DNA of 64,000 nt from Haloarchaeobius salinus (GTDB lineage Archaea; Halobacteriota; Halobacteria; Halobacteriales; Natrialbaceae). The notes beneath the pieces were generated by a model. The model had not been told where the DNA came from and ran no database searches. It worked only from the letters and a program-made list of their open reading frames with translations. Positions 1-64,000 of the stretch are shown one piece after another (positions within the stretch are counted from its first letter, which is position 1; each line of letters begins with the position of its first letter). A program made the translations under genes and the position numbers. The DNA is taken from positions 558,001-622,000 of the forward strand of contig NZ_JANHAU010000002.1 in the NCBI RefSeq assembly GCF_024464185.1, in the 5' to 3' direction.

Positions 1-118
1 CCGCCGTCGCCTCGTAGTCGACCGTCTCGTCGTCGTGGAACGCCGTCACCGTCGGCGGGACGACGCCGTGGATGCCGAGTGGGTCGTCGGTGCCGGGCGC
101 GGGAGCGTTCGAAGCCAT
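1..118 (-). CDS. DapA/KDG-aldolase family protein, N-terminal fragment
   Basis: Only the first 39 codons lie in the window; the gene runs off the left edge. The start is the ATG whose complement is at 116-118. The fragment reads MASNAPAPGT, then GIHGVVPPTVTAF, then DDETVDYEA. That is the N-terminal beta-strand of the class I aldolase superfamily containing dihydrodipicolinate synthase and 2-keto-3-deoxygluconate aldolases (P-x-V/T-P-F/A-...-D). In haloarchaea several paralogues share this start, some acting on KDG or KDPG and some in lysine synthesis. The Schiff-base lysine lies outside the window, so substrate cannot be assigned. The family call is an inference from a short segment. Confidence 0.6.
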   Translation of the reverse strand, partial: MASNAPAPGTDDPLGIHGVVPPTVTAFHDDETVDYEATA

Positions 119-153
119 GTTGACGTACTAACGCGGATTCGAGTTAATAGTTC

Positions 154-792
154 CTACGACGCGCGGCGCTCGACGAACCGTCGGTACAGCGGCCGGGCGA
201 CCAGCGCGAGCGCGAGCACGCCGGCACCGACGAGCACGAGCGGGTTGACGGAGCTGCCGGTGGTGACGTTCCGCGCGGAGACACCGATGGCCATGATGGT
301 GAGTATCCACGGGAGCTCGCCGATGAACGTCCCGAGGAGGAACGTTCCGAGGGGGACGTCCGCCAGCCCGGTGCCGTAGGCCACCGCGTCGGCGGGTGCG
401 GGCGAGAGGCGGCCGGCGATGGTGCCCCGGAGGTCGCCCGTCGCGTCGAAGATCTCGTCGCCGGAGCGCCGCAGCCAGCCGAGGATGCCGTCGTCGCGCT
501 TGTACCACCGGCCCGCGTAGTACGCCGGGAGCGCGGTGAGCACGCCGCCGGCCAGCGCGATGGGGAGCCCGGGCCAGCCGAACCGGTAGCCGACGACGAG
601 GGTGAAGGCGGTCACCGGCACCGCGAGGAACGGGCGGACCAGGTAGCCAACCGCGAGGATTCCGACGAACAGCACGTCGTTCTCGACGGCCGCGAGGAGC
701 CCCGGCACGTCGCCCCCGACGGTGAGGCGCGCGAGCACGAGGAGCGAGAGCGCCGCGAGCACGACCGCGACCTGCCGGTATCTTCGTCGCAC
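154..792 (-). CDS. TVP38/TMEM64-family (VTT/SNARE-associated) membrane protein
   Basis: A 212-residue integral membrane protein. It opens with a basic tip MRRRYR and a hydrophobic helix (about residues 7-27), followed by helices near 38-58, 60-75 and 78-92. The central block has the family features FGWPGLPIALAGG and YYAGRWYKRDDG, and a polar loop near residues 105-135 contains the RLSPAPADAVAYG segment, comparable to the R-x-SP-x-P motif of DedA/TVP38 proteins. C-terminal helices follow at about 148-170 and 183-200. The family is thought to move lipids or act in membrane homeostasis, but the substrate of archaeal members is unknown. It lies just downstream of, and on the same strand as, the lipoprotein gene at 979-1872. 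Confidence 0.8.
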   Translation of the reverse strand: MRRRYRQVAVVLAALSLLVLARLTVGGDVPGLLAAVENDVLFVGILAVGYLVRPFLAVPVTAFTLVVGYRFGWPGLPIALAGGVLTALPAYYAGRWYKRDDGILGWLRRSGDEIFDATGDLRGTIAGRLSPAPADAVAYGTGLADVPLGTFLLGTFIGELPWILTIMAIGVSARNVTTGSSVNPLVLVGAGVLALALVARPLYRRFVERRAS

Positions 793-978
793 TATCTGAG
801 CGTGGTGGAGTCCGCACTTGTGGGTTTCGGGAGCAGGTCGGAACCGACGCCGTACTGACGAGTCCGTGCAGTGGGCTCAGTTCGCCAACACCGCGAAGAC
901 GACGGGTGACAGACGCTCCGCGAGACGCTTCGTCGTCGAAAACGGTGCGAGATGGGGCGGCTACGTCGCTGTCCCGCC

Positions 979-1872
979 CTACTCGATGGAGAGCCGGACC
1001 GTCACGTTGTGGAGCAGGACCGCGTCCGTCTCACGGGCGAGGCGGACGAGCCCCTCCGACGGGCCCTCGACGAGTCGCGGCTCGCCCTCGTCGTCCTCCA
1101 CGACCCCGGCGACGGCATCTGCCATCCCCGGCTCGACTGGCGCACAGTCGAGCACCACCGGGTCGTCGGCGTCGGTCGGCTCCAGCGAGAGGACGTACCA
1201 GACCCGGCGCGAGAAGAACTCGGCGTCGGTCTGTTGCAGTTCGCGACCCTGGTACACCTCGCCGTCGAGGCGGACGTAGCCCTCCGCGAGGAGGGTCCGG
1301 GCCCACGTCCCGAGTTCGGTCTCGGGGTACACCTCGGCGGGGTCGCTCCCGGTCGCGTTGCGGACGAACTCGCGCTGTGCGCCCGTGAGGTCGCTCCCGT
1401 CGACGACCGTCGCGTCGTCGGGTACCGACTCCGCCGGGGCGGCCTCGAACTGCATCCGGTAGCGGCCGCCCGCCTGCACGTCGACCGAGTAGGTACCGTC
1501 GACGCCGTCGGTGCCGCGGAGTGCGACGGTTTCGAAGGCCGCGAGGTCGGGCGACGGCGGCTGGTTCACGAGCATCGGGTAGTGACCGCGGACCGCCTCG
1601 TCGTCACGCGCGGCGTCGACGAGCAGGCTCCGCAGTCCCTCGGGCAGGACCCGGATGGAGTCGTACGCGCCGAACTCGTCCACGATCGTCGCCCGGACGG
1701 CGGGGTCGTCGACGGTCGTCGGTCCCGTCGTCGGTGCCGCGCTCGTCGTGGGGTCCGTCGACGTCGAGCCGTCGACGGCCGGCTGGTCGTCGTCGTCGCC
1801 GATGCCCGCACACCCACCGAGGGCGGCCGACGCTGCGGCGACGCTCGCGACGAACGTGCGTCTGGAGGGCAT
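979..1872 (-). CDS. Secreted Tat lipoprotein of unknown function
   Basis: A 297-residue exported protein. The N-terminus MPSRRTFVASVAAASAALGG-C has a twin-arginine motif (SRRTFV, residues 3-8) and a lipobox ending at the Cys near residue 21. The next 35 residues are a D/T/S-rich linker typical of haloarchaeal lipoproteins tethered outside the S-layer-facing membrane. The remaining 230 residues are globular, with no transmembrane segment and no catalytic motif that I recognise. Phrases such as DEFGAYDSIRVLPEG, LTGAQREFVRNATG and REFYVRRVWYVLSLEP suggest a conserved haloarchaeal extracellular domain, possibly a repeated alpha/beta module. Function is unknown. Confidence 0.75.
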   Translation of the reverse strand: MPSRRTFVASVAAASAALGGCAGIGDDDDQPAVDGSTSTDPTTSAAPTTGPTTVDDPAVRATIVDEFGAYDSIRVLPEGLRSLLVDAARDDEAVRGHYPMLVNQPPSPDLAAFETVALRGTDGVDGTYSVDVQAGGRYRMQFEAAPAESVPDDATVVDGSDLTGAQREFVRNATGSDPAEVYPETELGTWARTLLAEGYVRLDGEVYQGRELQQTDAEFFSRRVWYVLSLEPTDADDPVVLDCAPVEPGMADAVAGVVEDDEGEPRLVEGPSEGLVRLARETDAVLLHNVTVRLSIE

Positions 1873-1938
1873 ACGTCGAAGGTCCGCGAGAACCGGTAAG
1901 TGTCTTCTGTCGCCAGCGACGGTCGGTGTGCGGTCGCG

Positions 1939-3867
1939 CTACTTGAACCGGAACGTCTCCAGGTTCTTCGGCGCGAACGTCCGCATGTTGAACTCGTGGT
2001 AGAGCGCGGAGGAGAGGTCCTGCACGGAGGACTCGTCGCCGTGGACGCAGAGCACCTTCTCGGGGCGGGGGTTCATGGTGCGGACGAAGTCCTCCAGCCC
2101 CTGCCGGTCGGCGTGGCCGGAGAAGCCGTCGACCGTCTCGATGTCCATCTTCAGCTTCAGCGTGTTCGAGCGGCCGCCGTTGCCGCCGCGGTCGTTGATG
2201 GGGATCTCGTCCCAGCCGTTCTGGATACGACGACCGAGGGTTCCCTGGGCCTGGTAGCCGACGAACACCATCTTCGAGTCCGCCTGGCTGCCGACGTGGC
2301 GGAGCCAGGACATGATGGGGCCGCCCTCGACCATCCCGGAGGTCGAGAGGATGATGCAGGGGCCGCCGTCGGCGACCTCCTGGCGCTCCTCCTCGCCGCC
2401 GTCGATGTGGTTGAACTCCTCGGCGAGGAACGGGTTCTCGTCCTCGTGGAAGATGCGGTCGCGGAGGTCGTCGCGCAGGTACTCGGGGTAGGTGGAGTGG
2501 ATGGCGGTCGCCTCCCAGATCATCCCGTCGAGGTGGACCGGCATCTCGGGTATCTTCCCCTTCCGCATGGCCTCCTCAAGGACGAGCATGATCTCCTGGG
2601 AGCGCCCGACGGCGAACGCCGGGATGAGCACCTTCCCGCCCTTCTCGTGGGTCTCGTTGATGACCTCGATGAGCTTCCGTTCCGAGTCCTCCTGGTCGGT
2701 CTGGTAGTCGTTCCGGCCGCCGTAGGTGGACTCGAGCACCAGCGTCTCGACGCGCGGGAAGTCGTTCACCGCGCCGTTGAACAGGCGGGTGTCCTTGTAG
2801 TGGATGTCGCCGGAGAAGGCGACGTTGTAGAGGCCGTCGCCGATGTGGAAGTGCGACACCGCGGAGCCGAGGATGTGGCCGGCGTTGTGGAACGTGAGCT
2901 TCACGTCCGGCGCGATGTCGGTCACGTCGCCGTACTCCAGCGGGATGGTGTGCTTGATCGCCTCGCGCACCATCTCGGACTCGTACGGCGGCGCGCGACC
3001 CTCCTTGGCGGCCACGTCGAGGTAGTCGAGCGTGAGCAGGCCCATGAGGTCGCGGGTCGGCTCGGTCGTGTAGATGGGGCCGTCGTAGCCGTACTTGAAC
3101 AGCAGCGGGAGCAGCGCGGAGTGGTCGAGGTGGGCGTGGGTCAGCACGACGGCGTCGATGTTGGTCGCGCCCGCCCCGAGCGCCTCGGGCACCTGCAGGT
3201 AGGGCACCTCGCCCTCCGCGCCGGGCTTGTCGCCGCAGTCGATGAGGATGCGCGTCTCGGGCGTCGAGAGGATGAACGAGGCGCGGCCGACCTCGCGACA
3301 GCAGCCCAGCGTCGTGATGCGGACGTACTCGTCGTCGGACATCTCCTCGCGGTGGATCTGCCGGCCGACGCGTTCGAGGATGTCGCGGCGCTCGTCGCGC
3401 TCCTGCTTGAGGAAGTTGCGGACGTTCGAGACCGTCGAGGACTCGATTGGCGGCGTGCGGACGACCTCGGGCGTCCAGCCGACCTTCTTCGTGATCTCGC
3501 GCAGGGTCGAGCCGTGGCGGCCGATGACCATGCCCGGCTTCGCGGCCTCGATGACGACCTCGCCGGTGTCGGCGTGGAAGTCGAGGTCGGTCACGCCCGC
3601 GTCCTCGGGGATGACCTCCATGATCTGCTCGCGTGCGGTCTCCGGCCGGGAGAGGACGTCGGGGTCGGGCCGGACCGTGATGCGCTTTCTGAGCTTCGAG
3701 GCGAGCCGGCGGATGAGGTCGCCCTGCTGGGCGAACTTCTTGGGGTCGCGTGTGTACACCACCAGCTCGGGCCCCTCGTACTTGACGGCGGACACCGAGA
3801 TGTCGCTCGGTATCTCGCTCTTTATCTCTGCTTCCAGTTCTTCGAGTTGTCGATCTACGGAACTCAT
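1939..3867 (-). CDS. fttA: aCPSF1/FttA transcription termination nuclease (KH + MBL + beta-CASP)
   Basis: A 642-residue member of the archaeal CPSF73-like ribonuclease family, which cleaves nascent RNA behind RNA polymerase to terminate transcription. Residues 1-60 form the first KH-like domain. A second KH domain has its GxxG loop GRHG at 116-119. The metallo-beta-lactamase domain begins near 183 with LGCCREVGRASF and carries the zinc signature HAHLDH at 244-249. The beta-CASP insert contains LVLESTYGGRND and IPAFAVGRSQE. The C-terminal part has GFSGHADRQGL and LCVHGDESS, supplying later metal ligands. Length matches the family (about 640). The gene is monocistronic with its own leader (3868 onward). 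These enzymes are conserved in nearly all archaea and usually essential. Confidence 0.97.
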   Translation of the reverse strand: MSSVDRQLEELEAEIKSEIPSDISVSAVKYEGPELVVYTRDPKKFAQQGDLIRRLASKLRKRITVRPDPDVLSRPETAREQIMEVIPEDAGVTDLDFHADTGEVVIEAAKPGMVIGRHGSTLREITKKVGWTPEVVRTPPIESSTVSNVRNFLKQERDERRDILERVGRQIHREEMSDDEYVRITTLGCCREVGRASFILSTPETRILIDCGDKPGAEGEVPYLQVPEALGAGATNIDAVVLTHAHLDHSALLPLLFKYGYDGPIYTTEPTRDLMGLLTLDYLDVAAKEGRAPPYESEMVREAIKHTIPLEYGDVTDIAPDVKLTFHNAGHILGSAVSHFHIGDGLYNVAFSGDIHYKDTRLFNGAVNDFPRVETLVLESTYGGRNDYQTDQEDSERKLIEVINETHEKGGKVLIPAFAVGRSQEIMLVLEEAMRKGKIPEMPVHLDGMIWEATAIHSTYPEYLRDDLRDRIFHEDENPFLAEEFNHIDGGEEERQEVADGGPCIILSTSGMVEGGPIMSWLRHVGSQADSKMVFVGYQAQGTLGRRIQNGWDEIPINDRGGNGGRSNTLKLKMDIETVDGFSGHADRQGLEDFVRTMNPRPEKVLCVHGDESSVQDLSSALYHEFNMRTFAPKNLETFRFK

Positions 3868-4175
3868 ATGTCGAGAAATTCAGTCGCGTCCGGACGGCGT
3901 GTTCCGCCCGTTCCGGCCGACCGTCGGCGCGACCCGTTCCGTCCGTCCCGGACGGGACCGCCACACCCCCCAGCGTCCGCACTGCTGTCGGACTGGTGAC
4001 GTGCGTTGTCGCGCGTGTCGTGTCGAGACATTGTCGGTGGAAACTGCGGTTCGAGCCCGTCCCGGACGCTTGCTCGTCGGGAGGTCTCGGGGAGAACCCG
4101 CTTACTCGGTCGTATGCCACCGATGTTATAAAAGCCTTCGCAATACTGAGGGCAGGGCCGTCCGTACCGACTGCC
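3868..4175. other. Divergent intergenic region between aCPSF1 and an unknown gene
   Basis: 308 bases without a gene. The left part is the upstream region of the leftward aCPSF1 gene. It contains a GC-rich quasi-palindrome around 3930-3960 (GTCCGTCCCGGACGGGAC). The right part carries a TATA box at 4126-4133 for the rightward gene. A GGTTCGAGCC string near 4050 resembles a tRNA T-arm, but no matching acceptor or anticodon stems are present. Possible reading frames across the region are arginine-rich and look like shadows. Confidence 0.5.
4126..4133 (+). promoter_or_regulatory. TATA box for the gene at 4176
   Basis: TTATAAAA in an otherwise GC-rich leader. It is centred about 46 bases before the ATG, so the transcript would carry a short leader of about 20 nt. 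Confidence 0.55.
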
Positions 4176-4658
4176 ATGCAGGTGACGAAGGCGGTCGTCG
4201 AGCGCGAGCACGAGTGGGTCCGCGACCGGGCCGACGTCGTCGTTCCGCTGTCGAACCGGGTGCGCGCGGACCTCGGCGAGACGTTCGGTATCGACGTCGA
4301 CCCGGTGACCGAACAGCAGTACGTCGCGGTCGTCGACGAGACGTTCGCCGACGGTGACCGGGCGGTGAACGTCGCCGCCCTGGTCGGGCTCCTCCGGGAC
4401 CTCGACGTCGAGGACGACTACCCGGGCTTCGTCGTCGACGAGGTGCTCGGTCGGGAGCTGGCCGCGACCATCGCCGGCAGCCAGCCGCTCCGGACCCTCG
4501 GCGAGGCGACGTTCCACTACGCCGACATCGTGACACACGGCGACGCCGACGACGCGGCCGGGGCGGACGACCTGGACGCCGCGCTCGCCGCCGGCACGCA
4601 GGAGCGCATCCCGGGCTGGGGCTGGAACGAGCGCGAGAGCCCGTTCGCGGTGGAGTGA
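4176..4658 (+). CDS. Conserved haloarchaeal protein of unknown function
   Basis: A 160-residue soluble acidic protein beginning MQVTKAVVEREHEW. I chose the ATG at 4176 because it is the first start after the TATA box; an upstream in-frame extension would be arginine-rich and unlike the rest. It has no transmembrane helix, no cysteine cluster and no motif I recognise. Segments such as RVRADLGETFGIDVD, YVAVVDETF and VNVAALVGLLRDL suggest an alpha/beta fold. The C-terminus is Asp/Ala-rich, then ends IPGWGWNERESPF. It is followed at once by two membrane-protein genes and may be the first gene of that operon. Confidence 0.65.
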   Translation: MQVTKAVVEREHEWVRDRADVVVPLSNRVRADLGETFGIDVDPVTEQQYVAVVDETFADGDRAVNVAALVGLLRDLDVEDDYPGFVVDEVLGRELAATIAGSQPLRTLGEATFHYADIVTHGDADDAAGADDLDAALAAGTQERIPGWGWNERESPFAVE

Positions 4659-4702
4659 CAACCGAACGGCCTACCAGTTCCCGTCGAGAAGGCGTCCGAC
4701 AG

Positions 4703-5188
4703 ATGGAACGTCCGGTGGTCCGACTGCTCGTGATCGTCTGCTGTCTCGTCGCCGCCGGCGGGCTGGCCGTCGACTACGCTGCCCACGCCGACGACCGGGG
4801 CACGTACCCGAGCGACCGGGAGCTGGCGGCCGATTTCGATTCGTACACCGGTGAACAGGTGTTCCTCTGGCTCGACGTGACCAGGGTGACCGACGACGGC
4901 CTCGTCGGCACGTTCGGGCCGGACGACACCGCAGTCACCGTGACAGGTGCTGACGCCGGGGGCGACGTCGGGGCGAACGACCAGGTGCAGGTGTACGGCG
5001 TCGCCCGGCCCGACCACCGCATCGTCGCCGACCGGGTCGTCGTCTCCCACGGCGAGAACCGGATGTACATGTTCGTCGCCTCCGCGCTCGCGGCGGTGTG
5101 GGCGCTCGGGTTCCTGCTGCTGTACTGGCGACCCGACGTCGCGAGGGGCGTGCTCACGCCGAGAACGGGCGGGGGTGGTGAGCCGTGA
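4703..5188 (+). CDS. Small membrane-anchored protein with probable OB-like extracytoplasmic domain
   Basis: About 161 residues, with an N-terminal hydrophobic anchor (VVRLLVIVCCLVAAGGLAVDY), a central beta-rich soluble domain and a C-terminal helix (MFVASALAAVWALGFLLLYW) before a short basic tail. The domain reads YTGEQVFLWLDV, GLVGTFGPDDTAVTV and DQVQVYGVARPDHRIVADRVVV, a strand pattern like the small OB-fold nucleic-acid-binding-type domains of membrane proteins. A GTG at 4655, overlapping the preceding stop as GTGA, would add a polar 16-residue leader; the ATG at 4703 gives a cleaner membrane anchor. The 3' end overlaps the next gene by GTGA, so the two are probably translated together. 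Function is unknown. Confidence 0.65.
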   Translation: MERPVVRLLVIVCCLVAAGGLAVDYAAHADDRGTYPSDRELAADFDSYTGEQVFLWLDVTRVTDDGLVGTFGPDDTAVTVTGADAGGDVGANDQVQVYGVARPDHRIVADRVVVSHGENRMYMFVASALAAVWALGFLLLYWRPDVARGVLTPRTGGGGEP

Positions 5189-5721
5189 GCGACCTGCTGA
5201 CCCACGTGCTCGCGGCGTTCGTCGTCGCCACGGTCGCGTCGTGGTCCCTGCCCTGGTTCGCCCGGCGACACGTTCCGCTCGCGACCGCGGGTGCCCTCGC
5301 CCCCGACCTGGCGAAGGGCCACTTCGTGACCGGCGACGTGCTGGTGACGGTTGCCGGGGTCACCGGCTCGTGGGACGCGCTCCAGACCGTCGGCGTCGTC
5401 ACCTGTCTCGTCGTCGCGGGGGTGATGCTGGTCGAGCGCGCGGAGCGCCGGGTCGCACTGGCCGCGCTCCTCGGCGGGATGTGCCTCCACGTCGCCATGG
5501 ACTCCCTCGTGATCCGTGCGGGCGGCGTCGCCCCGCCGTACCTCTACCCGCTGACGTGGGCGGGACTCCCGTCGCTCGACGTCTATCTGAGTTCGAGCAT
5601 CTGGCCGTCGCTGGTGGCTCTCCCCGTCGCCGCGCTCGTCTGGTACGTGGACCGCCGGGGGCTGGCTCCCGGGGCCGACACGACGGCGTCCGAACGTGCC
5701 GACGGCGACAGAGCTAACTGA
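5185..5721 (+). CDS. YdjM-type membrane-bound metal-dependent hydrolase (DUF457-like)
   Basis: A 178-residue polytopic membrane protein starting with GTG inside the stop codon of the upstream gene (GTGA overlap). The N-terminus MSDLLTHVLAAFVV has the early histidine typical of LexA-binding/YdjM membrane hydrolases. TAGALAPDLAKG supplies the conserved P-D, and GGMCLHVAMDSLVIR the H-x3-D. The segment VAPPYLYPLTW corresponds to the family's P-L-x-P-x-x-W ending. About four transmembrane helices are visible. The family is assumed to hydrolyse a membrane lipid or phosphodiester, but this is not proven for archaeal members. The tight overlap with the upstream membrane protein suggests a shared job. 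Confidence 0.75.
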   Translation: MSDLLTHVLAAFVVATVASWSLPWFARRHVPLATAGALAPDLAKGHFVTGDVLVTVAGVTGSWDALQTVGVVTCLVVAGVMLVERAERRVALAALLGGMCLHVAMDSLVIRAGGVAPPYLYPLTWAGLPSLDVYLSSSIWPSLVALPVAALVWYVDRRGLAPGADTTASERADGDRAN

Positions 5722-5742
5722 GCGACGCGCCGTCAGGCAGGT

Positions 5743-6246
5743 ATGGCCGACGACCGCGACGAGGCGACCGTCTGCTACCCCGTCCGAAGCGACCTCCCGC
5801 TCGCGCCCGACGACGAGCTCCTGATGATCCGCAAGCGACGCGGGCTCGGGGCCGACCGCTACAACGGCCCCGGCGGGAAGGTCGAGCCCGGCGAGACGCC
5901 GCGAGAGAGCGCCATCCGGGAGACCCGCGAGGAGACCGGACTCGACGTCGGCGACCTCACGAAGCGCGCGGAGTTCGACTTCTTCTTCGGCGAGGAGCAC
6001 ATCTTCCTCTGTCACGTCTACGTCGCCCGCGAGGTGGCCGGCACGCCCCAGACCACGCCGGAAGCCATCCCCGAGTGGCGTCCCCGCGAGTCGGTGCCCT
6101 ACGACGAGATGTGGCCTGACGACGAGCTGTGGCTCCCACAGGTCCTCGACGGTGGTACCGTCCGCGCGACGTTCTACTTCGACGACGACGGCGACGAGCT
6201 ACTGGACCACGAGCTCACGGAGAACGTCGAGTTCGAGGGGACGTAG
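5743..6246 (+). CDS. Nudix hydrolase, MTH1-like (8-oxo-dGTP diphosphatase type)
   Basis: A 167-residue Nudix enzyme. The 23-residue Nudix box runs from GGKVEPGETP to RETREETGLD (about residues 45-68), with the metal-binding REtrEE complete. Upstream LLMIRKRRGLGADRYNGPGG and downstream FDFFFGEEHIFLCHVYVA, WRPRESVPYDEMWPDDELWLP match the human MTH1/NUDT1 lineage closely, including the late W-x-D-D/E segment used for purine recognition. It probably removes oxidised purine nucleoside triphosphates from the nucleotide pool. It is a single gene just downstream of the YdjM-like gene and convergent with the gene at 6249. Confidence 0.9.
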   Translation: MADDRDEATVCYPVRSDLPLAPDDELLMIRKRRGLGADRYNGPGGKVEPGETPRESAIRETREETGLDVGDLTKRAEFDFFFGEEHIFLCHVYVAREVAGTPQTTPEAIPEWRPRESVPYDEMWPDDELWLPQVLDGGTVRATFYFDDDGDELLDHELTENVEFEGT

Positions 6247-6248
6247 GG

Positions 6249-6938
6249 CTACGCGACGATTCTCCCGCCGAGTCCGTCGGCCAGTTCGGTCAGCTCGGCG
6301 TCGATGTCGACGTCTCCCCCGACCAGGCCGGCGGCGGTGGCGAGCTGCCGGGCCGTCTCCGTGTCGTGCGCCGCGAACTTCACGACCCAGAAGTACGGTG
6401 ACCCCTGCGGGTTTCCCGCGACGAACTCGGCCGGTCGCCCGGGCGCGGTGTCGAAGGACTCGAAGAACGACTCGTCACCGCCGCCGCCGACGAACGCCCA
6501 CCAGAGGTCGTCCTCGCTCCGTGCGGTCGACTGCGCGACGTACACCTCGGCGATGCCCTCCGGAATCGCGAGCGACCGGCTCGCCGCGATGGGACCGTCG
6601 CCGGTGTGGCCCGCGGCGGCCTCGTTCCAGAGCGTCGCCGCGAAGTCGGGTGTTCGGGTCGGCCGGAAGCCGACGACGAGGCGCTGGTCGTCGGTGCGCT
6701 CGACGGTCGTGAACCGTCCCGGCGTGCCGGGGTAGACTCCCGCCTGCACCCGGTTTCCTGGCTCCAGCTCGTCGACAACGTCCTGCATCTCGCCGCCGTA
6801 GTTCCCTGTCGAGACTGCGACGGCCTCCCCCACGCGGACAGCCGCCGGAATATCGGTCTCGAACAGCGGGTGGACGAGCATCGTCCTCCCGTCCGAGCGC
6901 GTGCCGAGGACGCGCCACTCACCGGTGAGCACCTTCAT
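6249..6938 (-). CDS. Conserved haloarchaeal protein of unknown function
   Basis: A 229-residue soluble protein starting MKVLTGEWRVLG. An upstream in-frame ATG at 6983 would add a 15-residue polar stretch, so the start at 6938 is preferred. The N-terminal third (EWRVLGTRSDGRTMLVHPLFE, then VGEAVAVSTGNYGG and NRVQAGVYPG) looks like a small beta-barrel, and the middle has RLVVGFRPTRTPDF. The C-terminal part contains DDLWWAFVGGGGDESFFESF and YFWVVKFAAHDTETARQLA, reminiscent of a sensor-like alpha/beta domain. No cysteines or enzyme motif are seen. Function unknown. Confidence 0.7.
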   Translation of the reverse strand: MKVLTGEWRVLGTRSDGRTMLVHPLFETDIPAAVRVGEAVAVSTGNYGGEMQDVVDELEPGNRVQAGVYPGTPGRFTTVERTDDQRLVVGFRPTRTPDFAATLWNEAAAGHTGDGPIAASRSLAIPEGIAEVYVAQSTARSEDDLWWAFVGGGGDESFFESFDTAPGRPAEFVAGNPQGSPYFWVVKFAAHDTETARQLATAAGLVGGDVDIDAELTELADGLGGRIVA

Positions 6939-7045
6939 GTCGATACCTCCCCTGTCATCGTTCCCCCTGATGTCATCGTACACCTACACGTCCGCAACCG
7001 GCTTGGGTATGGTCACCGGGACGGGCCGGATAGGTGAGCCTACCA

Positions 7046-7325
7046 CGCCAGAAAGCGGCGCGCGGCTGGCCATCCCACCACCGGCGCGCGCTGGCGAGAC
7101 TGTGCGAGCGCAGCGAGCACGTCGAGCCGCCAGCGCGCGAGGGATGAGCACCGGAGGGAGCGCTAGCGACCGAGGAGCGCAGTCGGCTGGGGAGGTACGA
7201 GGTGCGGTGGCGGTCGGGTGGGGCTGAAAGGGGCGAGGTTCTCGGCGAACCCGGCCGAAGCAAGCACCGCAGGGACGAGGAGCGCAGCGAGGCTCGGGAG
7301 CCGAGAACCTCGGGGCTTTCTGGCG
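7046..7325. repeat. 280-base structured element with 11-bp terminal inverted repeats and nested hairpins
   Basis: Terminal inverted repeats CGCCAGAAAGC (7046-7056) and GCTTTCTGGCG (7315-7325) match perfectly. Inside are a 12-bp stem at 7085-7096/7128-7139 (CGCGCGCTGGCG and its complement) and a 13-bp stem at 7234-7246/7300-7312 (CGAGGTTCTCGGC and its complement). Smaller hairpins sit within these: GTGC/GCAC around the loop GAGCGCAGCGA at 7102-7120, and CGAG/CTCG around a second copy of the same core at 7276-7296. A further CCGA/TCGG hairpin lies near 7170-7186. No target-site duplication is visible. It could be a MITE-like remnant or a structured RNA; the sequence alone does not decide. Confidence 0.7.
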
Positions 7326-7424
7326 GTTGTCGGCACCAGCGAGTCCCACGCCTGCAGGGTCTCTCCATGTGTCCGCACTCACAGCCACAATCACTCACAG
7401 ACGCGGTCGCACACCTTCAAGGGG

Positions 7425-7432
7425 TTTATAAT
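7425..7432 (+). promoter_or_regulatory. TATA box of proS
   Basis: TTTATAAT centred about 27 bases before the proS ATG, so the transcript should be leaderless or nearly so. Confidence 0.75.
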
Positions 7433-7455
7433 CCAGACAGGAGTCCGTACAGACA

Positions 7456-8946
7456 ATGAGTGGAGAACAGGAGCTCGGCATCACCGAGTCCAAGGAGTAC
7501 AACACGGGCGAGTGGTACGCGGAGGTCGTCCAGAAGGCGAAGCTGGCGGACTACGCGCCGATGGGCGGCTTCATCGTCACCCGACCGCGGGGCTACGAGC
7601 TGTGGGAGCGGCTGCAGGACCACCTCGACGGCTGGTTCAAGGAGACGGGCGTCACGAACGCCTACTTCCCGCTGTTCATCCCGGAGAGCTACCTGGAGCA
7701 GGAGAAGGACATCGTCGAGGGGTTCGACCCGGAGGTCGCGTGGGTGACCCACGGCGGGCACGAGGAGCTGGAGGAGCGCCTCGCCGTCCGCCCGACGAGC
7801 GAGTCCATCATCACGCCCTTCATCAGTGACTGGGTGCGCAGCCACCGCGACCTGCCGATGCGGCTGAACCAGTGGGCGAGCGTCGTGCGCTGGGAGGCGA
7901 CGGAGACGAAGCCGTTCTTCCGGACGAAGGAGTTCCTCTGGCAGGAGGGCCACACCGCCCACGCGACGGACGAGGGTGCGTGGGACGAGGTGATGACCCG
8001 TCTCGACCAGTACGCGAAGCTGTACGAGGACGTGCTGGCGATTCCGGTGCTGCGTGGCTGCAAGCCCGACCACGACAAGTTCCCCGGCGCGGACACGACC
8101 ACGTCGGTCGAGGCGCTGATGCCCGACGGGAAGTCGGTGCAGGGCGGCACCAGCCACCACCTCGGCCAGTCGTTCGCGAAGGCGTACGACGTGACGTTCA
8201 CCGACGAGGACGAGGACGAGCAGACCGCGTACACGACCTCGTGGGGGCTGTCGTGGCGGGCGCTCGGCGCGCTCATCATGACGCACTCGGACGACCAGGG
8301 GCTCGTGCTGCCGCCCAAACTCGCCCCCGAGCAGGTCGTCATCGTCCCCATCTACAACGAGGACAACGAGGAGGAGGTCATGCAGTACTCCTCGGAGATC
8401 GCCGCGGAGCTGCAGGAGGCGGGCGTCCGGGTCCACCTCGACGACCGGGACGAGCGCAACCCCGGCTTCAAGTTCAACGAGTGGGAGCTCAACGGCGTGC
8501 CCGTCCGGTTCGAGATCGGCGGGTACGAGGTCGAGGACGAGGAGGTGACGGTGGTCCACCGACCGGACGGCGAGGAGGTCGTCGAGGACCGTGCAGACAT
8601 CGCCGAGGCCGTCGACGACCACCTCGATGCGGTGTTCGACAAGCTGTACGCCGCGGCGGAGGAGAACCTCGTCGAGAACGTCCGCGCGGTCGAGGACGTC
8701 AACGAGATCCTCGGTACCATCGGCCAGCACGGTGGCTACGTGAAGACGCCGTGGTGCGGTGACGAGGCCTGCGAGGAGGCGGTGAAGGAGAAGGTCCACG
8801 CCGAGATCGTGCTCGTGCCGATGGACGACGAGGACGTGCCGGAGGCCCAGCTCGACGACGGCGAGGCGCTCGAACTCGAGCACGACGAGTGCACGATGTG
8901 CGGCGAGCCGGCCGAGGAGGTCGCGTACTTCGCGAAGACGTACTGA
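7456..8946 (+). CDS. proS: Prolyl-tRNA synthetase, archaeal/eukaryotic type
   Basis: A 496-residue class II aminoacyl-tRNA synthetase that charges tRNA-Pro with proline. Motif 1 lies near MNAYFPLFIPESYL (residues about 63-77), motif 2 is VVRWEATETKPFFRTKEFLWQEGHT (about residues 140-165), and the proline pocket includes VRPTSES. The anticodon-binding domain follows (VVIVPIYNEDNEEEV onward). The archaeal-type C-terminal zinc-like domain is present, with cysteines in PWCGDEACEEA and ECTMCGEP, ending in the characteristic ...AKTY. It lacks the bacterial editing insert, as expected for this subtype. A TATA box 27 bases upstream points to a leaderless mRNA. The gene appears to be transcribed alone. 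Confidence 0.97.
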   Translation: MSGEQELGITESKEYNTGEWYAEVVQKAKLADYAPMGGFIVTRPRGYELWERLQDHLDGWFKETGVTNAYFPLFIPESYLEQEKDIVEGFDPEVAWVTHGGHEELEERLAVRPTSESIITPFISDWVRSHRDLPMRLNQWASVVRWEATETKPFFRTKEFLWQEGHTAHATDEGAWDEVMTRLDQYAKLYEDVLAIPVLRGCKPDHDKFPGADTTTSVEALMPDGKSVQGGTSHHLGQSFAKAYDVTFTDEDEDEQTAYTTSWGLSWRALGALIMTHSDDQGLVLPPKLAPEQVVIVPIYNEDNEEEVMQYSSEIAAELQEAGVRVHLDDRDERNPGFKFNEWELNGVPVRFEIGGYEVEDEEVTVVHRPDGEEVVEDRADIAEAVDDHLDAVFDKLYAAAEENLVENVRAVEDVNEILGTIGQHGGYVKTPWCGDEACEEAVKEKVHAEIVLVPMDDEDVPEAQLDDGEALELEHDECTMCGEPAEEVAYFAKTY

Positions 8947-9059
8947 CCGGCCGGACCGCGCCGGCTCGTTTCAGCCCGCAGTCGAATCGAGGCCCCACCG
9001 GCCCGTACTCGTCCGTTCTGTGGCCCATCACCGAGACGAGATATCCACAATCAATGTGT

Positions 9060-9110
9060 CCTTATATGTGTTATTAATACACTTAGCCATTCAGGAGTAG
9101 CCTCTTATAC
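9060..9110 (+). promoter_or_regulatory. gltB promoter and possible upstream operator
   Basis: A TATA-like CTTATAC at 9104-9110 lies about 25 bases before the gltB ATG, giving a leaderless start. Upstream, an AT-rich block at 9060-9082 holds another TATA-like string (CTTATATG) followed by the quasi-palindrome GTGT-TATTAAT-ACAC (9068-9082). Its position about 30 bases above the TATA box suits an activator or repressor site for nitrogen control. The factor is unknown. Confidence 0.5.
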
Positions 9111-9131
9111 CAGTCAGTGTGCCGTGTACAC

Positions 9132-12100
9132 ATGAATCAGCCACAGCGGGTCACCCCTGCCAGCCGGGGGCTCGCGGACGCGGACGACGAGCGGTCCAAC
9201 TGCGGGGTCGGGATGGTGATGGATCTGGGCGGCGGCAGCGACCACTCGGTCGTCGCCGACGGGCTCGAACTCCTCGAGAACCTCGAGCATCGCGGGACGA
9301 CCGGCGCGGAGCCGAACACTGGCGACGGGGCGGGTATCCTGCTCCAGACGCCGCAGGCGTTCCTCGCCGACGAGCTCCCGGTCGACCTGCCGGAGACGTA
9401 CGCCGTCGGCTCCTTCTTCTTCCCGCAGGCCGCCGCCGACCGCGAGCCGATGCAGGAGCTCGTCGAGTCCGCGCTCGACGACCGCGATCTCGAGGTGATC
9501 CACTGGCGCGACGTGCCGACGGACAACGACGGACTCGGCCAGACCGCGCTCGACTCCGAGCCGGACGTCTGGCACGCGGTCGTCGCCCCCGCGGACGACG
9601 GGGTCGACACCGAGACGTTCGACCGGTCGCTGTACGAGGCCCGGCGCGTCGTCGAGAAGACCGTCGACGAGGCCGAGTTCGAGGGTGCAGAGCGGTTCTA
9701 CGTCTGCTCGCTCGACCGGAAGACGCTCGTCTACAAGGGGCTCCTGACGGGCGAACAGCTCCCGAACTACTACCCGGACCTGCGCGACGAGCGCGTCGAC
9801 TCGACGTTCGTCATGGTCCACGAGCGCTTCTCGACGAACACGCTCGGGGCGTGGCACCTCGCACACCCGTACCGCGGCATCGTCCACAACGGCGAGTTCA
9901 ACACCATCCAGGGCAACGTCAACTGGATGCGGGCCCGGGAGACGGACCTCGAATCGGACGAGTTGGACCTCGACGCGGTCCGACCCATCATCCAGGACCC
10001 CGACCAGTCCGACACCGCGAGCGTCGACAACGCGCTCGAACTGCTCACGCAGGAGCGCGACCTGCCCCACGCGCTGCGGATGCTCGTCCCCGAGGCGTGG
10101 CGCGGCGACGACTCGATGGACCCCGCCCGCAGGGACTTCTACGACTACCACGCCTCCCTCGTCGAGCCGTGGGACGGCCCCGCGCTGGTCTGTGCGACCG
10201 ACGGCGACCGCGTCGGCGCGGTGCTCGACCGGAACGGGCTCCGGCCCTGCCGATACGACGTGACGACCGACGACCGGCTCGTGATGGCCAGCGAGGCCGG
10301 CGCGCTCGCCCTCGACGAGCACGATGTCGCTGAACGGGGCCGCCTCCAGCCCGGCCAGCTGTTCCTCGCCGACCCCGAGCAGGGGCGCGTCGTCCCCGAC
10401 GACGAGGTGTTCGACGAGCTCGCCGACGGGAAGTACGGCGAGTGGGTCGCCCAGGAGCAGGTCAGCCTCGCCGACCACGCGGACGACGACCCGCGCCCGA
10501 CGCCCCCCGACGACGACGCCGCGACCGAGCTGCGGGCCCGGCAGACCGTCTACGGCTACACCCGCGACGAGCTGGACAACCTCATCGAACCGATGAGCAA
10601 GAAGGGGAAGGACCCCGTCGGCTCGATGGGCGACGACACGCCGCTGTCGGTGCTGTCGGACTACAACCGACCGCTCTTCTCGTACTTCAAGCAGCTGTTC
10701 GCGCAGGTGACGAACCCGCCGCTGGACTACATCCGCGAGGAGCTCGTCACCTCGCTGGAGACGCGGATGGGCTACCAGCGCAACCTGCTCGGCGAGTCGC
10801 CCGCTCACGCCCGCCAGCTGGTCGCCGACTCGCCCGTCCTCACCGACACCGAGCTCGGCGCGATCCGGGGGTTCGACGGCGGTGACGGGAGCGGCAACGT
10901 CGAGAGCCGCGTCGTCGACATCACGTTCCCGCTCGACGGCGACCTCGAGTCGGCCGTCGAGCGCGTCCGGGCCGACGCCGCCGGGGCCATCCGCGACGGC
11001 GCGGACGTGGTCGTCCTCTCTGACCGCGCCGTGGGCGACGGCCGCCTGCCGGTCCCGAGCCTGCTCGCGACGGGCGCGGTCCACCACCACCTCGTGCGCA
11101 ACGGCCTGCGGAACCACGCCGGGCTCGTCGTCGAGTCGGGCGACCCCCGCACCGTCCACCACACCGCGACGCTCGTCGGCTACGGCGCGGACGCCATCAA
11201 CCCGTACCTCGCGTTCCGCACCATCGCCGACGTGACGAAGGGTCCCGACGGCGCTGACCTCGCCGCGGCCATCGACGCCTACGTCGAAGCCGTGGAGGGT
11301 GGGCTGCTGAAGACGATGGCGAAGATGGGCATCTCGACGGTCGAGAGCTACCAGGGCGCACAGATCTTCGAGGCAGTGGGCCTCGACTCGGACTTCGTCG
11401 CCGAGTACTTCGAGGGCACCGAGAACCGCACCGAGGGCATCGGCATCGCGGACATCGAGAGCGACCTGCGGGACCGCCACGCGACCGCCTACGACGCCGA
11501 GGGCGCGCCCGATCTCGAACGCTCCGGCGAGTACGAGAACCGCTCGGGCGGGCTGCATCACCAGTGGAACCCGAACACCGTCGGCGCGCTCCAGCAGTCG
11601 GTGCGGGCCGGCGACTACGAGCACTACGGCGAGTTCGCCGAGCTCATCAACGACCAGAACGAGCAGCTCCAGACCCTGCGCGGGCTGCTCGAGTTCGACA
11701 GCGACCGCGAGTCCATCCCCATCGAGGACGTGGAGCCGGTCTCGGACATCGTCGGGCGCATCTCGACGGCCGCGATGAGCCTCGGGAGCCTCTCCCCGGA
11801 AGCCCACGAGAACAACGCCGTCGCGATGAACCGCATCGGCGGCAAGGCCAACACCGGCGAGGGCGGCGAGCCCCCGGAGCGCTTCGACACCGAGAAGGAG
11901 TGCTCGGTGAAGCAGGTCGCCTCGGGGCGCTTCGGCGTCACCGCGACGTACCTCGCCAGCGCCGACGAGCTGCAGATCAAGATGGCCCAGGGTTCGAAGC
12001 CGGGCGAGGGCGGGCACCTCCCCGGCGAGAAGGTCAACGAGATGATCGCCCACGTCCGCAAGTCGACCGCCGGCGTCGGGCTCATCTCGCCGCCGCCGCT

Positions 12101-13679
12101 GCACGACATCTACTCCATCGAGGACCTCAAGCAGCTCATCTACGACCTGAAGGCGTCGAGTCCCGACGCGGACATCAACGTCAAGCTCGTCTCCGAGGCC
12201 GGCATCGGCACCATCGCCGCCGGCGTCGCCAAGGCGAACGCCGACGTCGTCCACATCTCCGGTCACTCCGGCGGGACCGGCGCGTCGCCGCGCACGTCCA
12301 TCAAGAACGCCGGCCTGCCGTGGGAGCTCGGGCTCGCCGAGGCGAACCAGACGCTCCGGCGGACCGGCCTGCGCGACCGCGTCCGGCTCTCCGCCGACGG
12401 CGGCCTGAAGACGGGTCGCGACGTCGCCGTCGCCGCCCTCCTCGGTGCCGAGGAGTACATCTTCGGCACCGCGGCACTCGTCACCGGCGGCTGCGTGATG
12501 GCCCGCCAGTGCCACAAGAACACCTGCCCGGTCGGCGTCGCCACCCAGCGCGAGGACCTCCGAGCACGGTTCCCGGGCACGCCCGACCACGTCATCAACT
12601 ACGTCACGTTCGTCGTCCAGGAGCTCCGCGAGATCATGGCCGAGCTCGGCTTCGAGACCGTCGACGAGATGGTCGGCCGGGTCGACTGCCTGCGCCAGCG
12701 CGACTCCGACCACCCGAAGGCCGGGAAGGTCGACCTCTCCGCCGTCCTCGCCGACGTGGGCGACGGCCCGCGCCGGAAGGTCCGCGAGCAGGACCACGAG
12801 CTCGACGGCCACCTCGACTACGAGCTGCTCGAAGGGGCCGAACCCGCGCTCGACCGCGGTCAGCCCGTCGGCATCGCCACCGAGGTGTCGAACACCGACC
12901 GGACCGTCGGGGCCATCCTCTCGAACGCCATCGCCAGCGAGTACGGCGAGGCCGGCCTGCCCGACGGCACGGTCAACGTCTCGCTCCGGGGCACCGCCGG
13001 GCAGTCCTTCGGCGCGTTCCTCGCCTCGGGCGTCGCGCTCCACCTCGTCGGCGGCGCGAACGACCACGTCGGCAAGGGGCTCTCCGGCGGGCGTATCGCC
13101 GTCGAGACGCCCGCAGACGCCGGCTTCGACCCCGCCGAGAACGTCGCGGTCGGCAACGTCGCGCTGTACGGCTCGACCGACGGCGAGTGCTACGTCAACG
13201 GCATGGCCGGCGAGCGCTTCGCGGTGCGCAACTCCGGCGCGACCGCCGTCGTCGAGGGCGTCGGCGACCACGGCTGCGAGTACATGACCGGCGGCGTCGT
13301 CGCCGTCCTCGGCGGCACCGGGAAGAACTTCGCCGCCGGGATGTCCGGCGGCATCGCCTACGTGCTCGACGAGGACGACTCGCTCGAGGGCGACCTGAAC
13401 ACCGGGATGGTCCACCTCGAGCGCGATCTCGACGAGCGCGACCGCGCGATGCTCCGCCGCCTCGTCGAGAACCACGTCGCCTACACCGACTCCGAGCGCG
13501 GCCGCGAGCTCCTGGCGAACTGGGACGCCGCGCTCGACTCGTTCGTGAAGGTCATGCCCGACGCCTACGAGCGCGTGCTCACCGAGGAGGACGCCGCCGA
13601 CGTGCGCGAGGAGCTGCCCGAGAGCGCGTCCGTCGACGTGGGTGTGGGACAGACCGGGTTCGCGTCGAGCGACGACTAG
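9132..13679 (+). CDS. gltB: Glutamate synthase, large (GltB-type) subunit
   Basis: A 1515-residue enzyme that transfers the amide nitrogen of glutamine to 2-oxoglutarate, making glutamate. The N-terminal class II amidotransferase has its nucleophilic Cys at residue 24 (SNCGVGMV) behind a 23-residue propeptide, and HRGTTGAEPNTGDGAG just after. The central domain spans roughly 430-770. The FMN/2-oxoglutarate domain carries KANTGEGGEPPERF, GSKPGEGGHLPG and HSGGTGASP, and the 3Fe-4S ligands CVMARQCHKNTC near residues 1118-1129. The last 250 residues are the GXGXG beta-helix. No gltD-like small subunit lies nearby, so the electron donor may be ferredoxin; this is inference. The downstream gene at 13797 is unrelated. 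Confidence 0.96.
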   Translation: MNQPQRVTPASRGLADADDERSNCGVGMVMDLGGGSDHSVVADGLELLENLEHRGTTGAEPNTGDGAGILLQTPQAFLADELPVDLPETYAVGSFFFPQAAADREPMQELVESALDDRDLEVIHWRDVPTDNDGLGQTALDSEPDVWHAVVAPADDGVDTETFDRSLYEARRVVEKTVDEAEFEGAERFYVCSLDRKTLVYKGLLTGEQLPNYYPDLRDERVDSTFVMVHERFSTNTLGAWHLAHPYRGIVHNGEFNTIQGNVNWMRARETDLESDELDLDAVRPIIQDPDQSDTASVDNALELLTQERDLPHALRMLVPEAWRGDDSMDPARRDFYDYHASLVEPWDGPALVCATDGDRVGAVLDRNGLRPCRYDVTTDDRLVMASEAGALALDEHDVAERGRLQPGQLFLADPEQGRVVPDDEVFDELADGKYGEWVAQEQVSLADHADDDPRPTPPDDDAATELRARQTVYGYTRDELDNLIEPMSKKGKDPVGSMGDDTPLSVLSDYNRPLFSYFKQLFAQVTNPPLDYIREELVTSLETRMGYQRNLLGESPAHARQLVADSPVLTDTELGAIRGFDGGDGSGNVESRVVDITFPLDGDLESAVERVRADAAGAIRDGADVVVLSDRAVGDGRLPVPSLLATGAVHHHLVRNGLRNHAGLVVESGDPRTVHHTATLVGYGADAINPYLAFRTIADVTKGPDGADLAAAIDAYVEAVEGGLLKTMAKMGISTVESYQGAQIFEAVGLDSDFVAEYFEGTENRTEGIGIADIESDLRDRHATAYDAEGAPDLERSGEYENRSGGLHHQWNPNTVGALQQSVRAGDYEHYGEFAELINDQNEQLQTLRGLLEFDSDRESIPIEDVEPVSDIVGRISTAAMSLGSLSPEAHENNAVAMNRIGGKANTGEGGEPPERFDTEKECSVKQVASGRFGVTATYLASADELQIKMAQGSKPGEGGHLPGEKVNEMIAHVRKSTAGVGLISPPPLHDIYSIEDLKQLIYDLKASSPDADINVKLVSEAGIGTIAAGVAKANADVVHISGHSGGTGASPRTSIKNAGLPWELGLAEANQTLRRTGLRDRVRLSADGGLKTGRDVAVAALLGAEEYIFGTAALVTGGCVMARQCHKNTCPVGVATQREDLRARFPGTPDHVINYVTFVVQELREIMAELGFETVDEMVGRVDCLRQRDSDHPKAGKVDLSAVLADVGDGPRRKVREQDHELDGHLDYELLEGAEPALDRGQPVGIATEVSNTDRTVGAILSNAIASEYGEAGLPDGTVNVSLRGTAGQSFGAFLASGVALHLVGGANDHVGKGLSGGRIAVETPADAGFDPAENVAVGNVALYGSTDGECYVNGMAGERFAVRNSGATAVVEGVGDHGCEYMTGGVVAVLGGTGKNFAAGMSGGIAYVLDEDDSLEGDLNTGMVHLERDLDERDRAMLRRLVENHVAYTDSERGRELLANWDAALDSFVKVMPDAYERVLTEEDAADVREELPESASVDVGVGQTGFASSDD

Positions 13680-13796
13680 CGGTCGAGGCGACTCGTCTCC
13701 GTCCCTTCGTGCTGTTCGTGACGCGACCAGCGGAGCACCCCGTAACTCGGACCCGGAATCATCACGTTCATCCCCGGACCGACCCACCCACAGCAC

Positions 13797-14786
13797 ATGG
13801 AGACGGCACTCATCATCGGCGGGACGCGGTTCATCGGTCGCCACGCGGTCGAGGAGTTCATCGACCACGGCTACGAGGTCACGACCTTCAACCGCGGGAA
13901 CCACGAGAACCCGTTCGCGGACGACGACCGCGTCGCCCACGTGCAGGGCGACCGGACCGACGACGCCGAGCTCGCCGGCGCGGCGCGCGAGGTCGAGCCC
14001 GACGTCGTCGTCGACTGCGTGGCGTACCACCCGCGCGACGTTCGCACCGCCTGTCGAATCTTCGACGACGTGGACGCCTACGTCTACATCTCCTCGGGCT
14101 CGGCCTACGGTGCGGAGGTCATGCCGAAGCGGGAGGACGAGACCGCGCTCTGTGACTGCACCGAGGCGCAGGCGAAAGACGACTCCCAGGAGAGCTACGG
14201 CCCGCGGAAGGCCGAGGGCGACCGGGCGGTGTTCGCGGCTGCCGAGGACGGTGTGAACGCGATGGCCGTCCGGCCCTGCATCGTCTACGGGCCGCACGAC
14301 TACACGGAGCGCCTGGACTTCTGGATCGACCGCGTGCGGAACGACGACCGCGTCGTCGTCCCCGGCGACGGCACGAACGTCTGGCACCGGGCGTACGTCG
14401 AGGACGTCGCGAGTGCCCTCCGGGTCGTCGCCGAGGAGGGCGCGGCCGGCGAGGCGTACAACGTCGGCGACCGCCGGATGGTCACGCTGGAGGAGATGGT
14501 CGAGCTCATCGCGGACAGTCTCGACACCGACGTGGAGGTCGTCCACGCCTCCGAGCGCGAGCTGGGAATCGGCGACCTCTCGCTCGACGACTACATCCTC
14601 TACCGCGACTACCCGCACGTGCTCGACACGAACAAGCTGGCCGCGCTGGGCTGGGAGTCGACGCCCGTGGACGAGGCGATGCAGGCCGCCGTCGACGACC
14701 ACCTGGAGTCGGACCGCGACGGCAGCGAGCACGACCCCGGGCGCGAGAACGAGGAGCGCGTGCTCGGCGTGCTGGACACGCTGTAG
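13797..14786 (+). CDS. NAD-dependent epimerase/dehydratase (extended SDR)
   Basis: A 329-residue extended short-chain dehydrogenase/reductase. The N-terminal Rossmann motif IIGGTRFIGRHAV (residues 5-17) is the variant GGTRFIG typical of the subfamily related to plant chloroplast CSP41 and nucleotide-sugar epimerases. The active-site region has YISSGSAYGAEV with the catalytic Ser/Thr, and the Tyr-x3-Lys motif is YGPRK (about residues 140-144). A conserved substrate-pocket segment RPCIVYGPHDYTERLDFW follows, then HRAYVEDVA and YNVGDRRMVTLEEMVELIA. It probably modifies a nucleotide-linked sugar, though the substrate is unknown. It follows gltB by 117 bases with no obvious functional link. Confidence 0.85.
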   Translation: METALIIGGTRFIGRHAVEEFIDHGYEVTTFNRGNHENPFADDDRVAHVQGDRTDDAELAGAAREVEPDVVVDCVAYHPRDVRTACRIFDDVDAYVYISSGSAYGAEVMPKREDETALCDCTEAQAKDDSQESYGPRKAEGDRAVFAAAEDGVNAMAVRPCIVYGPHDYTERLDFWIDRVRNDDRVVVPGDGTNVWHRAYVEDVASALRVVAEEGAAGEAYNVGDRRMVTLEEMVELIADSLDTDVEVVHASERELGIGDLSLDDYILYRDYPHVLDTNKLAALGWESTPVDEAMQAAVDDHLESDRDGSEHDPGRENEERVLGVLDTL

Positions 14787-14798
14787 CAGCCGCGGCTC

Positions 14799-15383
14799 TC
14801 ACCGGTCCAGCTTCGCCGTCAGGTCGCGCTCCACGTCGGGCCACTCCGAATCGACGATGCTGAAGAAGGCGCTGTCCTGCGGCTCGCCCTGGACGAGCAT
14901 GTGCTTGCGGAGGATGCCCTCCTCGACGGCCCCGATTCGTTCGAGCGCCGCTCGCGCCGGTTCGTTCGCGGCCGCCGTCTCGAATTCGACGCGGACGCAG
15001 CCCCACTGCTCGAACGCGTGCCGGAGTTGCAGGAGCTTCGCCTCGGTGTTGGCCGGCGTCCGCTGCTCGTCGGGGGTGAGCCACGTCCAGCCGATCTCGA
15101 CGGAGCGGTTCTCGTGCCGGATGTTGCCGAAGCGGGTCGAGCCGATGGCCTCGCCGGTGTCCTGTCGCACGGTCGCGAACGGGAGCTGGTCGCCCTTCGC
15201 CTGCGCTTCCACGGCGTCGGCGACGAACTTCCGCATCACCTCGGGTCCGGCGTGTTGCGTTCCGAACCACCGAAAGATGGCCTCGTCGTTCCCGGCGGCG
15301 ATCAGGTCGTCGAGGTGCTCGTCGGCGGACAGGGGCTCCAGCCGCACGTACTCCCCCTCCAGCGTGACTGGTTCGACGTTCAC
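14799..15383 (-). CDS. GNAT-family N-acetyltransferase (RimJ/RimL-like)
   Basis: A 194-residue acetyltransferase. The start MNVEPVTLEGEYVRLEPLSADEH is the usual first strand of RimJ/RimL-type GNATs (x-L-x-G-x-x-V-R-L-x-P-L). The core reads GEAIGSTRFGNIRHENRSVEIGWTWLTPD, then a region replacing motif A (RTPANTEAKLLQLRHAFEQWGCVRVEFET) and NEPARAALERIGAVEEGILRKH, the conserved N-x-x-S/A-x-x-x-x-E-x-x-G-F/A motif. Substrate may be a protein N-terminus or a small amine; it cannot be told apart here. It is convergent with the epimerase gene, only 12 bases away. Confidence 0.88.
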   Translation of the reverse strand: MNVEPVTLEGEYVRLEPLSADEHLDDLIAAGNDEAIFRWFGTQHAGPEVMRKFVADAVEAQAKGDQLPFATVRQDTGEAIGSTRFGNIRHENRSVEIGWTWLTPDEQRTPANTEAKLLQLRHAFEQWGCVRVEFETAAANEPARAALERIGAVEEGILRKHMLVQGEPQDSAFFSIVDSEWPDVERDLTAKLDR

Positions 15384-15440
15384 GCCCCTGCTTCTCTGGG
15401 GATGGGGAAAACTGTTGGTGCCAGCGACGCTCGCGCCCGT

Positions 15441-16253
15441 TCAGTCGGCTTCGGCCGCGTCCGCCGGGTCGACGACCTCGCCCGTCTCGGGATACACGCC
15501 GACCTGTTCGCACTGGTCCGCGAGCGGGCAGGCCTCGGGGTCGTCCAGACACGCCGGCTTGCGCGCAGTGCAGTACTCGCGGCCGAACTGGATCATCGCA
15601 GTATGCCCGAATCCACACTTCTCGGCCGGGACGGCGGCCTCCAGCGCCTCCCGGACCCCCTCGTGGTCGGCGTCGGCGGGTGCGAGACCCATCCGACGTG
15701 CGATGCGGTGGACGTGCGTGTCGACGGGAAAGACGCCGCCCTGTCCGCCCGCGAACAGCAGCACGCAGTCCGCCGTCTTCGGGCCGACGCCGGAGACCGA
15801 CAGCAGCGTCTCGCGCACCTCGTCGGGGTCGCCCGCCGCGACGAACTCGTCGAACGATTCGGTGGAGCCGAACTCCGAGAGCACCCACGCGGCGGCGTCG
15901 CGGATGACCTCGCTCTTCTGGTTGTAGAGGCCGGCCGAGGAGATGGTCTCGGCGAGCTCGTCGTGGGTCGCGTCGGCGAGGTTGGCCGCGAGGTCCTCGA
16001 CCGGGCCGTAGCTGGCCATCAGGTCGTCGTGGGCGGGCTGGCTCGCGACGTCGCTCGTGTTCTGGCTGAGGATGGTGCGGACGAGGCACTCGAAGCCGTC
16101 CTTGCCGCCGTAGGTCTTCTGCCAGTACAGCTCGCCGAGGCGGTCGACCACGGTCTCGGCGCGGGTCGCGGCCTCTCCGGGGGTGAACTCGGCGGCCACG
16201 CCACCGCCGTCGTCGCCGCCGGAGATGTTGACGTCGGGTTCGTCGTCTGACAT
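15441..16253 (-). CDS. nth: Endonuclease III, bifunctional DNA glycosylase/AP lyase
   Basis: A 270-residue base-excision repair enzyme that removes oxidised pyrimidines and nicks the abasic site. Recognisable parts: FECLVRTILSQNTSD near residue 50, the helix-hairpin-helix LSVSGVGPKTADCVL with the catalytic Lys (GVGPK), and the catalytic Asp in FPVDTHVHRIARRMGL. The C-terminal iron-sulfur cysteines are spaced C-x6-C-x6-C-x5-C (CTARKPAC...DPEAC...ADQC) rather than the usual C-x6-C-x2-C-x5-C. The start at 16253 is used; an upstream ATG adds a basic tail. An acidic N-terminal extension of about 25 residues precedes the fold. Confidence 0.93.
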   Translation of the reverse strand: MSDDEPDVNISGGDDGGGVAAEFTPGEAATRAETVVDRLGELYWQKTYGGKDGFECLVRTILSQNTSDVASQPAHDDLMASYGPVEDLAANLADATHDELAETISSAGLYNQKSEVIRDAAAWVLSEFGSTESFDEFVAAGDPDEVRETLLSVSGVGPKTADCVLLFAGGQGGVFPVDTHVHRIARRMGLAPADADHEGVREALEAAVPAEKCGFGHTAMIQFGREYCTARKPACLDDPEACPLADQCEQVGVYPETGEVVDPADAAEAD

Positions 16254-16313
16254 GGCTCGACGTTGGGACGACGGGGGCAAGTAGGATTCGACGCGGGAAC
16301 GAGAGCGGAGACC

Positions 16314-16832
16314 TCAGTCCCCGGGCTCCCTTCGGATGGCGCGGACGATGCGGCGGCCGTCGCTCTCCATCCCGCCGTAGCCACCCCAGCCGGCGGGGTA
16401 GCGAACGGGGGCGAGCGTCGCGGCGACGGTGAACGCCTGCCACAGCACCAGCGGGACGAACACGGCGTCCCCGACCCACCAGTCGGTGGCCGACGCCGCG
16501 GCGAACAGTCCGACGGCGGCGACGGCGCTCACCAGCGGCCCGGCGAGGTTGACCGCCACGGTCGCCCGTCTGGACAGCGCGGTGTCGCCGTCACACCGGA
16601 CGAATCCGAACCACGGCGTCCGGAACGCGCCCGGTGCGAAGACGACCGTCAACCGCGAGCCGACGGAGAGTCGGTACCCGGCGGTGTCGCCGACCACGGC
16701 CGTCCAGCCCCGGTCGGTGACGAGGAGGCCCGTGATCGCGTGCCCGAGTTCGTGCGCCAACGTCAGAAACGGCCCGAAGAGGACGAGTGCGAGGACGTTC
16801 ACCACGAGCACGGCGGACGACCCCGTGAGCAT
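16314..16832 (-). CDS. M50-like membrane zinc metallopeptidase
   Basis: A 172-residue integral membrane protein with the zinc-binding HELGH motif (in FLTLAHELGHAITG, about residue 29) in its first transmembrane helix, as in site-2/M50-like peptidases. Further segments are AFRTPWFGF, ATVAVNLAGPLVSAVAAVGLFAA and VFVPLVLWQAFTVAATLAPVRYPAGWGGYGGMESDGRRI. The late Y-x-x-x-x-SDGR corresponds to the family's N/D-P-x-D-G or S-D-G-x-x metal-binding end. A GTG at 16886 overlapping the DUF371 stop (GTGA) would add 18 residues, but the AT-rich tract between contains a TATA-like CTTTATT at about 16857-16864, 25-30 bases before the ATG at 16832. I therefore prefer 16832. Substrate unknown. Confidence 0.75.
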   Translation of the reverse strand: MLTGSSAVLVVNVLALVLFGPFLTLAHELGHAITGLLVTDRGWTAVVGDTAGYRLSVGSRLTVVFAPGAFRTPWFGFVRCDGDTALSRRATVAVNLAGPLVSAVAAVGLFAAASATDWWVGDAVFVPLVLWQAFTVAATLAPVRYPAGWGGYGGMESDGRRIVRAIRREPGD

Positions 16833-16882
16833 GTATATTACTGTATCTCTCCTCGAAATAAAGGTTCGGTCGGGAGACTGCG

Positions 16883-17296
16883 TCACTCCACGGCCAGCGT
16901 CACGGTCACGTCGGCACCCGCTGCCAGCGCGGCGACGAGATCGCGGTCGAAGCCGGCCGCGGAGATGCTGCTCGCGAGCATGACGGTCCGGTCGTCGACG
17001 TAGTCGGAGGTGCGTCCGACCATGCTGCGCCCGCTGTCGAACGCGAGGTCGGGGTGGCCGACGCCGATGGCGGTGTCCGCGTGGCCACCGGCCTCGACGG
17101 TGCAGGTGATGGTCGCGCCGGGTTCGCGGCAGGCCGCGACGAACGCGTCGTCGAAGTCGGCGGGGGCGCGGTCGGCGTCCACGGCGAGGATGCAGTCGCC
17201 CGCCGGCGTGAGGTAGTCGTCGGTCGTCACCTCGAACGTGCTGGCGTGCTCGGCGGTGACGTTCGCGTGGCCGCGGGCGTGGATGACCTCCTCCAT
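16883..17296 (-). CDS. DUF371 family protein
   Basis: A 137-residue archaeal protein of the DUF371 type, a small beta-rich fold of unknown function. Its signature is visible at the N-terminus (EVIHARGHANVTAEHASTFEVTT) and in LTPAGDCILAVDADRAP, followed by GATITCTVEAGG and GHPDLAF. The end SDYVDDRTVMLASSISAAGFDRDL matches the family's R-x-x-D-x-R-T-x-x-x-R/S-A-x-K/S-A. Two conserved cysteines are present. The gene ends immediately before the M50-like peptidase gene, and the two may share a transcript. Confidence 0.85.
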   Translation of the reverse strand: MEEVIHARGHANVTAEHASTFEVTTDDYLTPAGDCILAVDADRAPADFDDAFVAACREPGATITCTVEAGGHADTAIGVGHPDLAFDSGRSMVGRTSDYVDDRTVMLASSISAAGFDRDLVAALAAGADVTVTLAVE

Positions 17297-17321
17297 GGGC
17301 CGCCGTATCCGACGGGTGGCC

Positions 17322-17474
17322 TTAATCCTCGCGGACGACGGTGACGGTGACCGCCCCGCAGCCGCACTCGTAGGCGCGACGGGTGCCCGCGTCGGTCCGC
17401 ATGGTGAGCATCAACCGGTCTCCATCGAGCGGGCGGTTGCAGCCTTCGCAGGCGGCCGTGAGCTGGTCGAGCAT
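17322..17474 (-). CDS. Very small zinc-binding protein (50 aa)
   Basis: A 50-residue protein, MLDQLTAACEGCNRPL with a CxxC knuckle, and a second pair in RRAYECGCGAVTVTV. The four cysteines (C-x2-C near residue 9-12 and C-x-C near 39-41) fit a one-zinc treble clef or ribbon, as in the haloarchaeal class of tiny CPxCG-like zinc proteins. The ATG at 17474 is the natural start. It sits upstream of, and co-directional with, DUF371 at a distance of 25 bases. Function unknown. Confidence 0.65.
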   Translation of the reverse strand: MLDQLTAACEGCNRPLDGDRLMLTMRTDAGTRRAYECGCGAVTVTVVRED

Positions 17475-17521
17475 ACCTCCTACTGCGTCGGCATCCCTTA
17501 TGAACCGCAGCCAACCCCTCG

Positions 17522-17539
17522 GTGAAAGTGAAAGTGAAA
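17522..17539. repeat. Three tandem GTGAAA hexamers
   Basis: Three exact head-to-tail copies of GTGAAA in the 214-base gap between the divergent genes at 17474 (leftward) and 17689 (rightward). It could be a regulator site; no other copy was noticed in the window. Confidence 0.6.
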
Positions 17540-17688
17540 CGGATGCCGGACGGGAGCGGGGTGGGGTCGTTTCAGGTTTGCTCTCGGAGCTGCGGCTCCC
17601 GCTCCAGTTCGAGGGAGGTGGAAACACACCGGACGCCGACGGAACCGGCCGAAGACCTTTCCTCGTCGCGGTCGGTGATTGCGCTCGT

Positions 17689-19578
17689 ATGTCGAGCCAG
17701 TGGGAAGGCGGTCGCGTGCTCGCCGACACGGTCGGCGACGGGCCGCCCGAGGTGCAGTCGTGGGAGTCTGTGTCGATGCCGGGGCGGCCGGCGCGGTTCG
17801 CGGGCGCGGACGCGGTCGCCTACCGGCTCACGTTCGCGGATCCACGGTCGACGGCGGCGCAGCGCGCGCTGCTCGAGTTCCAAGGGCTGTACGGCCACGC
17901 TCGCGTGTGGTTGAACGGCGAGCTGCTCGGGAGCCATCGCGAGTACTTCGTCCCGGCCAGGTTCGAGTTCGAGCCGGCGGCGGAGAACGAACTCGTGGTG
18001 GAGTGTCACCGACCCGCGGACGGCTTCGGCGGGGTGTACGAGACCGACCACGTGCGCGACGCGCTGGCGGTGCCCGGCATCTGGTGGGGCATCCACCTGC
18101 GGCTGCGACCGCCGGCGTTCCTGCGCGACCTCGTGGTGAACCCGCGGCTCACGGACGACGGCGGGGCCATCGACGTGGCGGTGTCGGTGGACGCGGCGGA
18201 GCCGGTCGCGGAGCCGGTGACGCTGTCGCTGCGGCCGGAGGGGTTCCGCGGCGGCGGGGCGATGGAGCGCGAGCAGGTCGCGGCCGGGGCCGGCGAGCGG
18301 ATCACGGTGACGCGGACGCTGGCGCTCCGGGAGCCGTCGCTGTGGTGGCCGCGGAACCACGGCGACCAGCACCGGTACGTCGTGCGGGCGAAGTTCCGCG
18401 ACCACGAGATCACGACGACGACGGCGCTTCGGACGGTGGATTTCGGTACCGACGATGGCCTCCGCGTGAACGGCGAGCGGGTGCGGGCACGCGGGGTGAA
18501 CCTGCTCCCGAGCGACGACCTGCTGGCGGACTTCGAGCGGGTCGACGAGGCGGGGTTCACGCTCGCGCGGCTGCACGCCCACGTCGCGCCGCCGGAGCTG
18601 TACGATGCGGCGGACGAGGCGGGCGTGCTGGTCTGGCAGGACTGCCCGCTGTCCGGCGACGTGCGCGTGGACCCGGAGCGTGGGCGGGCGGTCGCGCGAA
18701 CGCTCGCGAGCACGGTGGACCACCACCCGTCGGTGGCACTGTTCGGCGTCCACGACGACCCGGAGACACCGTTCGACGCCCGGATGGGCGGGGGTCGCAT
18801 GGACCGCCTGCGGTTCCGGCGGCGCGTCGGCGGGGAGACCGATGCACGGCCGACGGCCGAGGGGATCGCCCACGCGCTGCCCGCCGACCGGCCGGTGTTC
18901 CCGGTGTGTGGTCAGCCCGGCATCGGTCCCGATGCGGCGCACCTCTACCCGGGGTGGACGTTCGGCGACGCGGACGCGGTGGACTGGCTCTGTGCGACCG
19001 TGCCCGAGCTGACCCGCGTTGTCACCGAGTTCGGCGCTGGCTCCCTGACGGCGTCGGGAGCGGAGCCGGCGGGGCTCGACCGCGGGGTCCACGACACCGT
19101 CGTCGGGAGCGCCGATACAGCTGCCTCGCAGGTGACCCAGGCGCGGATTCTCAAGCGCGTGGCCGAGACGCTCCGGCTTCAGGGGGCCGACGTGCTCGCC
19201 GGCTTCTGCCTGCGCGACACCGACGCCGGCGGTGGGATGGGCGTGCTGGGCGTCGACGGGGAGGCGAAGCCGGCCTTCGACGCGCTGGCGACCTCCCTCC
19301 GGCCGGTGGTGCCGGTGCTCTGCGAGGTTCCCGCCCCCGGGAGTCGGGTGGAGGTTCGGCTGCTCAACGACGCGCCGGCGCAGGTCGAGGGGACCGTCCG
19401 CTGGTCGTTCGACGGCCTGGAGGCGGGTGGGTCCGAGGCAGGTGACGCGGTGTCGGTCGCGGCACCGGCGTTCGACAGCGTCGGTGCGGGCGAGGTTGCA
19501 GTGCCCGCCGACGCGACGGCCGTCGAGCTGACGCTCGAAACTGGAACTACGGCCGTAGTAAATCGATACCGTTTATAA
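17689..19578 (+). CDS. Glycoside hydrolase family 2-like protein with degenerate acid/base site
   Basis: A 629-residue protein with GH2 architecture: a jelly-roll sugar-binding domain (residues about 1-140, including LEFQGLYGHARVWLNGELLG), an Ig-like domain (about 150-240, ending SLWWPRNHGDQHRY) and a TIM barrel (about 250-530). The barrel start NGERVRARGVNLLPSDD and ARLHAHVAPPELYDAADEAGVLVWQDCP follow the beta-mannosidase/beta-glucuronidase pattern. After HHPSVALFG, where active enzymes have an N-E pair, this protein reads VHDDPE. The nucleophile-like Glu is kept in VVTEFGAGS. No signal peptide, so probably cytoplasmic. Either the acid/base moved or the protein is not an active glycosidase. 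Confidence 0.8.
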   Translation: MSSQWEGGRVLADTVGDGPPEVQSWESVSMPGRPARFAGADAVAYRLTFADPRSTAAQRALLEFQGLYGHARVWLNGELLGSHREYFVPARFEFEPAAENELVVECHRPADGFGGVYETDHVRDALAVPGIWWGIHLRLRPPAFLRDLVVNPRLTDDGGAIDVAVSVDAAEPVAEPVTLSLRPEGFRGGGAMEREQVAAGAGERITVTRTLALREPSLWWPRNHGDQHRYVVRAKFRDHEITTTTALRTVDFGTDDGLRVNGERVRARGVNLLPSDDLLADFERVDEAGFTLARLHAHVAPPELYDAADEAGVLVWQDCPLSGDVRVDPERGRAVARTLASTVDHHPSVALFGVHDDPETPFDARMGGGRMDRLRFRRRVGGETDARPTAEGIAHALPADRPVFPVCGQPGIGPDAAHLYPGWTFGDADAVDWLCATVPELTRVVTEFGAGSLTASGAEPAGLDRGVHDTVVGSADTAASQVTQARILKRVAETLRLQGADVLAGFCLRDTDAGGGMGVLGVDGEAKPAFDALATSLRPVVPVLCEVPAPGSRVEVRLLNDAPAQVEGTVRWSFDGLEAGGSEAGDAVSVAAPAFDSVGAGEVAVPADATAVELTLETGTTAVVNRYRL

Positions 19579-19826
19579 CCTGTGAACGACTGGTTTGGTA
19601 GTCGTTTACACGGTCGTTCTCGGCTCCGTCCCCCGATTTCGGCAGTTCTCTCAATCGGCAGATTTAAATTACACAAGGTGGTAGTAGTTGATACCAGAAC
19701 GCCACCGGTGTTCCGGTAGCATCGCACGCCGACCAGAATGACACGGAACCTTATCACCGCGACGTCAGCAGTCGACAGCGATGCCTACCCTCCGGTGCGG
19801 GACGGAATCGAGGTACGAATACAACC

Positions 19827-20717
19827 ATGGCAGAATCGATAGAGACATCCAAGAACGTAGAACTCACCGAAGACGACCTGCAGAACAAATCCAAAGGACA
19901 GCTGATCAAGCTCGCAGGGCAGCTTCGGGACCGACGTAACGACCTCAACCAGATGGCTTCTGAGCGCGCCTCCGAGCGCGACGACCTCAACGCGAAGACT
20001 CGCGAGAAGGTCGACGAAGCACAGGAGCACCGCGAGAAGCGCGACGAGCTCAACGAGCTGGTCCAGGAGCACAAGCAGAAGCGCAACGAGCTGAACGCCG
20101 AGGCCAACGAGCTCTTCGACAAGGTCGAGGAGATGAAGTCCGACCTCGAGCTCGACGACGGCAAGGACCTTGAGCAGCTCGAGTCCGAGATCGAGGACCT
20201 CGAGTTCAAGCAGCAGACCGAGGTGCTCTCGTCCGAGGAGGAGAAGGAGCTCATCGAGAAGATCGAGGCCAAGCGCGAGGAGTACCAGTCGCGCAAGGAG
20301 AAGATGGGCGACAACGACGACCTCGACGACCTCGTCGAGGAGGCCGAGGAGGTCCGCTCCGAGGCGTCGACCCATCACCAGAAGGTCACGGAGCTCGCGG
20401 ACAAGGCCCAGGAGCACCACAACCAGATGATCGAGGCCTACCGCGAGGCCGACGACATCCGTGACGAGGCCGACGAGATGCACGAGAAGTTCGTCGAGGC
20501 CCAGGAGGCGGCCGACCGCCACCACGAGGACTTCGTCCGCGTCCAGAAGCGCCTGCGCGAGCTCGACAAGCAGGAGGAAGAGCAGAAGCAGTCCAGCCGC
20601 GACCAGAAGCGCAAGGAGGCCGAGGAGGAGGCCGAGGAGATCTACCAGCGCTTCAAGGAGGGCGAGACCCTCGACACCGAGGACCTCATGAAGCTGCAGA
20701 AGGCGGGCCGTCTCTGA
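19827..20717 (+). CDS. Long coiled-coil protein (COG1340-type)
   Basis: A 296-residue, almost entirely helical and highly charged protein. Nearly all residues from about 20 to 285 are Glu/Lys/Arg/Asp/Gln/Leu in heptads, e.g. DDLNAKTREKVDEAQEH, KRNELNAEANELFDK and EIEDLEFKQQTEVLSSEEE. A short conserved ending KEGETLDTEDLMKLQKAGRL matches the archaeal coiled-coil family often mislabelled as phosphoserine phosphatase. It has no signal peptide or membrane segment. Codon use is unusually uniform and lysine is frequent for a haloarchaeon, both typical of this family. It may have a structural or nucleoid-like role, but this is unproven. It is a single gene, with a 248-base leader upstream. Confidence 0.88.
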   Translation: MAESIETSKNVELTEDDLQNKSKGQLIKLAGQLRDRRNDLNQMASERASERDDLNAKTREKVDEAQEHREKRDELNELVQEHKQKRNELNAEANELFDKVEEMKSDLELDDGKDLEQLESEIEDLEFKQQTEVLSSEEEKELIEKIEAKREEYQSRKEKMGDNDDLDDLVEEAEEVRSEASTHHQKVTELADKAQEHHNQMIEAYREADDIRDEADEMHEKFVEAQEAADRHHEDFVRVQKRLRELDKQEEEQKQSSRDQKRKEAEEEAEEIYQRFKEGETLDTEDLMKLQKAGRL

Positions 20718-20970
20718 GGTCGGTTTCGTAGTTCTGCGGTCTACTTTCGCGTTATTTTTCGAGTCCGTAGCTGCTGCTTCGTTCTATTTCGAGCGACGGG
20801 ACTACGGAGGAGAACAGCCAGGGACCCCCGCCGGTCGTGGGGGTCGCTGGAGCCGATACCGCCCAGAAAGCTCCCGCGTTCTCGCCGTCACCGGTGGTGG
20901 GAAGCCAGCCGGGAGCCGACGGGCCGGAGACGGCACAACGGCTTTGACCCGATTGGCCCAAGTGAGGCCC

Positions 20971-21963
20971 ATGAGTGCAACGACGCGGCTCGGACGGCTG
21001 GTCGTGACGGTCCTCGGGACGGTGTTCGGCGTGCTGGTCGGCCTGTTCCTGTTCCAGGTCCTCCCGGACACGGGGTTCGGGACCGTGGAGGTACTGCTGA
21101 CGCTGGCGACGGCGCTGGCGTTCGCGGTCGTCTCGGGGCGCTTCGCCCGGAACGCGTTCCCGGCGTACAACGTCGCCGAGGTCGCCGTCGAGGGACCGAT
21201 AACCCGCGACGGCGGCGGCTCGCTGGTCAGCCCGCCGGGCGGGGCGACCGCCGACGAGATCGTCGAGCAGATCGACCGCGCGGACGACGACAGCGCGGTC
21301 GACGCGCTGCTCGTGAAGCTGAACACGCCCGGCGGCGAGGTGATCCCGAGCGACGACATCCGGCTCGCGGCCGAGCGCTTCGACGGGCCGACCGTGGCGT
21401 ACTCGAACGACCTCTGTGCCAGCGGCGGCTACTGGATCGCGAGCGGCTGCGACGAGCTGTGGGCGCGCGACGGGACGCTCGTCGGGAGCATCGGGGTTCG
21501 TATGGGCAACCTGAACCTCAAGGAGCTGGGCGACCGGGTCGGCGTCGACTACAACGAGCTGACCGCCGGCGAGTACAAGAACGCGGGCTCGCCGTTCGAG
21601 GAGTTCACCGCCGACGACCGCGAGTACCTCCAGGGGCTCGTCGACAGCTGGTACGACGAGTTCGTGGACGTGGTCGCCGAGGGTCGGGACCTCGACGACG
21701 AGCTGGTGCGGGACACCGAGGCGCGGGTGTACCTCGGCAGGGACGCACACGAACTCGGGCTCGTCGACGACCTCGGCACGAGAGACGACGTGGAGGCCCA
21801 CGTCGAGTCGCTGCTCGGAGAGTCGGTCAGCGTCGAGGAGTTCCGGCCGCACCGCCGCCTCCGGGCCCGGACGATGCTCGGTGCCACGCGGGTCGCGTAC
21901 GCCGCTGGCGCGGGCGTCGCGAGCGTCCTCGGCGGCGACGACGAGGTCGAACTGAAGCTGTAA
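20971..21963 (+). CDS. sppA: Signal peptide peptidase SppA (S49 family)
   Basis: A 330-residue membrane serine protease that degrades remnant signal peptides. Two N-terminal transmembrane helices (about residues 8-30 and 38-56) precede the protease domain. The Ser nucleophile is S151 in CASGGYWIAS and the general-base Lys is K203 in AGEYKNAGSP, a 52-residue spacing as in bacterial short SppA. LVKLNTPGGEV (about residues 114-124) and VGSIGVRMG are further family motifs. The C-terminal 30 residues form a possible amphipathic tail. Start: ATG at 20971; upstream in-frame codons would add only a basic run. DUF373 follows 42 bases later with its own TATA box. Confidence 0.95.
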   Translation: MSATTRLGRLVVTVLGTVFGVLVGLFLFQVLPDTGFGTVEVLLTLATALAFAVVSGRFARNAFPAYNVAEVAVEGPITRDGGGSLVSPPGGATADEIVEQIDRADDDSAVDALLVKLNTPGGEVIPSDDIRLAAERFDGPTVAYSNDLCASGGYWIASGCDELWARDGTLVGSIGVRMGNLNLKELGDRVGVDYNELTAGEYKNAGSPFEEFTADDREYLQGLVDSWYDEFVDVVAEGRDLDDELVRDTEARVYLGRDAHELGLVDDLGTRDDVEAHVESLLGESVSVEEFRPHRRLRARTMLGATRVAYAAGAGVASVLGGDDEVELKL

Positions 21964-21974
21964 CGGGAGGCAGA

Positions 21975-21982
21975 TTTTTATT
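21975..21982 (+). promoter_or_regulatory. TATA box of the DUF373 gene
   Basis: TTTTTATT centred about 27 bases before GTG 22006. It therefore selects that GTG, rather than the GTG at 21991, as the leaderless start. Confidence 0.65.
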
Positions 21983-22005
21983 CCCATCGTGTGTCGCTAC
22001 ACGTA

Positions 22006-23160
22006 GTGGCTACCCTGGTCGTCTGCGTCGACCGCACCGACGATATCGGGCGGAAGACGGGGCTGAAGACGCCGGTCGTTGGCTGGGAGGCCGTTCGGTC
22101 GCTGGTCACCGACGTCGGGCTCGCCGACCCCGAGGACTCGAGCGTCAACACGCTGCTGGAGACCCTCCGCGTCGCCCGTGACCTCCGTGACGCCGACGAG
22201 GAGACGGTCGTGGCGGTCGTCTCGGGGGCGAGCGAGTCGGTCGTCGGTGCCGACCGCGCCGTCGGCCAGCAGCTCGACGGACTGCTGGAGACCCACGACA
22301 TCGAGTCCGCGATCGTCGTCATCGACAGCGCGGAGGACGAACGGCTCGTCCCGGTCGTCGAGTCGCGACTCCGCGTCGACAGCGTCGACCGCGTCGTCGT
22401 CAGGCAGGCCCGGGACATCGAATCGACGTACTACCTGCTGAAGCAGTTCCTCGCCGACGAGGAGCTCAGACAGACCGTGCTCGTGCCGCTGGGCGTCGCG
22501 CTCGTCGCGTTCCCGGTGCTCGCGCTCTGGCGGGGGCCCGCCGTCGGCGCGGCGACCATCACCGCCGTCGTCGGGCTGTTCCTGCTGTACAAGGGGTTCG
22601 CCGTCGACGACGTGACGAAGGACATCGCCCAGCGCACCCAGACCGCGCTCTACTCCGGCAACGTCTCCGTCGTCACCTACGTCGTCGCGGCGGGACTGAC
22701 GATGGTCGGGTTGTTCGTCGGCGCGCTCGCCGTCTCGGACCTGGAGAACGCCGAGGGCGTCGTCATCCCGACCATGCAGTTCGTCTTCGACGCCGTCCCG
22801 TGGCTAGCGGGGGCGGGCGTCACCGCGAGCGTCGGCCGGCTGCTCGACGAGGCCATCGGCTCCGAGGAGGTGCCGCGGGCGACCATCAACATCCCGTTCC
22901 TCCTCGTGTCGGTCGGGCTGGTCGTCCGCGGCTTCGCGGCGTACTTCCTCGAGCGCGCGGCGTACATCGGCTCCGTCCGGCTCCCCGAACTGGCTGTCGG
23001 CGCGAGTTCGCTGGGGCCGTTCGTCCTCAGTGCGGGCGAGCGCCTCGCCGTGTACGTCGTCGCCGCGGTCCTCCTCGCGCTCGTCGGCGTGCGCGTCGCC
23101 TCGGTGCTTTCGAGCAACGCCGTCGACGAGGCCGAGGCCGAGCTCGAACACGGTTCGTAG
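22006..23160 (+). CDS. DUF373 family membrane protein
   Basis: A 384-residue archaeal protein of unknown function. The N-terminal 140 residues are a soluble alpha/beta domain opening TLVVCVDRTDDIG (a D-R-x-D-D signature) with VVAVVSGASESVVGADRAV and LVPVVESRLRVDSVDRVVVRQARDIESTYYLL. From about residue 150 there are six or seven transmembrane helices, with the loop VDDVTKDIAQRTQTALYSGN between the second and third. The fold of the first domain resembles nucleotide-binding proteins, but no enzyme activity is known. Start chosen from the TATA spacing and from the usual family N-terminus. Confidence 0.88.
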   Translation: MATLVVCVDRTDDIGRKTGLKTPVVGWEAVRSLVTDVGLADPEDSSVNTLLETLRVARDLRDADEETVVAVVSGASESVVGADRAVGQQLDGLLETHDIESAIVVIDSAEDERLVPVVESRLRVDSVDRVVVRQARDIESTYYLLKQFLADEELRQTVLVPLGVALVAFPVLALWRGPAVGAATITAVVGLFLLYKGFAVDDVTKDIAQRTQTALYSGNVSVVTYVVAAGLTMVGLFVGALAVSDLENAEGVVIPTMQFVFDAVPWLAGAGVTASVGRLLDEAIGSEEVPRATINIPFLLVSVGLVVRGFAAYFLERAAYIGSVRLPELAVGASSLGPFVLSAGERLAVYVVAAVLLALVGVRVASVLSSNAVDEAEAELEHGS

Positions 23161-23191
23161 CTGGTTTACCCACCCGGCCGCTACGGTGGGT

Positions 23192-23914
23192 ATGACCGAC
23201 ACCGGCTCGTGGGTGGGGCTGTTCTCCGGCGGGAAGGACTCCTCGTGGGCGGTCTACCGCGCGCTCGAGGTGGACCTGCCCGTCTCGCACCTGCTGACGG
23301 TCCACCCCGAGGGCGACTCCTACATGTACCACGTCCCGGCGACCGAGCTCACCGCGCTGGCCGCCGAGAGCATCGGCATCGAGCACGTGAACGTCTCGCC
23401 CGAGGACTTCGACGCCGCCAGTGCCGAGGACGCCGGCGAGCAGGGTGATGCCGAGCTCGAACCGCTCGAGGTCGCACTGACCGACCTCGCCGACGACCTC
23501 GACGGCGGCCTCGCCGGCGTCACCGCAGGTGCGGTCGAGAGCGAGTTCCAGACCTCGCGCATCCAGGCGATGGCCGACCGGCTCGGCTGCGACGTGTTCG
23601 CGCCGCTCTGGCAGGAGGCCCCCGTCGAACTCGCCGAGGCGATGCTCGACGCCGGCTTCGAGATCACCATCCTGCAGGTCGCGGCGGGGGGGCTCGACGA
23701 GTCCTGGCTCGGGCGTACGCTCGACGCCGAGGCGTTCGCGGAGCTACAGGAACTCAACGACGAATACGGCGTGCACGTCCTCGGCGAAGGTGGCGAGTTC
23801 GAGACGTTCGTGACGGACGGCCCGCACATGGACCGCGCCATCGAACTGGCGTACGAGACGGTGTGGGAGGGGACGAGAGGGCACATCGAGATTACGGACG
23901 CACGGCTGGCGTAG
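23192..23914 (+). CDS. dph6: Diphthine--ammonia ligase (Dph6)
   Basis: A 240-residue N-type ATP pyrophosphatase. It amidates diphthine, the last step of making diphthamide on elongation factor 2. The PP-loop motif is FSGGKDSSWA near residues 11-20. The family-specific core follows: AGAVESEFQTSRIQAMADRLGCDVFAPLWQ (about 115-150), the signature of COG2102/Dph6. The segment EYGVHVLGEGGEFETFVTDGPHM near the C-terminus completes the domain. Short haloarchaeal Dph6 lacks the extra domains of eukaryotic forms. It is separated from DUF373 by 31 bases in the same direction, so co-transcription is possible. Confidence 0.93.
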   Translation: MTDTGSWVGLFSGGKDSSWAVYRALEVDLPVSHLLTVHPEGDSYMYHVPATELTALAAESIGIEHVNVSPEDFDAASAEDAGEQGDAELEPLEVALTDLADDLDGGLAGVTAGAVESEFQTSRIQAMADRLGCDVFAPLWQEAPVELAEAMLDAGFEITILQVAAGGLDESWLGRTLDAEAFAELQELNDEYGVHVLGEGGEFETFVTDGPHMDRAIELAYETVWEGTRGHIEITDARLA

Positions 23915-23951
23915 TGGCCTAAGAGGTTTTGTCGCTGGCGGGCCTGGTTAC

Positions 23952-24275
23952 GTGGGCCCAGTCGTGATCGAGAAGGTCGAAGTATCGCTTCAGGCCCGGT
24001 CGAAAGTCGGCCGTTACTACGGCGTCGACGCGATTCGGACGAAGCTCAGCGCGCTCGAGGGAGAGTTATTTCGAAACAGCGACGGCCAGTACTACCTTCG
24101 GACGGTACAGTCCGGACAGGCCGAGAATTTCAAACGAGTCGTGATTATTTTCGACGTCGACGGGTCGACCGCGTCGGTCATCACACAGACCTCGAACCAT
24201 TACGACTGGTCGGACTTCGAGCACGTTCCCGAACCACCGTTCGGTTTCGAACTCGAGGGGGCCGACAGGGGATAG
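23952..24275 (+). CDS. Small protein of unknown function
   Basis: A 107-residue protein starting at GTG 23952 (MGPVVIEKVEVS) or at GTG 23964 (MIEKVEVS). It contains GRYYGVDAIRTKLSALEGE, YYLRTVQSGQAENFKRVVIIFDVDG and TQTSNHYDWSDFEHVP. It has a balanced charge, many aromatic residues and fewer GC-rich third positions than its neighbours (for example GAGTTATTTCGA). No cysteine or known motif is present. It could be a small haloarchaeal domain of acquired origin. Convergent with the nucleotidyltransferase gene, 18 bases away. Confidence 0.55.
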   Translation: MGPVVIEKVEVSLQARSKVGRYYGVDAIRTKLSALEGELFRNSDGQYYLRTVQSGQAENFKRVVIIFDVDGSTASVITQTSNHYDWSDFEHVPEPPFGFELEGADRG

Positions 24276-24293
24276 GCGTTCGCCCGGCGCGAC

Positions 24294-25262
24294 TCAGTGC
24301 CCGTTCGTGATCTTCGTGTGCGCGCCGATGAGCGCGCCGGCGAGGTCGAGGTTGTCGAGGTGGGTCTCCTCGTCGATAATGGAGTTGCGGATGTCCGACT
24401 CGACGATGGTCGCATCCGGGAAGACGACGGAGCTGTCGACGTGACTGTCGACGAGTTCGGCGTCGCCCATGATGTGGACGTTCTTGCCGAGGGTGGTACC
24501 GGAGAGGGTCGCGGACTCGGCGACGTGGTTCTCGCCGTCGAGGTACCACGCGACGGCGTCGAGGTACGACTCCGGTGTGCCGATGTCGAACCACGCGCCC
24601 TCGAAGGTGAAGGCGTAGGTCGGCTGGCGGGCCTGGAGCCACTGGACGAACCAGCCCGGCTCGTCGGGGTTGTTGTCCCCCGCCAGGTACTCCTCCAGCA
24701 GGCCGACGGACTCGGCGGTGAAGCCGTAGCAGGCGATGGAGACGAGCGTGCTCTTGGGGTCGTCGGGTTTCTCCTGGAAGTCGACGACGCGGTCGCCCTC
24801 GAGGTCGACGAGGCCGTAGGACTTCGCGCGCTCCTTCGAGCCGACGTCGTAGGCGGCGATGGTCGGGGCGTCCTTCGACTGGAAGAAGTCGACGAACTCG
24901 CTCACGTCGAAGCTGATGAGGTTGTCCCCGGCGATGACGAGCAGGTCGTCGTCGACGCCCTCGCGGTCGACGAGCTGGGCGAGCGCGCCGATGACGCCGA
25001 ACTTCTCGTCCTCCTCCGTGGTCTCCTCGACCGAGAGCGTCGGCTTCTCGAACTCGCTCTCGGCGAGGTGTGTCTCGAACTCGCCGGCGAAGCGCTCGTT
25101 CGTGCTGACGAACACCTCGTCGACGCGGTCGTCCCGTTCGAGCTCCTCGAAGATCTGGTCGATGACCGTCGAGTCACCGACCGGGAGGAACATCTTCGGC
25201 CGATGCTTCGTGATCGGCCAGAGACGCGTCGCGTACCCGCCAGCAAGGACGACTGCTTTCAT
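24294..25262 (-). CDS. Sugar-1-phosphate nucleotidyltransferase
   Basis: A 322-residue nucleotidyltransferase that would make an NDP-sugar for glycan synthesis. The pyrophosphorylase motif is at the very start: VVLAGGYATRLWPITKHRPKMFLPV (residues 4-28), with the K of RPKMFLP for substrate binding. The uridylyl/thymidylyl-site D is in DDLLVIAGDNLISFD (about 97-110). VVDFQEKPDDP and GAWFDIGTPESYLDAV are the family's sugar-binding motifs. The last 75 residues form a left-handed beta-helix with hexapeptide repeats (SATLSGTTLGKNVHIMGDAELVDSHV). Haloarchaeal homologues of this kind serve N-glycosylation, but base and sugar specificity are not fixed by the sequence. Confidence 0.88.
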   Translation of the reverse strand: MKAVVLAGGYATRLWPITKHRPKMFLPVGDSTVIDQIFEELERDDRVDEVFVSTNERFAGEFETHLAESEFEKPTLSVEETTEEDEKFGVIGALAQLVDREGVDDDLLVIAGDNLISFDVSEFVDFFQSKDAPTIAAYDVGSKERAKSYGLVDLEGDRVVDFQEKPDDPKSTLVSIACYGFTAESVGLLEEYLAGDNNPDEPGWFVQWLQARQPTYAFTFEGAWFDIGTPESYLDAVAWYLDGENHVAESATLSGTTLGKNVHIMGDAELVDSHVDSSVVFPDATIVESDIRNSIIDEETHLDNLDLAGALIGAHTKITNGH

Positions 25263-25330
25263 ACCCCCGGTTTCTGTAGCCGGCAGTAAGTCCTTTGTCT
25301 TTCTCGGTGAGGGGTGCGCCCGAAAAGACG

Positions 25331-25337
25331 TTTATCC
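25331..25337 (+). promoter_or_regulatory. TATA box of the HTH/zinc-ribbon gene
   Basis: TTTATCC centred about 26 bases before ATG 25359, consistent with a leaderless transcript. It lies in the 96-base gap between divergent genes. Confidence 0.65.
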
Positions 25338-25358
25338 GGGCGGTGCCGAGTGCACGGT

Positions 25359-25649
25359 ATGCGTGAAGCAGACGAGACGACGCGACAGCGCATCACCGAC
25401 CGACTCCGTGCGGACGCGGCCACGCCGAGCGTGCTGGCGACGGAGTTCGACGTGACAGCGGGCGCGGCGCTCCGCCACGTCGAGCACATCTCCCAGTCGC
25501 TCGGGCCGACCGACGAGGAGCTGCTCGTCGCGCCGCCGGAGTGTCGGGACTGCGGGTTCACCGACTTCGACGACCTGCTCAACAGACCGTCGCGCTGCCC
25601 GGAGTGCAAGAGCGAGTCCGTCGCAGAGCCGACGTTCACCGTCCGCTAG
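25359..25649 (+). CDS. Predicted transcriptional regulator, HTH fused to zinc ribbon (COG3357)
   Basis: A 96-residue DNA-binding protein. Residues 1-55 form a winged helix (ETTRQRITDRLRADAATPSVLATEFDVTAGAALRHVEHI). Residues 63-90 form a zinc ribbon with CxxC pairs CRDCGF and CPECKS. This combination is the archaeal COG3357 family, whose targets are unknown. It is transcribed alone from a TATA box, divergently from the nucleotidyltransferase gene at 24294-25262, and so could regulate it, but nothing in the sequence proves that. Confidence 0.88.
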   Translation: MREADETTRQRITDRLRADAATPSVLATEFDVTAGAALRHVEHISQSLGPTDEELLVAPPECRDCGFTDFDDLLNRPSRCPECKSESVAEPTFTVR

Positions 25650-25790
25650 CGAATCGGTCGGGAACGGTCAGAAAGGGGGGAAAGGGGGGAGTTGGAATGG
25701 TCGAGACCACGACCGCACCAGTACGGTATCGGGTACCAGTAAAGTTTCTTGTGGCCGCCCCGAACCGACGAGAACCGGCGGTCAGACCGG

Positions 25791-26213
25791 TCAGAACTCG
25801 ACGTTCGAGGTCGAGGTCAGGTCGGCGGGTCCGTCCGCCTCGACGCCGCCGAGGCCGACGAGTTCGTGGTCCCCATCGGTGAGGTACACCGCCCCGTCGG
25901 CGACGGTCACGTCGAGCGCGTTGAGGTACGCACCCTCGCACGGTCCGTAGGTGCACAGGCCGGTGTCCGACTCGAACATCGCGCCGTGGTTCGCACAGAC
26001 GAGCTCGTCGCCTCGCATCGGCGCACCCGAGCCCTTGTCGATCTTGATGTGGGTGAGGTGCTGGCAGTAGTTGAGCCAGGCGACGACACCGTCGTCGCGG
26101 TGGTGGAGGATGGCCTCGCGCTCCTCGCCGTCGTCCCGCGCTCTGACGGTGAACAGCAGTGTCGACTCGGTCGGCACCTCCTCGACCGGCGCGATGCGGC
26201 GTGCTTCGTCCAT
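25791..26213 (-). CDS. Rieske (2Fe-2S) ferredoxin-like protein
   Basis: A 140-residue soluble protein with one Rieske domain. The cluster ligands are C-x-H in NYCQHLTHI and C-x2-H in CANHGAMFESDTGLCTYGPC (about residues 50-90), with two extra cysteines that could form a disulfide. It has no membrane anchor and no partner oxygenase alongside, so it looks like a free Rieske ferredoxin in electron transfer to an unknown acceptor. It starts at 26213 and is divergent from the saccharopine-dehydrogenase-like gene, 81 bases away. Confidence 0.88.
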   Translation of the reverse strand: MDEARRIAPVEEVPTESTLLFTVRARDDGEEREAILHHRDDGVVAWLNYCQHLTHIKIDKGSGAPMRGDELVCANHGAMFESDTGLCTYGPCEGAYLNALDVTVADGAVYLTDGDHELVGLGGVEADGPADLTSTSNVEF

Positions 26214-26294
26214 CGCACTTCAGTTCCCCCGCGGCCGGTTTGAACGCCACGGTCTCCGCCGGACTTTATGCTCCCGGCGCGCGCCGTGGTATCT

Positions 26295-27350
26295 ATGAGC
26301 GAACTCCTCGTCTACGGCTCGTACGGCTACACCGGCGCACTCGTCGCCGAGACGGCGGTCGCGGAGGGACTGGACCCGATTCTCGCCGGCCGGTCGCGAG
26401 AGCGGGTCGAGGAACAGGCCGAGGCGCTCGACTGCCGAGAGCGCGTCTTCGAAGCCGAGAACCCCGCGACGGTCGCGGACTACCTGGAGGGCGTCGACGT
26501 GGTGTTGAACTGCGCCGGCCCGTTCGTTCACACCGCCGAGCCGTTCGTCGAGGCCTGTCTCACGACCGGGGTCCACTACCTCGACATCACGGGCGAGTGG
26601 CAGGTGTTCCGTGAGATCGCCGAGCGCGACGGACACGCGACCGACGCGGGGGTCATGCTCCTCCCCGGCGTCGGATTCGACGTGGTCCCCTCCGACTGCC
26701 TCGCCGCGCACCTCCACGACCGGCTCCCATCGGCGACGGACCTATCGCTCGCCCTCGGGGGGATGGGTGGGACCTCCCGGGGGACGGCGATGACGATGGT
26801 CGAGAACATCGGCGAGGACGGCGTCGTCCGCCACGACGGCGAGCTCGTCCGCGTACCGACCGCCCACGACGACCGCGAGATACCGTTCAGCTACGGCGAG
26901 CGCACTGCGATGGCCATCCCCTGGGGCGACGTGGTGACCGCGTACCACTCGACGGGCATCCCGAACGTCACGGTCTACTCCGAGACGCACCCGAAGACGG
27001 TCGCTCGCCTCCGTCGGTTCCGCAAACTGCTCCCGCTCCTTGCGACTGGTCCCGTCCAGAAACTCCTCAAGTGGCTCGTCGACCGCCGCGTCGACGGTCC
27101 CGACGAGCAGCAGCTCGACCAGGGTTCCGGCGAGATCTGGGGCGAGGCGACCGACGGCACGGACCGTGTCGTCTCACGACTCCGGACGCCGAACCCGTAC
27201 GCACTGACCCGCGACACGGCACTGCTCACCGCGAAACGCGCACTCGACGGCGATGCGCCGGCGGGATTCCAGACACCCTCGACCGCCTACGGCGCGGACC
27301 TCGTCCTCGAGGTATCGGGGGTCGAGCGCACCGACGTCGGCGGTGTTTAA
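26295..27350 (+). CDS. Saccharopine dehydrogenase-like NAD(P)-binding protein (trans-acting enoyl reductase type)
   Basis: A 351-residue protein whose N-terminal Rossmann fold is GSYGYTGALVAETAV (residues 8-22), followed by ILAGRSRERVEEQAEAL and VDVVLNCAGPFVHTAEPFVEAC. YLDITGEWQVF is diagnostic of the saccharopine dehydrogenase-like/trans-acting enoyl reductase group. LLPGVGFDVVPSDCLAAHL and GGTSRGTAMTM follow. Members act on lipids in mycobacteria and are oxidoreductases of uncertain role in haloarchaea. Start at ATG 26295. The gene ends before the convergent pab operon at 27457. Confidence 0.85.
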   Translation: MSELLVYGSYGYTGALVAETAVAEGLDPILAGRSRERVEEQAEALDCRERVFEAENPATVADYLEGVDVVLNCAGPFVHTAEPFVEACLTTGVHYLDITGEWQVFREIAERDGHATDAGVMLLPGVGFDVVPSDCLAAHLHDRLPSATDLSLALGGMGGTSRGTAMTMVENIGEDGVVRHDGELVRVPTAHDDREIPFSYGERTAMAIPWGDVVTAYHSTGIPNVTVYSETHPKTVARLRRFRKLLPLLATGPVQKLLKWLVDRRVDGPDEQQLDQGSGEIWGEATDGTDRVVSRLRTPNPYALTRDTALLTAKRALDGDAPAGFQTPSTAYGADLVLEVSGVERTDVGGV

Positions 27351-27456
27351 GTACGAAGACGGGGCCAGTGGCGGCGTGCCCTGACCACGCGACGCGCGGC
27401 GGCCGAGGCGGGTGCGTGACGCACCGCCGCGCGAACGACCGCGTCGCCTGCTTGCC

Positions 27457-28380
27457 CTACTCCGCGGACGAGTCGCTGGACGGCGCATCGTCCTCGCCCT
27501 CCACGGATGAGAGCCGTTCGTCGCCGTAGTGGCGACGCTCGACCAGCGCGTCGAACCGCCGCCCCAGCAGCGTCGTCACCGGCCCGCTACCCACGTCGAT
27601 GCCGTCGACGGTCGCGACCGGCCGCAGCTCCCACGTCGTGTTCGTGAGGAACACCTCGTCGGCCTCACGGACCTCGCTCGGTTCGTACCGGCCCTGCAGC
27701 ACCGGGATGCCCTCCTCCCGTGCGAGATCGACGACGACCGAGCGCGTGATGCCCGGCAGCAGCGGCAGCTCCGCCGTCGGCGTGTGCAGCCCGCTGTCGG
27801 TGACGAAGAACAGGTTGCTCGCCGCGCCCTCCGCGACGAAGCCGTCGCTGTCCCGGAGCAGTGCCTCGTCCGACTCGGAGAGGAGTTCGTTCCGGGCGAG
27901 GATGCCGTTGAGGTAGTTGTGGGTCTTCGCGCCCGGTGGCAGTGCGCTCGCCGGCGGCTTGCGCGTCTTCGTGGTCTGGACGACGGCGTGGTCGTCCCAG
28001 ACAGGGGTGCTGCCGACGCCGCCCCGCGGCAGCGGCTTGACGATGATGACCACCGTCGGGTCCACCTCCGACTGGGCCGTCAGGGTCCCGGGCTGGACGC
28101 CCCGCGTCACGGAGAGCTTGACGTAGGCGTCGTCGAGGTCGTTGGCCGCGAGTGTCTCGTCGATCCGCTCGCGGAGGTCGTCCGCCCCGAGCCCGTGGTC
28201 CAGCGAGAGCGCGTCGCAGGTCGTCTCCAGCCGGTCGAGGTGTGCGTCGAGTTCGAAGACGGAGCCGCCGTAGGCCCGCATCGTCTCGAACGCGGCGTCG
28301 CCGTACTGGAAGCCGCGGTCGCGGACGTCCACGGTCGCCGATCCGGCCGGTACGAGGTCGCCGTCTACGTGGTACTGCAT
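27457..28380 (-). CDS. pabC: Class IV PLP aminotransferase fold, probable 4-amino-4-deoxychorismate lyase
   Basis: A 307-residue fold-type IV PLP enzyme. The start [35 protein letters not shown] is typical. The catalytic Lys is in PPGAKTHNYLNGILARNEL (about residue 150). The Glu near GFVAEGAASNLFFV, and LLPGITRSVVVDLAREEG and DEVFLTNTTWELRPV, complete the fold. As the last gene of pabB-pabA-pabC, its job is most likely release of pyruvate from aminodeoxychorismate to give p-aminobenzoate. The fold also fits branched-chain or D-amino-acid aminotransferase; the operon decides in favour of PabC. Its start overlaps the pabA stop by 16 bases. The C-terminal 20 residues are an acidic/Ser tail. Confidence 0.85.
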   Translation of the reverse strand: MQYHVDGDLVPAGSATVDVRDRGFQYGDAAFETMRAYGGSVFELDAHLDRLETTCDALSLDHGLGADDLRERIDETLAANDLDDAYVKLSVTRGVQPGTLTAQSEVDPTVVIIVKPLPRGGVGSTPVWDDHAVVQTTKTRKPPASALPPGAKTHNYLNGILARNELLSESDEALLRDSDGFVAEGAASNLFFVTDSGLHTPTAELPLLPGITRSVVVDLAREEGIPVLQGRYEPSEVREADEVFLTNTTWELRPVATVDGIDVGSGPVTTLLGRRFDALVERRHYGDERLSSVEGEDDAPSSDSSAE

Positions 28381-28988
28381 CTGTCGAGGAAGTTGGCAAC
28401 GAGCTGTCTCCCGATCCGGAGCGAGAGCGCCTGCCCCGTCTCGCGTTCGGTCGCCTCGCCGGTGAGGATGCTCTCCGGGTGGAACTGCACGCCGACGTGT
28501 GGCCGTTCGCGGTGCCGGACCGCCATCAGCACGTCGCGCTCGTCGTCGGTGGCCGCCGTCTCGACCAGACCGTCGGGGAGGTCGTCCCGCTCGACCGCCA
28601 GCGAGTGGTAGCGCCCCACCCGGATTCGCTCCGGCAGGTCGGTGAAGATGCCGGTCCCGTCGTGCTGGATGACGGACGGTTTCCCGTGGACGACATCGGG
28701 TGCGTTCACCACCGGAGCGCCGTTGGCCGCACAGAGCGCCTGGTGACCCAGACAGACGCCGAGCGTCGGGTACGCGAGCTCCGCGAAGATCGGGATTGAG
28801 ACGCCCGCCTCGGCCGGCGTTCCCGGCCCCGGCGAGACGACGACACCGTCGGGGTCGAGTTCGCGGATTCCGTCGACGTCGATCGCGTCGTTCCGACGGA
28901 CGACAACGTCGTCGGCGAGTTCGCCGACGTACTGCACGAGGTTGTAGGCGAACGAGTCGTAGTTGTCGACCACGAGCACTCTCGTCAT
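28365..28988 (-). CDS. pabA: Aminodeoxychorismate/anthranilate synthase glutamine amidotransferase subunit
   Basis: A 207-residue class I glutamine amidotransferase that feeds ammonia to the synthase subunit encoded just upstream. [16 protein letters not shown] opens the domain, [14 protein letters not shown] is the oxyanion region, and the nucleophilic Cys is in GVCLGHQAL (about residue 79). The catalytic His and Glu are in VQFHPESI near residue 171. TrpG and PabA cannot be told apart from the domain alone, but this one overlaps pabB by four bases and pabC follows, and the trp operon elsewhere lacks trpEG. I name it pabA on context; it could serve both pathways. Confidence 0.88.
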
Positions 28989-30505
28989 CTGTCCACCTCC
29001 TCGCCCACAGCCGTCTCTTCGCCTGCGACGGTCATCGCGGCCCGGTCGCCGAGCGCGTCGTCGACGGCGGTCACGAGTGCCCGTGCCTTGTCGAGCGTCT
29101 CGGCGTACTCGCGCTCCGGCACGGAGTCGTGGACGATGCCGGCCCCGACTCGAAGGTGGTACTCGTCGCCGTGGCGGACGAGCGTCCGGATGACGATGTT
29201 GAGCGTCGCGCGGCCGTCGAAGCCGAAGAGGCCCATGCTACCAGTGTACGGCCCGCGACGGGTCGACTCGAGTTCGTCGATGATGGCCATCGTCCGTGGC
29301 TTCGGCGCGCCGGTGATGGTGCCGCCGGGGAAGACGGCGGCGACGGCGTCGGCGAGCGATGCGTCCGGCCGGAGCTCCCCCACGACGTTCGAGACGAGGT
29401 GCATGACCTCCGCGTAGCGGTCGACGCGGCGGTACTCGGCGACGTCGACGCTGCCGTAGCGGCACACCTTCCCGAGGTCGTTCCGTTCGAGGTCGACCAG
29501 CATCGCGTGCTCGGCGCGCTCCTTCTCGTCCGCGGTCAGGTCGGCTTCGAGGTCGGCGTCCTCGTCGGCGGTCGCACCGCGCGGTCGGGTCCCGGCGATG
29601 GGTTCGGTCCTGACGTGGTCGCCGTCGCGTTCCAGTAGCAGCTCGGGGCTCGCACTGACGAGGTCGACGCCCGGGAACTCGACGAGTCCGGAGTACGGCG
29701 CGGGGTTCACCCGACGGACCGCGTCGTACGCCCTGACGGGGTGGACCGCCGCGGGGGCGACGAGGCGCTGGGAGATGTTCGCCTGGAAGGTGTCGCCGTC
29801 GTGGACGTATCGCTGGACGGTCCTGACGCGGTCGGCGTAGGCGTCCCGGCCACAGTCGCTCTGGAAGGTCACGTGGTCGGTGTCGACCGGTGGGTCCGGG
29901 AACACGGGTTCCCCGTCGGTCGCGCGCCTGGCGAGTTCGAGGGCTCGCTGGCGGCCGCGCTCGAAGGCGGCGTCGGGGTCGTCGCCGCTTCGGGGGCAGG
30001 CGGTGATCCGGAGCGTGGTCTCGTCCTCGCCGTCGCCTGGCTCGCGCCAGGAAACGAGCCGGTCGTAGACGCCGACCTGGAGCCGCGGGAGCCCCCGGTC
30101 GTCGGTGGCATCACCGGGGAGCGACTCGAGCTCCCGGGCGATGTCGTAGGAGAGCCAGCCGACGGCACCACACGGGTACGGCACGTCGCAGTCGCCACGG
30201 CGGAGCGACTCACCGTCGAGCAGGCCGTCGAGTGCGGCGAGCGACGGCGACGGACCGTCGAGCGCGTGGGCGTCGGGAGCGACGGTGAGTCGGTCGACCG
30301 GCTCGACCGCGAAGTGGCCCCAGCCGGACTGCCCACCGGTGGTCTCGAGGTAGGCGTCCCACTCCCCCGTCCGCGCCCGCCGGTAGGCGTCGAACGGGTC
30401 TGCCACGGTGACGGTCACCTCGACGGGCACCCGAACGTCGGCGGGTGCGTCGGCGGCAGTCGCGACGAACGAACTCCGGTCCGTCACGACGTGGGGCGTG
30501 GTCAT
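28985..30505 (-). CDS. pabB: Aminodeoxychorismate synthase component I (TrpE/PabB family)
   Basis: A 506-residue chorismate-utilising enzyme. It converts chorismate and ammonia to 4-amino-4-deoxychorismate. The catalytic half is clear: [42 protein letters not shown] (the PIAGT motif, as opposed to PIKGT), [53 protein letters not shown] and [15 protein letters not shown]. The N-terminal half is divergent, as is usual. The PIAGT sequence places it nearer to TrpE-type enzymes than to PabB with catalytic PIKGT; the gene order with pabC argues for PabB. Start at ATG 30505. It overlaps pabA (ATGA). Confidence 0.85.
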
Positions 30506-30546
30506 GCGATGAGGATAGCGGCGGGGGCCTAATCGTCTTCCGGTCC

Positions 30547-30990
30547 CTAGCTGCGCGCCTTCGCGCGCTTGACCCACTCGGTGACGCGGGTCTCGGAGAT
30601 CTCGGTCTCCGCGGCGACCGACTCGGGGTCGGCGTCGGCGAGGTCGGCGATGGTCTCGATACCGACGCTGCCGAGGCGGTCGGCGTAGGCCGGACCGATA
30701 CCCTTGATCTCCTTGACGGGCGCTGACTCCTCCTCGTCCTCGCCGTCGTCCGCGTCGGACTCGGGTTCCGACTCGGTCGTCTCCTCGGTCGGTTCGTCGG
30801 CCACTTCGGCCGACGGCTCGTCGGTCGCGTGCGCCGTGGTCGAACCGTCGTCGTCACCGTTGGAGGTCGACTCGGCTGTGGCACCGGCCTGCCGTTCCTT
30901 CTCGACCGTGACGCCGACGTCACGGGAGGACTCCGGCTGCGACCCGTCGTCGAGTCCGAAGAGCGACTTCAACTTCTTGAGCAGTGGCAT
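30547..30990 (-). CDS. Helix-hairpin-helix protein with long acidic linker
   Basis: A 147-residue protein in three parts: a basic N-terminal tip [15 protein letters not shown] (residues 1-15), an acidic Glu/Asp/Thr/Ser linker of about 70 residues, and a C-terminal helix-hairpin-helix domain ([32 protein letters not shown], about 92-125). The [12 protein letters not shown] pair of hairpins is the type found in many archaeal DNA-binding or DNA-sensing proteins. Targets are unknown. The start is the ATG at 30990; reading further upstream adds only low-complexity residues. It sits alone between pabB and aroE. Confidence 0.75.
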
Positions 30991-31025
30991 TGGCGGTACG
31001 TAGCTGTCGGTGCCACTTAAACCCG

Positions 31026-31841
31026 CTACCTGTCGTCTCGGAGGTGTGTCCGCAGCGCGTCGTCCATGGCGGCAACGGGTGCCGCCATCCCCGTCCACAG
31101 CTCGAACGCCTCTGCTCCCTGATACAGGAGCATCCACGCACCGTCGACCGTCGTCGCGCCGGCAGTGGCGGCGTCACGGAGGAGCCGTGTCTCGAGCGGT
31201 GCGTACACCGCGTCGAGGACGACGAGGTCGGCGTGGAGCGCGGCTGCGGGGACCGGTGTCTCGTCTTCCTCCATGCCGACGCTGGTCGCGTTCACGAGAA
31301 TGGCCGCGTCGGCGAGCAGGTCGTGGAGGGCGTCGAGCCCGTGGCCCGTCGCGTGGGCCACGTCGCTCGCGAGATCGACGGCCCGTTCCTCGGTCCGGTT
31401 CGCGATGGCGACTGTCGCGCCCGCGTCGGCGAGGCCGTGGGCGACGGCACGCCCGGCACCGCCCGCGCCGACGACGACGGCGTCGGCCCCGTCGAGATCG
31501 GCCTCGCCCTGTGCTTCGAGTGCGCGACGGGCACCGGCCGCGTCGGTGTTGTGGCCGGTCGGCTCGTCGCCGGAGAGGTCGACGGTGTTGACCGCGCCGA
31601 TGCGTGCGGCGAGGTCGTCGACGGCGACGAGGTCGTGGACGCGTTCCTTGTACGGGACGGTGACGTTCAGCCCGCTGACGCCGAGTGCCCGCGCGCCCTC
31701 GATGGCGGCTGGCAGGTCGGCCGGCGTGGGCTCGAAGGTGACGTACCGGGCGTCGATGTCGCGGGCAGCGTACGCGGCCTCGTGCATCGGCGGGGAGAGC
31801 GAGTGACCGACCGGGTTGCCGACGAGTCCGAACACCTGCAT
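31026..31841 (-). CDS. aroE: Shikimate 5-dehydrogenase
   Basis: A 271-residue NADP-dependent enzyme that reduces 3-dehydroshikimate to shikimate. The start [23 protein letters not shown] has the S-x-S substrate motif (about residues 13-17). [11 protein letters not shown] holds the catalytic Lys (K65 region) and HNTDAAG the catalytic Asp (about 99). The Rossmann fold is [16 protein letters not shown] with the NADP-selecting IANRT following. [12 protein letters not shown] and [16 protein letters not shown] (Q in YQG) close the active site. Together with ADH synthase and trpCBA in this window it feeds aromatic synthesis. It is a single gene. Confidence 0.96.
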
Positions 31842-31914
31842 TGGTCGGTGCGAGGCGGCGGTGGGTGAAAAGTCGTCCGGGGGCGGCAGCGTTCGCGTCT
31901 CGGTCCCGTCGGCC

Positions 31915-32751
31915 TCAGGGACGGACGACGAGCACGGGCTCGTCGATGGTCCGCAGGACACGGTCGGTCGTGCTCCCGAGCAGCTGGCCGGCGAGGCTCG
32001 ACTCGCCGCTGGAGCTCATGACGACGAGGTCGACCCCCTCGTCCTCGACGTACTCGACGATGGCCTTGCTCGGGGTACCAGTCACGGTCGCGCGCTCGAT
32101 GGGCAGGTCGTCTCCGGCGAGGTCGGCACAGTCGTCGGCGAGCGCGTCGACGCCCTCGCGTTCGGCATCGAGGAGACGGTCGATGTACGCCTGGTCGACG
32201 CCGCCGGCACTGAACGGGCCGGACTCGCGGACCACGTCGACGACGCCGAGGACGTGCAGCGTCGCGTCGTACGTCCCGGCGAGGTCGGTCGCAGGTGCGC
32301 CGGCCGCGGCGGCGGCCTCGCTCCCGTCGGTCGGGAGGAGGACGTCGGTGTAGTCGTCGACCGGGCCGTCACCGGTGGGGACGGTCAGGACGGGCCGCTC
32401 GGTGCGGCGGAGCACGCGCTCGGTGACGCTCCCGAGGAGCCGTTCCCGGAAGCCGCTCCGCCCGTGGCGGCCGACCACGACGGCGTCGGCGTCGATCTCG
32501 TCGGCGAGGGAGACGACCGACCTGGCGGGACGGCCGTGCACGACGTGGGACGTGACCGTGACGCCGGCCTCCTCGGCGATGGATTCGACGTCCTCGAGGA
32601 CGCGACCCGCGTCGTCCTCGTCGAGTTCGTCGTGCACCGCGGTGACGGCGTCGACCGTCGCCCCGTACGTCGCCGCCATCGCCACGCCCGCGCGGGCCGC
32701 TCGTGTGGCACAGTCGCTTCCGTCGACCGCGATGAGAAGTCGCTCGAACAT
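31915..32751 (-). CDS. Universal stress protein with two UspA domains
   Basis: A 278-residue tandem UspA protein. Both halves have the ATP-binding motif G-x2-G-x9-[18 protein letters not shown] near residue 92 and [15 protein letters not shown] near 248. Each begins with the typical strand: [17 protein letters not shown] (residues 4-20) and [14 protein letters not shown] (about 137-150). Such proteins bind ATP and modulate stress survival, but direct targets are unknown. The first strand and the Asp that contacts adenine are intact in both domains. It is divergent from the cation exchanger gene, 156 bases away, which suggests possible shared control. Confidence 0.93.
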
Positions 32752-32907
32752 GTCTCTGGCCGGGGGTTCGTCGACTCGGTACAAAAGTGATGCGTCGCCG
32801 TCTCGTCGGTCGGCCACCGTGGGACCGTCGCGCGTGAAACTGCCTGACAGGGGTGTCGCGCTCCCGAAACCACAAGCGTTACTTGCGCTATAGCGAACGG
32901 TTGGGGT

Positions 32908-34317
32908 ATGTTGAAGGACCGGCTCCAGCACCCGCTGGCCGCCCTCGTCTTCGCCGCTCTGCTCACGGCTCCGTGGGTCGGTGTGGAGCTACTCGGGGGG
33001 CCAGGGGCGGTTGGACTTTCGCACATCGGCACAGTCGCGGTGAGTGGACTCTCGGTACTCGGTGCGTCGTTCATGCTCGCGTGGGGTGCCGAGACCGCCG
33101 AGAAGGACGTCCCCCGGGCGTTCGCCATCGCGGTGCTCGCGGTGCTCGCGGTCGCACCCGAGTACGCGGTCGACGCACTGTACGCCTTCGGTGCCGGTGA
33201 CGGCGGTGCGACGGCCCAGGCTTGCGCGGATTTCACGACCCGGGAGATAGAGAACGCCGCGGACGGGACCGTCGCCGCCGCCTGTCACGACGCGAACCTC
33301 GCCGTCGCGAACATGACCGGCGCGAACCGCATCCTCATCGGACTCGGCTGGTCGGGCATCGCGCTGTTCACCGTCTACCGGGCCGGGAGCTCCAGCGACC
33401 CGTCCGTCAACGACGGCGACGGGTTCCTCGGTAGCAGTGTCAGCCTCGACCGCGACCTCGGACTGGAGATCGTCTTCCTGCTCGCGGCGACGCTCGTCGC
33501 GTTCTTCGTCCCGCTGAACGGTGGCATCGGCGTCGCCGACACGCTCGTCCTCGTCGGCATCTACATCGCCTACATCGCCATCATCATCCGCGGTGACGTC
33601 GAGGAGCACGAGGAGCAGGTCGGTGTGCCGGCGTACCTGCAGCGACTCCCCTTCGCCTACCGTACGCTCTCCTCGATCACGCTGTTCGTCTACTCCGGCC
33701 TCATGATCTACACCGCCGTCCACCCGTTCGCACACGGGCTGGAGGAGATCGGCCTGTCGTTCGGCATCCCCGAGTTCTTCATGATCCAGTGGATCGCTCC
33801 GCTGGCCTCCGAGAGCCCCGAGCTGATCGTCGTCGCCTACCTCGTGAACAAGGCGCGCTCGACGGCCGGCTTCAACGCGCTCATCTCCTCGAAGCTCAAC
33901 CAGTGGACGCTGCTCATCGGGACGCTCGCGGTCGTCTACAGCCTCGCACTCGGCAGCGTCGGCACGCTCCCGTTCGACGAGAAGCAGACCGCCGAGATCT
34001 GGATCACGGCGGCCCAGAGCCTGTTCGCCATCGCCATCATCACGAACTTCGACATCTCGGTGCGTGAGTCGCTGGTGCTGCTCGCGCTGTTCGCCTCGCA
34101 GGTGATCATCGAGTTCGGTGCCATCGTGACGATGACCGACAGCGCGGCCGGGGAGTTCAGCATCTTCGTCCTCCACGCCTACACGGTGCTGTACGTCGCC
34201 ATCTCCATCGTCCTGTTCTTCCGGCGGCGCGAGGCCCTCGTCGACATCTTCCAGACGACGGCGGCCACCGCCCGGGAGTCGGTGACCGGTACGAGCGCGG
34301 CCGAGCACTCGGACTGA
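32908..34317 (+). CDS. Sodium/calcium exchanger family cation antiporter
   Basis: A 469-residue membrane protein with ten or more helices. It carries the two inverted alpha-repeats of the CaCA superfamily: VAPEYAVDALYAFG near residue 88 and ASESPELIVVAYLVNKARSTAGFNALISSKLNQWTLLIG (about 310-345). The second has the conserved S-P-E for cation coordination; in the first, APEYAVD replaces the usual G-x-S-x-P-E. Between them lie the loop with the acidic DVEEHEEQ and a non-conserved 70-residue segment that is longer than usual. The transported ion could be calcium or sodium; the sequence does not distinguish. Confidence 0.8.
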   Translation: MLKDRLQHPLAALVFAALLTAPWVGVELLGGPGAVGLSHIGTVAVSGLSVLGASFMLAWGAETAEKDVPRAFAIAVLAVLAVAPEYAVDALYAFGAGDGGATAQACADFTTREIENAADGTVAAACHDANLAVANMTGANRILIGLGWSGIALFTVYRAGSSSDPSVNDGDGFLGSSVSLDRDLGLEIVFLLAATLVAFFVPLNGGIGVADTLVLVGIYIAYIAIIIRGDVEEHEEQVGVPAYLQRLPFAYRTLSSITLFVYSGLMIYTAVHPFAHGLEEIGLSFGIPEFFMIQWIAPLASESPELIVVAYLVNKARSTAGFNALISSKLNQWTLLIGTLAVVYSLALGSVGTLPFDEKQTAEIWITAAQSLFAIAIITNFDISVRESLVLLALFASQVIIEFGAIVTMTDSAAGEFSIFVLHAYTVLYVAISIVLFFRRREALVDIFQTTAATARESVTGTSAAEHSD

Positions 34318-34362
34318 CCGCGACCCGACACCGACTTGTTCTCGCCCCGTCAACGCCGAGCC

Positions 34363-35682
34363 GTGATAGCAATCGTCGTCAGCCGTGCGGACTCGGCCTC
34401 GGAGCACATCGGTGAGCACCTGCTCGACCTCGCCGACTGGGAGGCGACGGTCGACGAGGGCCGCCCCGACGCCGACGGCGGCGGGACGGTCCATCGGACC
34501 GACGGGTTCGAGCTCCGCACCTTCGACGAGCTGCACCTCCACCTCGACGGCGTCGCGACGGCGTTCGACGACGCGGAGCTGTTGCTGTTCGCATCGCGGC
34601 ACTCCGGGAACACCGGCCCGCTGCTGACGGCGCACTTCACTGGCAACTTCGGTCCGGCGGAGTACGGCGGCGAGGACGACGCGCTCGCCGCCGCGTGTCC
34701 GAACGCGCAGGCGGCACTGCTGTCGGCGTTCGACCGGCACGCGCCCGACGGCTACGAGGTCGGCATGGAGTGCACCCACCACGGGCCGAGCGACGTGGGC
34801 GTGCCGTCGATGTTCGTCGAGCTCGGCAGCGGCGAGGACGAGTGGGCCGACCCCGAGGGGGCCCGCGCCGTGGCGCGGGCGATTCTCGACATCGAGGGCG
34901 TCGAGCCCCACCGCGAGCGCACCGTCGTCGGCTTCGGCGGCGGCCACTACGTCCCGCGGTTCGAGCGCGTCGGCCGCGAGACCGACTGGGCGGTCGGGCA
35001 CGTCGCGGGCGACTGGTCGCTCGACGCGATGGGCCACCCGGATGAGCACCGCGACGTGCTCGCCCGGAGCTTCGACGCCAGCGGCGCGTCGCTCGCGCTC
35101 GTCGAGGGCGACCATCCGGCGCTCGTCGACACCATCGAGGAGCTCGGATTCCGCGTCGTGAGCGAGACGTGGCTCCGGGCCGTCGACGGCCGGGACCTCG
35201 ACCGCGTCGCCGAGCTGGAGGACGCCATCGCGAGCGTCGACGACGGCCTCCGGTTCGGGGACCGCTTCGACGCCGACGAGTGGGTCGTCCGCGGCCTCCC
35301 CGACGACCTGCTCGCGGCGACGCAGGCCATCGACCGCGAACGGACCTACGACGCCGTCGAGGCACACGCGGTCGCCCTCCAGACGGAGAACGCCGGCAGC
35401 CGGGTCGGCGACCGCGCGGCGTTCGTCCCCGGCGAGTTCGACGCGCTCGTCGACGACATCTGTGACCTGCTGGCCGAGGGGTACGAGACGGTCCGCCGCG
35501 AGGACGGCGTGGTCGTCGCCGTAGAGCGCGCGTTCGACCCCGACCTCGCACACGAGGCCGGCGTCCCCGAGGGCCCGAAGTTCGGGAAGCTCGCCGGCGG
35601 AAAGCCGGTCGAGGTCGGGGGACGGACGGTCGACCCGGCGTCGGTCCGGACCGAGCGGACCGACCGGTTCGAGCTTGGATAA
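34363..35682 (+). CDS. dtdA: D-aminoacyl-tRNA deacylase, archaeal type (DTD2)
   Basis: A 439-residue enzyme that hydrolyses D-aminoacyl-tRNAs, keeping D-amino acids out of translation. The family landmarks are in the N-terminal 270 residues: MIAIVVSRADSASEHIGEHLL, LFASRHSGNTGPLLTAHFTGNFG, MECTHHGPSDVGVPSMFVELGSGEDEW and the later VGFGGGHYVPRFE. The GTG at 34363 is the start suggested by IAIVV; an upstream ATG adds nine basic residues. Residues from about 275 on are a haloarchaeal extension, with its own KFGKLAGGKPVEVGGRTVDP segment at the end. Euryarchaeal enzymes such as those of Pyrococcus are near 270 residues. Confidence 0.9.
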   Translation: MIAIVVSRADSASEHIGEHLLDLADWEATVDEGRPDADGGGTVHRTDGFELRTFDELHLHLDGVATAFDDAELLLFASRHSGNTGPLLTAHFTGNFGPAEYGGEDDALAAACPNAQAALLSAFDRHAPDGYEVGMECTHHGPSDVGVPSMFVELGSGEDEWADPEGARAVARAILDIEGVEPHRERTVVGFGGGHYVPRFERVGRETDWAVGHVAGDWSLDAMGHPDEHRDVLARSFDASGASLALVEGDHPALVDTIEELGFRVVSETWLRAVDGRDLDRVAELEDAIASVDDGLRFGDRFDADEWVVRGLPDDLLAATQAIDRERTYDAVEAHAVALQTENAGSRVGDRAAFVPGEFDALVDDICDLLAEGYETVRREDGVVVAVERAFDPDLAHEAGVPEGPKFGKLAGGKPVEVGGRTVDPASVRTERTDRFELG

Positions 35683-35800
35683 TTCCACCGTACTCTCCGC
35701 CCACTTAATCGCTCGTTAGACAGCCCGCAAATTTCGTCAGACGGTCGTCAGACACCAGGGGAAAGGTAATTAACCTGCATAGTATAAAAGAGGGCTAAGG

Positions 35801-36955
35801 ATGGACTCCATTGTCGAAAACGCTATCGACGAGGCCGAGGGGGAGGCCGAGGACCCCGACGAGGGTGGTCGCCGGGGGACCACCCCGCAGGACGAACCGG
35901 CGCACCGAACCGGCAAGATGACCGACGACGAGCTGGAGGACGTACTGCAGGACCTGCAGACGAACATCACCGTCGTCGGCTGTGGTGGTGCCGGCGGGAA
36001 CACCATCAACCGGATGCACGAGGAGGGCATCCACGGCGCGAAGCTCGTCGCCGCGAACACCGACGTCCAGCACCTCGTCGAGATCGAGTCCGACGAGAAG
36101 ATACTGATGGGCGAGCAGAAGACCGGCGGGCGCGGGGCTGGCTCGCTTCCGCAGGTCGGCGAGGAGGCCGCCCTCGAGTCCCAGGAAGAGATCTACGAGT
36201 CCATCGAGGGCTCGGACATGGTGTTCGTCACGGCGGGGCTCGGCGGCGGCACGGGCACCGGCTCCGCGCCGGTCGTCGCGAAGGCCGCCCGCGAGTCGGG
36301 CGCGCTCACCATCGCCATCGTCACGACGCCGTTCACCGCCGAGGGGGAGGTCCGTCGCACGAACGCCGAAGCCGGCCTCGAACGGCTCCGCGACGTGAGC
36401 GACACGGTCATCGTCGTCCCGAACGACCGGCTGCTCGATTCGGTGGGCAAGCTCCCCGTCCGGCAGGCGTTCAAGGTCAGCGACGAGGTGCTCATGCGCT
36501 CGGTGAAGGGCATCACCGAGCTCATCACGAAGCCCGGCCTCGTCAACCTCGACTTCGCCGACGTCCGCACCGTCATGGAGCGCGGCGGCGTCGCGATGAT
36601 CGGCCTCGGCGAGTCCGACTCGGATGCCAAGTCCACGGACTCGGTGAAGGCGGCACTCCGGTCGCCGCTGCTCGACGTGGACATCTCCGGTGCGTCCTCG
36701 GCGCTGGTGAACGTCACCGGCGGCTCGGACATGAGCATCGAGGAGGCAGAGGGCGTCGTCGAGGAGATATACGACCGCATCGACCCCGACGCCCGCATCA
36801 TCTGGGGGACGTCCATCGACGAGACGCTGGAGGGCAGCATGCGCACGATGATCGTCGTCACCGGTGTGGACTCGCCGCAGATCTACGGTCAGCCCGGCGA
36901 CGACACCGCCGAGCCCGACCCCTCGGTCCAGCAGGACATCGATTTCGTCGAGTAA
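35801..36955 (+). CDS. ftsZ1: Cell division protein FtsZ, FtsZ1 type
   Basis: A 384-residue tubulin-like GTPase that forms the division ring. [11 protein letters not shown] (about residues 62-72) and the signature [10 protein letters not shown] at 148-157 are in the GTP-binding domain. The T7 loop near [12 protein letters not shown] (about 245-257) contains the catalytic acidic residue. An acidic N-terminal extension of 50 residues and an Asp/Glu-rich short C-terminal tail are typical of haloarchaeal FtsZ1. The order ftsZ1-secE-spt5 is conserved in haloarchaea and supports the FtsZ1 label rather than FtsZ2. A TATA-like TAATTAA near 35768-35774 and a TATAAAA at 35783-35789 lie upstream; the first has the better spacing. 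Confidence 0.96.
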
Positions 36956-37030
36956 TCTCCCGTTCTCGTCGCTCGCCGTCGGTTAGCTCGCATCAATAGA
37001 TAGAAAAGCGCTGATACCGAAGCGACGCCC

Positions 37031-37198
37031 ATGAACGTTCCAAAGGACCTCAACTCCTACGTGCGTGTGCTCAAGATGGCGAGCACACCCTCGCGCGAGG
37101 AGTTCTCACAGATCGCCAAGATCGCCGGTGCAGGGATTCTGCTCGTCGGCGTCATGGGCTTCATCATCGCACTCGTCATGGGGTTCCTCCCGGCCTGA
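37031..37198 (+). CDS. secE: Protein translocase subunit SecE (Sss1-type)
   Basis: A 55-residue single-span membrane protein, part of the SecYEG translocon. The cytoplasmic amphipathic helix contains LNSYVRVLKMASTPSREEF, with the classic R-V-L-x-x-x-x-x-P motif of archaeal/eukaryotic SecE. The transmembrane helix covers about residues 30-52 (IAGAGILLVGVMGFIIALVM). It lies 75 bases after ftsZ1 and three bases before spt5 in the conserved trio. Confidence 0.93.
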   Translation: MNVPKDLNSYVRVLKMASTPSREEFSQIAKIAGAGILLVGVMGFIIALVMGFLPA

Positions 37199-37201
37199 AC
37201 C

Positions 37202-37639
37202 ATGCCTATCTACGCAGTCAAGACGACCGCGAGCCAGGAGCGAACGGTCGCCGACATGATCATGAACCGCGAGGAGGAGACCATCCACGCCGCGCTCGCA
37301 CCCGACTCGCTGACGAGCTACGTGATGGTCGAGGCGGACGACTACAACATCATCGAGCGCGTGCTCGAGGACATCCCGCACGCCCGCAGCGTCATCCCGG
37401 GGGAGTCCGACATCACGGAGGTCGAGCACTTCCTCTCCCCGAAGCCGGACGTGGAGGGCATCGCGGAGGGCGACATCGTCGAGCTCATCGCCGGCCCGTT
37501 CAAGGGCGAGAAGGCGCAGGTCCAGCGCATCGACGAGGGCAAGGACCAGGTCACCGTCGAGCTGTACGAAGCGACGGTTCCGATCCCCGTCACCGTGCGT
37601 GGCGACCAGATCCGGGTCCTGGACAGCGAGGAGCGGTGA
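37202..37639 (+). CDS. spt5: Transcription elongation factor Spt5 (archaeal NusG)
   Basis: A 145-residue elongation factor that closes the RNA polymerase clamp with Spt4. Residues 1-82 form the NGN domain ([18 protein letters not shown], and [28 protein letters not shown]), and residues 90-143 the KOW domain ([35 protein letters not shown]). Its last codons and stop lie inside the left arm of an 11-bp hairpin (37627-37660), an unusual arrangement. It forms the ftsZ1-secE-spt5 cluster, with only three bases between secE and spt5. Confidence 0.95.
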
Positions 37640-37758
37640 GCGCCAGCGAACCGCTCCTCGATACGCGAACGGGGAGCCTGCGACCCGTGAGCAGCGAGGA
37701 ACGCTGAGCGCCAGCGAAGCGTTCCTCGGATAGTCGAGCGGGGAACGGAGTGACCCGC
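37627..37758. repeat. Tandem hairpin array across the spt5 stop codon
   Basis: Two 34-base hairpins have perfect 11-bp stems and an identical 12-base loop GAGCGCCAGCGA. Hairpin one is at 37627-37660 (arm CGAGGAGCGGT), hairpin two at 37695-37728 (arm CGAGGAACGCT). Their stems differ at two positions and both changes are compensated on the other arm. Between and after them are smaller hairpins, ACGGG/CCCGT with loop GAGCCTGCGA (37669-37688) and GCGGG/CCCGC with loop GAACGGAGTGA (37738-37758). So the array is two imperfect units of about 68 bases. The first stem includes the spt5 TGA (37637-37639). Confidence 0.85.
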
Positions 37759-38099
37759 GAGACGCCGAAGAGCGCTGACGGGCTCATGATGCTTCTGCCG
37801 GAGGACGACACGAGACCGGGAGAGCCATCGCTCCGAGCCGACGTCCTCGTGAGACGCGGTGGCGATGATACGGGAATGGCGTACCCAGTACGGGTGTGAC
37901 GGACTGGTCGGGGGCCGCGCGAAGCGGCGCTGCAGTGCAAAGGGTCCGAACCCTCCTGAGTCGCGTCTCCCCCCAACCACGACTCAGGTACCGGGATGGA
38001 GCGCGCGGGCGGAAAAAGACCGAATGCCCTACTAGTTAGGCCCGGGTGCTGCTCGGCACGGGGCTGTCGCTCTGGAGGGCGCTCACGGAGCAACCGCCG
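37640..38099. other. 460-base gene-free region after spt5
   Basis: Apart from the hairpin array, I see no convincing protein gene. Reading frames on both strands are Ser/Arg/Pro-rich, unlike acidic haloarchaeal proteins. The middle (37801-37988) contains several hairpins. The right end (38000-38099) is the 3' flank of the leftward zinc-finger gene and has a low-GC CCTACTAGTTAGG patch near 38029-38041. Confidence 0.6.
37801..37988. other. Candidate structured RNA or terminator cluster
   Basis: Stems read off the sequence: GAGGACG/CGTCCTC (37801-37807 with 37842-37848) enclosing GGAG/CTCC (37819-37834); ACCC/GGGT (37883-37895); GCCGC/GCGGC (37914-37928); AGGGT/ACCCT with tetraloop CCGA (37941-37954); CCTGAGTCG/CGACTCAGG (37955-37963 with 37980-37988), whose loop has a C6 run. 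The spacing is compact and the strand is unknown. It does not match the conserved cores of SRP RNA or RNase P RNA that I can recall, nor a tRNA. Confidence 0.45.
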
Positions 38100-38447
38100 T
38101 CAGGACTGGACGGCCTCGCCGCCGAGGCGTTCGACGACGGTCTGGAGGTCGGCCTCGTCCTCGACGAGCTCCTTGATCTCCTCGCGTTCGCGCACCTCCT
38201 CGGAGCTCGCGCCGTAGGCGCGGACGTACTCGGCGCGGGAGTGCTCGTTGAAGGCGTGACGGATGGCGAGGTAGCCGTCGGGGACGACGACGCCACAGAC
38301 CTTGCACTCGCGGCGCTCGTGGTCGGTGCTCTGGTGGACCACGAGGTCCTCGGGCGTGCCGAACCGCTCGCCGCAGCCGTCGATTCCGCATTCCCAGGGC
38401 ATCGGTTGCGCGGAAGTACGCGAGTCCGCTATTTCACTGTTGTCCAT
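38100..38447 (-). CDS. C2H2-type zinc finger protein
   Basis: A 115-residue protein with an N-terminal C2H2 finger, WECGIDGCGERFGTPEDLVVHQSTDH (about residues 18-43), and a second cysteine pair CKVCGVVVPDGYLAIRHAFNEH that with two histidines completes a second finger (about 48-70). The C-terminus (SEEVREREEIKELVEDEADLQTVVERL) is a helical, acidic segment that may dimerise. ATG 38447 is used; the ATG at 38402 would give a shorter form starting MPWECG. Haloarchaeal genes of this kind often follow ftsZ1-secE-spt5. Its partner is unknown. Confidence 0.8.
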   Translation of the reverse strand: MDNSEIADSRTSAQPMPWECGIDGCGERFGTPEDLVVHQSTDHERRECKVCGVVVPDGYLAIRHAFNEHSRAEYVRAYGASSEEVREREEIKELVEDEADLQTVVERLGGEAVQS

Positions 38448-38462
38448 GGTGGCCGGGCTGGC

Positions 38463-38966
38463 TCATCGGTCGTCGACGGTGACGGAGATCCTGTCGGGGA
38501 CACCGTCCCGTGAGTCGGTGATCCGTAGCAGCAGCGAGTGGATGGCGAGGTCGTCGCCGTACCCGCCCGAGGGCTCCTCGACGCGGGCGACGACGTGGAG
38601 GCCGCCGTCGGTGCGCTCGATGCGGTCGAGGTCGAGCCACGTCGCGCTCTGTCTGCCGTACTGGACGACCACGAGGAACGACGCCTCGAAGTCGGTGTCG
38701 CCGAGGAAATTCGGTGGAAGTTCGCCCGAAGCAATCGACGCCATCGCGTCGTCCCTCTCGGTGAACACTCGATGGGCCATCTCTTTGTATCCGGGCTGTG
38801 CCCGTTCACGTGATTCGAACACGTCGTGTCCGACGTGTTCCGCCCTCACCGACATCCCCGGCGGGAGCGACGGCGAGTCGTCGACGACCGTGCTGACGGC
38901 GGAACAGCCACCGAGGAGGGAGGTGAGGGCGACACTGCCGCCCGCGAGGACCGTTCTGCGGCGCAT
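38463..38966 (-). CDS. Tat lipoprotein of unknown function
   Basis: A 167-residue exported protein. The N-terminus MRRRTVLAGGSVALTSLLGGC has a twin-arginine motif (RRRTVL) and a lipobox with Cys at residue 21. The mature part is a compact alpha/beta domain (DTDFEASFLVVVQYGRQSATWLDLDRIE, then LHVVARVEEPSGG and LLRITD), conserved-looking but not recognised. It lies 15 bases upstream of the zinc-finger gene in the same direction. Confidence 0.72.
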   Translation of the reverse strand: MRRRTVLAGGSVALTSLLGGCSAVSTVVDDSPSLPPGMSVRAEHVGHDVFESRERAQPGYKEMAHRVFTERDDAMASIASGELPPNFLGDTDFEASFLVVVQYGRQSATWLDLDRIERTDGGLHVVARVEEPSGGYGDDLAIHSLLLRITDSRDGVPDRISVTVDDR

Positions 38967-39005
38967 ACCTGGTGTACGAATGCAGATACCTTGTCGGTTG
39001 TCACG

Positions 39006-39575
39006 TCACCAGTCGTCGCCGAGTGCGGCCCTGACCTGCTCGTAGCCCGCGCCGTCGCTCCACGTCCGACCGGAGTCCGCGTGCTCGACGACGTAGCGGT
39101 CCCCGCAGTCGCCACAGCGGTAGCGCCCGGGCTCGGTGACGGTCTTCGAGGCGCGGTACCGGCGGGCGCTCCAGTCGCAGTCGTCGTCCCGACAGTGCAG
39201 CAGGTACCGCGGGTCGGCGAACGGCTCGCAGTGCCGCGGTGCGTCCACCGCGTCGGCCTGCTCCCTGAAGCGGGGCCCGTGGCCCGACTCGCCGAAGCGC
39301 TGGAACTCCCAGGCGTGGACGAGCTCGTGCCGGACAGTGTCGGCGACCTCGGCCCAGCCGTGGGTCCGGTACGAGTGCCAGGAGAGGACGATGGTGACAC
39401 CGTGGTCGGGGTCGTACCGGCAGGCTCCGGCCCGGCGGCGCGCGTGCTTCGAGATGTCCCAGTCGACCGCGTCGAGGTCCACGTCGATGTCGACGGTGCC
39501 GGCGTAGGTACGGGCCCACGCGAGCAGGTCCTCGGGTGTGTCGGGGTCCGGTGCGCCGATGCTGTCGCTGGCCAC
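39006..39575 (-). CDS. SprT-like zinc metalloprotease domain protein
   Basis: A 189-residue protein with the SprT/Spartan fold. The zinc-binding HELVH is in VADTVRHELVHAWEFQRFGESGHGPRFREQ (about residues 82-110), and the third His is in the GHGPRF stretch as in SprT. The C-terminal zinc ribbon has CRDDDCDWSARRYRASKTV and YRCGDCGDRYV (two CxxC-like pairs). Eukaryotic Spartan cuts DNA-protein crosslinks; archaeal function is unproven. It lies in a mostly unlinked neighbourhood. Confidence 0.88.
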   Translation of the reverse strand: MASDSIGAPDPDTPEDLLAWARTYAGTVDIDVDLDAVDWDISKHARRRAGACRYDPDHGVTIVLSWHSYRTHGWAEVADTVRHELVHAWEFQRFGESGHGPRFREQADAVDAPRHCEPFADPRYLLHCRDDDCDWSARRYRASKTVTEPGRYRCGDCGDRYVVEHADSGRTWSDGAGYEQVRAALGDDW

Positions 39576-39607
39576 GGTGGATGCTCGGGGGATGGGTGCA
39601 AAAGCGT

Positions 39608-40405
39608 TCAGGCTTCGACGACGAAGCCGCCGCGTTCGAGCGCCTCGTCGACGCTCGCGTCGTCGTGGACGATGGCCGAGACCGCCGTCGTGATGGCTGC
39701 CGGGTCCTCGTGCTGGAAGATGGAGCGGCCCATGGAGACACCGGCCGCGCCGCCGTCCATCGCGCCGCGGACCATCTCGACGGTGTCGCGGTCGCTGCCG
39801 CGCGCGCCGCCGGCGATGAGGACGGGGAGCCGGGTGGACTCGCAGACGTGTTCGAAGGACGCGCCGTCGCCGGAGTAGCCGGTCTTCACGAGGTCCGCGC
39901 CCAGTTCCTCGGCGAGGCGGACCGCGTGCCCGAGCGACTCCGGGTCGGTGCTGTCGACGCCGGGGCCGCGGGCGTACGCCATCGCGAGGACGGGGATGCC
40001 GAAGCGTGCGGCGGTGTCGGTGATTCCCGCGAGGTCCTCGATCTGCTCGGGCTCGTGGTCGCTGCCGACGTTGATGTGGAAGGAGACGGCGTCGGCCCCG
40101 GCCCGGATGGCCTCCTCGACGGTGCCGGTGAGCCGTTTGTCGTTCGTGTCCGGGCCGATGGTCGTCGACGCGTTGAGGTGGACGATGTAGCCCGCGTCGT
40201 TCCTGTGGTCGTGGACGCGCGGCGCGATGCCCTTCTGCGTGAGGACGGCGTCGGCTCCGGCCCGCGTGACCGCGTCGATGGTCGATTCGATGTCCTTCAG
40301 TCCCTGTACCGCACCGAGTGTGATGCCGTGGTCCATCGGGACGACGAGGTAGTTCCCGTCTGTCCCGACGCGACCGAGGCGTGCACGTGTTCCTGGTGTC
40401 GTCAT
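39608..40405 (-). CDS. 2-amino-3,7-dideoxy-D-threo-hept-6-ulosonate synthase (ADH synthase, AroA')
   Basis: A 265-residue class I aldolase-fold enzyme. It makes the precursor of 3-dehydroquinate in the archaeal shikimate route, which bypasses DAHP. YLVVPMDHGITLGAVQGL (about residues 19-36) with the catalytic Asp, AVLTQKGIAPRV, and HINVGSDHEPEQIEDL follow the family. The Schiff-base Lys is in GADLVKTGYSG (about residue 174), and VLIAGGARGSDRDTVEMVRGAMDGGAAGVSMGRSIFQ binds phosphate. It is the last gene of trpC-trpB-trpA-AroA', 27 bases after trpA, which links the start and the end of the aromatic pathway. Confidence 0.93.
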   Translation of the reverse strand: MTTPGTRARLGRVGTDGNYLVVPMDHGITLGAVQGLKDIESTIDAVTRAGADAVLTQKGIAPRVHDHRNDAGYIVHLNASTTIGPDTNDKRLTGTVEEAIRAGADAVSFHINVGSDHEPEQIEDLAGITDTAARFGIPVLAMAYARGPGVDSTDPESLGHAVRLAEELGADLVKTGYSGDGASFEHVCESTRLPVLIAGGARGSDRDTVEMVRGAMDGGAAGVSMGRSIFQHEDPAAITTAVSAIVHDDASVDEALERGGFVVEA

Positions 40406-40432
40406 TGGTTGTCAGTAGTTAGCATATCGCAT

Positions 40433-41254
40433 TTATTGGCCTTCCGGTTTCGCCATATTTTCCGCGCCGGCCGCGACGCCCTCGCTGAGTTCGCGAGCCA
40501 TCGCCTCGAGCCGCTCCGGGACGTCGTCGCCGTCGGCGTCGCCGTGTTCGGCGACGATGTCGACGAGCGCGCTGCCGACGATGACGCCGTCCGCGCCGGC
40601 CTCGACGATGCGTCGCGCCTGGTCACCACTCGACACGCCGAAGCCGACCGCCTTAGGGATGTCGTACTGACTGACCTTCGCCAGCGACTCACCGGTCTGG
40701 TCGCTCACGTCGGCCTTCGCACCCGTGACGCCCATCCTCGCCTGCACGTAGAGGTAGCCCGAGGACAGCTCGACCATGCGCTCGAGGCGCTCGCCCTCGG
40801 TCGTCGGCGCGACGATGAACACGAGGTCCAGCCCGTGCTCGTCGCACGCATCCCGGAGCGGCCCGGCCTCCTCGGCGGGCAGGTCCGGGATGACGAACCC
40901 GGAGATGCCGACCTCGGCGGCGCGTGCGACGAACGCCTCCGGCCCGTCGCTGTCCCCGTACTGGTACAGCAGGTTGTAGTAGGTCATGCAGACGATTGGC
41001 ACGTCCACGTCGAGCGACGACACGAAGTCGAGGTACACCTCGGGCGTGACCCCCGCCTCCAGCGCGCGAACGACCGAGCCCTGGATGGTCGGCCCCTCCG
41101 CGATGGGTTCGGAGAACGGCAGCCCGAGTTCGAGCACGTCCGCGCCGCCGCGCACGAGCGCCTCCACGTACTCCCTGGTGCGCTCGACGCTCGGGTCGCC
41201 GACACAGAGGTACGGGACGAACGCCGGCTCGTCGAAGGCGTCTTCGAGGCTCAT
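40433..41254 (-). CDS. trpA: Tryptophan synthase alpha chain
   Basis: A 273-residue TIM barrel that releases indole from indole-3-glycerol phosphate. [19 protein letters not shown] opens the barrel, with [19 protein letters not shown] as the active-site loop. The E of LELG is the usual proton donor. The second acid, the D of ADGP in bacterial TrpA (D60), is an E here (AEGP). [10 protein letters not shown] and [31 protein letters not shown] form the phosphate site. The ATG overlaps the trpB stop (ATGA), so the two are translationally coupled, and the proteins form the alpha-beta-beta-alpha complex. Confidence 0.95.
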
Positions 41255-42552
41255 ATGCCACCTCCGTCGCCGGCTGCACGCCCGAACACGTCCATCGAGG
41301 GCGCGTTTTCGAGCTCGCGCTTCTCCGTCTCCTCGATGACGGATTCGAGGTCCTTGTCCCCGCGCCCGGAGACGTTTATCACCGTCAGCTCGCCGAGCTG
41401 CTCCGGGTTCGCCCGCGCGAACGCGACCGCGTGGGCCGACTCCAGCGCCGGGATGATGCCCTCCTCCTGGGAGAGCAGGTGGAACGCCGAAAGCGCCGCG
41501 TCGTCGTCGACGTTCACGGGTGTCACCCGGGCGGTGTCGACGAGGTGGGCCAGCTCCGGCCCGACGCCGGCGTAGTCCAGCCCGGAGGAGACGCTGTGGC
41601 TCTCGACGACGTTGCCGTCCGAGTCCTGCAGCAGCTTCGTCCGCGCGCCGTGGAGCACGCCCTCGGTGCCCGTCGACAGGCTCGCGGAGTTCGGCGCGAC
41701 CCCGATCTCCTCGTCGACCGCGAGCGAGGAGCCGCCCGCCTCGACGGCGAACAGCGACACCTCGTCGTCGCCGACGAACTCGTGGAACGCGCCCATGGTG
41801 TTCGAGCCGCCCCCGGCGCAGGCGACGACCGAGTCCGGCAGTCGGCCGGCCTTCTCCCGTACCTGTTCGCGAGCCTCCTCGCTGATGACCGATTGGAAGG
41901 TGCGGACCATCTCGGGGAACGGGTGCGGCCCGACGACGCTGCCGATGACGTAGTGGGTGTCCTCGACGTTCGTCGCCCAGTCGCGCATCGTCTCGTTGAT
42001 CGCCTCCTTCAGCGTGCCGCGGCCCGCGGAGACGGGGTTGACCTCGCTCCCGTTCAGCCGCATCCGGAAGACGTTGGGCCGCTGGCGCTGGATGTCGCGG
42101 GTGCCCATGTACACCTCGCAGGGCATGTCGAGGTGCGCGGCCGCCATCGCCGTCGCGGTGCCGTGCTGGCCCGCGCCGGTCTCGGCGACGATGCGCTCCT
42201 TGCCCATGTACTTCGCGAGGAGCACCTGCCCGAGCGCGTTGTTCAGCTTGTGCGCGCCGCCGTGGACGAGGTCCTCGCGCTTGAGGTACACCTCGCACCC
42301 GAGTCGTTCGCTCAGGCGGTCCGCGCGCTGGAGCGGCGTCGGCCGGCCGCCGAAGTCACGCAGGCGACGACGGAACTCGTCGACGAAGCCGTCCTCGTTC
42401 CCGAGCACGTAGCGCTCGTAGGCGTCCTCGAGCTCCTGTACCGCGGGCATCAACGCCTCCGGCACGTACTGGCCGCCGTAGCGGCCGAACGTGCCGGGGC
42501 GGTCGCCGCTCTCGTCGGGTCCGTCTCGTCGTGTCTCGTCGTTCAGGCTCAC
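41251..42552 (-). CDS. trpB: Tryptophan synthase beta chain
   Basis: A 433-residue PLP enzyme that joins indole to serine. The PLP Lys is in [15 protein letters not shown] (about residue 105). [17 protein letters not shown] is the substrate loop, and [13 protein letters not shown] (about 250) holds the phosphate. [23 protein letters not shown] is the classic TrpB1 N-terminus. It begins at a GTG inside the trpC stop codon (GTGA) and ends within the trpA start, so the operon is coupled on both sides. A GTG start is supported by the overlap; no better ATG is available nearby. Confidence 0.95.
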
Positions 42553-43304
42553 GCGTACACCAGCTCCTCTGTCGACTCTCGGGGCTCGCCGGCCATAATC
42601 GCACTGCCGACCAGCAGGCCGTCCGCACCGGCCGCGCGCATCCGCCGTACGTCCGCGGGCGTCGAGATGCCGGATTCGGCGACGAGCGTCACGTCGTCGG
42701 GTGCCTCCGCCGCGACGCGCTCGAACGTCCCCAGGTCCACCGTCAGGCTGGCGAGGTCGCGGTTGTTCACGCCGACGAGCGTCGCGTCGGCGTCGAGCGC
42801 GGTCTCCAGTTCGGCCACGCTGTGGACCTCGACGAGCGGCTCGAAGCCACGCTCGCGGGCCGCCGCCACCATCTCGCCCACGTCGTCGACGAAGCGGGCG
42901 ATGACCAGCGCGGCGTCGGCCTCGACGGCGTCGAGGTGGCCCGGTTCGAGCAGGAAGTCCTTGCGCAGCACTGGGACGTCGACGGCCTCGCGTACCCGTT
43001 CGAGGTTCTCGACGCTGCCGCCGAAGTGCTCGGGCTCGGTCAGCACCGAGAGCGCGGCCGCGCCGCCGTCGACCATCGCCCGCGCGAGGTCGACCGGGTC
43101 CTCGGTCCGCGTGCCCTCGGTCGTCGGGCTCGTCGGTTTCACCTCCGCGATGAGTGGTACCCGTTCGTCCGCGTCGGCCGTCGTCAGGGCGTCGGAGAGC
43201 GACGCACCGTCGACGCTGACCCGGTCGGCGGGCACCGTCCGTCGCGCCGCGGCGTCCAGGATGGAGCGGACGGCGGGCGCGAACTCCTCTGTAGCGTTCA
43301 TCAT
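42549..43304 (-). CDS. trpC: Indole-3-glycerol-phosphate synthase
   Basis: A 251-residue TIM barrel that makes indole-3-glycerol phosphate from Cd[16 protein letters not shown] holds the catalytic Lys/Ser, and [26 protein letters not shown] (about 115-140) and [17 protein letters not shown], then [31 protein letters not shown] complete the active site and phosphate gripper. It is the first gene of trpC-trpB-trpA-AroA'. Two starts lie in tandem (ATGATG, 43304 and 43301); the first fits a leaderless transcript. The promoter has TGTACA-like boxes (see 43305-43334). Confidence 0.95.
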
Positions 43305-43334
43305 CGTACATCAATGTTCTAATCTGTACATAAG
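43305..43334 (-). promoter_or_regulatory. trp operon promoter with two TGTACA-like boxes
   Basis: On the minus strand a TATA-like CTTATG is at 43329-43334, about 27 bases before the trpC ATG. A perfect TGTACA overlaps it (43325-43330). A second near copy TGTACG is at 43305-43310, at the expected start site. The centres are 20 bases apart, two helical turns. TGTACA is the TRP-box core of the TrpY repressor in Methanothermobacter, so this could be an equivalent operator. No trpY gene is in the window. Confidence 0.55.
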
Positions 43335-43411
43335 GTTTGCGTCATCGGCGGGCCGACGCGGGTCACCATCGTCACGGGAACCTTCAAGGCCGTCTCCATC
43401 CTGAAGCCCGT

Positions 43412-43891
43412 ATGGACGCTGACGACGACGGCGTCGCTGGAATCTACGCGCGGCACTCGCCGTTCCTCGAGCGCGCCGTACAGATCGGATTCGCGAGCGG
43501 GCGGATCATCTCCGTCTCGTTCCCGCAGGAGGCCGACGCCGACGCCGGTGCAGACCACCCCGTCCTCGACCGGATCGACGAGTATCTCGACGGGCTCCAG
43601 GCGGTCGACTTCGACGACGTGGAGGTCGCGCTGACGATGCCGTCCGACCAGCGCGCCGTCCTCGAGACGCTCCGCGAACAGGTTCCCTACGGCGAGGACG
43701 TCTCCGTGGCACAGCTCGCTCGCATGACCCCCGGCCTCGACGCCGAGGACGACGACGACCTCATCCTCGTCCGCACCGCGCTCGACGCCAACCCGGTGCC
43801 GTTGCTCGTTCCGGACCACCGGGTACGCGACGGTCCGAGCGCCGCCGAGCCGCACGTCGAACAGAAACTCAGGTCGATAGAGGGGCTCTAG
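43412..43891 (+). CDS. MGMT-like protein lacking the acceptor cysteine
   Basis: A 159-residue protein with the DNA-binding fold of methylguanine methyltransferases. IYARHSPFLERAVQIGFASGRIISVSFP is its N-terminal strand region, then VPYGEDVSVAQLARMTPG (about residues 91-108) matches the helix-turn-helix start, and VRTALDANPVPLLVPDHRV the active-site region, with the Asn hinge N127-P128. The motif that is PCHR in the alkyltransferase reads PDHR at 134-137, so the nucleophile is Asp. Alkyltransferase-like proteins usually have Trp at this position. It may sense alkylated DNA or do something else. It is transcribed alone, divergent from the trp operon. Confidence 0.8.
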   Translation: MDADDDGVAGIYARHSPFLERAVQIGFASGRIISVSFPQEADADAGADHPVLDRIDEYLDGLQAVDFDDVEVALTMPSDQRAVLETLREQVPYGEDVSVAQLARMTPGLDAEDDDDLILVRTALDANPVPLLVPDHRVRDGPSAAEPHVEQKLRSIEGL

Positions 43892-43958
43892 CCGGGCGAA
43901 ACGCCCGGCTTCCCCTGCTCGGTTCGCTCGCCCGAGAACCCCGGGACGACGCGGTCGA

Positions 43959-44909
43959 TTACTCCGGTGCCCACTCCACGCCCAGCCCCTCGTGTACCCC
44001 GAACTCCAGCGCGTTCACGAGGTAGTGTGCGACGACGACGGTGGCGAGACTGCCCGTCAGCACGAACGCGGCGGCGAGCACGAACCCGAGCCCGCCGGTG
44101 ACGACGATGCCCGCCGGTCCCTGGAGGCCGTGGCCGGCCGCGAACAGGAGCGAGGAGCCGACGGCGAGCAGCCACGGCGAGACGCCGAAGCCCGCAGCGA
44201 GCACGCCGACCATCGCCGCCCGAAAGAGGACCTCCTCGAAGACGGCCACGAGCGGGAGCACGAATCCGAACAGCACCGCCCAGCCACCGACGCTCCCTGG
44301 CGCGAGGCTCTCGCGGAGGTGCTCGTCGTACTCGATGCCCGCACCTTCGGCGACGGCCGCGCCGACCTCGTTCGCGACGTAGAGCCCGATTCCGAGACCC
44401 ACGCCGGCGAGCAGGGGTATCGGCCCGAACGCGGCCGGCGACAGGCCCGTCGCGGCCGCCGGGACGCTGGTGAAGTACGCCGCAGCGACGACGGCGACGA
44501 GGAACACGCCCTGCGTGACGGCGACGTTCGCGAGCAGCATCCCGGTCGACATCGCGGCGAGCGGGTCCGTCTCGCGTTCGTCGAGCCACGCCGGAGGGTC
44601 CTCGGGTGGCTCGGGGGCGGACGGGTCGGGCGTCGTCGACGGACCGGGTTCCGGTGCCGACCCGTGCGTGTCGAACTGGTCGGTCGACCCCCCGGAGCCG
44701 TCGGGCCCGGTGCCGTCGCGGGGACCGCTCGGGTCGTGCCCCCCCGATGAACCGGTCACCGCCCGCGTCGTCGAGTACGAGAGCACGAGCATCAGCGCCG
44801 TGATGATCGCGAGGGCGGCCGCGAACGACACCGCGTCGAACGACGAGCCCACGGCTGGGGACTGGAAGAACGGAAGAAGGCCGACGGCGGCTGCCGTCGT
44901 CCCGGACAT
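43959..44909 (-). CDS. CPBP-family intramembrane metalloprotease (CAAX/ABI type)
   Basis: A 316-residue membrane protein with about eight helices. The three active-site motifs are present: EEVLFRAAMVG (E-E-x3-R, about residue 224), FAAGHGLQG (H near 257) and VVAHYLVNALEFG (H-x3-N, near 297). Between the first helix and the second lies a Gly/Ser/Pro-rich loop of about 65 residues (residues 50-115), hydrophilic and variable, presumably outside or between helices. Substrates in archaea are unknown. It follows lonB on the same strand after six bases, so a shared transcript for membrane proteolysis is plausible. Confidence 0.88.
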   Translation of the reverse strand: MSGTTAAAVGLLPFFQSPAVGSSFDAVSFAAALAIITALMLVLSYSTTRAVTGSSGGHDPSGPRDGTGPDGSGGSTDQFDTHGSAPEPGPSTTPDPSAPEPPEDPPAWLDERETDPLAAMSTGMLLANVAVTQGVFLVAVVAAAYFTSVPAAATGLSPAAFGPIPLLAGVGLGIGLYVANEVGAAVAEGAGIEYDEHLRESLAPGSVGGWAVLFGFVLPLVAVFEEVLFRAAMVGVLAAGFGVSPWLLAVGSSLLFAAGHGLQGPAGIVVTGGLGFVLAAAFVLTGSLATVVVAHYLVNALEFGVHEGLGVEWAPE

Positions 44910-44915
44910 CGCCGC

Positions 44916-47090
44916 TTACTGCGGGCTCGGGGAGCCGCCGCTGCGGCCGATGTCGTGCTCCAGCGCGGAGCCCGTGATGGACTTCAGCCGGTCGACCAGC
45001 GAGTCCTTGTCGGGCTCGCCGGCGAGCGCCACGTCCAGCACCTCGCTGATGTGGCTGACCGGGATGATCTCGATCTGGTCCTTGTACTCGTCCTCGATCA
45101 TCACGTCCTGCTCGTTCGCCTTCGGGATGATGACCCGGTCGAGCCCGGCCTTCGCGGCCGCCTCGATCTTGTGGGTCACGCCGCCGACGGGCAGCACGTC
45201 GCCCCGCACGGAGAGGGAGCCGGTCATGGCGAGGTCCTGCGCGACGGGCATGTCCTCCAGCGCGCTGATGACGGCGGTCGCGACCGTGATGGACGCGGAG
45301 TCGCCGTCGACGCCCTGCTGGCCCGCCTGCACGAACTGGATGTGGATGTCCTTCTCCGAGATGTCCTCGTCGGAGAACTTCTTGATGATGGCGGAGACGT
45401 TCTGCACCGCCTCCTCGGCCATCTCCTGCAGCTTCCCGGTGGCGATGACCTTCCCGGGGCCCTGCGAGGGGGCGACCTCGGCCATGACGGGGAGGACGAT
45501 ACCGGAGTCCTCGCCCATGACCGCGAGGCCGTTGACGCGGCCGACCACGTCGCCCTCGGAGACCGTCATCTCGTAGTCCTTGCGGCGCTCGATGTAGTTG
45601 TCCGCGAGCTGCTGTTCGATGCCACGCGAGCGGCGCTTGGCCTGGATGACGTCGTCGCGCGTGGTCTCGTCGCGGTCCTCGCCGCGGGCGATGTCGCCGG
45701 CGACGCGGACAAGTCCACCCAGGTTCCGCAGTTCGAGCGTCAGGTGGCCCTTCCGGCCCGAGCGGCGCTTCGCCTCGAGGATGACCTCCTCGGCGGCGTC
45801 GCGGGTGAAGTGCGGGAGCCGCCCGTCGTTCTCGACCTCCTGGGCGATGAAGCGGGCGTACTTCCGGCGCATCTCGGGGGTGTCCTCGATGGTGTCGTCC
45901 ATGTACACCTCGTACCCGTAGCCCTTGATACGGCTGCGGAGCGCGGGGTGCATGTTCTCCATCGCGTCGAGGTTCCCGGCCGCGACCATGACGAAGTCAC
46001 AGGGCACGGGCTCGGTCTGGACCATCGCGCCCGAGGAGCGCTCGGACTGGCCGGTGATGCCGAACTCGCCCTCCTGGATGGCCGTCATCAGCTTCTGCTG
46101 GCTGCGGATGTCGAGCGTGTTGATCTCGTCGACGAACAGCACGCCCTTGTTGGCCTTGTGGATGGCACCGGGCTCGACGCGGTCGTGGCTCGGCGTCTCC
46201 ATGCCGCCGGACTGGAACGGGTCGTGGCGGACGTCGCCCAGCAGCGCGCCGGCGTGTGCGCCCGTCGCGTCCTCGAACGGCGCGGTCTGCTGTTCGGCGT
46301 TGTTCACGACGAGGTTCGGGATCATCGAGTCCGTCGAGCGGCCGGAGTAGCGGAACGCGAGGTAGACGACACCGGCCGCGAGGATACCCAGCAGCAGGCT
46401 GCGAGTGACCACGGCGTAGACGAGGACCACGGCCATGATGATGAGCATCAGGAACGAGCGCATCTGGTTGCGCTTCCTGGCCTCGTCCTTGTACGCCTCG
46501 ATGATCTGGTCGCCCTTGCCGGCGGGGACCGTGCGGACCTTCGGCTCGTTGCCGTCGTCCGGGTTGTGGTAGACGAGGATGTCCTGGAGGTCCTCCTTCG
46601 GGAGGAGCTGGGACATGGCCTTCGCGAGCATCGACTTCCCGGTACCCGGGGAGCCGATCATCATCACGTGGCGGCGCTGCTTGGCCGCCTTCTTGACGAT
46701 GTCGCGGGCGTCGTCCTGCCCGATAACCTGGTCGACGAGACGGTCTGGCACCTCGATCTCCGACGTGGAGTCGACCTTCAGGCCGCCGAGGAGGTCGTCC
46801 TCCTCGATCTCCTCGTCGATCTCGGCCCCGATGTCCACCTCGACGTCGCTGCCCAGGCGGTCGATGTCGGGCCCCTCGTCGTCGATGGTGCCCTCGTCGT
46901 CGGTACCCTCCTCGACGGTCGCGTCGTGGAGGCCACCGTCGTCCGGGGACCCATCGTCCTCGGGGATCACCGGCTCGAACCCCTCCTCGCGGTCGGGGTT
47001 GGGGGTGTCGTCACTTTCGGGCTCCCGCTCGTCGACCGTCTCCTCGACCGTCGGCGGGGGGCCGTCGTTGGGGTCACTATCGTTACTCAT
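44916..47090 (-). CDS. lonB: Membrane-bound ATP-dependent protease LonB
   Basis: A 724-residue archaeal Lon-type protease that degrades membrane and regulatory proteins. Residues 1-100 are a long acidic, disordered extension. The AAA+ domain has Walker A GSPGTGKS at 146-153, interrupted by two membrane helices at about 212-248 that anchor the enzyme. VLFVDEINTL is Walker B. The protease domain has S598 (GDSASITVA) and K641 (VTHK), the usual 43-residue spacing of the Lon Ser-Lys dyad. In Haloferax LonB is essential and controls carotenoid enzymes. The start 47090 is used because upstream codons are basic. A TATA-like box lies 40 bases before it. Confidence 0.97.
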   Translation of the reverse strand: MSNDSDPNDGPPPTVEETVDEREPESDDTPNPDREEGFEPVIPEDDGSPDDGGLHDATVEEGTDDEGTIDDEGPDIDRLGSDVEVDIGAEIDEEIEEDDLLGGLKVDSTSEIEVPDRLVDQVIGQDDARDIVKKAAKQRRHVMMIGSPGTGKSMLAKAMSQLLPKEDLQDILVYHNPDDGNEPKVRTVPAGKGDQIIEAYKDEARKRNQMRSFLMLIIMAVVLVYAVVTRSLLLGILAAGVVYLAFRYSGRSTDSMIPNLVVNNAEQQTAPFEDATGAHAGALLGDVRHDPFQSGGMETPSHDRVEPGAIHKANKGVLFVDEINTLDIRSQQKLMTAIQEGEFGITGQSERSSGAMVQTEPVPCDFVMVAAGNLDAMENMHPALRSRIKGYGYEVYMDDTIEDTPEMRRKYARFIAQEVENDGRLPHFTRDAAEEVILEAKRRSGRKGHLTLELRNLGGLVRVAGDIARGEDRDETTRDDVIQAKRRSRGIEQQLADNYIERRKDYEMTVSEGDVVGRVNGLAVMGEDSGIVLPVMAEVAPSQGPGKVIATGKLQEMAEEAVQNVSAIIKKFSDEDISEKDIHIQFVQAGQQGVDGDSASITVATAVISALEDMPVAQDLAMTGSLSVRGDVLPVGGVTHKIEAAAKAGLDRVIIPKANEQDVMIEDEYKDQIEIIPVSHISEVLDVALAGEPDKDSLVDRLKSITGSALEHDIGRSGGSPSPQ

Positions 47091-47127
47091 GAAACGGGTT
47101 GCTACCTGAATTCTGGTGTTTTGTACT

Positions 47128-47137
47128 GATATACTTT
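47128..47137 (-). promoter_or_regulatory. TATA box of lonB
   Basis: AAAGTATATC on the minus strand, centred about 42 bases before the lonB ATG, so a leader of about 15 nt would be expected. Confidence 0.5.
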
Positions 47138-47226
47138 CTCCCTTCTGAAGCCGCCGGCGCACGACCGAAAACGGCAGACTCAGGTGCTGGAGCGCCCGGA
47201 TACGCCGATGCGGGCGTCTCGCCATC

Positions 47227-47234
47227 CTTATAAA
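47227..47234 (+). promoter_or_regulatory. TATA box of nadM
   Basis: CTTATAAA centred 26-27 bases before ATG 47257, suggesting a leaderless transcript. It is in the divergent lonB-nadM gap. Confidence 0.7.
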
Positions 47235-47256
47235 CGAACGGGCCGACGGGTTCGCC

Positions 47257-47775
47257 ATGACGCGGGGATTCTACATCGGCCGGTTCCAGCCGTACCACAA
47301 CGGCCACCACAGCATGGTCGAGACCATCGCGGAGGAGGTCGACGAACTCGTCCTCGGTATCGGGAGCGCGGGCGACTCCCACTCCGAGCACGACCCCTTC
47401 ACCGCCGGCGAGCGCATCATGATGCTCACGAAGTCGCTCGTCGACTCCGACCTCGTCACCTACGCCGTCCCCATCGAGGACCTCGACCGCAACTCCGTCT
47501 GGGTGAGCCACGTCCAGAGCATGTGCCCCACCTTCGACGTGGCGTACTCGAACAACCCGCTCGTCATCCGGCTGTTCGAGGAGGCCGGCATCGAGGTCCG
47601 GCAGTCGCCGATGTTCAACCGCGAGGTGCTGGAGGGCTCGGAGGTCCGCGAGCGCATGGTCGAGGGTGGTGACTGGGAGTCGCTGGTTCCCGACGCCTGC
47701 GCCGAGGTCGTCCGCGAGATCGACGGCGTCGAGCGCATCCAGATGGTCGCCGATACGGACACGAACGGGGCGTGA
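47257..47775 (+). CDS. nadM: Nicotinamide-nucleotide adenylyltransferase, archaeal NadM type
   Basis: A 172-residue enzyme that makes NAD from NMN and ATP. The nucleotidyltransferase motif GRFQPYHNGHHSMV (residues 8-21) contains the H-x-G-H (HNGH), and FNREVLEGSEVRERM near 128-142 is the ISSTx(V/I)R-equivalent region of archaeal enzymes, with SGSEVRERM replacing the bacterial ISSTEIR. SAGDSHSEHDPFTAGERIMML follows the archaeal family. The gene has a TATA box at leaderless distance. It precedes the SAM hydroxide adenosyltransferase gene by 73 bases. Confidence 0.95.
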   Translation: MTRGFYIGRFQPYHNGHHSMVETIAEEVDELVLGIGSAGDSHSEHDPFTAGERIMMLTKSLVDSDLVTYAVPIEDLDRNSVWVSHVQSMCPTFDVAYSNNPLVIRLFEEAGIEVRQSPMFNREVLEGSEVRERMVEGGDWESLVPDACAEVVREIDGVERIQMVADTDTNGA

Positions 47776-47848
47776 GTCCCGGTCGGGCGTCGGGCCGACG
47801 GCGCAGACACCACCACAGTTATTCTCCCGCGTCCGGCAGTACCCACCC

Positions 47849-48646
47849 ATGATAACGCTCTCGTCGGATTTCGGCTCGCCGTACCCCGCGGCGATGCGCG
47901 GCGTCATCCTCGACCGCTGCGACGCGCGGCTGGTCGACGTGAGCCACGAGTTCCCCCGGCACGACGTGCGGGCGACGGCGTTCTGGCTGCGCGAGACGCT
48001 GCCCTACTTCCCGCCGGCGGTCCACTGCGTCGTCGTCGACCCGGGCGTCGGCACCGACCGGGACGCCGTCGTCGTCCGGGTGGGCCGGCACGCGCTCGTC
48101 GCGCCGGACAACGGGGTCGTCATTCCCGTGGCGCGGGCGCTGGCCGGCCTCGACCCGGGTGAGCCGCTCGCCGACGCGACCCACCAGACGGTCGCGGCGT
48201 ACATCGTCGACGACGAGAGCGCGGCCTCCAGCACGTTCCACGGCCGGGACGTGTTCGCACCTGCCGCAGCGCGCGTCCACGAGGTCGGCGTCGCCGCCGT
48301 CGGCGGCATGGAGGGCGTCGAGGCGACCGACGTGGCCGACCTCGTGGACTGCACGCTCCCGCCGGCGTCCGTCGATGGCGACCGTGCCGTCGGTGAGGTG
48401 CTGGTCGTCGACGACTTCGGCAACGCGGTGACGAACGTGCCGGGCGGCTTCCTCGCGGACACGGACGCCGTGACGGTGAACGGCGAGCGCGTTCCCGCCG
48501 GCGAGACGTTCGCGGCGGTGCCCGAGGGCGAGCAGCTGGTCACGGTCGGCAGTCACGGCAACGTCGAGTGCGACGTGAACCGGGGCCGCGGCGACGAGGC
48601 GTTCGGGCTGGCACCGGGCGATGAGGTGACCATCGAGCGATGCTGA
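47849..48646 (+). CDS. SAM hydroxide adenosyltransferase (DUF62/chlorinase-like)
   Basis: A 265-residue homologue of bacterial fluorinases and chlorinases. MITLSSDFGSPYPAAMRGVIL opens the N-terminal domain with the conserved DFG. VVDPGVGTDRDAVVVRVGRHALVAPDNGV (about residues 65-95) binds SAM. GRDVFAPAAARV and VDDFGNAVTNV (about 190-200) complete the active site. Archaeal members hydrolyse SAM to adenosine and methionine with water as nucleophile. Its 3' end overlaps the next gene by seven bases, so the two are coupled. A link to NAD or SAM homeostasis with the upstream nadM is possible. Confidence 0.9.
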   Translation: MITLSSDFGSPYPAAMRGVILDRCDARLVDVSHEFPRHDVRATAFWLRETLPYFPPAVHCVVVDPGVGTDRDAVVVRVGRHALVAPDNGVVIPVARALAGLDPGEPLADATHQTVAAYIVDDESAASSTFHGRDVFAPAAARVHEVGVAAVGGMEGVEATDVADLVDCTLPPASVDGDRAVGEVLVVDDFGNAVTNVPGGFLADTDAVTVNGERVPAGETFAAVPEGEQLVTVGSHGNVECDVNRGRGDEAFGLAPGDEVTIERC

Positions 48647-49269
48647 ACGCCCTCGCTGCGCTGACCCCCTTCGCGGCGATGAACGCCATCGGCACGGTCG
48701 CGTTCGGCGTCGCCGGCGCGTCGAAGGGCGTCGACGCCGACCTCGACTACCTCGGCGTGACCGTCCTCGGCGTCGTGACGGCGCTCGGCGGCGGCATCAC
48801 CCGCGACCTGCTCGTCGGGCGCGTCCCGTCGGCCCTGACCGCCGAGACGGACGTGCTGCTCGCGCTCGCGGGCGTCGCGCTCGCCATCGCGCTCGTCAGG
48901 GCCGAACGGGGCAGCATCGCGGACTCACCGCTGCTGACGATCCCGGACGCCATCGGGCTGGCGGCGTTCACCGCCACCGGGGCCATCGTCGGCGTCGAGG
49001 CCGGCCTCTCGCCGTTCGGCGTCGTCGTCTGTGCGACGCTGACCGGGGTCGGCGGCGGTGCCATCCGGGACGTGCTCGCACAGGAGGTACCGTTCGTCCT
49101 CCACGAGGACTTCTACGCGACGTGTGCCATCGCCGGTGGGGCCGTCTTCTGGCTGCTCTGGACCGCGGACGTCGCATCCCCGGTGCCGACCGTCGCCTGC
49201 GTCGCCGTCGCGCTCGGGCTCCGGCTGATGGGGATGCGCCGGGGCTGGTCGCTGCCGACGGTCGCGTGA
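48640..49269 (+). CDS. TRIC-type cation channel family protein (UPF0126)
   Basis: A 209-residue membrane protein with two tandem repeats of a three-helix TRIC unit plus one extra helix. The glycine-rich channel motifs occur twice: LGGGITRDLLVGRVP (about residues 50-64) and VGGGAIRDVLAQEVP (about 136-150). The repeated starts NAIGTVAFGVAGA and DAIGLAAFTATGA also match one another. Prokaryotic TRIC-like proteins form trimeric cation channels; the archaeal ion is unknown. It overlaps the SAM hydroxide adenosyltransferase gene by seven bases. Confidence 0.9.
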   Translation: MLNALAALTPFAAMNAIGTVAFGVAGASKGVDADLDYLGVTVLGVVTALGGGITRDLLVGRVPSALTAETDVLLALAGVALAIALVRAERGSIADSPLLTIPDAIGLAAFTATGAIVGVEAGLSPFGVVVCATLTGVGGGAIRDVLAQEVPFVLHEDFYATCAIAGGAVFWLLWTADVASPVPTVACVAVALGLRLMGMRRGWSLPTVA

Positions 49270-49318
49270 CCGGGTTCCCGAACCCGGATTTATCTACCAC
49301 CACGGTCTCGTCGCTGGT

Positions 49319-49903
49319 ATGAGTACGACCGACGGGGGGACCGTCCGGACCGGCGGCGAGGAGGCAACCGTCGAGATGGAGACGGTGTTCGAGGAGCTGG
49401 AGGAACTGGAGGATATCGTCGACACGGAGGTGGAACGCGAGAAGGTCAGGCAGACGATGCGGACGCTCCGCCGTGCGCGTCAGCCACGGGTGTTCGGTCG
49501 GTTCCGCTCCTCGTTCGGTCTGCAGGACGCGGGCGAGGCGCTCGTCGGGAGCTTCGTCTTCGGCATCCCGATGATCGTCGAGGGTGGCACCCTCGAGATC
49601 GCCGAACACCTCTCGACGCGGCTGCAGGTGCTCGGCATGACGCTCCTCGTCGGTGTCGCACTGGTTCTCGGCATCCTCCACGCGGCGGGATTCGAGGACG
49701 TCGAGGCGGACAGGCTGTTCGGGGTCGTCCCCGTCCGGCTGCTCGGGGTGCTCGGCATCGCGACGGTGACGTCCGTCGTCCTGATGACAGCCTGGGGACG
49801 CGTGGACTGGGCGACGCCCTGGATTGCGACGAGCGCGACGGGACTCACCGCCGTCGTGATGGCCGTCGGCGCGGCCCTGGGGGACGTCGTCTCCGAACCC
49901 TGA
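49319..49903 (+). CDS. DUF2391 family membrane protein
   Basis: A 194-residue protein with an N-terminal soluble coiled-coil stretch (METVFEELEELEDIVDTEVEREKVRQTMRTLRRA, residues 19-52) and four transmembrane helices from about residue 70. The segment FGLQDAGEALVGSFVFGIPMIVEGGTLEIAEHL is the DUF2391 signature. The family is common in haloarchaea next to putative transport genes. Function is unknown. It lies downstream of the TRIC-like gene by 49 bases and ends 74 bases before the convergent thermosome gene. Confidence 0.85.
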   Translation: MSTTDGGTVRTGGEEATVEMETVFEELEELEDIVDTEVEREKVRQTMRTLRRARQPRVFGRFRSSFGLQDAGEALVGSFVFGIPMIVEGGTLEIAEHLSTRLQVLGMTLLVGVALVLGILHAAGFEDVEADRLFGVVPVRLLGVLGIATVTSVVLMTAWGRVDWATPWIATSATGLTAVVMAVGAALGDVVSEP

Positions 49904-49977
49904 GGGTGGCCACGACGGACCCTCGTCATGCCCGTCGAGTCCACGGGGCTACGTGCTCGAAAATGGCGGTCGGTCGC

Positions 49978-51570
49978 TCAGTTCGCGGCGATGACGTCGT
50001 CGATGCGCAGGATCATCGTCGCGGCCTCGGTGGCGGACTCGACGGCCTCGCGCTTCACGTCGGCGGGGTCGAGGATGCCGTAGGCGAGCGGGTCGTCCAC
50101 GCGGCCGGTCTCGCCCTCGCTGATGAGACCGACGACGTCACCGTCCTCGCGGCGGGCGCGCAGCGAGACGAGCGCGTCGATGGGGTCCATCCCGGTGTTC
50201 TCGGCGAGCGTGCGCGGGATGACGTCGACCGCGTCGGCGAACGCCTCGACGGCGAGCTGCTTGCGCCCCTCGATGCCGGAGGCGGCGTCCCGCACCGCGG
50301 CGGCGATGGCGAGTTCGGACGCTCCAGCGCCGGGTAGGACCTCGCCGGACTCGACGGCGACGCTGACAACGTCGAGAGCATCTTCGAGCGCGCGCTCCAG
50401 CTCGTCGACGACGTGCTCGGTGCCGCCGCGGACGAAGACCGTTACGGAGCTGGCGGCCGCGCCGCCCTCGACGAAGGTGAGCTGTTCGTCGCCGACGTGC
50501 TCGACGTCGATGGCGTCGACGTGGCCGAAGTCGTTTGACTCGAGGTCGTCCAGTGCGCCGACGCGGCGTGCGCCGGTCGCGGTGGCGATGGCGCGTGCGT
50601 CGCTGTTCGAGAGGCCTTCGAAGGCCAGCACGCCCTCCTCGGCGAGGAAGGACGCCACCCGGCCGTCGATGTCGTCGGTCGCGAAGACGACGTCGACGTC
50701 GGCGTCGGCGATGGTCTTCGCGTACTTGCGGAGCTCGGCCTCCTCGGCGTCCATCGCGGCGGTGAGCTGGTCGACGGACGTGACCTGGTACTCGGCGTCG
50801 ATGTCGGCGGTGCGGACATCGAGTTCGACGTCGAGCACGAGCACCGAGGCGTCGGTGACGTGCTTGGGCATCTCGTCGTGGACGGGCTCCTCGTCGACGA
50901 TGATGCCCTCGACGAGCTCGGTCGCGTTCGAGGACGCGCCGACCTTCGTGAACACGCGGACGTCGTCGCGGTTGACGTGGCCGTCGTCGTCCTCGACGTG
51001 GCGGATCGCGGAGACGACGGTCTCGGCGAGCTGGTCGGCGGTGAGGCCGCCGGTCCCCTTGCCGGTCATGCTGGACTCGGCGACCTTGCGGAGCGTGTCG
51101 TCGTCGACCGCCGCGTCGAGCACCTGCTCGTCGATGGCCTCGAGGGCGATGCGCACGGCCTCGTGGTAGCCCTCGACGATGGTGGTCGGGTGTACGTCGT
51201 TCTCCAGCAGGTCCTCCGCCTGGGCGAGGAGTCGGCCCGCGAGGACAGCCGCGGTCGTGGTGCCGTCGCCGACGGCCTCCTCCTGGGTCTCGGCGACCTC
51301 GACGAGCATCTGCGCCGCCGGGTGCTCGATGTCCATCTCGGTCAGGATGGTCGCGCCGTCGTTCGTGATGACCACGTCGCCCGTCGAGTCGACGAGCATC
51401 TTGTCCATGCCGCGGGGTCCGAGCGTGGTCCGTACGGCCTCGGCGACCGCCTTGCCGGCGGTGATGTTCGAGGACTGGGCGTCCCGGCCGTGTGTGCGCT
51501 GTGAGTCCTCGGCCAGGATGAACATCGGTCGGTTGCCCATGCCTCGCTGTGCGAATTCTGCTGATGACAT
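49978..51570 (-). CDS. Thermosome subunit (group II chaperonin)
   Basis: A 530-residue chaperonin subunit that folds proteins in an ATP-driven double ring. [46 protein letters not shown] and [47 protein letters not shown] (GDGTT, about residues 93-97) bind ATP and magnesium. GVLPGAG-like [21 protein letters not shown] and late [21 protein letters not shown] are also conserved. The protein ends at IDDVIAAN with no GGM-rich tail, unlike some haloarchaeal paralogues. Start ATG 51570 is used because it lies just below the predicted transcription start; a GTG at 51588 would lie above it. Strong TATA box upstream, as for heat-shock genes. Confidence 0.95.
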
Positions 51571-51604
51571 GCTCTGAAACCTCGCCACTAGATTGTTTCT
51601 TCTT

Positions 51605-51616
51605 CTATATAATATT
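51605..51616 (-). promoter_or_regulatory. TATA box of the thermosome gene
   Basis: On the minus strand an A/T-only run ending ATATTATATAG is in a low-GC patch between 51592 and 51621. Spacing predicts transcription start near 51585 and a leader of about 15 nt before ATG 51570. It fits the strong core promoters of haloarchaeal heat-shock genes. Confidence 0.7.
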
Positions 51617-51685
51617 TTTGTGTCGGTGGCCTCGCTTGCTTGCGATTAGCACGAAGCTACCAGAACACGTACCCGATCTCGGGTC

Positions 51686-51749
51686 GGGGAGTACTCTGGC
51701 TGTTCCCGTCTCCATCTGTTCTCGTCAATGGGGAGCGTTCTGGCTGTTC
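51686..51749. repeat. 20-bp direct repeat pair upstream of the amidohydrolase gene
   Basis: Copy one, 51686-51705, reads GGGGAGTACTCTGGCTGTTC; copy two, 51730-51749, reads GGGGAGCGTTCTGGCTGTTC. They agree at 17 of 20 positions and start 44 bases apart, about four helical turns. Confidence 0.7.
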
Positions 51750-51871
51750 GTGGTCCAGACGGTTCCCACGACGGTCGAGCTGGTCGTAGCCGTGCCCCAC
51801 CGGCAGGGCCATGCGAGAGGTTCCCAATCGGACCGGTATCAAGAAATACGAGGCCCTGCAACGGTGGGTAG

Positions 51872-52699
51872 ATGCTGGAGCTGGAGCACCGCTTCCGCGT
51901 GGTCGATGTCCACGTCCAGCTGCCGACAGACGAGTACGGTTCGACCGGGACACACACCACGACGCCGGAGACCGTCGAGCGCGAGATGCGCCAGGCGGGT
52001 GTCGTGCGCGCGGTGACGTTCCCGGAGCCACGGCCGGACGAGGGGTCGTACCTGACCGCGAACAACGCGGTGGCACGGCACAGCGTCGACCGGCCGTTCC
52101 TGGCGTTCGCGCGGCTGGCGGGGCCGCGGGACCCGGGGGCGGGCGCGTCGAGCCGGCTGCGGAACCTGGCGGCGTCACGCAAGGAGTACCACGCCGGGCC
52201 CGAGGACGTGGAGCAGTACGCCTACGACGACCGGTTCCACGGGTTCGTCGTCGACCCGTTGCACGACGGGCTCCCGGACGGGGCGGTCGTCGACGTGCTC
52301 GGCGAGGTCGGCCTGCCGGTGCTGGTTCGCGCCGGCAGCGAGTTCCCGCCGGCCGCGGTCGAACGGACCCTGCTCGGGCGCGGCTTCCCGGTCGTCCTCG
52401 CGCACTTCGGTGGCTACCCGCTGGACCGGGAGGCGATAGAGCGCACCATCGAGCTGCTCGACGGCCACGACGACGTGTACGTCGACACGAGCTTCGTGCG
52501 GTTCCGCGAGCCGATGGAGCGGGCGTTGCTGGAGCATCCCGACCGGGTCCTGTTCGGCTCGGGTGCGCCGGCGGTCCACCCGAACGTGGGCGTGATGGAG
52601 CTGCTGACACTCGACGTCTCGGAGGACAAGATGCGCCGGGCCTTCTCGAAGAACGCGGTCCGGGTGGTCGACGGGCTCGCGCCGGAGGCGATGGACTGA
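51872..52699 (+). CDS. Amidohydrolase-superfamily protein
   Basis: A 275-residue TIM-barrel hydrolase of the amidohydrolase_2 type. The first metal motif is RVVDVHVQLPTD (about residues 8-19) with the second His replaced by Gln. PFLAFARLAGPRDPG, HGFVVDPLHDGLP, VVLAHFGGYPLDREAIERTIELL (His near residue 170) and DDVYVDTSFVRFREPMERAL, RVLFGSGAPAVHPNV (the S/D-x-P-x metal end) follow. The D-x-H-x-Q change at the first site suggests altered metal use. Substrate unknown. The start ATG 51872 is used. Confidence 0.78.
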   Translation: MLELEHRFRVVDVHVQLPTDEYGSTGTHTTTPETVEREMRQAGVVRAVTFPEPRPDEGSYLTANNAVARHSVDRPFLAFARLAGPRDPGAGASSRLRNLAASRKEYHAGPEDVEQYAYDDRFHGFVVDPLHDGLPDGAVVDVLGEVGLPVLVRAGSEFPPAAVERTLLGRGFPVVLAHFGGYPLDREAIERTIELLDGHDDVYVDTSFVRFREPMERALLEHPDRVLFGSGAPAVHPNVGVMELLTLDVSEDKMRRAFSKNAVRVVDGLAPEAMD

Positions 52700-52713
52700 G
52701 GCGGGAGTCGTCG

Positions 52714-53631
52714 TCAGTCGGCCGTCTCGGCGATGTCGTACCGACAGACGGCGCGGTCCGCGCGCGTGGAGACGCCGTTCGGATTTCTGCGGGGCGACCG
52801 GTCGGCCTTCCGTGCTGCGAGGCCGTCCTTCGCGCCGACGACGAGGCCCTTCGTGACGGCACGACCGCTCCCGAGCCACTCGGAGGGCGGTCGGTTCCCG
52901 GTCAGCACGTCGCGGAGGGAGGCGACTCCGTCGCCGAGTGCGTCGGCGAGGGTCCGACGCGCCACCGTCGGGCGGACGCCGTAGTTCTTCACCATGCGGT
53001 AGGCGAGCGCCCGGTACTTCCACTCCCAGTCCTCGGGTTCGCGACCGCCGTCTGTCTCGTACTCGCCGCGGACGCACATGTCGCCGCACCAGTCCACGTC
53101 GTAGCGCATGACGGCGATCCGGTGGGCGGCGTCGCGGGCACCGCCGGTCTGCAGGTACTCGTCGAAGCCGTCGAGTGCGGTGAGTGCACCCCGCCGGAGC
53201 GCGACGTTGTCGCCGTTGAAGTACGCGACTGGCCGGCCGGCGATGGTGCGGCGCTCCTCGGTCTCGGTGGTCATGCCGGCGGGGACGGTCCGATGGGTCG
53301 GGCCGGTGACGACGTCGGCCCCCTCGTCGAACGCCGCGACGAGCGCGTCGTGCCAGGACTCCTCGACGGCGAGGTCGTAGCTGACGAACGCGACGACGTC
53401 ACCGGTCGCGACCTCGAAGCCGGCGTTCCGGGCGACGTTGACGTTGCGCTCGCTGATCTCGACCAGCGTGTCGACGTCGTCCCGAGCCCTGACCATCCCG
53501 GTCGTCCCGTCGGAGGAGGGGCCGTTGACGACGACGACCTCGGCCGACGGGGCGACGCTCGAGAGCGCGTCGAGCGAGCTGTGGAGTCGGTCCCGACCGT
53601 TCAGGGTCGGAACGACCACCGAGAGGTCCAT
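52714..53631 (-). CDS. Glycosyltransferase family 2-like protein with altered DxD
   Basis: A 305-residue GT-A fold glycosyltransferase. MDLSVVVPTLNGRDRLHSSLDAL (residues 1-23) and EVVVVNGPSSDGT (residues about 31-43) are the nucleotide-binding start; the latter usually reads DDGS-x-DGT. ERNVNVARNAGFEVATGDVVAFVSYDLAVEESW follows, where the usual D-x-D is S-x-D (SYD). FNGDNVALRRGALTALDGFDEYLQTGGARDAAHRIA and VDWCGDMCVRGEYETDGG continue, and the last 80 residues have no membrane segment. It probably uses a nucleotide sugar, but donor and acceptor are unknown. Downstream of the amidohydrolase gene on the opposite strand. Confidence 0.8.
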   Translation of the reverse strand: MDLSVVVPTLNGRDRLHSSLDALSSVAPSAEVVVVNGPSSDGTTGMVRARDDVDTLVEISERNVNVARNAGFEVATGDVVAFVSYDLAVEESWHDALVAAFDEGADVVTGPTHRTVPAGMTTETEERRTIAGRPVAYFNGDNVALRRGALTALDGFDEYLQTGGARDAAHRIAVMRYDVDWCGDMCVRGEYETDGGREPEDWEWKYRALAYRMVKNYGVRPTVARRTLADALGDGVASLRDVLTGNRPPSEWLGSGRAVTKGLVVGAKDGLAARKADRSPRRNPNGVSTRADRAVCRYDIAETAD

Positions 53632-53690
53632 GTTCGACCCATACCGTTGCGACAGTTAAAAACAGGTATGACGGTCCGCCAATCTGTCTT

Positions 53691-54398
53691 TCATTCTACC
53701 GTCGCGGTCCAGTACGAAACGGATGCGAGGCGTTCGAGCCCCGGTGCCCCGAGGATACTCGTGTCGACGGAACGGAACGTCCGCGCGACGCTACCGGGGA
53801 TCTGCCGGTAGAAGCCGTACGGGAGCACGAAGTCGTGGTCGTCCTGTGCGAGCCGGAGTCCCGCGCTGTCCAGCAGGGACTCGACCTCGCCACGGGAGTA
53901 GAGCCGCGACCCCATCGGTAGCGCCCAGTTGTAGATACTCCGCGTCGAGAAGCGGTTGAACGTGTCGAAGAACACCTGGTCCTTCGAGACGCGCTGCATC
54001 TCGGCGAGGAACGATGCGGGGGTGTCGGCGAGGTGGAAGAAGCGCATCGCCATCACGGTGTCGAAGTGGTCGTCCGGGAAGGGGAGGCGCGCGGCGTCGC
54101 CACGCATGAACTCCAGGTGGTCGGCGACCCCGGCGGCCTGGGCCTTCTTCCGGCCCTGTTGTAGCATCTCGGCGGAGATGTCGAGGCCGACGATGTCGGC
54201 CCCGCGTTCGGCCAGCATCACCGTGAACCGGCCGGTCCCGCAGGCGATCTCGAGCACGTCCTTCCCGTCGACCGGGCCGATGGCTTCGAGGACGGCGCGC
54301 TTCTCGCGACGGTCGATGAGTCGACCGCCGCCGGAGAAGCGCTTCTCCTCGTACTCCTCGGCGACCTCGGCGGTCTGGTACCACTCCTGGCCCTTCAC
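53691..54398 (-). CDS. SAM-dependent class I methyltransferase
   Basis: A 235-residue Rossmann-fold methyltransferase. Motif I is DVLEIACGTGRFTVMLAERG (about residues 47-66), followed by DIVGLDISAEMLQQGRKKA, DAARLPFPDDHFDTVMAMRFFHLADTPASFLAEMQRV and FFDTFNRF, typical of UbiE/MenG-like enzymes. I use the GTG at 54398 since a TATA-like GTTTTATC lies about 30 bases before it; upstream codons add basic residues. The next gene upstream is a divergent tiny zinc protein. Substrate unknown. Confidence 0.85.
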   Translation of the reverse strand: MKGQEWYQTAEVAEEYEEKRFSGGGRLIDRREKRAVLEAIGPVDGKDVLEIACGTGRFTVMLAERGADIVGLDISAEMLQQGRKKAQAAGVADHLEFMRGDAARLPFPDDHFDTVMAMRFFHLADTPASFLAEMQRVSKDQVFFDTFNRFSTRSIYNWALPMGSRLYSRGEVESLLDSAGLRLAQDDHDFVLPYGFYRQIPGSVARTFRSVDTSILGAPGLERLASVSYWTATVE

Positions 54399-54490
54399 AC
54401 TGTCCGTTGCTACTTCCTCGGTGGGATAAAACGGTATTGGAGTCGTCCGGCGACACAACTGTTTTGCGTATTGTGAACGTACCACATGCC

Positions 54491-54634
54491 ATGCCTACCT
54501 GCGCGCACTGCGGGCGGACCGCCGCCGTCGAGGACCTCGTCAGACACGAGCACGAGACGCGAGTCGTCGTCCACTGCCCGGACTGCAACTGCGTCCTCGG
54601 CCGGTACCGCGACCCGAGCCTGCGCTCGCGGTGA
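54491..54634 (+). CDS. Tiny CPxCG-like zinc protein (47 aa)
   Basis: A 47-residue protein with two CxxC pairs, TCAHCGRT and HCPDCNCVLG, forming a four-cysteine zinc ribbon, plus histidines between. An upstream in-frame ATG at 54407 would precede by 28 residues of non-matching sequence, so 54491 is used. It is divergent from the methyltransferase gene, 92 bases away. Haloarchaea encode many such micro-zinc proteins whose roles in regulation are beginning to be recognised; this one is unassigned. Confidence 0.65.
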   Translation: MPTCAHCGRTAAVEDLVRHEHETRVVVHCPDCNCVLGRYRDPSLRSR

Positions 54635-54681
54635 GCGCCGGGACGGCCGACGACCCGGCCGGCGCAGCTCGCCTGTCCAGC

Positions 54682-55083
54682 TCAGTTCGCGACGACCCGC
54701 TCCGGCCGGATGCGGATGACGACCCGTTCGCCCATCTCCTCGCCGTGATTCGGGTACTCGTCGAGGTCCATGTACCGGCCCGCGAGCTCGTCGGCGTGTG
54801 CGTCCGCCCCCTCGGCCGACACCGACTCGACCTCGCCCTGCACCGAGAGGTACCGGTACGGGTCCCCGGGGTCGCTCATCTCGATGCCGACCTGTGCGTC
54901 CCGGCTCACGTTGCGCTCCTTCCGCCGGCCGCGGGCCGTGTTCACCAGCACGTGGTTCGCCTCCGGGTCGTAGTCGACCCAGACCGGCGTCACCTGTGGG
55001 GTACCGTCCGGCATCAGCGTCGCGAAGTGCGCGAACGTCTTCTTCTCGAACAGGTCGCGGTGGGAGGACGGGATCTCGGCCAT
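54682..55083 (-). CDS. PPOX-class flavin/F420-dependent enzyme
   Basis: A 133-residue split-barrel flavoprotein. The N-terminus reads IPSSHRDLFEKKTFAHFATLMPDGTPQVTPVWVDY (about residues 5-39), the signature of the PPOX F420/FMN family, followed by HVLVNTARGRRKERNVSRDAQVGIEMSD and YLSVQGEVESV. Such enzymes reduce small substrates with F420H2 or FMNH2; the cofactor here is not determined by motif. Start at ATG 55083. It is divergent from the MarR-like gene, 135 bases away. Confidence 0.9.
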   Translation of the reverse strand: MAEIPSSHRDLFEKKTFAHFATLMPDGTPQVTPVWVDYDPEANHVLVNTARGRRKERNVSRDAQVGIEMSDPGDPYRYLSVQGEVESVSAEGADAHADELAGRYMDLDEYPNHGEEMGERVVIRIRPERVVAN

Positions 55084-55137
55084 ACCAGCCGTTCGCACCG
55101 CCGCCGCAAAAGCTACCGTGTCCCCGACTACCGTGGC

Positions 55138-55184
55138 ATATTATCACTTAATATTATCTCAACAATACCCACCTACCTATAGCC
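55138..55184. promoter_or_regulatory. Divergent promoter region with ATATTATC direct repeats
   Basis: A low-GC patch between the PPOX and MarR-like genes. ATATTATC occurs at 55138-55145 and again at 55151-55158, with 13 bases between starts. A TATA-like CCTATAG lies near 55176-55184, though about 40 bases from ATG 55219. It could be an autoregulatory site for the adjacent regulator. Confidence 0.45.
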
Positions 55185-55218
55185 AACCCTTAACACCTGG
55201 TTCCCGCTTTCGGTGTGT

Positions 55219-55500
55219 ATGAGCATGAGCACCGCCGACGACCGTGCAGACGATGCCGAAGAACTCCTCTCCGATGCGGAGTACCGGGAGCGCCTCCGCG
55301 AGCTCCCCCCGAGCGCGAAGCTCGTCTCCAAGGTACTGGAGACGGAGGCTCCGCTCTCGCAGGGGCAGCTCGCCGAGGAGTCCCTGCTCCCCGACCGTAC
55401 GGTCCGGTACGCGCTCAACCGCCTCGAGGAGGCCGGGCTCGTCAGCTCCCGCTACAGCTTCCAGGACGCCCGGAAGCAGGTCTACTTCCTGAACTGCTGA
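55219..55500 (+). CDS. MarR-like winged-helix regulator
   Basis: A 93-residue DNA-binding protein consisting of a single winged helix: AEELLSDAEYRERLRELPPSAKLVSKVLETEAPLSQGQLAEESLLPDRTVRYALNRLEEAGLVSSRYSFQDARKQVYFLNC. The HTH helix is QLAEESLLPDRTVRYALNRL (about residues 50-70). It matches haloarchaeal MarR/Trh-type regulators, one of many such short regulators. Start ATG 55219; an in-frame ATG at 55225 is a possible alternative. The next gene, 40 bases later, is an MBL hydrolase in the same direction. Confidence 0.85.
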   Translation: MSMSTADDRADDAEELLSDAEYRERLRELPPSAKLVSKVLETEAPLSQGQLAEESLLPDRTVRYALNRLEEAGLVSSRYSFQDARKQVYFLNC

Positions 55501-55540
55501 GGCCGACCGCTTTTCTCGTTCGCGCCCGACCAGCCACCAC

Positions 55541-56320
55541 GTGAACGACATCACCACCGTCCCGGTCGGGGTTTCGACACGCGCCCCGTCGGGACGGACG
55601 AACACGTACCTCGTCGGTGACGACCCCGCGGTCCTCGTCGACCCCGCCGGCCGGAGCGACGAGCTCGACGCCGCCGTCGCGGAACGCTCGGTCGGCCACG
55701 TCGTCGTCACGCACACCCACCGCGACCACGTCGGCGCAGTGGCCGAGTACGCCGCCGAGTCGGACGCGACGGTATGGGCACGATACGGCCGCACCGACCG
55801 GTTCGCCGACGCGACCGGGGCCACGCCCGACGGGACGCTCCGGGATGGGGACGTGCTGCCGGAGACCGACGTGACCGCCGTCGAGACGCCCGGACACGCG
55901 CCGGACCATCTCGCCTTCGAGACCGACGCCGGCATCGTCTGTGGCGACCTCGCCGTCGCCGCGGGCAGCGTCGTCGTCGGGCGACCCGATGGCGACCTCC
56001 GGGCGTACCTCGCGAGCCTCCGTCGTGTGTACGCCCGCGACCCGGACCGACTCTTTCCGGGCCACGGCCCCACTGTCGACGACCCGCGTGCGACCTGCGC
56101 GCGGCTCATCCACCACCGCCTCGACCGGGAGGAACGCGTGCTCGCCGCCGTCGAGAACGGCGCGACCCGCCTCGGCGAGGTACTCGACGCCGCCTACGAC
56201 AAGGACCTCGCCGGCGTCCGCGACCTCGCGCTCCGGACCGTGGAGTCCCACCTCCGGAAGCTCGCGGTCGAGGGGCGAATCCGCTGGGACGGCCGTGAGG
56301 TCGCCCCTGCCGACGACTGA
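55541..56320 (+). CDS. MBL-fold metallo-hydrolase, LACTB2-like
   Basis: A 259-residue metallo-beta-lactamase-fold enzyme. The zinc motif is HVVVTHTHRDHVGAV (HTHRDH, about residues 58-63). Others are ETPGHAPDHLAFETDAGIVCGDLAVA (about 112-137), the SH at RLFPGHGPTV (about 170-178), and the C-terminal winged extension RLGEVLDAAYD, TVESHLRKLAVEGRIRWDGREV, typical of LACTB2 and its relatives that act on RNA or acyl-thioesters. Start is GTG 55541. Follows the MarR-like gene and may be its target. Confidence 0.9.
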   Translation: MNDITTVPVGVSTRAPSGRTNTYLVGDDPAVLVDPAGRSDELDAAVAERSVGHVVVTHTHRDHVGAVAEYAAESDATVWARYGRTDRFADATGATPDGTLRDGDVLPETDVTAVETPGHAPDHLAFETDAGIVCGDLAVAAGSVVVGRPDGDLRAYLASLRRVYARDPDRLFPGHGPTVDDPRATCARLIHHRLDREERVLAAVENGATRLGEVLDAAYDKDLAGVRDLALRTVESHLRKLAVEGRIRWDGREVAPADD

Positions 56321-56359
56321 CGCCAGCCTTTTGCCCACCAGTCACGGAGCTACCACTGG

Positions 56360-57022
56360 ATGGAGTCACTCGAAGCCGAACTCGACCGCGCCCGCGAACT
56401 GGCCGTCGCCGACCTCGCCGACGCCATCGAGACCATCGGCTTCGAGTGCACGCGCTGTGGGGCCTGCTGCACCGCCGAGGACGACGATCCGCACACTGCG
56501 ACCGTCTTCCCGGACGAGGTCCGCGACCTGCAGGCCGCCACCGACTACGACTTCCGCGACGTGGCCCGCCCGATGCCGTACGGGCTCGACGAGACCGACG
56601 ACGGGGGCGTCGGGGGCGAGACGTTCGAGTGGGCGCTCCAGACCGACTCCTGTGGCGACTGCACCTTCTACGCCGAGGACGACGACGGCGTCGGCGCGTG
56701 TACCGTCCACGACGACCGCCCGCTCGTCTGCCGGACGTACCCGTTCAGCGTCGCGCTCGCCGGCACCAGCCAGCCGATGGGCGAGGCCGTCGACGAGGAG
56801 GGGCTGGTCCGCGCCCACGAGTGCGAGGGGCTCGGACGGGACATCTCGCGCGAGGACGCCGAAGAACTGGCGGCGACGCTCAAGGAACGAGCGGTTCGAG
56901 AGCTGGAAGAAGCTATCGGGGTCAGGGACGCATACGAGCCCGCCCGTCCCGAGCCGGGTGCCGTCGTCGTCCACGACAGCGAGGGCGCGAAACGGCCGGA
57001 CGGGTCGGCCTACGAGCGCTAG
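56360..57022 (+). CDS. YkgJ-type cysteine-cluster protein
   Basis: A 220-residue protein with the YkgJ family pattern of cysteines: FECTRCGACCT (about residues 28-38), DSCGDCTFY, and GACTVHDDRPLVCRTYPFSV (about 114-135). The cysteines C-x2-C-x2-C-C and the later C-x-V/I-x7-P-x-x-C-R-x-Y/F-P match the family, which binds iron-sulfur or zinc and is implicated in protein hydroxylation or redox in a few lineages. Archaeal role unknown. It overlaps the convergent TRAM gene by four bases at the 3' end (57019-57022). Confidence 0.88.
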   Translation: MESLEAELDRARELAVADLADAIETIGFECTRCGACCTAEDDDPHTATVFPDEVRDLQAATDYDFRDVARPMPYGLDETDDGGVGGETFEWALQTDSCGDCTFYAEDDDGVGACTVHDDRPLVCRTYPFSVALAGTSQPMGEAVDEEGLVRAHECEGLGRDISREDAEELAATLKERAVRELEEAIGVRDAYEPARPEPGAVVVHDSEGAKRPDGSAYER

Positions 57023-57420
57023 AAGGTGTCCTCGATGATCTCGCCGACCGCGAAGTTCGACTTGACCTCGGTGACCTCGATCTTCACGCGCTCACCGACC
57101 TCTGCACCCGGGACGATGATGACGTAGCCGCGCTCGACGCGGGCGATGCCGTCGCCCTGCTTGCCGATGTCCTCGATCTCGACGTAGCGCGTCTCGCCGA
57201 TCTCGACCGGCGGCTGGGGCTCCGAGGGAGCCGTATCGTGGCTCTCGGTCCCCTGTGTGGTCTCCTCACGTTCCCGCTCGATGAGTGCGACTCGGTACGT
57301 CTCGCCGGGTTCCACCGACCCGGTGTCCACCTCCTGGCGCGGTACTTCGACGACGTAGGAACCGTCCTCGACCTCGACCTCCGCACTGAACAGACACAGT
57401 AGCTTATCAGATATCTCCAC
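57019..57420 (-). CDS. TRAM-domain RNA-binding protein
   Basis: A 133-residue small protein. A C-terminal TRAM domain (PVEIGETRYVEIEDIGKQGDGIARVERGYVIIVPGAEVGERVKIEVTEVKSNFAVGEII, about residues 70-130) is a classic archaeal RNA-binding module, similar to those found alone in cold-shock-like roles. The N-terminal 50 residues, MEISDKLLCLFSAEVEVEDGSYVVEVPRQEV, are a short beta-domain that occurs in haloarchaeal TRAM proteins. Start at ATG 57420. The next gene upstream is a radical SAM enzyme also on the minus strand, 111 bases away, not obviously coupled. Confidence 0.9.
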   Translation of the reverse strand: MEISDKLLCLFSAEVEVEDGSYVVEVPRQEVDTGSVEPGETYRVALIEREREETTQGTESHDTAPSEPQPPVEIGETRYVEIEDIGKQGDGIARVERGYVIIVPGAEVGERVKIEVTEVKSNFAVGEIIEDTF

Positions 57421-57531
57421 AGTGAACCTCCACCAGAGTACTGGTACGGGTGGGTATTAGAATTACCGTTGCCGTCCGGAATCAAACGGCAAGCACCGGA
57501 CTCGACGGGCGTCGGCGTCGGTGACCCGGTC

Positions 57532-59253
57532 TCAGTCAGCGCCGGAGCCCGACGAACTGCCCGCGTACTTCCGCAGGTCGACGTCGGCGGACACCTCCTC
57601 GGGAGCGGTGTACGGCCGGTTGACGACGATGTCGCCCGCCGTCCCCTTCCCGATGCCGGGGATGGCGGTGAGCTCCTTCAGCGACGCCTCGTTGAAGTCG
57701 AGCGGGTACGGCACGCCCGTCACCGAGCGGTAGCCGTGGTCCACGACGGCCACGTCGATGGTCAGTCCGAGTTCGCGCTCGCCCGGCAGCCCGACGAGCA
57801 GGGGGTAGGTACCGAGCTGCCGCCCGAACGTCGTGCCGTCCTCGTGGTACTCCAGGTGGACGTCCGGGAGCACGGTGCCCGGCGGCGCGAGGCGCTGCAG
57901 CATCGGGTTGTCTATCTCCTCGCGCACCTGCGTCTTGTACCGCTTGAACAGCGACTTGTGGTCGTGGGCGATGTGTGCGCCCTCGCTGTTCATCTCCGTC
58001 CCCGCGAACGTCATCACCTGCCGGATGTTCACCCGGCGGAGCATCAGCCCCGCGTCGTAGACGCGCTGGAGGAACTGCCGGTTCAGCTCGTAGGTCTCCT
58101 CGCGCTCGTCCTTCAGCCCGTGCAGGAGGTTGATTCCGGGGAGGAGCTTGGGGAGGCGTCGCGGTGCGTCGGGGCCGGTCGACGGCCCTGTACCGGGCTC
58201 GTCGCCGGGTCGCCAGCCACCCTCCTCGTTGACTATCTTGACGGCCTCGAAGCACTCCTCCGCGGTGACGTTCAGGTTGTTCGCCTCCTGCACGACGGGG
58301 TCCGCGGACTCCAGCCCGAACGCCGCCGTGTCGCCCGGCGTGTTGTGCTTCGCGATGACGCGGATGCCCTCCCGCGAGAGTTCGGGCCACTCGACGACCG
58401 TGATGGGGTTCATGTTGTCGAGGTGGAGCGTCCCGAGGTCGGGTGCGACCTCGTGGATACCGCCGTACAGCTCCCGGAGCGCGTCGGGATTGGGCTTCTC
58501 GCCGTCGCCGCCGTAGGCGAGGATGTCGGCCTGCCGACCGAGCCGGAAGTGCCGCGCGCCGCGGTCGTACAGCTCCCCGACCTCGCTCACGACCGAGTCG
58601 GGCGACCGGAACGACGGGTCGCCATAGAGGGGCTCGGTGCAGAACGAGCACCGGTACGGACAGCCCCGCGAGGTCTCCATCTCGCAGATGAGGTACTCGG
58701 GGTGGTTCGGGTGCTGTTCGACGACGAACGCGCCCTTCGCCGCCCAGCGGTCGATCTCGCGGTTGTCGCGCATCCGGTTGTTGAACCCCTCCAGCCCGGA
58801 CTCGACGAGGTCGTACGCGGCGGCCTCCACGTCGCCCTTCGCCACGAAGTCGTAGTCGAGGTCGTCGCGCTCGGTCTCGGTCGCCCCGGCGTTCTCGTCG
58901 CCGACGCCGAACTTGACGGGGCCGCCCATCAGCGTCGTCCCGTCGGCGGTCCAGGCGATCTCGCGCACCTCGTCGGGTTCGGCGGGCTTCCCGCCGACGT
59001 ACTTCCCGGGGACGGTCATCCCGCCCAGGTAGCAGACGAGGTCGGCGTCGGCCACGTCCGCCCACAGCATCCGGTCGTCGCGCAGCTCGTCGATGGTGTG
59101 GTAGGTGATGCGCTCCGCGGGGACCCCGGCGTCGACCAGCGCCCCGGCGGTGTACCGGGGGTACGTCGAGATGTACGGCGGCACCCCGAAGTGCGCCGGC
59201 TCGTCGACGTAGCCGTCGACGATGGTCACGTCGAGCTCGGCGGGGTCTGTCAT
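57532..59253 (-). CDS. Radical SAM protein with C-terminal helix-hairpin-helix (COG1031)
   Basis: A 573-residue iron-sulfur enzyme. The 4Fe-4S motif is EMETSRGCPYRCSFCTEPLYG (C-x3-C-x2-C, about residues 192-200), and the N-terminal 140 residues (VTIVDGYVDEPAHFGVPPYISTYPRYTAGAL, TPVPGKYVGGKP) form a B12-like domain without a cobalamin motif. The C-terminal helix-hairpin-helix LKELTAIPGIGKGTAGDIVVNRP (about 525-547) is typical of this archaeal family. Its reaction is unknown; relatives modify RNA or DNA. Start at ATG 59253. It has no operon partners upstream. Confidence 0.9.
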   Translation of the reverse strand: MTDPAELDVTIVDGYVDEPAHFGVPPYISTYPRYTAGALVDAGVPAERITYHTIDELRDDRMLWADVADADLVCYLGGMTVPGKYVGGKPAEPDEVREIAWTADGTTLMGGPVKFGVGDENAGATETERDDLDYDFVAKGDVEAAAYDLVESGLEGFNNRMRDNREIDRWAAKGAFVVEQHPNHPEYLICEMETSRGCPYRCSFCTEPLYGDPSFRSPDSVVSEVGELYDRGARHFRLGRQADILAYGGDGEKPNPDALRELYGGIHEVAPDLGTLHLDNMNPITVVEWPELSREGIRVIAKHNTPGDTAAFGLESADPVVQEANNLNVTAEECFEAVKIVNEEGGWRPGDEPGTGPSTGPDAPRRLPKLLPGINLLHGLKDEREETYELNRQFLQRVYDAGLMLRRVNIRQVMTFAGTEMNSEGAHIAHDHKSLFKRYKTQVREEIDNPMLQRLAPPGTVLPDVHLEYHEDGTTFGRQLGTYPLLVGLPGERELGLTIDVAVVDHGYRSVTGVPYPLDFNEASLKELTAIPGIGKGTAGDIVVNRPYTAPEEVSADVDLRKYAGSSSGSGAD

Positions 59254-59371
59254 AGGGCGTGGTTGCGTCTCGACGGGGAAGAAGTTGACTACACGCGGTC
59301 GGCGACGCTCGATGGTGGCAGGGGTTCCGCCCTCCGAAAACTGTTTTCCCGTGACGCCCCAAGCATCGGGT

Positions 59372-59530
59372 ATGCCCGCGACGATGGAAGTACGGTGTAC
59401 GGAGACGGACTGCGAGCTCGACATGTTCGAGCTGCACTACACCTACGACATGCCGGACGACGTGACCGTCGAGGACTTCGCCTGCCCGTACTGCGGGACC
59501 ACGGCCGGGCTGGAGGAGATCGAGCTATGA
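59372..59530 (+). CDS. Small zinc ribbon protein (52 aa)
   Basis: A 52-residue protein with cysteines in RCTETDCEL and FACPYCGTT (CPYCG), a four-cysteine ribbon. It opens an overlapping cassette: its TGA is in the ATGA that starts the Hsp20-like gene. The start ATG 59372 is natural. Small zinc-ribbon proteins of this kind are common in haloarchaea; function unknown. Confidence 0.7.
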   Translation: MPATMEVRCTETDCELDMFELHYTYDMPDDVTVEDFACPYCGTTAGLEEIEL

Positions 59531-60042
59531 CGATCCGCGAGTTCGGCCGGTCGGTCAGCAACGGCGTCCTGCGACAGATTGGCCGCGCGTCCTCGCAGGT
59601 GCAGGAGAACCGGCCGCTGCCGACGGACCTGCTGGAGAGCGACGACGCCTACCTCGCCGTCTTCGACGCGCCGGGGGCGACCCACGCCGACGTGCAGGTC
59701 CGCTACGACGACGGCGCGGTGAAGGTCCGCATCGACCGCTTCCGGGAGTTCCACGAGGGCTTCGACATGCGAATCCCCGGCCGCGGCATGGCGCTCGACG
59801 GCCGGGTCCGGCTCCCGGCCGACGCGCTGGTCGACCCCGAGTCCGCCACCGCGACCCTCCGAAAGAACGGCACGCTGGAGGTCGAGGTCCCGAAGGCGGT
59901 CACCGAGGAGGACGAGGGAGACGGCGGCGGTGGCGACACCGACACCGTGACCATCGCCGAGGTGGGCGACGGTGACGACGAGACCGACGACGCGAGTGCG
60001 GACGCCGACGCGAGCGCCGACGCTGCCGCCGACGAGTCGTGA
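59527..60042 (+). CDS. Hsp20/alpha-crystallin-type small heat shock protein
   Basis: A 171-residue protein with an alpha-crystallin domain: DAYLAVFDAPGATHADVQVRYDDGAVKVRIDRFREFHEGFDMRIPGRGMALDGRVRLPADALVDPESATATLRKNGTLEVEVPKA (about residues 38-125). GTLEVEVPK is the A-x-x-x-n-G-v-L diagnostic turn. The N-terminal 30 residues are short and the C-terminal 50 are an Asp/Glu/Gly/Ala low-complexity tail (EEDEGDGGGGDTDT). It is coupled by ATGA to the zinc-ribbon gene and by GTGA to the lipoprotein gene. Confidence 0.88.
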   Translation: MTIREFGRSVSNGVLRQIGRASSQVQENRPLPTDLLESDDAYLAVFDAPGATHADVQVRYDDGAVKVRIDRFREFHEGFDMRIPGRGMALDGRVRLPADALVDPESATATLRKNGTLEVEVPKAVTEEDEGDGGGGDTDTVTIAEVGDGDDETDDASADADASADAAADES

Positions 60043-60968
60043 CCGCCGCCGGCGACGGCGTTCCCGGTGGTCGGTCGTTTCTGCAGACGAGACGGACCGC
60101 GATGCGACGAGCGGCCGGCACAGCGCTCGTCGGTGGCGTCGTCTCGCTCGCCGGCTGCTTCGGTGGTCCGGGCGGCGGCTCGTGGGATACCGACCGTGAG
60201 GGGAGCCTCGGCCCGTGGCTCTACGACCCCGCGAGCTACCGGTCGGACGTGACGGACTACGTCGTCGGCTACTGGGAGCCCGCGACGTTCGCGGCCAGCC
60301 GCGACTCGCTCGGCGAGAGCGCGAACCGGGTCCAGCGCTACCACGCCGCCGCGCCCGAGGACGTCGAGTTCACGGTCGAGCTCGGCGGCGCGAGCGCCTC
60401 CGGCGGGCTCCCGTACGTGCTCGTCTCGCAGGGCTCGTTCGACGCCGCGACGGTCCGGGAGAGCCTCACGAGCGGGTTCGAGCGCCTCGGCAGCGTCGAC
60501 GACCGTCCGCTCTACGGCGACGGCACCGACGCCTTCGCGGTCGTCGCGGACGGCGAGCTCGTGTTCGTCCGCGGCCTCCCGCGCGCCGACGCCGAGTCGT
60601 ACGTGACGGGGTCGCGCTCGTTCGCCAGCGACGACGACCGCCTCGCCGACTTCTTCGACACCGTCGGCGTCGGTGCGAACGCGGGGTTCCGGCTCAGCTC
60701 CGACGAATCGGGGACGCCGACCTTGCACGGTCACGCCTACCGCATCGACGGCGGGACGACGAACGCCCGGGCGCTCCGTGTCCCCGGCGTCGGCGAGGCT
60801 CGCGGCGAGGAGCTCGAATCATACATCGAACAGGTCCGGTCCTCGGTCGACCGCCTCCGCTCGGCGTCCGTCGAGTACGACGACGGGCGCGTGCTGCTCG
60901 ACCTCGAGTTCGCAACCGGGCAGGCCCCCTTCGGCGTCGACCCACTGTCGAACTTCGGACTGCGGTGA
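60039..60968 (+). CDS. Tat lipoprotein of unknown function
   Basis: A 309-residue exported protein if started at GTG 60039 (GTGA overlap with the Hsp20 gene), giving QTRRTAMRRAAG and a lipobox SLAGC near residue 40; starting at ATG 60102 gives a shorter MRRAAGTALVGGVVSLAGC signal. The longer form has a better twin-arginine context. The mature domain reads YWEPATFAASRDSLGESANRVQRYHAAAPEDVEFTVEL, SQGSFDAATVRESLTSGFERLG and SSVDRLRSASVEYDDGRVLLDLEFATG, repeated-looking alpha/beta structure. It may be a surface-associated partner of the Hsp20/zinc ribbon cassette. Confidence 0.68.
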   Translation: MTAAGDGVPGGRSFLQTRRTAMRRAAGTALVGGVVSLAGCFGGPGGGSWDTDREGSLGPWLYDPASYRSDVTDYVVGYWEPATFAASRDSLGESANRVQRYHAAAPEDVEFTVELGGASASGGLPYVLVSQGSFDAATVRESLTSGFERLGSVDDRPLYGDGTDAFAVVADGELVFVRGLPRADAESYVTGSRSFASDDDRLADFFDTVGVGANAGFRLSSDESGTPTLHGHAYRIDGGTTNARALRVPGVGEARGEELESYIEQVRSSVDRLRSASVEYDDGRVLLDLEFATGQAPFGVDPLSNFGLR

Positions 60969-60992
60969 GCCCTGGACGCAGGTCGAGCCGAC

Positions 60993-62162
60993 TCACTCCT
61001 CGACGACCATCCCCTCGACGACCTCGAACGCCTCGTCGCCGTCGAACCGGGTCGGGTCGAACCGCGCGATGCCCTCGCCACCGAGTATCTCCGCAGCGAC
61101 CGCCTCGCCCAGCGCCGGCGCGCGCATGAAGCCGTGGCCCTGGAAGCCGGTCGCGACGGAGAGCCCGTCCGCGAGCTCGCCGAGCAGCGGGTCGCGGTCG
61201 GGCGTCGCGGTGCAGAGGCCGGCCCAGGCGCGCTCGACGGACGGCTCCGTGCCGGTACGCTCGGCGACCGCCGCGACCGCGCCGTCGACGAACCAGTCGT
61301 CGGCCGCGCGCCGCCAATCGTCGGGGTCGGCCTCGCGCTCCTCGGTGCCGTCGCCGACGAGGAGTCCGTCGGGGTGTGGTCGGAGGTAGACGCCGGCGGT
61401 CGCGTCGTAGCAGGTCGGCACGTCGCGGTCGAAGTCGGCGGTCAGCGCCTGCACGCGGTAGGGCTTCATCGGGATGGAGATGCCGGCGTCGGCGAGCAGT
61501 CGCTTCGTGTGCGCGCCGGCGGCGACGAGGACAGCGTCGAACGTCGTCCGCTCGCCGTCGCGGTGGACCACGGACGGCCCGTCGTGACCGTCGCTCCGCA
61601 CCCGAACCGGCGTCGCCGCCCGGACCGTCGCACCCTCCGCTTCGGCCAGTGTCGCGAGCAGCGGCGGGTACGTCGCCGGGTCGACCACGCCGGCGTCGCG
61701 AGCGACGGCCGCGACAGCCACGTCGTCGTGCCGGAGTGTCGGGAACTCCTCGGCGAGGTCGGCGGCGTCGAGCAGCTCCACGTCGCGGTCGTTGGCGCGC
61801 ATCCGGGGCACCTGCTCGCGGATGGCGTCGGCGCGGCGGTCGTCGCCTGCGCGGGCGAGCCAGACGTACGGCGTCTCGTCGAAGGTGAAGTCGCCGCGCC
61901 CGTCGAACGCGCGGAACCGCTCCATCGCGCGACCCGCGACCCGGGCGTCGACGTCCTCCGCGAAGGCGTCGTAGCAGATGCCCGCCGCGCGGCCGCTGCT
62001 GCCGCCCGCGATCTCCCCGGCCTCGAACAGCGTCACGTCGACGCCGTGGCGCGCGAGGTCGTAGGCGGCCGTCGCGCCGAGGGCACCGCCACCGACGACT
62101 GCGACGGTGTCGGGCGCGTCGTCTGTCGGGAGCTCCGCGTCCGCTGGAACCCGCGCGCTCAT
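60993..62162 (-). CDS. FAD-dependent oxidoreductase (DAO family)
   Basis: A 389-residue flavoprotein. The FAD-binding GxGxxG is in VAVVGGGALGATAAYDLARHG (about residues 21-41), followed by VTLFEAGEIAGGSSGRAAGIC. VARDAGVVDPATYPPLLATLAEAEGATVRAATPV and FDAVLVAAGAHTKRLL (about 190-205) complete the family. The C-terminal RVWAGLCTATPDRDPLLGEL and VATGFQGHGFMRAPALGEAVAAEIL are those of glycine/D-amino-acid oxidase-like enzymes. Substrate unknown. It is coupled by ATGA to the creatininase-like gene. Confidence 0.88.
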   Translation of the reverse strand: MSARVPADAELPTDDAPDTVAVVGGGALGATAAYDLARHGVDVTLFEAGEIAGGSSGRAAGICYDAFAEDVDARVAGRAMERFRAFDGRGDFTFDETPYVWLARAGDDRRADAIREQVPRMRANDRDVELLDAADLAEEFPTLRHDDVAVAAVARDAGVVDPATYPPLLATLAEAEGATVRAATPVRVRSDGHDGPSVVHRDGERTTFDAVLVAAGAHTKRLLADAGISIPMKPYRVQALTADFDRDVPTCYDATAGVYLRPHPDGLLVGDGTEEREADPDDWRRAADDWFVDGAVAAVAERTGTEPSVERAWAGLCTATPDRDPLLGELADGLSVATGFQGHGFMRAPALGEAVAAEILGGEGIARFDPTRFDGDEAFEVVEGMVVEE

Positions 62163-62914
62163 CGGTGGGCCTCCGGCAGCAGCGCCTCGAAGGGCTGCTC
62201 GGCGAGCCAGTCGACGAGCGCGTCGAGCTCGTCCGTGGCCTGCTCGAACAACCGTTCACCCGCCTCCGCCGAGCCACGGGTCGGCCGTCCGACCGCGCCG
62301 GAGTCGGAGAAGTCGGCGGTGTCGAAGCCGACGGTCGCGCCGTGGACGGACTTCCCCCACGAGTCGGCCGCGCCCGCCTCGGCCTCCTCCAGCCGTTCCT
62401 CGTGAACGAGGTCGGGCGCGACGTGGGCGACCATGCTCGTCTCGAGCTCGTCCGCGTGGCCGATGCCCGCCTCGCCGAACAGCGCCTCGTCGAGTCCGTC
62501 GAGGTTCGACCACCAGGCCCACGGTGCGGCGAAGGCGACCTCCTCCCGACGCAGGCGGCGGGCCGCGCGGGTGATGGCGTCGGTGTTCCCGCCGTGGCCG
62601 TTGACGACGACGGCCTTGCGGACGCCGTGGCTGGCGACGCTCGCGAGCGTGTCCGCCACGTAGTCCTCGAACGTCCCGGGGTGCGTCCAGAGCGTGCCGT
62701 CGAACTGGCGGTGGTGCTCGCTGACGCCGACCGGCAGCGTGGGGAGGACGAGCGTGTCGTCGCGGTCGGCGACGGCGGCGGCGGTCGCCTCGGCGGCCAG
62801 GAAGTCCGTGCCGAGCGGCAGGGCCGGGCCGTGCTGTTCGACGCTTCCCACGGGGAGGACAGCGACCTCGGCCGCGTCGGCAAGGCTCGCCGTCGTCTGG
62901 TGTGCGAGTCGCAT
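62159..62914 (-). CDS. Creatininase-family amidohydrolase
   Basis: A 251-residue metalloenzyme. The creatininase motif is PVGSVEQHGPALPLGTDFLAAEATAAAVA (EQHG and LGTD, about residues 21-36), with HRQFDGTLWTHPGTF, KAVVVNGHGGN (about 95-104), WWSNLDGLDEALFGEAGIGHADELETSMVAHV (E near 145). Archaeal members include ArfB, which deformylates FAPy in riboflavin and F420 synthesis; this could be one, but the DAO partner is not part of that pathway. Start at ATG 62914. Its stop overlaps the DAO start. Confidence 0.88.
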   Translation of the reverse strand: MRLAHQTTASLADAAEVAVLPVGSVEQHGPALPLGTDFLAAEATAAAVADRDDTLVLPTLPVGVSEHHRQFDGTLWTHPGTFEDYVADTLASVASHGVRKAVVVNGHGGNTDAITRAARRLRREEVAFAAPWAWWSNLDGLDEALFGEAGIGHADELETSMVAHVAPDLVHEERLEEAEAGAADSWGKSVHGATVGFDTADFSDSGAVGRPTRGSAEAGERLFEQATDELDALVDWLAEQPFEALLPEAHR

Positions 62915-62973
62915 ACGCCCCCGTTCCACCGCAGTTCATAAACCGTTTCGCTCGTCGGCCCACCCGGTCGGGC

Positions 62974-63576
62974 TCAGGCGTCGCCCGGCTGGGTCGCCTC
63001 GTTCGGCGTCCCCGTCACTTCCTCGGTCACGAGGTCAGCCTCCTCGACGACGAACGTGTCCGCCAACCTGTCCCCGATGCGCTGGCCGTCTCCGAGGACG
63101 AACATCGCACCGAGTTCGACGAGGAGCCAGCCGACCATCATCGCGAACGCGAGGGGGAACCCGATGACGGGGACGAAGACACTGACGACTGCCATGAGCG
63201 GGAGGGGCGCGATCAGCACCGCGTTCCGGACGAGTGCCTGCTTTCTCGTGACGGGCGAGCCGTCGGCGGCGACGACTTTCACGTCGAGGAGGTTCATCCC
63301 GAGTGTCTGACCGGAACGCGTCTGCAGGAGTGTGAAGTACGCCAGCAGCGCCACGCCGATGAGCGCCCACTGTACGAGCGCGAGGAGGATGGCGAGGACA
63401 CCGAGGCCGGTGCCCACGGAGCCGTCCGACGCGGCACCACCGATGGCCAGGACCGCCCGGACCATCCAGAAGAGGAACCAGATCACCGCCGAGAGGAGCG
63501 ACAGTATCACCCAGTCGACGCCGAACGCCATGACTCGGTTCGGGATCGCGTCGTCCGCCTTCGCTGCTATTTCCAT
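62974..63576 (-). CDS. RDD-family membrane protein
   Basis: A 200-residue protein with three transmembrane helices and RDD-like spacing. AIPNRVMAFGVDWVILSLLSAVIWFLFW (residues 10-37) has the R-x6-D of the family; the loop RSGQTLGMNLLDVKVVAADGSPVTRKQALVRNAVL (about 88-122) is the G-x-T-x-G-x-x-L-x-x-x-x-V signature. The third helix pair ends LGDGQRIGDRLADTFVV. Function unknown. It begins at ATG 63576. The start lies in an AT-rich patch (63580-63610) that may hold its promoter (GTATAAATAGG on the minus strand). Confidence 0.88.
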   Translation of the reverse strand: MEIAAKADDAIPNRVMAFGVDWVILSLLSAVIWFLFWMVRAVLAIGGAASDGSVGTGLGVLAILLALVQWALIGVALLAYFTLLQTRSGQTLGMNLLDVKVVAADGSPVTRKQALVRNAVLIAPLPLMAVVSVFVPVIGFPLAFAMMVGWLLVELGAMFVLGDGQRIGDRLADTFVVEEADLVTEEVTGTPNEATQPGDA

Positions 63577-63665
63577 GCTCCCGAGATTAAATTACACCTA
63601 TTTATACGTTCGTATGACCGTCGGGGACGCGCGGTCGCTGACTGGACGGATGAACGGCGGACCGC

Positions 63666-64000
63666 TCAGCCGAGGAACTCGTCCAGCCCACGGGCCGGGT
63701 AGCCGACGACGTGGTCCGCGCCGAGGTCGTGGAGTTCGGCGACCCGGTCGCGCACCGTCCCGGCGTCGCCGACGAGCGCGAAGTCGCGGCTCGCCTTCAG
63801 CAGCACCTCGCGGGCCCGGCCGGTCGCCGAGGCGTCCGTCGCGGCACCGTCGGGGAGGGCGCGGGCGACGCTCCCCCGCCGGCCGACGAAGTCGCCGACG
63901 GCGTCGAGGATCGCGTCGTCGTCGGACGCGAGTACGGTGGGCGCGTAGACGGCGATCTCGCCCTCGTAGCCCGCCGCACGCAACGACTGCAGGTCGCGGT
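63666..64000 (-). CDS. LLM-class F420/flavin-dependent oxidoreductase, C-terminal fragment
   Basis: The gene enters from the right edge; only the last 111 codons are in the window. The fragment continues RDLQSLRAAGYEGEIAVYAPTVLASDDDAILDAVGDFVGRRGSV and ends LVGDAGTVRDRVAELHDLGADHVVGYPARGLDEFLG. The ending G-D/T-x-x-x-V-x-D/E-R-V-A/L-E-L-x-x-A-G-A/V-D-x-V is typical of luciferase-like TIM barrels that use F420 or FMN. Which one cannot be told without the N-terminus. Confidence 0.75.
   Translation of the reverse strand, partial: RDLQSLRAAGYEGEIAVYAPTVLASDDDAILDAVGDFVGRRGSVARALPDGAATDASATGRAREVLLKASRDFALVGDAGTVRDRVAELHDLGADHVVGYPARGLDEFLG

Follow-up and report, generated by a model that had tools for sequence, protein, structure and literature searches.

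The loops reported upstream of proS and at spt5 of Haloarchaeobius salinus are folded GNA/GNNA mini-hairpins with tandem G·A mismatches, which corrects their reading in the first-pass annotation as unpaired recognition loops. The core at 7102–7120 appears to cap one hairpin of a palindromic repeat of about 250 bp whose family is present in most haloarchaea. The repeat occurs in dispersed copies and shows covariation, GNA is the specific form of its tips, and its sites are polymorphic between sister species. A mobile palindromic element with a functional single-strand DNA fold of one polarity reconciles most of the data, and we rate the chance that this reading is correct as about even. Positions refer to the window, which is the whole 64,000-nucleotide stretch of DNA that was analysed. 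The features on the proS side are as follows.

7083–7332, + strand: copy of the composite non-coding repeat (~250 bp), in the divergent intergenic region preceding proS
about 7083–7214, + strand: unit A, defined from a 30-copy alignment
7085–7139, + strand: unit A hairpin enclosing the reported motif, arms CGCGCGCTGGCG (7085–7096) and CGCCAGCGCGCG (7128–7139), 100% complementary
7102–7120, + strand: reported hairpin GTGC-GA-GC-GCA-GC-GA-GCAC, with a 4-bp stem, tandem G·A, a 2-bp GC stem and a GCA triloop
7158–7169, + strand: GAGCGCTAGCGA, a 2-bp GG/CC stem bearing the same cap, here with GCTA as its GNNA turn
7215–7332, + strand: unit B, covarying hairpin, main arms 7226–7246 and 7300–7320
7264–7283, + strand: unit B tip, GCACC/GGAGC pairs with the GNA turn G-[GGA]-C (7272–7276); alignment columns 50–71
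7280–7290, + strand: second motif copy GAGCGCAGCGA, formed by the 3´ strand of the unit B tip and a conserved internal loop; its S base covaries with the upstream GSACC
7312–7328, + strand: tail GGGGCTTTCTGGCGGTT, elsewhere one of the two inverted ends of a head-to-head pair
7425–7432, + strand: proS TATA-like box TTTATAAT, located after the repeat and before the gene
7456–8946, + strand: proS (prolyl-tRNA synthetase, as named in the first-pass annotation), a gene call

The proS-side motif, GAGCG-C-AGCGA, parses as GA-GC-[GCA]-GC-GA, and GAGCG-CC-AGCGA as GA-GC-[GCCA]-GC-GA; each has a GC/GC stem, two G·A mismatches at its base and, at its tip, a turn of the GNA or GNNA type, respectively, so the C/CC difference noticed earlier between the two loops is the difference between GNA and GNNA. 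Folding programs return ((((..((...))..)))) for 7102–7120 with both DNA and RNA parameters, and the 4-bp stem GTGC/GCAC proposed for the 7106–7116 copy is confirmed. The 19-mer is nothing special as DNA in the energy models (z of +0.28 for DNA and -1.04 for RNA), and the high stability of the cap refers to published measurements on shorter oligonucleotides, not to these models. In the account of mini-hairpin DNA given in PMC4686876, the extraordinarily stable mini-hairpins of Hirao's group have a GNA or GNNA loop, in which N can be any base, together with two or more G-C pairs, and GCGAAGC shows a Tm of 78°C. Both loop forms found here fit exactly the d(GCGNAGC) and GNNA mini-hairpins as described there (Hirao, Yoshizawa; PMC4686876): the loops are GCA at 7110–7112 and GCCA in spt5, and the closing pairs are GC/GC (7108–7109 with 7113–7114), which are replaced by AC/GT or a single pair in some relatives. 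In contrast to the published mini-hairpins, those described here carry two G·A mismatches and a long outer stem, and lie within natural genomic repeats. As DNA, GTGCGAGCGCAGCGAGCAC would fold with G·A and GNA pairs. A K-turn was considered and dropped because there is no 3-nt bulge.

Both proS-side copies of GAGCGCAGCGA lie where they had been placed, at 7106–7116 and 7280–7290 (+), and the spt5 motif GAGCGCCAGCGA is located at 37638–37649 and 37706–37717 (+). Genome counts were made on sampled stretches amounting to 862 kb, which is 22% of the genome. In this sample, GAGCGNAGCGA occurs in 28–29 intergenic copies (0.271 per kb) and in 4 copies inside genes (0.0053 per kb), an intergenic density about 50 times the genic one. 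The frequency thus exceeds that expected from base composition, as the 28 intergenic copies compare with 0.63 expected (maximum 3) in Markov-shuffled intergenic DNA; likewise, GAGCGNNAGCGA was observed 13 times against 1.1 expected. Within the window alone, GAGCGCAGCGA with one mismatch allowed shows a mild excess (11 versus 5.1). Class-wide counts of the motif pattern are rough, as the reversed control pattern overlaps the motif when N is A. The suggested enrichment at gene 3´ ends was not found: the nearest gene end is 5´ for 16 copies and 3´ for 12, and the intergenic borders available for comparison number 389 (5´) to 209 (3´). A stem around the copies is present in part, since 5 of the 28 exact 11-mers have at least 4 bp of outer stem, but 17 have 0–1 bp. 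This is partly because copies such as 7280–7290 form the 3´ strand of a hairpin and not a loop. The latter copy had been read as a loop with its own stem; in an alignment of 23 copies, covariation between its third base and a base further upstream (columns 51/70: C-G 15, G-C 7) identifies it as the 3´ strand of a larger hairpin.

Sites homologous to 7102–7120 were collected from the own genome, sister species and a few other genera (42 in total). Across these sites, the outer stems (gtgc/gcac, gcgc/gcgc, gcc/ggc, cgc/gcg, gccgtc/gacggc) and the inner stems (gc/gc, ac/gt, cc/gg) change with matching changes in the partner strand and N varies, while the GA/GA plus GNA/GNNA cap is mostly kept. 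The cap is GNA or GNNA in 29 sites, including six with a bare GNA on a stem, and the other 13 fall outside these classes. The idea of a conserved loop on changing stems therefore holds in that the constant core is real and general, but the loop is folded and a bare GNA can replace the core. A homology-free scan for intergenic hairpins of the form stem-XY-s-XNY-s'-ZW-stem returned 94, among which GA/GA is the commonest flank class (15), together with its reverse-complement class TC/TC (also 15); the next class has 3. The combination of GA/GA with GNA occurs 11 times in intergenic DNA versus 2 inside genes, and such hairpins were found in 6 of the 10 relatives sampled. The covariation of 18 short hairpins was set aside as evidence, because these had been chosen as perfect hairpins and covary by construction.

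The two proS-side motif copies belong to one dispersed repeat. A 256-bp query gives 64 blastn matches in the own genome (E≤0.01), 30 copies align as unit A plus unit B, and a unit B model returns 18–30 matches per search; model R1 matches 7215–7332 at 133.5 bits. The alternative offered earlier, a repeat that spreads while its arms drift, comes closer than the recognition loop, although the arms change in matched pairs rather than freely. Because the TATA-like box of proS lies downstream of the repeat, typical archaeal promoter spacing would place the repeat probably outside the proS mRNA. Among 31 genomes of the family, the proS protein shows 74–97% identity. At loci L009, L010, L014, L017, L020 and L021, unit A is directly preceded by a palindrome of type AAAGTTTACAATATTTGTAAACTTT, which might act as a promoter or operator or mark the end of an element. 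A T-box-like aminoacyl-tRNA-synthetase switch was dropped, since four such genes but also many others carry the repeat, which lies upstream of the promoter.

Unit B combines fixed loops with matched, changing arms. Thirty pairs are supported, and covariation reaches 0.499, whereas shuffling of the 3´ letters gives 0.123 and sliding of the partners no more than 0.096; 125 cells are changed on both sides versus 35. In a set of 115 unit B tips, 111 GNA triloop hairpins were counted against 11.9 after shuffling; many of those with GCA share one conserved CCGCAGG context, but GAA and GGA occur on many different stems. In contrast, other triloops do not exceed expectation (79 versus 78.7), GNRA tetraloops number 2 versus 7.5, and TTCG is absent. 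A nested two-hairpin module, GTGGTTCGAG...TCGTCATCACGA...TCGAACGAC, lies inside unit B at L010 and L303; its tips read GAA/GGA in one genus but show the complement, TTC, in another, which looks like an inversion of the hairpin centres.

A covariance model of unit B finds matches in 108 of 121 genomes and 26 of 29 genera of the family, and in 166 of 194 sampled haloarchaeal genomes, representing 58 of 66 genera and ten families, with E-values that are rough owing to a shortened calibration. Carriers include Haloarcula, Halomicroarcula, Halorussus, Halovenus and Haloarchaeobius. Twenty-one records of haloarchaeal plasmids also match, of which 18 have no annotated feature at the site, 2 have a hypothetical protein, and 1 is an unannotated record. 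The phage records searched contain no unit B match, Rfam 15 gives no match above the gathering score, and no earlier description of the repeat was found in literature covering part of the field.

In Haloarcula and others, two unit Bs are arranged head to head, 20–28 bp apart, with the tails outward and with the inverted ends AACAGCCAGAAAGCCCC...GGGGCTTTCTGGCTGTT or the variant GGGGCTTTCGTGGTGTT. These copies have terminal inverted repeats, as expected of MITEs, and the copy in the window has one such end only. Outside the unit B tail, a 45-bp unit (the 17-bp tail plus 28 bp) is sometimes arranged in tandem: four identical units occupy L150:1495–1692, and tandems also occur in L153, L154, L156, L160, L042 and L089. 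The 28-mers differ outside L150 and often end in GCTAGC in Haloarcula. The 45-bp repeats and GTGGGACTGAAAG were not taken as CRISPR-like, because the spacers repeat identically in L150. At the thyA locus of two genera (L258 and L210), the unit Bs look swapped left to right relative to the flanking genes, which suggests an inversion of the whole element; L225 is the sole case seen of two unit Bs tail to tail.

At the proS site, the repeat is present in four of six species of the genus and absent from two. Where the site is occupied, the flanks are conserved while the arms and some of the interior are entirely different, and in two species the 5´ halves are identical and the 3´ parts differ. Two sister genomes also differ at other sites, which carry the repeat in one and are empty or reduced to a remnant in the other. 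A clean target duplication was not seen in the occupied/empty comparisons, and no transposase-bearing relative was found in 862 kb of the own genome or in the 5–8-kb loci of other genera; for this reason, we infer rather than observe transposition in trans. Like the MITEs and SMRs of Haloquadratum (PMC3119063), the repeat is short, non-coding and multi-copy, and it has inverted ends when head to head. Unlike them, its copies are about 75–85% identical, occur class-wide and have no parent transposon that was found, and the composite of 250–290 bp exceeds the 80–110 bp of SMRs (PMC3119063). The IS605-related PATEs are likewise non-coding, with palindromes near the ends and presumed single-strand mobility, but they lack the terminal inverted repeats that the head-to-head copies have (PMC3119063).

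The connection proposed between proS and spt5 consists in a shared structural cap, as the spt5 hairpins are not copies of the proS-side repeat. Both spt5 copies have 11-bp stems with unrelated arms, in agreement with the earlier observation on the stems. Three hairpins are found there.

37627–37660, + strand: spt5 stop-codon hairpin, 11-bp stem, GA-GC-GCCA-GC-GA cap
37695–37728, + strand: duplicate of the spt5 hairpin; the cap is unchanged and the arms (AACGCT/AGCGTT) differ
37738–37758, + strand: GCGGG-GA-AC-GGA-GT-GA-CCCGC, same hairpin class, inner stem AC/GT

Of 33 spt5 genes scored, 18 have a hairpin made up of the last codons, the stop codon and the bases after it. A GNNA turn, which usually holds the TA of the stop codon, is present in 13 of the 33, and six of these 13 add tandem GA. 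The spt5 hairpin is therefore the gene's own stop-codon hairpin and an independent user of the same cap. Several species and genera carry, downstream of the gene, a duplicate of its 3´ end with the stop-codon segment (loci L167–L199; the own copy lies within 37624–37760). An A+T-rich inverted element, CTAAATTTTGCAAGGAG...CGACGCAGTAAAATTTAG, is seen downstream of spt5 in L198, L180, L195, L193 and L184; in L198, about 50 bp of the spt5 3´ end recur after it as a second copy. Several genera of the family also share a hairpin, CAGTCAGCGCGG...CGCGCTGAATAT, downstream of spt5 (L173, L179, L181, L188, L193).

A structured RNA, either a small RNA or a cis-regulatory transcript upstream of housekeeping genes, would account for the RNA-grade covariation of unit B, and we consider it rather unlikely. 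In 22 of the 27 copies scored here, the unit B tail faces a co-directional gene start at a distance of about 135 bp, and the downstream genes include proS, hisS, pheS, gatB, pelota, rpoL and rpS12. In two other genera, G·T/T·G pairs outnumber A·C/C·A pairs by 39 cells to 7, or by 28 to 7 minus one pair, and the ratio across genera is 48 to 14. This excess is a strand asymmetry, which fits RNA or one specific DNA strand and not a symmetric cruciform; as an argument for RNA it is somewhat weakened because the covariance-model alignment leans toward wobble pairs. In the own genus, the corresponding numbers are 7 and 12, without a wobble excess. G·U pairs make up only about 2–3% of cells. GNRA and UUCG turns are typical of RNA, and RNA families do not usually show a GNA/GNNA preference. 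The repeat shares covarying helices and constant internal loops with the structured RNA families of Rfam, but differs from them in its GNA tips and few wobble pairs as well as in matching none of them, and the position of the repeat, ahead of the proS TATA-like box, also speaks against a transcript.

A double-stranded DNA site that is bound by a protein, such as a chromatin, insulator or promoter-upstream site, and is retained at core genes seems to us quite unlikely. The same genes recur downstream of the repeat in different genera (gatB, Dim2/KH, NAD kinase, thyA and HAD, as well as aldo-keto reductase), compared with one to three shared pairs expected from random placement by a rough estimate, and the spacing to gene starts is near 100 bp in several genera. 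This recurrence hints at function, but it could result either from a regulatory role or from long persistence in short, stable intergenic gaps. Against a duplex site, sister species differ by gains and losses of the repeat, and the conserved internal loops suit a folded single strand.

The repeat might instead be a mutational by-product, in which template switching of the replication fork at palindromes rewrites the arms and the cap persists as the nucleator of the switch. Nested and swapped hairpins, deletions of the unit B core between the arms, the mosaic copies at the proS site and the confinement of the hairpins to intergenic DNA are consistent with such a process; long constant internal loops together with inverted ends in 58 genera exceed what a local mutation process would produce, and we consider this explanation quite unlikely. 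Chance similarity in G+C-rich DNA, with which the mild one-mismatch excess in the window would agree, is refuted for practical purposes by the intergenic excess of GAGCGNAGCGA and by the covariation.

For the mobile element with a folded single strand, copies would spread among intergenic sites using enzymes supplied in trans, and what is maintained would be the fold of one strand as single-stranded DNA, at replication or transposition. The preference of the tips for GNA/GNNA points to DNA as the relevant molecule. The cap may be fixed because it folds fast and stably, and the arms would be free to change provided that complementarity stays.

The repeat family is unannotated where checked yet widespread, so that haloarchaeal searches for regulatory motifs or structured RNAs are confounded by it. 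A further generalization, which we regard as unlikely, is that haloarchaea carry class-wide elements of fixed-polarity folded single-stranded DNA that have GNA/GNNA caps and RNA-like compensatory evolution, lie upstream of translation and information genes and are served by a dedicated binding protein. GNA/GNNA mini-hairpins are known mainly from biophysics and aptamer design; the recurrence of the same caps throughout the class, on stems that evolve in matched pairs, makes a natural role of folded single-stranded DNA testable.
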